From a virus: DNA of 24,584 nucleotides. Position numbers and translations under genes: made by a program. Under the pieces are notes generated by a model. That model saw only the letters and a list, made by a program, of their open reading frames with translations, did no database searches and had not been told where the DNA came from. Location of the stretch: the IMG/VR virus record IMGVR_UViG_3300032144_000041, positions 1-24,584 of that record, one strand, 5' to 3'. Of the stretch, positions 1 to 24,584 are shown in pieces (position 1 is the stretch's first letter; each line of letters begins with the position of its first letter).

Positions 1-1633
1 TGTTGCTGACGGTGTTGCCGTAGCGCACGAGCATCTCGATGAGCTGCAGGAACTGGGGGTTCGCCTGCCCGAAGTCGAGCGGGATGATGTCCTTGCTCAG
101 GTCGATGGCGCCCTGCACCGTGTGGATCTTGCCCGGCGAGAGCTGGATCTTGTCGCCCGCCTGGAACTTCAGACCGCCCTTGGCGAGGAAGTTCTTCATG
201 TTGCCGAGCGTCGCCTGGTCGATGAAGGCGCTGAGCGAGATGTTCGCCGCCTTGTTCTGCGCGGCGTGAATCATGCCGGTGCCGAGTCCCAGCACCCCCT
301 GCAGGGGCTCGATGTTCACCCCGTGCGCGAACATCCGGATGGGCACGCTCTCGGGCTCGCGCGGCAGCGCCTGGGGGTTGCCCTGCATCCAGTCCGGCAT
401 GACGGGCTCGGGCGGCGGGGGCATCTCGGCGAGCGAGCGCGCCATGATGATCGCCTGCGCGGGGCCGTCGCTGTCGGGCGGCAGCGAATGGGCGAGCTCG
501 AGCCCCGCCTGCTGCGCCGCCTGCAGCTCCTGCTGGAACGCTTGGATCTCCTGCAGCCCCTGCTGGTAGCGCTGCAGCTCCTGCATCTGGAACTCGTAGC
601 GGCGCTTCTCGTAGGGGTCGACGCGCTCGTGGATCGACAGCGCCAGCACCGTCTGCGTCTGCCAGTCGATGATGACCTTGCAGTAGCGGTCCTTGTCCTC
701 GTTCGGCTCGCCATCGGGCCCCTTGGCGGTCGACGGCGGCAGGTTCACCCAGCCCTCGAACTGGATGATGCGGTACTGCCCCTTCTGGTAGGCAGACGAG
801 TCGACGCCGATGCTCTTGTCGACCATCTCGCGCAGCTCTTGGGTGATGGTCGCGTCGTCCCAGTCGGGAGGCAGGTGCTTGAGCGTGGTGTCGAGATCTT
901 CCCACGTGCCGCCCATCTTCCTGAGCTCGTGGCCGTCCATGTAGATGACTTTCGCCACCCAGGAGACGTCGGAGAAGTCAGGCATCGTCGAGACGTGCGC
1001 GTTCGCACAGACGAACTCGTTGCCCGACAGAATCTCGTGCCTGTTGCACCGGTGCTGCGGGTCCCAGTAGCTGTGACAGACGACGTCGCCGAACAGGTCG
1101 AACATGAGCAGGCCGCGGTGACCGATCTGGCGCTTGAAGTCCTTGATGCGCTTTCGGATCTGCCAGTTGCCGTGGAGCGAGAGCAGCTTCGCGGTCTTCT
1201 CGTCGTCGGGCCCGATGGGCGTCACGCCGAAGACGTTCGTCCAGTTGCCAAAGAGCTCGTAGGCCTGGCGCGTTGTCATGCGCACCGTGTTCTCCATCAG
1301 GATCGGCACGTGCGCGTTGGCCATGTCCTTGAACGCGCCGTCCTTCGGATCGAGGATGCCCGAGAAGAGCTTCCAGACGTCGGCGTTGTTCTTGCGGAAC
1401 TTCTCGGTCGCCTCCCAGGCGCGCTGGAAGTCGTCGAGGCACTTGAGCCCCAGCCGCTTGAGCGCCGCGCGCCCCTCGGGGTGCTCCTTGAACTCGGTGA
1501 CGAGGTTCATCGCCTCGGGGTCGTAAGAGAAGCCCCCCTCCGCCTGCGTCTCCTGCCCGAGCTCCTGCAGGTTCACCTCTTCGGCGGGGCCCGCCGCGTC
1601 GAGGCCTTCGCGGGTCTCGGCATCACGCGGCAT
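1..1633 (-). CDS. Phage portal protein, C-terminus beyond left edge
   Basis: This is an uninterrupted reverse frame of 544 codons starting at ATG 1633 and running off the window. The portal is the dodecameric ring at the capsid vertex through which terminase pumps DNA and to which the tail attaches. The call rests on the overall sequence style (an early acidic segment, a conserved helical core with VPILMENTVRMTTRQAYELF near residues 110-130, and a Gln-rich coiled-coil-like stretch near residues 345-380) and on its place downstream of terminase in the same operon. At more than 544 aa it is longer than most siphovirus portals, nearer the P22/T7-type size. The start overlaps the end of the upstream gene. 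No catalytic motif is expected, so the assignment is by resemblance and context. Confidence 0.82.
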   Translation of the reverse strand, partial: MPRDAETREGLDAAGPAEEVNLQELGQETQAEGGFSYDPEAMNLVTEFKEHPEGRAALKRLGLKCLDDFQRAWEATEKFRKNNADVWKLFSGILDPKDGAFKDMANAHVPILMENTVRMTTRQAYELFGNWTNVFGVTPIGPDDEKTAKLLSLHGNWQIRKRIKDFKRQIGHRGLLMFDLFGDVVCHSYWDPQHRCNRHEILSGNEFVCANAHVSTMPDFSDVSWVAKVIYMDGHELRKMGGTWEDLDTTLKHLPPDWDDATITQELREMVDKSIGVDSSAYQKGQYRIIQFEGWVNLPPSTAKGPDGEPNEDKDRYCKVIIDWQTQTVLALSIHERVDPYEKRRYEFQMQELQRYQQGLQEIQAFQQELQAAQQAGLELAHSLPPDSDGPAQAIIMARSLAEMPPPPEPVMPDWMQGNPQALPREPESVPIRMFAHGVNIEPLQGVLGLGTGMIHAAQNKAANISLSAFIDQATLGNMKNFLAKGGLKFQAGDKIQLSPGKIHTVQGAIDLSKDIIPLDFGQANPQFLQLIEMLVRYGNTVSN

Positions 1634-1838
1634 CGTCGGGCTCCAGGTGGGCGGCGAGGTCGCGCTCGTATTCCTGCCACTCGGGGAAGCGCCCGAGTGT
1701 GCCCGCGTCGAGGAATTGCTGCATCGTGATGATGCGCGCTCGGTCGTAGGCCTGCGTCACCGAGAGGCCGCGCTCCGGCGACAGCGGCGGCGTCTCCCCC
1801 GTCTCGGGGTCGACGAGGCGCTCCTTCGGATCAGGCAT
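1623..1838 (-). CDS. Small hypothetical protein between terminase and portal
   Basis: This encodes 71 aa of mixed charge without membrane segments or Cys pairs. The start ATG at 1838 is preceded by a clear GGAGG six bases upstream and lies inside the end of the previous gene. Its own stop overlaps the portal start, so the three genes are probably translationally coupled. I do not recognise the family. The position between terminase and portal suggests a head-module accessory role, which is inference only. Confidence 0.7.
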   Translation of the reverse strand: MPDPKERLVDPETGETPPLSPERGLSVTQAYDRARIITMQQFLDAGTLGRFPEWQEYERDLAAHLEPDDAA

Positions 1839-2028
1839 CGGCGTCCTCCGTCACGGCCGCGTTGGTCGCGTGGACGCGCGCGAGCCCGAGCGTGTTGCCG
1901 AAGGACTTCAGCTCTAGCGCCAGGAGCTGATGCGCCTCGCGCACCCGGTCGAGGTCTTGGCGCAGCTCCTCGAGCAAGGCGACGAGCTGCGCCGCCGTGA
2001 ACTCTTTCTCTGTGACAGAATCTGTCAT
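1831..2028 (-). CDS. Small acidic, probably coiled-coil protein
   Basis: This encodes 65 aa with a Leu/Glu-rich helical stretch (AAQLVALLEELRQDLDRV, residues 12-29) that would form a coiled coil. An ATG at 2040 is also in frame. I prefer ATG 2028 because GGGAG sits five bases upstream of it and the terminase stop lies one base before it. The product is not recognised. Short coiled-coil proteins next to terminase can be scaffold-like or accessory, but nothing here decides it. Confidence 0.65.
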   Translation of the reverse strand: MTDSVTEKEFTAAQLVALLEELRQDLDRVREAHQLLALELKSFGNTLGLARVHATNAAVTEDADA

Positions 2029-2029
2029 A

Positions 2030-3541
2030 TCAGCTCCCATAACCGAAGCCGCTCGCCATGGGAGCGCGCTCGTTGTCGTTTTCGACGTCGGGCCTATCGA
2101 ACTCGTGCAGTTCCATCACGATGCTCCCTCGCCCGCGGCTCGCGCGCGCAGCTCCGTAGGCCACGACGTCGAACCAGTGCTTGAGCGGGCTCTTCTTGTC
2201 GGGGATGAGCGAGTCGGTCTCGTCCACCTTGATGCTCGAAAACATCTCGCAGGTCTTCTTGCAGCCCTCGAAGATCATGAGCGCCGGCGGCCGCTTGTCG
2301 TCGTAGTCGCGCAGCCGCTCGCTCACGCGCTCGGCGTTGCGCTGGATGGATGCCTTGTCGGCGGGCTCCCAGTAGATGCCGTGGTCGGCGAAGACCTGAG
2401 CCTTGCTCTTGCCGCTGTCACCGCGCTCTTCCCAGAGCTGCGTGTCGGCGACCGAACTCATCAGCCGGCTGCGGTGCTCGCGCTTGTCCCAGAACCCGAA
2501 CTGCTGCTCGATCTCGGCGACGCGGAGCGCGCACTCCTTGTCCTTCATCAGCCGGAAGTTGAACTCATAGAACACGTACATATTCTCGTCGGGGTCGAGC
2601 GCGACCCAGATGCACGTGCCGTGCGTCTTGAAGCCCCAGTCCATGATGCGGAACTTGGGCCAGTCGCGCGGGATCTTGAACGGCTTGATGACGTGCACGC
2701 CCGGGTTGTAGTCGTCCTCGAAGTAGCCGCCCTCGACGCTGTCCCAGTCGCCGTAGAGGTAGCGCGCGCGCATGTGCGCCGGCTTGCTCAGCAGCTTGAA
2801 CTTGTAGTCTCGAACGAAGCCCTTGTCGGGGTTGTCGTCGAGCGTCGCGGGGAGGAAGAGCATCGTCTTCCACTCGAACTCTCCCGTGAGCGGGTCGAGC
2901 ACCTTCTTCTTCAGGACGACGTTGCCCTTCTTCTCGGGCGTGACGAAGGTGTCCTTGAGCCAGCCCGGCGCGGGGTTGCTCATCAGGCGCGTGCGCTTGA
3001 AGTGCTTGAGCACGGGGTCGGCGGTGCGCACGCGGCCGTCGAGCTCTTCGAACTGCTTCTCCTCGAACTGGTAGGCCTCGTCGAGGTCGAGCGCGGTGTA
3101 CTGCTTGGAGAGGTAGTCTTCGTGACTGTTGCTCTCGCGGCAGTGGCCGAACGTGTACTTGTAGCCCGAGGCGAACTCCCAGCGGTGCAGCTCCTTCGAG
3201 TAGCGCGCGTGCGGGTCGAACTTCGGGAACATGCGCATCGAGCGGTCGATGGTCTCCTGCAGCTGCGGCATCGTGCGCCGCATGTGCAGGCAGTGGCCCT
3301 CGCTCTCGCCCTGGCGGATCGGATGCTTGCGGCAGAGATCGGCGAGCCAATCGGGGAACTGCTCGAGCAGCTGCCCCGTCATGCGCGCGTGCTCGATGAC
3401 GGCCTGCGTGACGATGCTGTCCCAGAGCAGGGTCAGGCTCTTGCCGGGTCCCGCGGCTCCTCCGCCCAGCACGACATCGCAGGTCGTCTCGTGGTACTTC
3501 GCGCTCCACGGGCTCGGCTGGTAGAGGGAGCGATCGAGCAC
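2030..3541 (-). CDS. terL: Terminase large subunit
   Basis: This encodes 503 aa, full length for the family. The N-terminal ATPase drives DNA packaging: Walker A is GGGAAGPGKS (residues 26-35), Walker B is ALDLDEA (150-156), and a coupling motif SNPAPGW follows near 188. The C-terminal RNase H-like nuclease that cuts the concatemer shows its first acidic motif in RIMDWGF, a second in SVADTQLWEE, and a last one in HWFDVVAYGAARA. It starts with GTG directly after the TAG of the preceding gene, with AGGG five bases upstream. No obvious small subunit is recognised; the 143-aa gene at the head of the operon is the best-placed candidate. Confidence 0.96.
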   Translation of the reverse strand: MLDRSLYQPSPWSAKYHETTCDVVLGGGAAGPGKSLTLLWDSIVTQAVIEHARMTGQLLEQFPDWLADLCRKHPIRQGESEGHCLHMRRTMPQLQETIDRSMRMFPKFDPHARYSKELHRWEFASGYKYTFGHCRESNSHEDYLSKQYTALDLDEAYQFEEKQFEELDGRVRTADPVLKHFKRTRLMSNPAPGWLKDTFVTPEKKGNVVLKKKVLDPLTGEFEWKTMLFLPATLDDNPDKGFVRDYKFKLLSKPAHMRARYLYGDWDSVEGGYFEDDYNPGVHVIKPFKIPRDWPKFRIMDWGFKTHGTCIWVALDPDENMYVFYEFNFRLMKDKECALRVAEIEQQFGFWDKREHRSRLMSSVADTQLWEERGDSGKSKAQVFADHGIYWEPADKASIQRNAERVSERLRDYDDKRPPALMIFEGCKKTCEMFSSIKVDETDSLIPDKKSPLKHWFDVVAYGAARASRGRGSIVMELHEFDRPDVENDNERAPMASGFGYGS

Positions 3542-3892
3542 CTATGCCCTCGTCTGCAGGTGGCGAAGGATGAGGTTGAAGAGCAAGAGGTCGTGGATCT
3601 TCTCGCGCGGAGTATCGTCCCACCACTTGATCGGCTGGCTCTTGTCGAGCGCCTCGAGCATGCGATCGGCGGCGTGCGCGACGCGCAAGATCTCCTCGGT
3701 GCGGAGGACACGAGGGGGGTTCGTCACGACCTCCCACACCTCGCGCTTGCCGGCGATGCGCTTCTCGCCGCGGTCGAAGTAGACGATGCGCAGTTCTTCG
3801 TACTGCTCGAAGCCGGGCATCGCCGTGAGCTCGACGACGCCCCGCATCCCGTCGTCGGTGCGCACCATGCGCTGTCCGACGACGAGGCTCAC
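3542..3892 (-). CDS. Hypothetical protein just upstream of terminase
   Basis: This encodes 116 aa from a GTG start that overlaps the previous stop (GTGA). The N-terminal half has beta-rich, small-barrel-like sequence (GQRMVRTDDGMRGVVELTAM), and the C-terminal half is helical (KIHDLLLFNLILRHLQTR). It directly abuts terL, the usual place of a small terminase subunit or a head accessory protein, but I see no helix-turn-helix that would make it a convincing small terminase. The longer reading frame extending to 4072 is rejected because its N-terminal part is out-of-frame Arg-rich sequence over the neighbouring gene. Confidence 0.72.
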   Translation of the reverse strand: MSLVVGQRMVRTDDGMRGVVELTAMPGFEQYEELRIVYFDRGEKRIAGKREVWEVVTNPPRVLRTEEILRVAHAADRMLEALDKSQPIKWWDDTPREKIHDLLLFNLILRHLQTRA

Positions 3893-4374
3893 GAGAGCGT
3901 CTCCACTTGGCAGCCGTCGCCGACGTTGTTGACGAGGGTGGCGACGAAGCCGATGGCGTCGACAGCCAGGGCGGGGTCGATCGGGCACGTCCCTGCCGCG
4001 GAACGCCCTTGCATGTACCCGAGCGCGAAGGGGTATCCGGACCCGATTGCCCAATAGTCCGCGTCGAGCCACACGACCCCGCCCTTGCTCGTGATCTCGC
4101 AGATGCCGGTGGTGGTGACGGCGAGCGCGTGCCCGCCGATTTCGGCGCCCTTGTCGCGGAACACCTGCGCGACGGCCCGGAGTTCATCAGCCGGCGACGG
4201 CGCAAGGGCCTCCTGCACGAGGTCGGCGAAGACCCCGTTGCCGGCGCACGCGACGAGAAGCGCCCGACCCCGCTTGATCTTGTTCAAGCGGTAGGGGCCG
4301 ATGAGGCAGTCCTCGAAGACGGTGCGCCGATCGGCAGCCATCCACCCATCGCGGTGAGCGATGATGAGTGTCAC
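3889..4374 (-). CDS. HslV/proteasome-beta-like Ntn hydrolase
   Basis: This encodes 161 aa from a GTG start in a GTGA overlap. After Met removal the protein would begin with Thr, the nucleophile position of HslV and proteasome beta subunits. The start TLIIAHRDGWMAADRRTV resembles the HslV N-terminus. Asp15 and Lys32 (counting Met as 1) fall where HslV has its catalytic Asp17 and Lys33. CAGNG (43-47) and AIGSGYPFAL (109-118) match the family's conserved glycine motifs, the latter close to HslV's AIGSG-xx-AL. HslV family members are usually about 175 aa. No HslU-type ATPase is visible here. Its role could be head maturation, protein turnover or interference with host proteolysis; the sequence does not decide. 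Confidence 0.78.
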   Translation of the reverse strand: MTLIIAHRDGWMAADRRTVFEDCLIGPYRLNKIKRGRALLVACAGNGVFADLVQEALAPSPADELRAVAQVFRDKGAEIGGHALAVTTTGICEITSKGGVVWLDADYWAIGSGYPFALGYMQGRSAAGTCPIDPALAVDAIGFVATLVNNVGDGCQVETLS

Positions 4375-4565
4375 GAGGGCTTCACCACGAGCGGGCGGGT
4401 CGTGATGTCGAAGGCGTACGCGCCGCACTCGTGGCACTCGATGCCGACGACGGGGTCGGTCGAGAGCAGCATGCGCGTCGCTTCCGCGTGACAGGCGCGG
4501 CAATGGCCCGCGCTCGCCCGCCAGATGCGCCGGCGGGAGTCGAGGTCAATCACCTGAGCGGTCAT
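4371..4565 (-). CDS. Small zinc-ribbon-like protein
   Basis: This encodes 64 aa with two Cys pairs, CRAC (residues 22-25) and CHEC (44-47), spaced as in a zinc ribbon. Two in-frame ATGs lie side by side. I chose the second (4565) because AGGAGG is seven bases upstream of it and only four from the first. The gene is coupled to its neighbours by TGATG and GTGA overlaps. Its function is unknown; small zinc ribbons in phages usually bind nucleic acid or proteins. Confidence 0.7.
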   Translation of the reverse strand: MTAQVIDLDSRRRIWRASAGHCRACHAEATRMLLSTDPVVGIECHECGAYAFDITTRPLVVKPS

Positions 4566-4723
4566 CATTTCACCTCCTCCGTGAGGACTTTGAGGGAGAG
4601 CTCGCGCAGCGAGCGCGCGTAGGCCTCGCCCATGCGGCGAGCCATCTCGATGACCTTCCGGCACTGGACGCAGGGGCAATCCTTCGCGGGGACGCGGTCG
4701 GCGATGCAGAGGGAGGGCGTCAT
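4565..4723 (-). CDS. Small Cys-rich protein
   Basis: This encodes 52 aa starting at an ATGA overlap with the upstream gene. It has DCPCVQC (residues 15-21), a C-x-C-x-x-C cluster, followed by a long amphipathic helix (IEMARRMGEAYARSLREL). Long open frames extending further upstream are Arg/Pro-rich out-of-frame readings of the neighbouring gene. The product is unknown. It forms a pair with the next small zinc-ribbon gene. Confidence 0.65.
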   Translation of the reverse strand: MTPSLCIADRVPAKDCPCVQCRKVIEMARRMGEAYARSLRELSLKVLTEEVK

Positions 4724-5151
4724 TCGACCTCCTTCGAGGGGTATTCGGGGGCGCCGGGCATGCCGGCGCTGGTGGGCGCGGGCAGGGCGATCTTGGCGTT
4801 CACCTCGCGGGGAAGGCCCGCGTTCGCGGCGGTGTGGCGGCGCGCACGCGAGATGCCGATGACCATGCTCTTGGCCAGATCGATGCCGCTCGCCGACAGC
4901 GACTTCGGCGCCCAGCCCTGCTTGGCGACCTCGAGGCGCTGTTTGGCCGCGTCGAGCCCGTACTGCTCGACCCATTCCTGCGGGGGCTCGGTCTGACCCG
5001 GGCTGACGTGGCAGAAGTCGAGCGCCGCGCGCAGGATTCCGGAGGCCTGTTGGTAGACCTCGTCCTCGAGCTCGAGCATCCGCGCGAGGCGGGACGCCTT
5101 GCCGTCCTCGCCGTGGATCTCGCGGAGCATGGCAGTCGGGTAGAACGTCAT
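4720..5151 (-). CDS. Hypothetical protein heading the packaging operon
   Basis: This encodes 143 aa, mostly helical (residues 15-85), ending in a Pro/Ser tail. The start is ambiguous: ATG 5151 is used here, and a GTG at 5169 is also in frame. Being the first gene of the terminase operon makes it a candidate small terminase subunit. However, I do not see a clear DNA-binding helix-turn-helix, so this is only positional. The plus-strand operon starts at 5163, so the two operons begin almost back to back. Confidence 0.7.
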   Translation of the reverse strand: MTFYPTAMLREIHGEDGKASRLARMLELEDEVYQQASGILRAALDFCHVSPGQTEPPQEWVEQYGLDAAKQRLEVAKQGWAPKSLSASGIDLAKSMVIGISRARRHTAANAGLPREVNAKIALPAPTSAGMPGAPEYPSKEVE

Positions 5152-5162
5152 GCGGGAGCAAT

Positions 5163-5507
5163 ATGACACGCCATCCGGCCAGTGACGAACGTTCAGTATT
5201 GGGGCCCGCAGCCAAGCCCGTGAAAGGCGAGCGCTTTTTCTTGAAGGAAATTGCCTCGTTTCTGCGCTGTTCGCGCGGCGCGCTCGCGAAATTCCTCCGC
5301 CGGGAGCAGCAGTTGCGCGCGCTCTACCCCGGGCCCTGCCGGGACGCGGTGCAGTGGACGACGGCGCGGGGATTCGCCCTCGCGGTGGCCCATTTCAGGG
5401 CAATTCAGGGGGCGAAGTACCTCAAAGGGCGCGACCCGCTGCGGGAAATGGACCAAAAGAGGGCGGCAGATCAGCGCAAGAAGGCACTGCTCAAAGGCGC
5501 AGGCTAG
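5163..5507 (+). CDS. Helix-turn-helix DNA-binding protein
   Basis: This encodes 114 aa. LKEIASFLRCSRGALAKFLR (residues 27-46) reads as a helix-turn-helix, followed by aromatic and basic segments and a Lys/Arg-rich C-terminus. GGAG lies four to five bases before ATG 5163; GTG 5221 would be a shorter alternative that still keeps the helix-turn-helix. It heads the plus-strand cluster and sits next to a near-match (GTTCAGTA, 5191-5198) to the site repeated at 7747-7890. It may therefore be a regulator of both divergent operons, which is inference. Confidence 0.68.
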   Translation: MTRHPASDERSVLGPAAKPVKGERFFLKEIASFLRCSRGALAKFLRREQQLRALYPGPCRDAVQWTTARGFALAVAHFRAIQGAKYLKGRDPLREMDQKRAADQRKKALLKGAG

Positions 5508-5540
5508 CCGCCGAAGGGCTGAGCGTGTAAAGGGGGCGAA

Positions 5541-5810
5541 ATGGGGAAGTATCAGCTCACCGGGACGCCGTCCCGATACGACGCAATCTGCACGCAGCTC
5601 TGCCGCGACCTGAAGGCGAAAGCCGTCATCCTCATTGTCGCCGAGGGACGCGAAGGCAACGGGATGAGCGTTGCCGGGCGCGAGGAGTACGCGACGATCG
5701 GGCTCCCGCACACGCTCTCGGCCTACCTCCGGCACTTGGCGGACAAGCTCGACGACGGGCACCAGCCGGGAGGCATCGGCATCGACACGCCCGACGAGGC
5801 ATCGTCGTGA
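5541..5810 (+). CDS. Hypothetical protein
   Basis: This encodes 89 aa with a strong AAGGGGGC ribosome site just before ATG. The N-terminal half has an alternating hydrophobic core (AKAVILIVAEG), followed by GNGMSVAGREEYATIGLPHTL and a short helix (SAYLRHLADKLDD). The next gene starts in its stop codon (GTGA). I do not recognise the family; similar short proteins are common in phage early clusters. Confidence 0.72.
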   Translation: MGKYQLTGTPSRYDAICTQLCRDLKAKAVILIVAEGREGNGMSVAGREEYATIGLPHTLSAYLRHLADKLDDGHQPGGIGIDTPDEASS

Positions 5811-6130
5811 AAGTCACGCAGGTCGTGCGTGTGACCGTGGGCGCTCACGAGCAGATGAGCATCTGGGTCGACCACAAGCTGGTGGGCACGCTGACGCTCG
5901 GACTCGGCGATGGCGACGCCATCGAGGCACTGCTCAAGGCCGAGCCCGAGGTCGAGAAGGTGCTCGAACTCGCCGAGGGACTCGAGGGGATCGCGACCGC
6001 GGCGTTGCGGAGAATTGCTCAGCTAGAGCGAGCGCTGGCGCAGATCGGGTGGACCCACTGCGGCAAGCACGACGTGCTCTACGTGCGCACGGACGAGAAC
6101 CAGTGCCCGGCGTGCTGGAGGGGCGAGTGA
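5807..6130 (+). CDS. Hypothetical protein with C-terminal Cys motif
   Basis: This encodes 107 aa from GTG in a GTGA overlap. The first 35 residues are beta-rich (QVVRVTVGAHEQMSIWVD), the middle is an acidic coiled coil (residues 43-79), and the end carries C-x-x-H followed by CPAC, a likely metal knot (residues 85-103). Its function is unknown. It is tightly coupled to the genes on both sides. Confidence 0.72.
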   Translation: MKVTQVVRVTVGAHEQMSIWVDHKLVGTLTLGLGDGDAIEALLKAEPEVEKVLELAEGLEGIATAALRRIAQLERALAQIGWTHCGKHDVLYVRTDENQCPACWRGE

Positions 6131-6390
6131 GGTTTCGTAACCGGTTCAAATGCGAGCAGGTGAACGTTCGGCTCTGCGAGAGCTGCGGCTTGCGGATCGC
6201 GACCACCGTGGGGGACGGGCGCGAGTCGCAGATCCACGAGTTCCCGCTCTGCGAGGCGTTCAAGGACTGGGTGGCCGTCGTCAGCGCGCTGCCCACGGGC
6301 AAGGCGCACGGGCTGGTCGCCGTGATGGTGGACGATGCCGAGACGCTGGGGAACCCCGAGCTCCACGAGTTCGACGCGGAGCCACAGTGA
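6127..6390 (+). CDS. Hypothetical protein with Cys pair
   Basis: This encodes 87 aa from GTG in a GTGA overlap. CESCGLRIATT (residues 17-27) is a zinc-ribbon knuckle, and Cys8 and Cys42 may also contribute. GC-rich third positions and the unbroken chain of start/stop overlaps support it. An upstream extension to 5671 is rejected because that portion is Arg-rich out-of-frame sequence over the previous gene. Its function is not recognised. Confidence 0.68.
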   Translation: MRFRNRFKCEQVNVRLCESCGLRIATTVGDGRESQIHEFPLCEAFKDWVAVVSALPTGKAHGLVAVMVDDAETLGNPELHEFDAEPQ

Positions 6391-6725
6391 CGGTGCGGCG
6401 GACGGTGCGCGAGGTGCTGCTCGACATCCTCGAAAAGCAGGGGACTCCGAGGGAGGCTGGCGAGGTGCTCATCCTGAACCTGTTGCATCAGGAAAAGCGA
6501 CTCATCCGCCAGGAGGGGCTCTCGAAGCTCGACGTCTCGAAGGAGCCGCACTGGCTCTACAAGGACTTCAACGTGCTCTACCGGGTGCTGAGGGTGCTGG
6601 TGCGGCAGATCGAGAGCGCCGGCATCGACCAGATGGCGCTCGTCAGCGCGAAGATGCAGCTCGAGCGGCTGCTGCCCGCGTTCACGGACACCGAGGAGAT
6701 TCGAGCCGCGATGAGGGGCGAGTGA
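6387..6725 (+). CDS. Hypothetical helical protein
   Basis: This encodes 112 aa from GTG in a GTGA overlap. It is almost entirely alpha-helical with regular Leu/Val/Ile spacing and many charged residues, and has no Cys or membrane segment. It is part of the same coupled cluster. I do not recognise the family. Confidence 0.68.
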   Translation: MTVRRTVREVLLDILEKQGTPREAGEVLILNLLHQEKRLIRQEGLSKLDVSKEPHWLYKDFNVLYRVLRVLVRQIESAGIDQMALVSAKMQLERLLPAFTDTEEIRAAMRGE

Positions 6726-6976
6726 TGAGCTACGCGCTGGCGACTCCGCGCGACCGCCTGATTGCGACGGCGGCTGCGCTGAAGGGCGGCGACTGGTGCG
6801 CGGGGGAGGACTTCGTGCACGCGCTGGAGCTGGAGCCCGACAAGCCCGTGCAATGCCCCTGCTGCACGAAGCTCGTCACGCTGTGCGTGAAGCACTACCT
6901 GCTGCACGAGCCGGGCAAGGAATGCGTGAGCTGCAGGCCACCGATCAGGGTGGAGTTCGTGGGGAGTGAGGAATGA
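6725..6976 (+). CDS. Small zinc-finger-like protein
   Basis: This encodes 83 aa. CPCC followed by TLCVKH and CVSC in the C-terminal half gives enough Cys/His for a zinc-binding domain. ATG 6725 overlaps the previous stop by one base (TGATG); GTG 6722 is the only nearby alternative, one codon longer. The function is unknown. It adds to the unusual number of small Cys-pair proteins in this phage. Confidence 0.68.
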   Translation: MSYALATPRDRLIATAAALKGGDWCAGEDFVHALELEPDKPVQCPCCTKLVTLCVKHYLLHEPGKECVSCRPPIRVEFVGSEE

Positions 6977-7305
6977 AGGTCTGGGTCAACATCGCCGCGA
7001 GCAACAACGCTTGGTCGGGAGGCGTCACGAACGAGCACCTGGCGGCGATCGCGAAGGCGGCGCCCGCGGTGGGAGTCTACGACCTGTCGGACGAGTCGCT
7101 CGTCGGCAGAACCATCGCGTACGAAATCCGCGCGGAGGGCGCCGAGCTTTGGGCGCTGCTCGACCTCGAGCGGGAGCCGAGCGGCAAATGGCACGCCGAG
7201 AGCGTGCTGATGCTGGCGCCGGGCGTCAAGCTCGGGGCCATCGCGCTCACGACGATGCCGCGCGGGCTGATTCAGGAGCAGCTCCTCCTGAACAGGAGAC
7301 ACTGA
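6973..7305 (+). CDS. Hypothetical protein, last of the cluster
   Basis: This encodes 110 aa starting in an ATGA overlap. It is beta-rich (VWVNIAASNNAW; ELWALLDLER), with no Cys or membrane segment. The end of the gene contains CTCCTG-AA-CAGGAG (7285-7298), a perfect inverted repeat that may fold in the mRNA. A CACTGAAC site (7300-7307) overlaps the stop. The product is not recognised. Confidence 0.72.
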   Translation: MKVWVNIAASNNAWSGGVTNEHLAAIAKAAPAVGVYDLSDESLVGRTIAYEIRAEGAELWALLDLEREPSGKWHAESVLMLAPGVKLGAIALTTMPRGLIQEQLLLNRRH

Positions 7306-7309
7306 ACGC

Positions 7310-7338
7310 TTGACATCCCTGGGGCCGGGACAGAAGAT
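7310..7338 (+). promoter_or_regulatory. Possible promoter with consensus -35
   Basis: A perfect TTGACA (7310-7315) is followed, 17 bases later, by GAAGAT (7333-7338), which is a poor -10. It lies just after the plus-strand cluster and directly downstream of a CACTGAAC site. It could drive the uncertain frame at 7405 or transcribe the repeat region. Confidence 0.3.
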
Positions 7339-7404
7339 GAGTCCCGGCGGACGAGAGTCGCTCGGAGGGAGCCAGGACGAGACGGAATCGCCGAAACCGC
7401 GGCG

Positions 7405-7674
7405 GTGTCCCCCTTTGAGGCTTCTGCCGGTGTTACGGCCACCGTGGTGCTGGGGGTGCTGGAAGCTGCGGTGGCGGCGGTGATGAAGCAGGCGCCATTG
7501 AGGGAGCGACGGCTCGCGAATCGGGGGATGCGAAAGCGCTTCCGTGTGGACCAGTCGAGGGCGACGTTCCGGAAGCGCCCGCGCGACAGGTGGCGGGGCT
7601 TCGTGAAGGCCGAGAGCGCGGAGCTGATGCGCGTGTTCGTGGCTCGGGTTACGGCCGACTGGGTCCTGAATTAA
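7405..7674 (+). CDS. Uncertain small basic protein
   Basis: This frame encodes up to 89 aa from GTG 7405, or 63 aa from ATG 7483. The part after 7483 has strongly G/C-biased third positions, supporting coding, and is very basic (RERRLANRGMRKRF; RATFRKRPRDRW). The part before it is hydrophobic. No convincing ribosome site precedes either start, and I do not recognise the protein, so it may be a real nucleic-acid-binding gene or chance. Confidence 0.35.
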   Translation: MSPFEASAGVTATVVLGVLEAAVAAVMKQAPLRERRLANRGMRKRFRVDQSRATFRKRPRDRWRGFVKAESAELMRVFVARVTADWVLN

Positions 7675-7746
7675 TTTCTCAGATCGATGGGACGGCCTGG
7701 TTCGCCCCCGGTCCCCGGCCCCCGGCCCCCCAGGGGGTACCCGGCT

Positions 7747-7890
7747 GTTCAGTGGACATGCGGCACTGAACACTCGAGGAGCTGCACCTTCCGTTCAGTG
7801 GCGCGCGTTCAGCGCCGAGCTCGGGCACTGAACAGAAGACACTGAAGACTCGAGGAGCGTCACGGTCCGTTCAGTGGTCGGCGTTCAGTG
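7747..7890. repeat. GTTCAGTG/CACTGAAC site array in a duplicated unit
   Basis: Exact GTTCAGTG occurs at 7747, 7793, 7869 and 7883. Its complement CACTGAAC occurs at 7764 and 7826. One-mismatch copies occur at 7807 (GTTCAGCG) and 7840 (CACTGAAG). The segments 7764-7814 and 7840-7890 are imperfect direct repeats with a 76-base period, each CACTGAA-x-ACTCGAGGAG, then CCGTTCAGTG, then another site. An outlying exact copy lies at 7300 and a 7/8 copy at 5191. Clustered short sites in both orientations in a non-coding gap suggest iterons of an origin or operators of a phage regulator. Confidence 0.8.
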
Positions 7891-7944
7891 GCGGGCGAGC
7901 AGCGTCCCAAAAGGGCGAGCAATCTGCACGAGCAGCCCCCGGGA

Positions 7945-7961
7945 TAGGTGCAGTGCACCTA
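7945..7961. promoter_or_regulatory. Perfect inverted repeat, operator-like
   Basis: TAGGTGC-AGT-GCACCTA is a perfect 7-base inverted repeat about 100 bases before the first gene of the next cluster. A TAGATT (7971-7976) downstream could be a -10, but no clear -35 is seen. Dimeric repressor or activator binding is the simplest reading. Confidence 0.45.
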
Positions 7962-7996
7962 GTTCCGGGCTAGATTGAGTAGGCAGATAGGGTGAA

Positions 7997-8059
7997 GCGC
8001 GGCCGATTCCCGGCTCCGCTCTCCCACACCAGCCAACCAACCAGCCGGAGTTACCAGCC
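7997..8059 (+). promoter_or_regulatory. Structured leader 1 before 8060
   Basis: GCGG (7999-8002) pairs with CCGC (8016-8019), with an inner GCCG/CGGC pairing. AGCCAACCAACC and GGAGTTACCA then lead to the ATG. The AACCAACC and (G)GAGTTACCA elements closely match leader 4 (before 9575). A second hairpin is not evident here. It belongs to the leader family described in the findings. Confidence 0.5.
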
Positions 8060-8266
8060 ATGAACCGAACCACCACCACGATCGCCGCATGCAAGTCAGC
8101 GCTAGACGCTCTGATGTCCACCGGGCAAGCGCGGCGAGACGCAACCCAAGTGCTCGGCCGCGCTTCGGACGGCACTTGGGTTGCGCTGGGGGACACCTAC
8201 GACACCCGCGGGTGGCTTGCGCTCGCCTCCTACCTCGAGAGCCACCCGACTCCAGACACTTGGTGA
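8060..8266 (+). CDS. Hypothetical protein
   Basis: This encodes 68 aa. The N-terminal half is helical and Thr/Ala-rich, and the C-terminal half is GTWVALGDTYDTRGWLALA. GGAG lies nine bases before ATG. It is the first gene of the cluster whose members carry structured leaders. Overlapping frames in both directions were judged shadows because they lack ribosome sites. Its function is unknown. Confidence 0.65.
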   Translation: MNRTTTTIAACKSALDALMSTGQARRDATQVLGRASDGTWVALGDTYDTRGWLALASYLESHPTPDTW

Positions 8267-8349
8267 CTCTGAGCTTCCGCTAGGCGCCGTCAGCTCACGC
8301 TAGCGGCGCCCGGCGGGCACTCACGCCCGACCCAACAAGGTTACAGACA
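8267..8349 (+). promoter_or_regulatory. Structured leader 2 before 8350
   Basis: Hairpin A is GGCGCCG (8283-8289) with CGGCGCC (8304-8310). Hairpin B is CGGGC (8314-8318) with GCCCG (8325-8329), loop ACTCAC. CCAACAAGGTTACAGACA then precedes ATG, where AAGG serves as ribosome site. The whole gap between the two genes is taken up by this structure. Confidence 0.65.
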
Positions 8350-8892
8350 ATGCAGACCCGCCAATATCTCCCGTTCTCCACTTGGGCCGACGTTCTCACG
8401 CATGCGAGCGAAGGGCGCCGTATCCTCTATCACGCGCCGCTCGACTCGAGCCCGTGCGATGTGCGCGTGAAGCGCGTCTTTAAGAACGGGAAGATCCGAG
8501 TCAACCACATCATCAGCGGCGACTTCACGATCGACTCGGGCCACCTGGATCGGCTGCGCACCGTCCCGAATGCCAAGCCCGAGTTCAGCATGGGCGGCGC
8601 GCCCGCTGCGCTCATTACCAAGCTCTGTCGCGAGCAGTGCCCCGACGGCTATCCGATGGTTCTCAAGTCGCAGGGTGAGTGGCGCGTTCTCTCGGATGCT
8701 TGGAACCAGGGAATCGACGCTCACTTGGAAGCTCTCACCGAACGCTCTAGCGCCGATAGCTCGAGCGGCGCCGTCAACGTGCACCCCGACGAGTTGCACG
8801 TGCTCTTGCGCCGGCTGTTTGAGAGCGGCGACGACGCGGCGTGGTCACTCCGTTCGGACATTCTCTCGACCCTGGGTATCACCGAGTTCTGA
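8350..8892 (+). CDS. Hypothetical protein
   Basis: This encodes 180 aa. It starts with an aromatic-rich segment, then a beta-rich region (DVRVKRVFKNGKIRVNHI) and a C-terminal helical part (ELHVLLRRLFESGDDAAW). There is no membrane segment. The codon usage is somewhat less G/C-extreme than in the int operon. AAGG of the leader lies nine bases before ATG. I do not recognise the family. Confidence 0.72.
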   Translation: MQTRQYLPFSTWADVLTHASEGRRILYHAPLDSSPCDVRVKRVFKNGKIRVNHIISGDFTIDSGHLDRLRTVPNAKPEFSMGGAPAALITKLCREQCPDGYPMVLKSQGEWRVLSDAWNQGIDAHLEALTERSSADSSSGAVNVHPDELHVLLRRLFESGDDAAWSLRSDILSTLGITEF

Positions 8893-8965
8893 GCCTCCGC
8901 CCGCCGCGCTCACTACGGTAGGCGCGGCCAGCGGCAATTCAGCCGACACAACCAAGGTTACAGAC
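8893..8965 (+). promoter_or_regulatory. Structured leader 3 before 8966
   Basis: Hairpin A is GCCGCGC (8903-8909) with GCGCGGC (8922-8928). Hairpin B is CGGC (8932-8935) with GCCG (8942-8945), loop AATTCA. ACAACCAAGGTTACAGAC then precedes ATG. The last 17 bases before the start are almost identical to leader 2, while the hairpin A stem sequence differs and still pairs. Confidence 0.68.
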
Positions 8966-9502
8966 ATGCGCGGGACATTCGTCAAAGTGAGCGTCACCTA
9001 TGACGTGGTAACGGAAGAGAGCGTCGTCGACGGCGCTACGGCTGACAACGGCTGGATCGACCCCAAGACAGAGGCACGCCGTTCGCTAATGAACGGCCGC
9101 AAGCGGGACACCGCTCGCCACCTGCGTATGGCGCAAGCTGGCAAGCTCAACTGGCGCTTGCGTGACGCTATCGCGTTCATCAGCGCCCAGAATTGCGCGC
9201 ACCATGAGTCGTGCTGGACGCCCGAGAACAACCATTGCGGGCTGGGCGTCAGCGCAACTGACGCTTATGAGACTCACTCGACTGACGCTCAACCGGGCGT
9301 GCTCAGCATCAATTACGACCTGCATGTGCAGGGATTGTCTGCCGGCTCCTACGCTCGCCTAGCGCGTGTGTTGGCCAGCAACGGCGTCTACTTTGCCAAC
9401 ATGCGCGCGCCTCGAGTCAAGGCCTGCCGCGTCTGTCGCGGGACACACCAGCACCTATACGCCAGCGGCGATTCCTACGTGCACGCCGAGTGTAACGGCT
9501 GA
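8966..9502 (+). CDS. Conserved-type phage protein of unknown function
   Basis: This encodes 178 aa. The start KVSVTYDVVTEESVVDGATA resembles a widespread phage hypothetical family with a V-T-Y-x-I-V-T-x-E-S opening; this is recollection, not a search result. A TEARRSLMNGR segment follows. The C-terminus has CRVC (about 155-158) and a His/Cys tail (HLYASGDSYVHAEC) that may bind metal. ATG 8966 is set by the leader's AAGG. The open frame continues upstream to 8570, but that part overlaps the previous gene out of frame. Confidence 0.75.
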   Translation: MRGTFVKVSVTYDVVTEESVVDGATADNGWIDPKTEARRSLMNGRKRDTARHLRMAQAGKLNWRLRDAIAFISAQNCAHHESCWTPENNHCGLGVSATDAYETHSTDAQPGVLSINYDLHVQGLSAGSYARLARVLASNGVYFANMRAPRVKACRVCRGTHQHLYASGDSYVHAECNG

Positions 9503-9574
9503 CTTTCCCTTACGGCTCGCGAGCAATCGCGGTCCGTTGGGGCAATCCAGCCCAACCAACCGAGAGTTACCATC
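9503..9574 (+). promoter_or_regulatory. Structured leader 4 before 9575
   Basis: Hairpin A is ACGG (9512-9515) with CCGT (9534-9537), continued by CGCG (9518-9521) with CGCG (9528-9531). Hairpin B is GGGC (9540-9543) with GCCC (9550-9553), loop AATCCA, or alternatively TTGGG/CCCAA. CCAACCAACCGAGAGTTACC then precedes ATG, most like leader 1. Confidence 0.6.
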
Positions 9575-9928
9575 ATGCAACGTCCAGAATTCGAGGCTCG
9601 TTCGCAAGCCGGCCGCAACAGTTTCCTCTATCGCGAGGCCCTCGCGAACGATTACGTGGACTTCTCGTGCGAGGTCCGCTCGACTGGCGTGTTCTACGCC
9701 CGCCCGTTTCAGGACCGCGAAACGCAGCTGCGCTGCTACCTCTGCGAATCGCTGCTGACGGCGCTCGAGCATACCGACCCGCTAATCGTCGTGCGAGCGG
9801 CGGCGCAAGCGTTCGCGTATGCAGGGCGCCTCGAGGGTATGGGAACGACGCCCGGGCCCCGCCATTGCGACGCGCTGCTCGAGGTCCGTAATCGCCTCGA
9901 GGCAATGGTTCGCCCGGCCGCCGCCTGA
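9575..9928 (+). CDS. Hypothetical protein
   Basis: This encodes 117 aa with no membrane segment. It contains CYLCESLLTALEH (residues 54-66) and helical regions with alternating Ala and Leu. It has its own structured leader and no overlap with neighbours. The minus-strand frame covering the same bases is Arg-rich and rejected. The family is not recognised. Confidence 0.7.
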   Translation: MQRPEFEARSQAGRNSFLYREALANDYVDFSCEVRSTGVFYARPFQDRETQLRCYLCESLLTALEHTDPLIVVRAAAQAFAYAGRLEGMGTTPGPRHCDALLEVRNRLEAMVRPAAA

Positions 9929-9995
9929 TACCGGCTCCGCTCGCAACCCACGTTGCGAGCGCACCCGGCAATCACGCCGCAACCAAGGATACCCA
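9929..9995 (+). promoter_or_regulatory. Structured leader 5 before 9996
   Basis: Hairpin A is the strongest of the set: GCTCGCAAC (9939-9947) with GTTGCGAGC (9952-9960), nine perfect pairs and a CCAC loop. Hairpin B is CGGC (9966-9969) with GCCG (9976-9979), loop AATCAC. CAACCAAGGATACCCA then precedes ATG. Confidence 0.7.
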
Positions 9996-10214
9996 ATGAG
10001 CCATACCATAGACACCCTAGCCCGGCGGCAAGTCGCTTGCTTGCGCGATGAGGCGGCGACGGCCGGCGACGGCCCAACCCACGACGCATGCGAGCGCGTA
10101 CTGACGGCATACGACGCGCAAGCGTTCGGCTGGCCCTCGTTCCTCGAGTTCAACCCCGCACACGCTGGCGATATCGCCAGCATTCTCGCCGCTCTCAATG
10201 GGGGTGAGTCATGA
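9996..10214 (+). CDS. Hypothetical protein
   Basis: This encodes 72 aa, helical, ending HAGDIASILAALNGGES. The start is ATG 9996 after AAGG; the longer frame to 9819 overlaps the previous gene and is rejected. The next gene begins inside its stop (ATGA). The function is unknown. The segments SFLEFNP and ACLRDEA show no known motif. Confidence 0.68.
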   Translation: MSHTIDTLARRQVACLRDEAATAGDGPTHDACERVLTAYDAQAFGWPSFLEFNPAHAGDIASILAALNGGES

Positions 10215-10366
10215 CCCGTTTCATCGCTGGAATCGCCGTCGCCGTCGCCGTTCACTTGCTTGGCTGGCCTCGCATCGAGTCCGCGTTCCGCTCGCTCAAT
10301 GCGGGCGCCCAGCACGCTTACCACACCGCCGAGTCGCAGCTAAAGGCAAGCGAGGCGAGCGAATGA
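10211..10366 (+). CDS. Small single-pass membrane protein
   Basis: This encodes 51 aa. FIAGIAVAVAVHLLGW (residues 4-19) forms one membrane segment or signal anchor, followed by a polar helical tail (QHAYHTAESQLKASEASE). It is framed by ATGA overlaps on both sides, which strongly supports a real gene despite its size. It lies far from the endolysin, so a lysis role is possible but not indicated. Confidence 0.65.
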   Translation: MTRFIAGIAVAVAVHLLGWPRIESAFRSLNAGAQHAYHTAESQLKASEASE

Positions 10367-10698
10367 GCGCTCACTACTCGATCGACCGCGAGCAGATTCG
10401 CTCGCTCGAGCAGCTGCGGGCCTACTTCCCTGAGCCTGTTGCAGACGAGATGAACTTCTGTCTCTTCAGCACGTCCGGCGTGCACGGCTCCTATTGCACG
10501 ATAGAGGACGCCGAGAACGACCCGGACATCGGGCAAGTCACCGTGCTGGTGGTGCAGCCGCGCCGCGTGTTCATGGCCTATGGCAACGTGCCGGTGAACG
10601 CCGAAACGGCGCCCTATCTCAAGGCCCTGCGCGCGTCGTCACTCGCTGTGTTGCAGAGCATCGGTCTGCCATCGAAACGGACCCATCTCGCGCCCTGA
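10363..10698 (+). CDS. Hypothetical protein
   Basis: This encodes 111 aa starting in an ATGA overlap. It begins with SIDREQIRSLEQLRAYFPEP, then a beta-rich middle (IGQVTVLVVQPRRVFMAYG) and a C-terminal helix. There are no Cys pairs or membrane segments. I do not recognise the family. It is the last gene of a three-gene coupled set sharing leader 5. Confidence 0.7.
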   Translation: MSAHYSIDREQIRSLEQLRAYFPEPVADEMNFCLFSTSGVHGSYCTIEDAENDPDIGQVTVLVVQPRRVFMAYGNVPVNAETAPYLKALRASSLAVLQSIGLPSKRTHLAP

Positions 10699-10769
10699 CC
10701 CTCACTCCGCGCCGCTCACGGGAACGGCGCGGGGATGACGGCCAATGGCCCCAACCAAGGAACGAACGA
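10699..10769 (+). promoter_or_regulatory. Structured leader 6 before 10770
   Basis: Hairpin A is CCGCGCCG (10707-10714) with CGGCGCGG (10725-10732), loop CTCACGGGAA. Hairpin B is GGCC (10740-10743) with GGCC (10747-10750), loop AAT, possibly extended by GGGG/CCCC. CCAACCAAGGAACGAACGA then precedes ATG. The last part matches the AAAGGAACGAAC ribosome sites of the minus-strand operon. Confidence 0.65.
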
Positions 10770-11216
10770 ATGTCCGCTTTCATGTGCTCCGATCGACACC
10801 TCGCCGTGCTCGCCGCTTACGCCGTGCGCAACGTGCTCGAGACCGTGCCGTATGACCTCCGCTCGGAGCTCGAGCGGGACGGTTTCGAGCGTCGCCCGGG
10901 CGGGACGCTGCGCACCATCTCGCGCGTTGCCTCGATGCTGGCCAACGAGAACCTTGACAGCATCGCTCACCGATACCCGGGCGACCACACCGGCGAGAAG
11001 GAAGCATACGCGCGCTTCGATGTCCCCAAGAACGCGGAAACCGAGGCTCGCACGTTGCCCGCCCTCACCATCATCAAGGCTTGCCACTGCTACGCCTACC
11101 AGGCTTGCGAGCACCCGGGCTGGGAAGCGAGCGCGGCTCGCAAGCTCATTGACGCCGTCGAGGCGCACGCTGTGCGCCACTTGCCGGGCTACGACGCCGC
11201 CCCGTGGGGTCTCTGA
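10770..11216 (+). CDS. Hypothetical protein
   Basis: This encodes 148 aa, mainly helical, with a mid-protein acidic and basic mix and a Cys-His-Cys group (KACHCYAYQACEHPGW). The start is set by leader 6; upstream extension to 10494 runs over the previous gene. The next gene starts at its stop (TGATG). The function is unknown. Confidence 0.7.
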   Translation: MSAFMCSDRHLAVLAAYAVRNVLETVPYDLRSELERDGFERRPGGTLRTISRVASMLANENLDSIAHRYPGDHTGEKEAYARFDVPKNAETEARTLPALTIIKACHCYAYQACEHPGWEASAARKLIDAVEAHAVRHLPGYDAAPWGL

Positions 11217-11434
11217 TGTCCGCCCCGCTTTCCGTCCTGGTGCTGGCGGGCCTCGCCTGGCTCGCCTGGTACGGCCGGCACTACCAGCCCCCGAAACGGC
11301 CCCGCCGTCCGCCGGAACCGGGCCCCGTAGGGCAGGTTATCGGGGAGATGGTGGCTGGTGGCATCGGGCTCGTTGGCGCGCTGGGGGCGCTCCTGGTGCC
11401 CCTGGCTATCCTTGCTTGGCTGGTGTCGAGATGA
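11216..11434 (+). CDS. Small two-pass membrane protein
   Basis: This encodes 72 aa. Membrane segment 1 is LSVLVLAGLAWLAWYG (residues 5-20), followed by a basic, Pro-rich loop (QPPKRPRRPPEPGP). Segment 2 is GGIGLVGALGALLVPLAILA (about 50-69). The size and two-segment shape are compatible with a small holin, but it is distant from the endolysin and lies next to a regulator, so the role is open. It is coupled on both sides by start/stop overlaps. Confidence 0.68.
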   Translation: MSAPLSVLVLAGLAWLAWYGRHYQPPKRPRRPPEPGPVGQVIGEMVAGGIGLVGALGALLVPLAILAWLVSR

Positions 11435-12018
11435 GCCGCACCCTACGACCCAACTCGCTCGGCTCACTCATGCGCACCCTGCTCTCGATGCGAAACGAGA
11501 GCGTGGACCGCGTCCCGCCGGCACCTTGCCCCTACTGCGGCAAGGTGCTCGACGGCGCGAGCAATTCCAAGGCAGAGAAACCTAACCCCGGGGACCTATC
11601 GGTCTGCGTCTACTGCGCCGGACTCTGCCAGTTCACGGCCACGTTGGCTCTCGAGCGCCTACCCGCCGCCACTTTCGAGGCCTTGCCGGCAGACGACCGG
11701 GCCGCGCTCCGCGAGCACCAGGACGCCGTCCGGGCCATCTATGCGCGCCGTGTTGGCCCGAAGGGGGGAAGCGTGACACACCGTCTGCCCGCCAGGCCGT
11801 CGCCGGGGCAAGAGGCCGTGCTCGAGGCCGTGCGCGAGCTCGCGGCCGCCGGCGCCCGGGTGAGCGCCATCACCGTGAGCGAGCGCCTGGGTATCTCGCG
11901 CCAGCAGGCGGCGCGCCAGCTCTCCTTGCTCGAGCGCAAGGGTTTCGTTGCGGACATCCCCAAGGTCGTCCGCTCGGGGAACTGGGCGCTCACGAAAGCG
12001 GGCGAGCGCCTGGGGTGA
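11431..12018 (+). CDS. Zinc-ribbon plus winged helix-turn-helix protein
   Basis: This encodes 195 aa starting in an ATGA overlap. The N-terminal half has CPYCGK (about 33-38) and CVYCAGLC (about 59-66), a zinc ribbon. The C-terminal half is a MarR-like winged helix (ISRQQAARQLSLLERKGFVA, then a wing ending LTKAGERLG). The likely role is transcription control of phage genes. A longer frame reaching back to 10735 is rejected because it crosses three coupled genes. Confidence 0.75.
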   Translation: MSRTLRPNSLGSLMRTLLSMRNESVDRVPPAPCPYCGKVLDGASNSKAEKPNPGDLSVCVYCAGLCQFTATLALERLPAATFEALPADDRAALREHQDAVRAIYARRVGPKGGSVTHRLPARPSPGQEAVLEAVRELAAAGARVSAITVSERLGISRQQAARQLSLLERKGFVADIPKVVRSGNWALTKAGERLG

Positions 12019-12087
12019 GCCTTGCTCCGGGCGGTTGGCGCCGACCCTTGACGTTATCTCGTCAGCGGGCCGCCCAGAGCGAGGCTC
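12019..12087. terminator. Convergent gap with short hairpins, possible weak terminator
   Basis: The gap lies between the convergent ends of the regulator gene and ssb. It holds TGACG/CGTCA with a six-base loop near 12051-12066, and AGAGC-GAG-GCTCT (12076-12088) touching the ssb stop. Neither is followed by a real T-run on either strand, so intrinsic termination is plausible by position but not shown. Confidence 0.35.
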
Positions 12088-12507
12088 TCAAAACAGAATG
12101 TCGTCGTCCCCGTCGAACCCTGCCATGTTCGACGGGTCCTGGTCAGGCTCGCTCGAGGGGGCGGGCCGCGCGCCGCCCTTGCTGCTGCCCGATAGGATGA
12201 CGTTGCTCGCCACGACCTCCGTGCGATAGCGCTTCTCGCCGCCCTTCTCGTAGGAGCTGGCGCGCAAGCCCCCCTCGATGAATAGCCGATCGCCCTTGCG
12301 CACGATCTTGTTGAGACCCTCGGCGCGCTTGCCCCAGACGACGACCGAATGCCACTCGGTGCGCTCTTGCCGCGTGCGCTCCTTGTCGAGGTAGCTTTCG
12401 GTGGTTGCCAGCCGCAGCTTCAGGACGGCTTGCCCCCCGCTGGTCACGCGCAGCTCTGGGTCGGCGCCGAGGTTTCCGAGCAACATGACTTTATTAAGTC
12501 CATCCAT
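12088..12507 (-). CDS. ssb: Single-stranded DNA-binding protein
   Basis: This encodes 139 aa. It has the SSB OB-fold signature: LNKVMLLGNLGADPELR (4-20), a WHSVVVWGKRAE strand region (52-63), and a GDRLFIEGGLRASSYEKGG segment (72-90). It ends in an acidic tail FDGDDDILF, the SSB-type tip that recruits partner proteins. It would coat single strands during phage replication and recombination, and could work with the exonuclease-annealase fusion. The ribosome site AAAGGAG lies seven bases before ATG, directly after the HNH gene. Confidence 0.96.
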   Translation of the reverse strand: MDGLNKVMLLGNLGADPELRVTSGGQAVLKLRLATTESYLDKERTRQERTEWHSVVVWGKRAEGLNKIVRKGDRLFIEGGLRASSYEKGGEKRYRTEVVASNVILSGSSKGGARPAPSSEPDQDPSNMAGFDGDDDILF

Positions 12508-12519
12508 TGTCGGCTCCTT

Positions 12520-13101
12520 TCAGGCGACGTGACGCCACGTTCTACCGTCTCGTATCTGGCAGATGGTTTGAGGCGTCACGCTGAAGCGCCGCGCGACAGC
12601 AGAGGGGCCCTGTCCACCGGCAAGCGCCCCTCGTATCTCACGGACGTCGTTCGCGGCCAGCTTCGCCCCGCCAACATCCTCTCCGCGCAGCACGAGCGAC
12701 GGGTTACGCCTGCGCGAGTGCGCGTCGCCTCGCGGCATCTTCTCAGGATGCTCGAGCGGGAAGCATCGCCCGTGCCTCACCATGTCTGCCGCGTTGTCCG
12801 CCTGATCGCCGTAGTAGAGGTTGCCCAGCGTGTTGTTCCGCGGGTTGCCATCGCGATGCAGGACATTGGGCTTCCCCTCGGGAGGAAGCCCAATGAGGGC
12901 CATGGCAACGAGCCGATGCACGAGCATGTGCTTGCGCTTCCCGGCGCGCATGAGGGCCACCATCAGATGTCCGCATGCGCCGTTCCGCCATGGTTTCAGC
13001 TCTCTCTCGCGCCCGTACTTGGTTGAGTACACGTGCCCCGTGTCGTCCACGGAGTAACCAGGGAATCCTTCAAGCATCACGCGATTCAAGCCGTCCGCCA
13101 T
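12520..13101 (-). CDS. HNH homing endonuclease (NUMOD4/HNH)
   Basis: This encodes 193 aa. GFPGYSVDDTGHVYSTKYG (12-30) is a NUMOD4-type opening. VHRLVAMAL (61-69) with VLHRDGNPRNNTLGNLYYG (80-98) is the HNH nuclease. ANDVREIRG to PQTICQIRDGRTWRHV (150-192) is a DNA-binding helix-turn-helix. It would cut target DNA to spread itself. Its first residues MADGLNRVMLEG mimic the ssb start MDGLNKVMLLG, and the ribosome sites are near-copies, suggesting it inserted before ssb and captured ssb initiation sequence. A longer frame to 13200 is rejected as overlapping the upstream gene. Confidence 0.93.
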   Translation of the reverse strand: MADGLNRVMLEGFPGYSVDDTGHVYSTKYGRERELKPWRNGACGHLMVALMRAGKRKHMLVHRLVAMALIGLPPEGKPNVLHRDGNPRNNTLGNLYYGDQADNAADMVRHGRCFPLEHPEKMPRGDAHSRRRNPSLVLRGEDVGGAKLAANDVREIRGALAGGQGPSAVARRFSVTPQTICQIRDGRTWRHVA

Positions 13102-13111
13102 GTCGTTCCTT

Positions 13112-13324
13112 TCACGCGGCCGCGGGTGGTTCGGGTGGCGGCCGCCATAGGCGCATGTAGATACCAGGAACGGCGTCGCATGGGCCCGCGCACAGTTCAC
13201 ACGGCTGCCAGCGCTCGCCCGGCGTGAGCGTTTTGACGACGACTGGCGTCCGCTCGGGCCCTTCGAGCTTGCGAAAGCAGACGATGCAGACGGGGCAGCT
13301 CTGGAGCTTGCTCGCGCCTCTCAC
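13112..13324 (-). CDS. Small zinc-ribbon-like protein
   Basis: This encodes 70 aa from GTG in a GTGA overlap. CPVCIVC (residues 10-16) and CELC (42-45) are Cys pairs typical of a small treble-clef or ribbon. The Pro-rich end (WRPPPEPPAAA) carries the ribosome site of the HNH gene just after its stop. The function is unknown. Confidence 0.68.
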   Translation of the reverse strand: MRGASKLQSCPVCIVCFRKLEGPERTPVVVKTLTPGERWQPCELCAGPCDAVPGIYMRLWRPPPEPPAAA

Positions 13325-13677
13325 GGGTTGACGTACTCCCTTTCCGCGTCCCCGTCGGGACGGCGACGCCCGGTCTCGATATGCCGAACCCAGCCCTCGG
13401 GGTCACCTTGGCCGTCCCAGCCGATCGCGCCGCGCCAAGCGTCGTAGGTGTCGTGAAAGCAGTAGTTCGAGTGAAAGCCCATGTCATGCTCGTCCCTGCT
13501 CAGGCTGATGCGTAGGTTGCTGCCCAGCATCGCTTGCAGATAGAGCACTCGGCCATCATCGAGCGCGCGCTTGTAGAGCCACCAGTGCGCGCCCTCCTCT
13601 CGCCGCGCTGCCTCGAGATACTCCGCGATGCCAACGCGCATGGTCGTGAAGAGCTCTTCACCCAGCACTTCCCGCAT
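13321..13677 (-). CDS. Hypothetical protein
   Basis: This encodes 118 aa from ATG 13677, which overlaps the preceding stop (TGATG); GTG 13680 is equally placed. It starts with a helical region (TTMRVGIAEYLEAARREEG), and its second half is rich in Trp/His/Tyr (HDMGFHSNYCFHDTYDAW). I recognise no family. The opposite-strand frame is Arg/Cys-rich shadow. Confidence 0.68.
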   Translation of the reverse strand: MREVLGEELFTTMRVGIAEYLEAARREEGAHWWLYKRALDDGRVLYLQAMLGSNLRISLSRDEHDMGFHSNYCFHDTYDAWRGAIGWDGQGDPEGWVRHIETGRRRPDGDAEREYVNP

Positions 13678-14222
13678 CACGCTAGCATCCTCCGGATCTC
13701 CTGACGGACGACTTCCCGCACGCCCGAGTCGAGCCACGCCGCGAACGCCGTGAGCACGTCGTGCGCGAGAGCCTCACGGGAGGACCCGTTTGCTGCGGGC
13801 GCCGGTGCTGGCGCCGCGGATGCTTCCCGCGCCTTCCGGGTCTTCTTGGCGGCCTTCGGCTTGGGCGCCTTCATGTATCGCTTGTGCAGGGCGGAGGTGC
13901 TCACGCCGTGCTCCTTGGCGACCTTCTCGATCGACCCCTTCGCGGTGTTGCCCGCGCCGACGAGGCTCTGGACGCGCGCGACGGCGACCTCCCAGGTTTC
14001 GGCGTCGAGGTTCGTGCGCTTCTTCTTGGCCACCGGCTCAGGCTCGCTCTCGGGTGGTGGCGGGGGCGCCGTGGGCACGTAGCCCTCGACCATCGAGCGA
14101 TCGGGCTCGGGCTCTACCGGTCTGTTGCGTCGCACGACGCCCGGACGAAGCTTCGTGACGTTGCCCCCGAGCGAGCCCGAGGCGTTGAGGTCGAGAAACT
14201 GTCCGTTGGCGAGGCTGGTCAT
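13677..14222 (-). CDS. Putative DNA-binding protein with helix-turn-helix
   Basis: This encodes 181 aa. A low-complexity Pro/Glu stretch (residues 51-62) is followed by IEKVAKEHGVSTSALHKRYM (about 98-117), which reads as a helix-turn-helix. A Lys/Ala/Pro-rich linker and a C-terminal helix follow. The ribosome site is AAAGGAAACGAAC; ATG 14226 is out of frame, so 14222 is used. The likely role is DNA binding or regulation. Its partners are unknown. Confidence 0.7.
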   Translation of the reverse strand: MTSLANGQFLDLNASGSLGGNVTKLRPGVVRRNRPVEPEPDRSMVEGYVPTAPPPPPESEPEPVAKKKRTNLDAETWEVAVARVQSLVGAGNTAKGSIEKVAKEHGVSTSALHKRYMKAPKPKAAKKTRKAREASAAPAPAPAANGSSREALAHDVLTAFAAWLDSGVREVVRQEIRRMLA

Positions 14223-14255
14223 ACATGTTCGTTTCCTTTGGGATTGGGTGGTGGG

Positions 14256-14381
14256 TTAGCGGAACAGCTCGCGCAGGGCGAGCGCGGTGGATGCATCGAG
14301 CCGGGCGATGTGGCGGCTCACGAGGGCGATGGGGGCGAGCATGTGAAGCGCGTAGATGACGCGCAGGCCGAGTGTCTTCAT
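14256..14381 (-). CDS. Very small protein in the minus operon
   Basis: This encodes 41 aa with an ATGA overlap to the upstream gene. The N-terminal half is hydrophobic (LGLRVIYALHMLAPIALV, residues 4-21), a possible membrane segment, followed by a basic, helical tail. The overlap, the codon bias and the otherwise empty 119-base gap support it, but it is short. Confidence 0.5.
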   Translation of the reverse strand: MKTLGLRVIYALHMLAPIALVSRHIARLDASTALALRELFR

Positions 14382-14959
14382 GTCGGGCTATCCTCCGGCG
14401 TGCGAGTATCGGCGATGGCTCGGCTCGCGTCGAGCTGCGTCGCGAGGCCCTCGACCTCCGCGATGATATAAGCCAGGTCGCGGTAGGTGTCCCCGGCGCC
14501 GAAGGAGGGGAAGCGCGCGGCCATCGAGGGTATCACGTCCCAGGCATGGGCGCAGTCGAAGCCGAACCACCAGACGTGATCGCTCTCGCCGGGCTGCGGC
14601 AGGTGGCAGATGTTCCCGGCGCAAGCCTCGGCGTAGGTGATCCCGCCGTGCACGTCGAGCGCGTCGACTGCAGCGGAGCGCTGCGCGTCGGTGGCGCCCG
14701 TGCCCCACGCCTTGCGCCCATGCAGCGGGTGCCCCTCGGGCACGCCCACATAGCCGCACCACGCGCCGAGCGGGCCGCGTAGCGCCATGCGGGGCAGCGA
14801 GGAGCCGGGCGCGCGCCACTCGATGCGATCGGGCTCGTCTTGCGGGCCCGGGCCCCACTGCCGCCAGTCGGGCGAGCGCTTCTGGTAGATCTCGGGCGTG
14901 AGCTTCCACTCGATGAGGGTCGAGCCCTCGGGCAAGAGTTCAGGTCTCGGTGTCGTCAT
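14378..14959 (-). CDS. Conserved-type phage protein of unknown function
   Basis: This encodes 193 aa. WCGYVGVPEGHPLHGR (67-82), VHGGITYAEAC and VWWFGFDCAHAWD are the hallmark segments of a family found in many actinobacterial and proteobacterial phages and in bacteria (from memory). No activity has been assigned that I know of; the conserved Cys/His/Asp residues hint at an enzyme or metal site. The ribosome site is AAAGGAACGAACG before ATG 14959. The C-terminus is coupled to the 41-aa gene. Confidence 0.82.
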   Translation of the reverse strand: MTTPRPELLPEGSTLIEWKLTPEIYQKRSPDWRQWGPGPQDEPDRIEWRAPGSSLPRMALRGPLGAWCGYVGVPEGHPLHGRKAWGTGATDAQRSAAVDALDVHGGITYAEACAGNICHLPQPGESDHVWWFGFDCAHAWDVIPSMAARFPSFGAGDTYRDLAYIIAEVEGLATQLDASRAIADTRTPEDSPT

Positions 14960-15317
14960 CGTTCGTTCCTTTCGGTGGCTCGCCGAGCGGATAGCGCCCG
15001 GTCTGTTTCATCTCTTCGGTCGTCAGGTTGTCATCGACCCAGTCGGTCGCATCGATGGTGGGGGCGCGGGGAGGAAGCGGCGGGGGCACGAGCGGGGCGG
15101 GCTCGGGCGCGAACGGGCGCTGCAGCTCTCGCGCCCAGGTCTCTTTTCTGTCCTTGTGCAGGTTGCCGACACGCACGTCGAGCATCGACAGCCACTCGTC
15201 GTGCCGCTCGAGGCGGCGGCCGAGCATGTTGATGGCGACGACTAGCGCGGCGAGCAGCGCGCCCAGCGCCAGGAACGGCGCGAGCCATTCGGCGAAGTCC
15301 CAGGAGAAGAGGTCCAC
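14940..15317 (-). CDS. Single-pass membrane protein with coiled coil and Pro-rich tail
   Basis: This encodes 125 aa from GTG 15317. One N-terminal membrane segment (LAPFLALGALLAALVVAINM, 12-31) is followed by a charged coiled coil (32-70) and a Pro-rich stretch (74-85). It resembles small phage membrane proteins such as spanin or cell-surface blocking proteins in shape only. The ribosome site is weak. The stop overlaps the start region of the next gene. Confidence 0.62.
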   Translation of the reverse strand: MDLFSWDFAEWLAPFLALGALLAALVVAINMLGRRLERHDEWLSMLDVRVGNLHKDRKETWARELQRPFAPEPAPLVPPPLPPRAPTIDATDWVDDNLTTEEMKQTGRYPLGEPPKGTNDDDTET

Positions 15318-15331
15318 GCCGCCATGATAGC

Positions 15332-15715
15332 TCAGCCGGGACCGTCATCCCGTCCCTCCCGCCTCTGCCTGACGAGCCTGACGAGCCGGGCGCGCTCGTT
15401 GAGTTCCTCGCCATACTCGCGCAGCTCGCGGTCGAGCAGCACCATCACCTGCTCATCCTGGGGGGTGACCTCGCTCTCGTTGCTGACCTCGTTCTCCATC
15501 GTGCAAAACAGCGCCTTGGCGCCCGCGTAGAAGGCGTCGCGCATGGTGTGGCGCTGCATGGCGCCAGCAGTCGGCGGGATGCACATCTGCTCGAACCGCT
15601 CCCATTCTTCGGCGAGATACCGGCGCGGCGGGGGCGGCGCCGGGTCGTTGCAGAGCAGAAGGCCGCCGGCGAAGCCCGAGCCGCCGCAGCGCGGCCAGTT
15701 GTCCCAGCCTTTCAC
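15332..15715 (-). CDS. Hypothetical protein
   Basis: This encodes 127 aa from GTG 15715 in a GTGA overlap. It has a Gly-rich N-terminus (CGGSGFAGGLLLC), a central MQRHTMRDAFYAGAKALF that resembles a short motif (M-R-x-A-F-Y-A-G-A) common in small phage proteins, and a C-terminal charged helix. Frames extending further upstream to 15916 are Arg-rich shadow. The function is unknown. Confidence 0.7.
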   Translation of the reverse strand: MKGWDNWPRCGGSGFAGGLLLCNDPAPPPPRRYLAEEWERFEQMCIPPTAGAMQRHTMRDAFYAGAKALFCTMENEVSNESEVTPQDEQVMVLLDRELREYGEELNERARLVRLVRQRREGRDDGPG

Positions 15716-16020
15716 GGCTCTTCTCCTTCGGGCAGCCCGAGCGGCGCGCCCCCGAACGGCATCGGCTCTTGCAGCGCCTGCTTCCAGCGCGCGCGCAGTT
15801 CGAGGCGGTGCTCGCGCCCGAGCTCGGCGAGCGCCTTGAGGAACGGGATGCGCCGCCAGAGCACCTCCCAGACTTCTTTCTTCGTCATGGCGTGCCGAGA
15901 CTCGCCGCCGGTGCACATGCTCTGCACGATTCCGGCGACGAGCATCATGCGCTGCAGTTCTGCCTCGACGTCGAGCGGCTGGGGCTCGGTGAGGTCGCGG
16001 ATGACGGCGTCGTCGCTCAC
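15712..16020 (-). CDS. Hypothetical protein
   Basis: This encodes 102 aa from GTG 16020 in a GTGA overlap with the LexA-like gene. It is helical, with an acidic N-terminus, a central MTKKEVWEVLWRRIPFL, and a Pro/Gly-rich end. It is the second gene of the minus operon. The family is not recognised. Confidence 0.68.
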   Translation of the reverse strand: MSDDAVIRDLTEPQPLDVEAELQRMMLVAGIVQSMCTGGESRHAMTKKEVWEVLWRRIPFLKALAELGREHRLELRARWKQALQEPMPFGGAPLGLPEGEEP

Positions 16021-16253
16021 TTTGCTTTCCTGCCTTTCGCGGTGAGGCGTGGGCGGATGATGGTGATGGGCTTCATGCTGATGAATCCTTTCCTGCGGAA
16101 CTGCTGAATGAACTGATAGGCGGCGGAGTGGCTCTTGCCGAGAGCTTCGGCGAAGGAGCGGACGGTGGGGGGTTCGCCCAGGCGCTGCTCGAGGTTGCGG
16201 TAGATGGCGAGCGCGTTTTCCTGCGCGGTGGTGAGGTTCTTGTTTTCGAGCAT
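16017..16253 (-). CDS. LexA DNA-binding-domain-like mini-regulator
   Basis: This encodes 78 aa. LTTAQENALAIYRNLEQRLG (7-26), then PPTVRSFAEALGKSHSAAYQ (28-47) and RRKGFI follow the order and spacing of the LexA N-terminal winged helix. There is no linker or S24 peptidase part, so it cannot self-cleave like LexA. It heads the minus operon, downstream of a TGTCC/GGACA operator covering a probable -10, which suggests autoregulation and a part in the phage genetic switch. ATG 16253 was chosen; the upstream extension to 16472 runs through the control region. Confidence 0.75.
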   Translation of the reverse strand: MLENKNLTTAQENALAIYRNLEQRLGEPPTVRSFAEALGKSHSAAYQFIQQFRRKGFISMKPITIIRPRLTAKGRKAK

Positions 16254-16276
16254 ACGGGGGTCCTGGCCAGAGCTGT

Positions 16277-16302
16277 GGACAATGTCCTTAATGATATGGA
16301 CA
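16277..16302 (-). promoter_or_regulatory. Promoter/operator of the minus operon
   Basis: Read on the minus strand, TATCAT (16296-16291) is a good -10 about 40 bases before ATG 16253. It lies between TGTCC and GGACA arms (16302-16298 and 16287-16283). A second inverted pair GGACA-A-TGTCC occupies 16277-16287. A further TGTCC lies at 16363. The -35 is poor, hinting at activator dependence. Binding here would block the promoter. Confidence 0.5.
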
Positions 16303-16476
16303 GCGTCAGGGTGGCATGAAACACTGTGCATATCAATGCTGTCAGGCGTCACCCACATGCACTGTCCATCCCCGTCCATCCTCCCCTTCCATCTTTCCCC
16401 AGACGTCGCCGTCCCCCCGGTGCGCACCAAAATGATGCAGGGCGCGACACGCACCCTATACACTTCTGTCACTCAT

Positions 16477-16492
16477 CGTCTAGTACTAGACG
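16477..16492. promoter_or_regulatory. 16-bp perfect palindrome, operator candidate
   Basis: CGTCTAGTACTAGACG is a perfect palindrome between the divergent operons, with TATACA (16459-16464), a possible -10, just upstream. GTACTAG recurs at 21257 upstream of the exonuclease operon. The rest of 16254-16578 holds C-rich TCCATC repeats (16365-16394) and no gene that I can support. Confidence 0.5.
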
Positions 16493-16578
16493 CAACTGGA
16501 CGTTGGCGGACGCCACGTCGACCCAACCGGCGCCATGACGGCGCCGAGGGAACCGAGCCGGCGACGGCGGGAGGCATC

Positions 16579-16932
16579 ATGGGTGAATCAGAGGGGCGGG
16601 CGCGCCCGAAGTACCTGCGCATGGGGGACGGCGCACGTGTGGGCGAGGGTGCGCCTGGAAACGACAACGAGCCGGCGTTCACGGTCAGCCGCGGCGAGCT
16701 GGCGGAGCTGGTGCGCGGCGCGGCCGCGCTGGCGGTGCGCGAGGCGCTCGGTGATGGGCTACCGACGCCGGCGCTGCTCGATCGAGAGGGGCTGAGCATT
16801 GCGCTCGGTTGCAGCGGCAGCCTGGTCGACAAGCTGCGGCGCCGGGGCATGCCGCACCTCAGGCTCGGCGACAGCCCCCGGTTCGAGCTCGAGCGCTGCC
16901 TCGAGTGGATCCGGAAGGACGGTGCAGCGTGA
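16579..16932 (+). CDS. Excisionase-like/helix-turn-helix protein
   Basis: This encodes 117 aa with GGGAGG just before ATG. The C-terminal half, LSIALGCSGSLVDKLRRRGM (72-91) then HLRLGDSPRFELERCLEW (93-110), is a MerR/AlpA/Xis-type winged helix that reads a DNA site and ends in a wing. The gene lies three genes before int in the same operon, the usual place for a directionality factor. It could equally be a DNA-binding regulator of the operon. Confidence 0.75.
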   Translation: MGESEGRARPKYLRMGDGARVGEGAPGNDNEPAFTVSRGELAELVRGAAALAVREALGDGLPTPALLDREGLSIALGCSGSLVDKLRRRGMPHLRLGDSPRFELERCLEWIRKDGAA

Positions 16933-17120
16933 TGGCGCCCTTCGAGGTCGAGCCCGGCTCGGTGTCGGTCACCATCATCATCATCCTGCACGATGGGACG
17001 AGGATCACCATCGAGCCGGGCAAGCAAAAGACGGTGTTCGTGCGCAGCGACAACCGCTTCCACCTGCTCGATTGCCAGTGCGCGCTCTGCGCCGCGGCGC
17101 GAAAGGACGGTGCGGCGTGA
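16932..17120 (+). CDS. Small hypothetical protein
   Basis: This encodes 62 aa from ATG 16932 (TGATG overlap; GTG 16929 is one codon earlier). The N-terminal half is beta-rich (SVSVTIIIILHDGTRITI), and a C-x-C-x-x-C group (CQCALC) lies near the C-terminus. It is coupled to both neighbours. The function is unknown. Confidence 0.6.
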   Translation: MAPFEVEPGSVSVTIIIILHDGTRITIEPGKQKTVFVRSDNRFHLLDCQCALCAAARKDGAA

Positions 17121-17335
17121 GCGACCAGTCGTCAGCGGAGCTGCGGCAGATACTGCAGACGCTCGCCGAGCGCGGTCTCTACGTCGTGACGAGTGACAGC
17201 ATCGCGGTGCTGGACGCCGCGGAGCGTTGGTATGCGGTTTGGGTCGAGCACGAACGCGAGCTCGGTGACCCGCAGGGCGTCGTCGCCGATCTCTTTCACT
17301 CCGTGAAACGTTGGAAGGGCAAGGGGCAGGTATGA
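17117..17335 (+). CDS. Small hypothetical protein before integrase
   Basis: This encodes 72 aa from GTG in a GTGA overlap. It is helical and charged (RQILQTLAERGLYVV; ADLFHSVKRWKGKG). The integrase start overlaps its stop (ATGA). It may be an accessory factor of the integration module, by position only. Confidence 0.62.
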   Translation: MSDQSSAELRQILQTLAERGLYVVTSDSIAVLDAAERWYAVWVEHERELGDPQGVVADLFHSVKRWKGKGQV

Positions 17336-18960
17336 CCGAGAAGCGAAGGCCTGGGCGCCCGCGTGGCGCGGCGAGTGAGCGCCTCGCCTCGGGCAAGCGC
17401 GGCGCGCGCGTGACCTTGACCATCGACGGCGAGAGCGTGCGCAAGCGCGTGCAGCTCGAGACGGCAGATCCGGCGGTGGCGGCCGTGAAGATCGAAAAAC
17501 TCCAAGCCGCCGAGCTCGCGGCGGAGCCGTCGCCCTCGGCCGACACCTTCGGGGAGGTGGCGCTCGTCGTGTTCGCGGAGCGCGCAGAGCGCGGCGTTCA
17601 CCGCGTCGACATCGAGAAGGGGCGCGTCGATAACCACGTGCTGCCGTTCGTGGGCAAGCTCGTCACCGTGCCGTTTGGCGACCGGGTGCTCTCCGCCATC
17701 ACGCCGAAGGAAGTGTTCGAGCTGCTCGCCCATAAGCGCGACGAGGGCTACAGCCTCGAGCAGCTCAAGAAGATCAAAACGGCGCTCGGCTACGTCTTCC
17801 GGCACGCCGGGCTCGACACGATGACGAAGGTCGCCATGCCCCCGATGGCGGCGGCGCTGAAGAAGTCACGCGCGGTCGCGAGCGACGAGGTCTTGCTCGC
17901 CTACCTCGCCTGGGAGCACCCGGAGGCTCGCCACCGCGCCGCCGTGCGCATGCGCCAGGCGATGAGCGCGGTCAGCCGCTGCATCGGCGGCCAGCGCACG
18001 AACGACCTCCACGTCGCGACCTGGCAGGATAACCTCCTCATCCCCGAGGTGGGCGAGCCCGATTTTTCGGAGGTGTGGGTGCCGCGCACGAAGAAGCAGG
18101 CGCCCCAATTGCTCGAGACCCCGGAGGGGGTGCGGCCGATGCTGCGCCTGTGGTGGGAGTGGTCGGGCCGCCCGCGCACCGGGCCCGTCTTCCCCCTCAT
18201 CCGGGGTGATCACGCGGGGGAGGTTCGAGAGGTGCAAGACAGCCACGCGGAAGCACTTCGACGTGATCTCCGGCGCGCGCTCGGCATCGAGCGCTGGGAT
18301 GCCGACTTCGGCAAGGGGCAGCGCGGGCCGCAGGGGCGGTGGGTGCCCGGAAGGGCGCCGACGGCGAAGGAGAAGGCTCTGTTCGAGGAGGGGCGCTACA
18401 CCTTGCCGGTCGACTTTCACTCGTGGCGCCGAGCCTGGAGCCAGGGCCTGCGGAAGGCGGGGGCGAACGTGCAGACGAGCGCGGCGATCACGGGGCACGC
18501 TTCCGACTTGCGGGCTCACGGTCGCTACCTCGAGAGCCCGACGGAGGCCATGGTGGTGCCGGCGGGGGCGGTTCCGAATATTGGCCGGCTTCTGGCCGAA
18601 ACTCATGGAGGAGTTTTGAAAAACCGTAATGATATCGAGCGCGCCCGGGTGGATTCGAACCACCGACCCTTGGCTTCGGAGGGCAATCCCGAAGCTGTTT
18701 TAAAGGGGTTTTCGCAATCCGAGGCCTCACCCCCTCACCACGAAAACGACGAGGAAACGACTGGTGACGACAGCGCCGGACGAAACCCCCGGACAGAACT
18801 CCCGAGCCTCGGCGAGGCGCTCACCGACCTCGTGACGCGCGCCATGAAGGAGGGCGACCTCCTGCTCGCGAAGGAGCTGTTTGCGGTGGTCGAGCGCCGC
18901 CGTGCGCAGCTGCCCGACAACGTGCGCCCCCTCGACGCGGCGCGAAAGGGGAAGTCATGA
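17332..18960 (+). CDS. int: Tyrosine site-specific integrase with internal attP
   Basis: This encodes 542 aa from ATG 17332. The N-terminal arm and core-binding region covers about 1-180. The catalytic domain shows Arg222 (GQRTNDL), Lys254/255 on the beta strand, HSWRR (His363, Arg366), GHASD (His389) and GRYLES (Tyr399), the complete set of a tyrosine recombinase. Beyond the active site, residues 437-451 (ARVDSNHRPLASEG) are encoded by the antisense of a tRNA 3' half, the probable attP core. After it comes a polar linker and a helical tail (496-525). Integration at this site would leave the catalytic domain intact and replace the last 90 or so residues, as recalled for phage Mx8. Confidence 0.93.
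   Translation: MTEKRRPGRPRGAASERLASGKRGARVTLTIDGESVRKRVQLETADPAVAAVKIEKLQAAELAAEPSPSADTFGEVALVVFAERAERGVHRVDIEKGRVDNHVLPFVGKLVTVPFGDRVLSAITPKEVFELLAHKRDEGYSLEQLKKIKTALGYVFRHAGLDTMTKVAMPPMAAALKKSRAVASDEVLLAYLAWEHPEARHRAAVRMRQAMSAVSRCIGGQRTNDLHVATWQDNLLIPEVGEPDFSEVWVPRTKKQAPQLLETPEGVRPMLRLWWEWSGRPRTGPVFPLIRGDHAGEVREVQDSHAEALRRDLRRALGIERWDADFGKGQRGPQGRWVPGRAPTAKEKALFEEGRYTLPVDFHSWRRAWSQGLRKAGANVQTSAAITGHASDLRAHGRYLESPTEAMVVPAGAVPNIGRLLAETHGGVLKNRNDIERARVDSNHRPLASEGNPEAVLKGFSQSEASPPHHENDEETTGDDSAGRNPRTELPSLGEALTDLVTRAMKEGDLLLAKELFAVVERRRAQLPDNVRPLDAARKGKS
18640..18686 (-). other. Probable attP core: tRNA-Arg(CCG) 3' half, antisense, inside int
   Basis: On the minus strand this reads as an anticodon loop CTCCGAA (18681-18675), a 3' anticodon stem GCCAA, a five-base variable loop GGGTC, a perfect T-arm GGTGG-TTCGAAT-CCACC (18664-18648), a seven-base acceptor strand CGGGCGC and a discriminator G (18640). 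The 5' anticodon stem TTGCC has one mismatch, and the 5' half of a tRNA is absent. This is the usual footprint of a phage core matching a host tRNA end. TTGGC and GGCAA flank the loop as imperfect inverted core sites. Confidence 0.8.
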
Positions 18961-19211
18961 GCATCCCGCGAGTCCTCAACCCCGAGGCGATCGGCAACCC
19001 CGACCTCACGCCCCTCGTGCAGCTGCCCGTCGTCGACCCGCTCGACGTCATCCAGCTGCAGAAGCTCGAGCTCGCCAAGCTCCGCGACGCGTTCGACGAC
19101 GCCGTCGCCCTGCTCCGAGACTGGGAGGACTACGACCCCGACGACCCCGAGTGCGGCTGGCAGAAGCGGCGCGACGAGTTCCTCGCCGAGCACGAGGAGG
19201 CGGGGCGATGA
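18957..19211 (+). CDS. Small acidic hypothetical protein
   Basis: This encodes 84 aa starting in an ATGA overlap with int. It has a Pro-rich N-terminus, then a long acidic helix (IQLQKLELAKLRDAFDDAVA) and DWEDYDPDDPECGWQKRRDEF. There is no known motif. It begins the small-gene set leading to the replication gene. Confidence 0.68.
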   Translation: MSIPRVLNPEAIGNPDLTPLVQLPVVDPLDVIQLQKLELAKLRDAFDDAVALLRDWEDYDPDDPECGWQKRRDEFLAEHEEAGR

Positions 19212-19438
19212 ACGAACCCAAGAGCGGCCAGCGCTTCGACCTCACCGCCTCACTCGAGCAGATGAAAGTGAACCCCGAGGGCGAGTTCGCGCTGTCGAGC
19301 GACCTCGACGACGCCCTCGACCTGCTCGCCCGGGTCAGGAACTATAGCGTCGTCGACTCGTTCGACACGGGCACGCGCCTTCTCGGGCTCGAGAGAGAGA
19401 TCGACGAGGTCCTCGCCAGGCACCGGAGGCACCCATGA
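19208..19438 (+). CDS. Small acidic hypothetical protein
   Basis: This encodes 76 aa in an ATGA overlap. It is acidic with a helical C-terminal half (RLLGLEREIDEVLARHRR) and has no Cys or membrane segment. The codon bias fits the neighbours. The function is unknown. Confidence 0.66.
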   Translation: MNEPKSGQRFDLTASLEQMKVNPEGEFALSSDLDDALDLLARVRNYSVVDSFDTGTRLLGLEREIDEVLARHRRHP

Positions 19439-19638
19439 GCGCGGCCCACACCTGGCTCCGAGGCGACGGCATGAGCGTGCGCGAAGTCGCCCGTGCCCTG
19501 CGCCTGAGCGTCCCCCGCGTCCAGCAGCTCGAGAAGCGCGCGCTCGAGAAGCTGCGCCAGAGCGGCATCCTTTCCCAATACGCCCGCGAGCTGTTCGAGC
19601 CGGGCGACACCGGCGCCAAGGAGGGCGCCGAGCGATGA
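19435..19638 (+). CDS. Sigma-70 region-4-like helix-turn-helix protein
   Basis: This encodes 67 aa in ATGA overlaps. MSVREVARALRLSVPRVQQL (13-32) followed by EKRALEKLRQ matches the region 4 helix-turn-helix of sigma factors, the part that reads the -35 element and touches the beta-flap. Region 2 and the rest of sigma are absent. It may be a small transcription adaptor, anti-sigma-like mimic or plain DNA-binding protein. It lies directly before the replication gene. Confidence 0.7.
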   Translation: MSAAHTWLRGDGMSVREVARALRLSVPRVQQLEKRALEKLRQSGILSQYARELFEPGDTGAKEGAER

Positions 19639-20663
19639 GACACCCGTACACCCCCGTCTTCCGCGACTTCCTCACCTCGAGCATGTGGGCGACCGACCCG
19701 GCCACGCGCTGCGTCTGGATCTGGTTCCTGCTCATGGCCGACCCCGAGGGCTTCGTCGTCGGCACCGTGCCCGGCGTCGCCCAGCAGGCGGGCGTCACCC
19801 TCGAGCAAGCCAAGGCCGCGATCGAGATGCTCGAGAGCCCCGACCCCTACAGCTCGACGCCCGAGCTCGAAGGCCGCCGCCTCGTCAAGGTCGCGCGCGG
19901 CTGGCACATCGTCAACTTCGTCGCCTACCGCGAGCGTTCCAAGGTCGAGGCGGAGAAGGCACGCAAGCGCGCATGGGCGAAGAAGGACTACGACGCCAAG
20001 CGCCAGCTCACCCTCCCAGGCGTCGAGATGGGTCCAGACCTAGACGCGCCTAGCGAACCTCTCGACGCACCTAAACCGAAACCCAAACCTCTTCTCTCTT
20101 CATCATCAACGGGCGAGCCGCTGGTTATCCACACCTGGCCCGAGGGGCTCGAGCTGAACGAGTCGTTCATCGCCAAGGCGAAGATGGCCGGCGTGCAGGA
20201 CCCACAGAAGTGGTTCGACAAGCTCAAGCAGGGCCCGATCGGCGGCAGCCGGGGCGTGCTCGCGCACAAGCTGAACGACTACCTCGAAGACCAGATCGGC
20301 AAGTGGCGAACCTGGGAGGAGACGGACCGGGCGAAGGATGCCCAACGCTCCGCCGCTTCCGCCCCGTCCTCGCGCTTTGCTGGCAAACCCGTCCCCGTGG
20401 ACCCCCTCGAGCCCGAGCCCCGCCACGAGGCGTTTGCGCGCCAGCACGGACTCGACCTCGATGCTCTCGTGAAAGGTGTGCTCGTTGACTACCCCCAGCA
20501 GCTCGCCCCGCCGCTCTCGCGCCGCCAGCTGCTCGGCGAGCGGCTCACCGTCGCCGCCAAGCAGAAGCGTCACGGCCAGCCCGTGACCGGCAAGCTCACC
20601 CCGGCGCAACTCGCGCAGTGGGGCCCGGTGCCGACCGGCGGCGCCATCCCGGAGGTCGCGTGA
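19635..20663 (+). CDS. Replication-initiator-like protein
   Basis: This encodes 342 aa. The N-terminal 100 residues have the winged-helix style of phage replisome-organiser proteins: TSSMWATDPATRCVWIWFLL, then EGFVVGTVPGVAQQAGVTLE, and GRRLVKVARGWHIVNFVAYR. A Lys/Pro linker (about 148-160) leads to a second helical domain that could recruit a helicase or loader. No ATPase motif is seen. The position before recombination genes agrees with an origin-binding role; the GTTCAGTG array is a possible target, which is inference. Confidence 0.72.
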   Translation: MRHPYTPVFRDFLTSSMWATDPATRCVWIWFLLMADPEGFVVGTVPGVAQQAGVTLEQAKAAIEMLESPDPYSSTPELEGRRLVKVARGWHIVNFVAYRERSKVEAEKARKRAWAKKDYDAKRQLTLPGVEMGPDLDAPSEPLDAPKPKPKPLLSSSSTGEPLVIHTWPEGLELNESFIAKAKMAGVQDPQKWFDKLKQGPIGGSRGVLAHKLNDYLEDQIGKWRTWEETDRAKDAQRSAASAPSSRFAGKPVPVDPLEPEPRHEAFARQHGLDLDALVKGVLVDYPQQLAPPLSRRQLLGERLTVAAKQKRHGQPVTGKLTPAQLAQWGPVPTGGAIPEVA

Positions 20664-20932
20664 AGCTCACGAAGGGGCAGAAGCGGGTGCTCATCTTCAT
20701 CGCCCGCTACACCCGCCAGCACGGCTACTCGCCGACGTTCCGCGAGATCGCCACCCACATCAGCGCGACGAGTTCGAACTCCGTGCATTGCTTCCTCGTC
20801 CAGCTCGCCGCCAAGGGCGCAATCCTTCGCGGGCCGAAGAAGAGCAGCCGCACCATCACCCTCACCGAGGCGGCGCACGCCTACCTCGAGAGCATCGACT
20901 TCGGCTACCTGCTCGCGAGGCAGGCCGGATGA
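20660..20932 (+). CDS. Second LexA-NTD-like helix-turn-helix protein
   Basis: This encodes 90 aa from GTG in a GTGA overlap. LTKGQKRVLIFIARYTRQHG (3-22), then YSPTFREIATHISATSSNSV (23-42) and LVQLAAKGAI follow the LexA N-terminal layout, with no peptidase domain. It is likely a DNA-binding regulator, perhaps competing with or relieving the similar protein at 16017-16253. The two share layout rather than close identity. Confidence 0.75.
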   Translation: MKLTKGQKRVLIFIARYTRQHGYSPTFREIATHISATSSNSVHCFLVQLAAKGAILRGPKKSSRTITLTEAAHAYLESIDFGYLLARQAG

Positions 20933-21219
20933 ACCCCACGGTGCGCGTCCACCCGGCGCCCTGGGAGCTGACCTTCCAGTACGCGAAGAAGGGAGACGTC
21001 GTGTTCATCCTCCTGCACGGCTGCGAGTGGCCGCCGGAGCTGCGAGCCAAGCCCCCTCGGGTGCGCCTGCTCGAGGACGGCAAGCGGCGCCCGGCTCCCG
21101 TGCTCTGCGAGATACTCGACCCCTGGCCGGGGGCGCCTGCCTACTGGCCCCCCGAGTGGGCGCCGGGGGCGCGGCCCACGACCGGCAACCTCTACGAACA
21201 ATGCCCCGTTCCGGAATGA
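20929..21219 (+). CDS. Hypothetical protein
   Basis: This encodes 96 aa starting in an ATGA overlap. It is Trp/Pro-rich (WPPELRAKPPRVRLL; DPWPGAPAYWPPEW) with a beta-rich start (WELTFQYAKKGDVVFILL). The family is unknown. It closes the operon before the 21220 gap. Confidence 0.68.
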   Translation: MNPTVRVHPAPWELTFQYAKKGDVVFILLHGCEWPPELRAKPPRVRLLEDGKRRPAPVLCEILDPWPGAPAYWPPEWAPGARPTTGNLYEQCPVPE

Positions 21220-21291
21220 CTTTCTCATGAACAGCGTCATAGAACACATTGACAGTGTACTAGTCCGATGGGACAACGAGAGGCGGTGGAC
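21220..21291 (+). promoter_or_regulatory. Promoter region of the exonuclease operon
   Basis: A perfect TTGACA (21249-21254) followed by GACAAC 17 bases later is a promoter candidate with a weak -10. GTACTAGTC (21257-21265) repeats the half-site of the 16477 palindrome, and GTCC-GATG-GGAC (21263-21274) is a short inverted repeat. The gap is lower in GC than its surroundings. Confidence 0.4.
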
Positions 21292-21534
21292 ATGACGAAG
21301 CACTACGCCGAGCACCGAGCTCGCCAGCAGTTCTCGAGGAAGCTCGAGCAGCTGGACTTCGAGCTCTCGGTCGAAGCGCCCCGCCGCGTCCTCGACTACC
21401 TCATCGACCATCTCGACGACCTACTGACCCGGGTCGGCGACAGCGTGCTGCGCGAGTCGTTCGCTCGCCAGCTCGACGCCGCCAAGACGCGCGTCTCGAC
21501 CCGCCACAACCTCCGCCTCGTGAAAGGAATCTGA
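21292..21534 (+). CDS. Small charged hypothetical protein
   Basis: This encodes 80 aa from ATG 21292, with GAGAGG eight bases upstream. ATG 21268 is in frame but has no ribosome site and lies within the promoter region. It is helical, rich in Asp/Arg/Leu (VLDYLIDHLDDLLTRVGD), and precedes the exonuclease-annealase gene by three bases, so it is co-translated with it. The function is unknown. Confidence 0.68.
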   Translation: MTKHYAEHRARQQFSRKLEQLDFELSVEAPRRVLDYLIDHLDDLLTRVGDSVLRESFARQLDAAKTRVSTRHNLRLVKGI

Positions 21535-21537
21535 CCC

Positions 21538-23268
21538 ATGTACCAGCGAATTGCCCTCGTCGACGTCTCGTGTCTCTTCAAGCGCACCTTCGAAGCGAAC
21601 CCCAACAAGGGCGCCACGAACACCCTCGCCGAGATCGAGCACATCGCGACGCGCGTCGACCACGTCATCCTCTGCCTCGACGCCCCGCCCTACGCTCGCA
21701 AGCAGATCTTCCCCGACTACAAGGCGCACCGCGACGAGCCGACCACGAGCGAGACCTACCAAAAGAAGTGGCTCTACGAACGGCTCGTCGAGCGCGGCTT
21801 CCAGATGGCGAGGCTCAAGGGGCAGGAGGCCGACGACGTGATGGCCACGCTCGCGCGCATCTACGGCGAGTCGATCCCCGAGGTCTGGCTCGTCGGCGCC
21901 GACAAGGATCTCGCTCAGTGCGTGACCGACAACGTGCTGCAGCTCATCCCCGTGCACGGCGAGCGGCCCGAGCACTTCCGGGGCCCGCCGCAGGTGAAGG
22001 AGAAGTACGGGGTCACGCCCGACCAGATGCCGCTCTGGCTCGCGCTCGTCGGCGACAAGAGCGACAACATCCCCGGCGTCAAGGGCATCGGGCAGGTCAA
22101 GGCGGCAACGCTCATCAACGACTACAAGACGCTGACGGGCATCGCCGAGAACCTCCAGCGCATCCCCGGTCAGGTCGGCAAGTCCCTCGCCGACGGCTGG
22201 GAGCAGCTCGTGCTCTCGCTCAAGCTCACGACCCTCGACACGCGGCTGCCGCTCGACGCGCAGGCCCTGCTCGAGAAGAAGGAGCCGAAGCCGGCGGAGC
22301 CCGCGCCGTCGCCCGCGCCGCAGGGCGAGCTCGAGTTCGACGGCTTCGTGGGCAACGAGACGCCCATGCCGGAGCCGGCGCCGGAGATGCCGGCGCCTCC
22401 GGTGAAGCACGAGATGAGCGCTCGCCCCGAGCCCCTCATCGGCAAGGACCCGCGCGCCGACGAGTTCCTGCGGCAGGAGGCCGAGGCGCGCGCGCAGATG
22501 CGCAACGCCGACCGCGCCGCCGAGGAGCAGCACGAGGCCGAGCAGAAGCGGGAGGAGGAGTGGCGCGAGAAGCGCCGGCGGGAGGTGGCCGCCGAGCAAG
22601 CCAAGCTCGACACCCTGAAGAGCGCGCCCGCTCCGAAGGCCGCCCCCGCTCCAGCGCCGGCGGCGGAGTTCGACCCGATCGGCAAGAGCCCAGGCGCGAG
22701 CGGGCCCCTGCCGCCCCTGCCGACGAGGCCCACCGTCGTGCCCCTGCCGGGGCCCGTCAAGGCCAACCTGCGGGGGCTCGCCCTGCTGCGTGCCCCGTTC
22801 GAGAAGCACCAGATCAGCAAGCTCCCGAAGGGCTCGAAGGAGCAGAACAACTGCCCCTACAACGAGAAGCGCAGCTGCAACGTGTGCGGCGGCTTCCACC
22901 ACCCGAAGATGGTTCACCTCGACTACGTCGGGCACGCCGCGCTCACCGACCGGCTCCTCGAGGCGGACCCCCTCTGGTCCTGGGAGCCGATGAGCTACGC
23001 CCCCAATGGCTTGCCGCTGTTCGACCAGACCGGCGGGCTCTGGATTCGGCTGACGGTCTGCGGCGTGACGCGGTTCGGCTACGGGCACGCGCCGAGCAAG
23101 ACGTTCCAAGAGCCGGGCGCGCGCGAGAAGGAGATCATCGGTGATGCCCTGCGCAACGCCGCGATGCGGTTCGGCGCGGCGCTCGACCTCTGGCACAAGG
23201 GCGAGGAGCTGCACGGCGAGGACTGGGACGCGACCGCCGCCTGGCAGGACGCCATGGGGGGCGCGTGA
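21538..23268 (+). CDS. Fused 5'-3' exonuclease and Rad52-like annealing protein
   Basis: This encodes 576 aa in one uninterrupted frame. Residues 1-245 form a FEN/Pol I-type 5' nuclease: Asp9 (LVDV), Asp48 (CLDAP), the KAHR arch, GQEADDVMATLA (Asp99/100), VGADKDLAQ (Asp122/124) and GDKSDNIPGVKGIG (172-185, helix-hairpin). Residues 250-405 are a Pro/Ala linker with a charged coiled coil (about 303-360). Residues 410-560 look like a Rad52/Erf-type single-strand annealing domain: Cys439/447/450 with His454/455 (metal knot), VHLDYVGHAALTDRLLEADP (459-478), then EIIGDALRNAAMRFGAALDL (532-551). It would resect ends and anneal single strands in one molecule. Confidence 0.85.
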   Translation: MYQRIALVDVSCLFKRTFEANPNKGATNTLAEIEHIATRVDHVILCLDAPPYARKQIFPDYKAHRDEPTTSETYQKKWLYERLVERGFQMARLKGQEADDVMATLARIYGESIPEVWLVGADKDLAQCVTDNVLQLIPVHGERPEHFRGPPQVKEKYGVTPDQMPLWLALVGDKSDNIPGVKGIGQVKAATLINDYKTLTGIAENLQRIPGQVGKSLADGWEQLVLSLKLTTLDTRLPLDAQALLEKKEPKPAEPAPSPAPQGELEFDGFVGNETPMPEPAPEMPAPPVKHEMSARPEPLIGKDPRADEFLRQEAEARAQMRNADRAAEEQHEAEQKREEEWREKRRREVAAEQAKLDTLKSAPAPKAAPAPAPAAEFDPIGKSPGASGPLPPLPTRPTVVPLPGPVKANLRGLALLRAPFEKHQISKLPKGSKEQNNCPYNEKRSCNVCGGFHHPKMVHLDYVGHAALTDRLLEADPLWSWEPMSYAPNGLPLFDQTGGLWIRLTVCGVTRFGYGHAPSKTFQEPGAREKEIIGDALRNAAMRFGAALDLWHKGEELHGEDWDATAAWQDAMGGA

Positions 23269-23474
23269 AAGCATCGTCCGTCACGAGCACGAAGGTCAGC
23301 GTGCACATCTCGGAGACGGAACTCGTAGCACTCGTGCGGTCGGCGGGGATTCACGTCCCCGCCGACACGGCGGTCGACTGCTACGCCGCTCCGTTCGACA
23401 CAGAGTTCGACCCCGACGGTGGCGGCATCATCGTCGAGTGGACGCAGGAGCACGATGCCCCGAAGCAAGGCTGA
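23265..23474 (+). CDS. Small hypothetical protein
   Basis: This encodes 69 aa from GTG in a GTGA overlap with the fusion gene. The N-terminal half KVSVHISETELVALVRSAG is beta-helix, and the end is acidic (DTEFDPDGGGIIVEW). It resembles small phage proteins made alongside recombinases, but I do not recognise it. Confidence 0.66.
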   Translation: MKASSVTSTKVSVHISETELVALVRSAGIHVPADTAVDCYAAPFDTEFDPDGGGIIVEWTQEHDAPKQG

Positions 23475-23802
23475 GGAATGCCTCGCGGCCGCACTCGACG
23501 CCCAGCCCCTACCGGGCTGGGACTTGACCCGCGAATACCCCTTCGACAAGGGGCGCAGGTGGAGGTTCGACTTTGCGTTCCCGAGCCAGAAGCTGGCGGT
23601 GGAGTGCGACGGCCTCCGCCACCGGACGGCGGGGGGCGCCATCACGGACATGGAGAAGTGCAACGAGGCCGTGCGCCAGGGCTGGCGCGTGCTGCACTTC
23701 CCGTCGAGTCGCGCCAACCCGACGAGCGCGCGACGCTGGGCCTCGTTCATCCTCGAGGTGCTGTGCTGTCCCCCGAGCACAGCGCGCGAATCGGACGGAT
23801 AG
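23455..23802 (+). CDS. DUF559/Vsr-like PD-(D/E)XK nuclease
   Basis: This encodes 115 aa from ATG 23455 with CAGGAG just upstream, overlapping the previous gene by 20 bases. RWRFDFAFPSQKLAVECDG (35-53) carries the acidic active-site core (Asp39, Glu50, Asp52), and the GGAITDMEKCNEAVRQGWRV segment with a final HFPSS is the usual end of the fold. Relatives include Vsr and DUF559 proteins. The role here may be cutting recombination intermediates or phage or host DNA. Confidence 0.8.
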   Translation: MPRSKAEECLAAALDAQPLPGWDLTREYPFDKGRRWRFDFAFPSQKLAVECDGLRHRTAGGAITDMEKCNEAVRQGWRVLHFPSSRANPTSARRWASFILEVLCCPPSTARESDG

Positions 23803-23906
23803 CGGCCATCGAGAAGCGCTCGGTCGACAGCGTGCTCGCCGACGCCGTGCTGCTCTACTGGACGCGGTGGGCGCTCGAGCGGCGCCTGCCGCCCGGCGAC
23901 TGGTGA
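23763..23906 (+). CDS. Very small protein, possible ribbon-helix-helix
   Basis: This encodes 47 aa from GTG 23763, four bases after GAGG. IAAIEKRSVDSVLADAVLLY (13-32) is compatible with the core of a CopG-like fold. It overlaps the nuclease gene by 40 bases in another frame, and its stop lies one base from the convergent lysis operon. It is short and so uncertain. Confidence 0.42.
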   Translation: MLSPEHSARIGRIAAIEKRSVDSVLADAVLLYWTRWALERRLPPGDW

Positions 23907-23907
23907 G

Positions 23908-24078
23908 TCAGGGGGGCGGGCGCCGGATGACCACGGTCGGCGCCCGCGAGCGCGCGGTCTGCGGCTCGTCCTGCATCTCGAGGATGAGCCGCTTCTTTTT
24001 GCGGCGCCGGTCGCTCCGCTCGGAGAGCCAGATGAGCCCGGCGAAGATCCAGTCGATGGCGCCCCATACTGCCTTCAC
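23908..24078 (-). CDS. Small membrane protein beside endolysin
   Basis: This encodes 56 aa from GTG 24078 in a GTGA overlap with the endolysin gene. VWGAIDWIFAGLIWLSE (4-20) is a single membrane segment, followed by a very basic patch (RSDRRRKKKR). The tail is polar and ends in prolines. Position and shape fit a lysis helper (holin-like or spanin-like), though one segment is minimal for a holin. Confidence 0.58.
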   Translation of the reverse strand: MKAVWGAIDWIFAGLIWLSERSDRRRKKKRLILEMQDEPQTARSRAPTVVIRRPPP

Positions 24079-24542
24079 GACTTGACCCTCTCGAAGTGCG
24101 GGCCGTCGTCGAGCGGGAACTTCTTCTTGCCGTGGATGCGCTGGTAGCGCTCGACGTAGAGCGCTCGCTCGCCGTCGAGGTCTTCGGGGTCGAGCTCCAC
24201 CAGCTCCGTATCCCAGACCCGCCCCCAGATGAGCCGCACGCCGAGCTGCCCGCTCGCCTCCATCATGGCGCGGGCAATCTCGTTGCAGAGCGTGTGCTCC
24301 CAGCGCAGCTTGCCGTTCACGTAGGGGACGAGGTCGACCGCATCGCCCGTCAGGTGCGCGCTGTCGAGGCGCTTGCTCGCTCCGCTCGCGACGAGCTTGC
24401 GCTGCTCCTCCATCGTGCGCACGCCGTCGTGCACCGCGAAGTCGATCTCGGTGATGAGGATGGCCTTGCGAACGGTGGCGACGATGCGCTCGTCGACGCC
24501 AACGAGGTTGGACTCGCTCCGCGCCCCGAGCCGGAAGCTCAC
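24075..24542 (-). CDS. M15-type peptidase, endolysin
   Basis: This encodes 155 aa from GTG 24542. VHDGVRTMEEQRKLVASGAS (38-57), SAHLTGDAVDLVPY (61-74, zinc ligands His63 and Asp70) and DDGPHFE (145-151, ligand His149) are the metal site and flanks of the VanY/L-alanyl-D-glutamate peptidase family used as phage endolysins (T5-like). It would cut peptidoglycan cross-link peptides at lysis. There is no signal peptide, so export would need a holin. Its start overlaps the stop of a gene entering from the right edge. Confidence 0.93.
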   Translation of the reverse strand: MSFRLGARSESNLVGVDERIVATVRKAILITEIDFAVHDGVRTMEEQRKLVASGASKRLDSAHLTGDAVDLVPYVNGKLRWEHTLCNEIARAMMEASGQLGVRLIWGRVWDTELVELDPEDLDGERALYVERYQRIHGKKKFPLDDGPHFERVKS

Positions 24543-24584
24543 TGGAAGGCCCCCGCGATCGCCTCGAACAGCCAGCGGTACTTG
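24539..24584 (-). CDS. C-terminal fragment of a gene at the right edge
   Basis: Only the last 14 residues (KYRWLFEAIAGAFQ) are in the window, ending at TGA 24541-24539. The GTGA overlap with the endolysin start supports a real upstream gene. Its identity cannot be told from this fragment. Confidence 0.45.
   Translation of the reverse strand, partial: KYRWLFEAIAGAFQ

Follow-up and report, generated by a model that had tools for sequence, protein, structure and literature searches.

The window, as the whole 24,584-nt stretch of viral DNA analyzed here is called (positions 1 to 24,584 of IMGVR_UViG_3300032144_000041), carries a gene (21538-23268, plus strand) in which a 5'-3' exonuclease of the FEN/DNA polymerase I (Pol I) type is fused to a single-strand annealing protein (SSAP) domain. 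Most probably, the gene product serves a temperate-type dsDNA phage as a recombinase that combines synaptase and exonuclease (SynExo) in a single chain; its activity is predicted from sequence. Comparison of related contigs demonstrated, at the level of sequence, that the joined exonuclease-SSAP form is conserved by descent and that its annealing module is exchangeable. Joining FEN and SSAP in a single chain appears to be new, as does the module exchange; the parts themselves are of known kinds.

The fusion gene and its domains

The fusion gene is a single uninterrupted open reading frame (ORF) of 576 aa that begins with ATG, lacks internal stops and has a Shine-Dalgarno-like stretch (AAAGGA) just 5' of the start codon; the preliminary description had placed both activities on one polypeptide, and this is borne out by the intact ORF. 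Third-position GC is uniform across the exonuclease (0.955), the linker (0.958) and the SSAP part (0.958), which argues that a single reading frame codes from end to end of the gene. An antisense ORF of 617 aa (21421-23274) was rejected as a mirror of high-GC coding. The features of the gene and its surroundings are collected in Table 1.

Table 1. Features of the fusion gene and its genomic surroundings in the window.
Feature	Position	Strand	Residues, basis or remarks
Phage SSB	12088..12507	-	Pfam SSB 5.4e-30
88-aa ORF	21268..21534	+	Ends 3 bp before fusion gene; same transcription unit (ORF list)
FEN/Pol I-type 5'-3' exonuclease domain	21538..22266	+	Residues 1-243
Disordered Pro/Glu/Ala linker part 1	22267..22449	+	Residues 244-304; AF2 pLDDT <50 mostly; composition
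Recurring linker motif FDGFVGNETPMPE	22336..22374	+	Residues 267-279
Long charged alpha-helix PRADEFLRQEAEARAQMRNADRAAEEQHEAEQKREEEW...	22450..22620	+	Residues 305-361; AF2 pLDDT about 90
Disordered Pro/Ala linker part 2	22621..22767	+	Residues 362-410; low AF2 confidence; composition
Recurring linker motif AEFDPIGKSP	22663..22692	+	Residues 376-385
Rad52-type single-strand annealing domain (predicted)	22768..23268	+	Residues 411-576, stop codon included
Putative metal-binding insertion C439-x7-C447-x2-C450-x3-HH455	22852..22902	+	SSAP alignments
69-aa ORF	23265..23474	+	Start overlaps fusion gene stop (ORF list)
DUF559 / PD-(D/E)XK-like nuclease gene	23419..23802	+	Pfam DUF559 4.5e-6, above cut-off

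In Pfam searches, the exonuclease half (residues 8-242) matches 5_3_exonuc_N (PF02739; 4.6e-21, 75.7 bits, cut-off 34.3) and 5_3_exonuc (PF01367; 3.4e-23, 82.4 bits, cut-off 40), that is, a PIN-like (resolvase-like) N-terminal domain and a SAM-fold C-terminal domain, both above curated cut-offs. Residues 59-264 of Taq polymerase align with this half, and searches of NCBIfam and of PDB sequences group it with the 5' nuclease of DNA polymerase I, Xni and T5 exonuclease, the flap nucleases Pol I and Xni being the closest in sequence. All nine metal-binding catalytic acids are present in the window (D9, D48, E97, D99, D100, D122, D124, D173, and D176), confirming the earlier claim that every acidic motif of a FEN-type nuclease is kept; across the 26 fusions described below, eight of these positions are conserved in 26/26 and the ninth, D99, in 25/26 (one D99E). 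Judged by these features, the N-terminal half is complete as a 5'-3' exonuclease of the Pol I/FEN type, with predicted activity.

The full-length AlphaFold2 (AF2) model (pTM 0.37), which is only partly confident in the exonuclease because the alignment is shallow, was used for the linker only. It places disorder at about residues 234-304 and 362-410, with one continuous helix (305-361), rich in Glu, Arg, Lys, and Ala, between them. The preliminary description had proposed a Pro/Ala linker with a coiled coil; the disordered linker holding a helix was recovered, but a classical coiled coil was not supported, as hydrophobic heptads are missing (at best 4 of 16 a/d positions are hydrophobic in any register). 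The salt-bridge excess of the helix over shuffled sequences is borderline (0.052), and its segment KDPRADEFLRQEA is also kept in L002, a fusion of the RecT type. As modeled, the helix seems closer to a charged single helix, and a stiff, charged stretch within a tether would describe it better than a coiled coil. Two motifs, [DEQ][FW]xP[IF][SG] (AEFDPIG in the window) and [RGP]N[ATED]TP (GNETP in the window), each recur in 11 of the 26 fusion linkers, whereas shuffling the linkers gave at most 1; outside them the linkers are variable. Since the linkers share descent, this recurrence is evidence of conservation, not of function.

The annealing half was assigned by relatives and by fold. A match to PHROG 3290 (single strand annealing protein) at 1.2e-49 covers residues 411-568, and stand-alone SSAPs of mycobacteriophages and of Streptomyces phage ZL12 are 50-57% identical to the domain. 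The window's own SSAP domain has no match to Pfam Rad52_Rad22 (PF04098)/SSAP_Sak, and 21 of 37 relatives match PF04098 weakly (best 7.5e-4); a search of PDB sequences with the domain, single or as a profile, returned nothing useful, and the fold was therefore taken from structure prediction. An AF2 model of the domain built from the 37 relatives (pLDDT 89.5, pTM 0.77) retrieved Rad52 (5.1e-5), Mgm101 (8.2e-5), and 80alpha Sak (1.7e-4) as best Foldseek matches in the PDB, and all 16 PDB matches at E <= 0.001 were human Rad52, yeast Mgm101 or phage 80alpha Sak (probability 1.00, TM about 0.5). A viral fold library yielded phage Rad52/Sak3 proteins and weak matches to Erf. The domain thus matches a recombination fold; of the Rad52/Erf-type assignment made earlier the Rad52 part is upheld and the Erf part is not, the domain belonging with Rad52/Sak. 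By predicted fold and by its relatives, the C-terminal domain is a Rad52-fold annealing domain, for which annealing is predicted.

A Cys/His motif had also been noted in this domain and was located at C439, C447, C450, H454, and H455, a putative metal site. The insertion is optional in the SSAP family: many relatives carry CxxC...H, and the mycobacteriophage proteins, L085 and L094 do not. A PHROG 3290 SSAP is also present in the Thermus composti genome, which served as a control, probably in a prophage.

The fusion family and exchange of the annealing module

A first scan of IMG/VR contigs recovered two relatives: L001, with the same architecture and 79% identity to the window protein, and L002, in which an exonuclease and linker like those of the window are followed by a RecT protein. 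Further scanning, for which the linker, RecT part, and exonuclease served as queries, widened the family to 26 IMG/VR contigs with intact FEN exonuclease-SSAP fusions, the window included; L163 and L164 encode an identical protein and were counted once. Four of the fusions are of the Rad52 type (the window, L001, L146, and L191) and 22 of the RecT type (L002:6001-7710, L163:4002-5495, L165:3978-5483, and 19 further loci). Pfam RecT (PF03837) was found in 20 of the 22 C-terminal domains of the RecT type, above the cut-off in L002, and not in the fusion proteins of the window, L001, and L146. The fusion is thus unbroken in 25 contigs other than the window, three of the Rad52 type and 22 of the exonuclease-RecT type, and on this ground a sequencing frameshift or chance fusion was rejected as the origin of the fusion gene.

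The exonuclease tree unites the four Rad52-type fusions and the RecT-type L002 in one clade (100/99). This clade sits within a larger one (22 rows; 99/99), in which every other member of known C-terminus is of the RecT type. The nesting argues for exchange of the annealing module, with exonuclease and linker conserved. The simplest history suggested by the sequences would be an ancestral FEN-RecT fusion with later replacement by a Rad52-type module, either once with a reversal or twice.

Several other loci were encountered. Contig ends have probably truncated further fusions at L166 and at the pair L177/L203, which stand outside the 26; in the pair (IMGVR_UViG_3300034089_000065), the fusion gene seems to span both contig ends, as in a circularly permuted genome. 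At L204:3764-5609, the exonuclease and RecT lie in two overlapping frames, with one base different from L201:3764-5608, which represents either a natural frameshift or a sequencing error. L099, L095, L098, and L082 were considered as further N-terminally extended SSAPs and rejected, their upstream parts appearing by eye to be low-complexity frame extensions.

Searches beyond IMG/VR returned no further fusion. With both fusion types as query, no place in 50,697 phage records covered 80% of the fusion protein, nor did any in 72,556 plasmid records with the RecT-type fusion as query; a bacterial genome scan with the exonuclease alignment and narrow patterns gave one match, which was unrelated. 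No such fusion is described in the openly available papers searched, which covered polyvalent proteins, jumbo phages, Firmicutes SSAPs, and exonuclease-SSAP fusions. Among Salinibacter ruber phages (e.g., OR896330, 7018-7422), a protein annotated as hypothetical is distantly related to the fused RecT domain; it occurs in 185 Salinibacter phage records.

Gene partners and predicted mode of action

ORFs resembling the 88-aa ORF occupy the equivalent place in L001, L002, and L146, and the same three contigs have an ORF resembling the DUF559 gene downstream of the fusion. The preliminary description had placed both an SSB and a DUF559 nuclease nearby; the latter is immediately downstream, but the SSB, although real, lies about 9 kb away on the opposite strand. 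SSB is present in 5/5 records examined. Four fusion records (G000-G003) each encode one FEN exonuclease, one SSAP, and SSB; neither a YqaJ/lambda-Exo gene nor a phage Pol A was found in these records, which are possibly incomplete. Two other ORFs of the window were observed on the plus strand: a 549-aa integrase-like ORF (17311-18960; PHROG integrase 1.9e-7, Pfam Phage_integrase only 0.017), which suggests a temperate phage, and, just upstream of the recombination genes, a LexA-type winged helix without the peptidase part (20618-20932; Pfam LexA_DNA_bind 8.8e-15).

Exonuclease and SSAP are paired by gene association, fused in the 26 contigs and encoded by neighboring genes in stand-alone relatives. 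Stand-alone genes of the window's SSAP family adjoin lambda-type exonuclease genes in nine of ten neighborhoods examined, the neighbor being YqaJ in L067 and L080 and a PHROG exonuclease in L064, L072, L075, L077, L079, L083, and L084. At L085:4980-6316, the SSAP gene is followed by a separate FEN exonuclease gene overlapping its end, an arrangement that amounts to a split version of the fusion with reversed gene order. As the stand-alone SSAPs are paired with lambda-type exonucleases and the fusion phages show no other, the fused nuclease is placed in the resection role.

In the proposed mechanism, the exonuclease would resect 5' strands at double-stranded ends or gaps and expose 3' ssDNA; the tethered annealing domain would load onto the 3' strand during its emergence and would then pair it with complementary ssDNA at a fork or at another resected end in the presence of the phage SSB. 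In lambda, Exo and Red-beta are coupled through a weak contact, with a KD of about 8 µM (PMC7496540); here the covalent tether would take its place. A tether would free the hand-off from a matched surface, so that exchange of RecT-type and Rad52-type modules behind the same exonuclease would be allowed. It is an evenly balanced proposition that, in these single-chain recombinases, the tether removed the need for a cognate interface, RecT and Rad52/Sak were swapped, and the short tether motifs AEFDPIS and NxTPMPE are docking sites for a further partner, for example SSB or the replisome. The large linker could also merely join two independently working enzymes.

The exonuclease may instead serve replication and flap processing, removing RNA primers and 5' flaps in the manner of Pol I, Xni, and T5 D15, with the SSAP targeting it to annealed intermediates, where it would trim flaps, and a host nuclease carrying out the initial resection. 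This reading is rather unlikely. The flap nucleases of Pol I and Xni are indeed the nearest sequence kin of the exonuclease, the search for a phage Pol A that would provide flap activity found none, and early Red models used the flap activity of Pol I after strand exchange (PMC7496540). The stand-alone SSAP relatives, however, are paired with lambda-type resection exonucleases, and the fusion phages show no other such exonuclease, which argues for resection by the fused nuclease. The two roles can coexist, since FEN activity could additionally trim 5' flaps left by annealing.

That the C-terminal domain acts as an accessory of the SSB or DNA-binding kind, targeting the nuclease, rather than as an annealing protein, is quite improbable: some depositors label the mycobacteriophage homologs as SSB or ssDNA-binding protein, but the predicted fold matches the annealing proteins Rad52, Mgm101, and Sak, and a RecT-type annealing protein fills the equivalent position in sister fusions. 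A pseudogene or chance fusion, in which genes were joined by deletion or sequencing error with no joint function, is extremely improbable, for although the one-base frameshift between the halves of L204 relative to L201 indicates that errors occur in such contigs, the 26 intact contigs include both classes of SSAP, reach across deep branches in the tree of the exonuclease, and keep the catalytic residues, and the window gene has coding base composition from end to end.

Comparison with known recombination systems

In lambda Red-like systems the exonuclease and the annealing protein have to meet through a weak contact; a natural one-chain version makes the hand-off of the new strand from resection to annealing directly testable through linker changes, dead halves, and swaps between RecT-type and Rad52-type modules. 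In this family, modules have clearly been exchanged between two sequence classes of annealing protein, and for recombineering outside E. coli the fusion offers a single gene as an attractive place to start.

Each half of the fusion has close counterparts in other contexts. The nuclease domain is homologous to the N-terminal 5' nuclease of Pol I, Xni, and T5 D15 and shares the same nine acids; these are attached to a polymerase or stand alone, and none carries an annealing domain, unlike the window protein. The annealing domain is homologous (50-57% identity) to the stand-alone SSAPs of PHROG 3290, among them mycobacteriophage XFactor gp62 and its relatives and pZL12.29c of ZL12; no nuclease fusion occurs in those records, and the mycobacteriophage proteins lack the Cys/His insertion.

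Among paired systems, the T7 gp6 exonuclease and the gp2.5 annealing/SSB protein likewise combine a FEN-family 5'-3' exonuclease with an annealing protein. The two T7 proteins are separate, and gp2.5 has an OB-fold rather than belonging to the Rad52 or RecT type. The lambda Red (lambda Exo and Red-beta) and RecET systems resemble the window in pairing a 5'-3' exonuclease with an SSAP and in having an SSB nearby, and they are linked to it further in that the window's SSAP family usually adjoins a YqaJ/lambda-Exo-type gene. They differ in that a nuclease of the PD-(D/E)XK (YqaJ) type and a RecT/Red-beta annealing domain reside on two separate proteins that associate weakly, whereas the window encodes a single chain in which a FEN/Pol I-type nuclease is joined to a predicted Rad52-fold annealing domain. 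As a single polypeptide with a FEN nuclease and no YqaJ, the window protein would thus work like a SynExo recombinase while standing apart from the two-polypeptide class.
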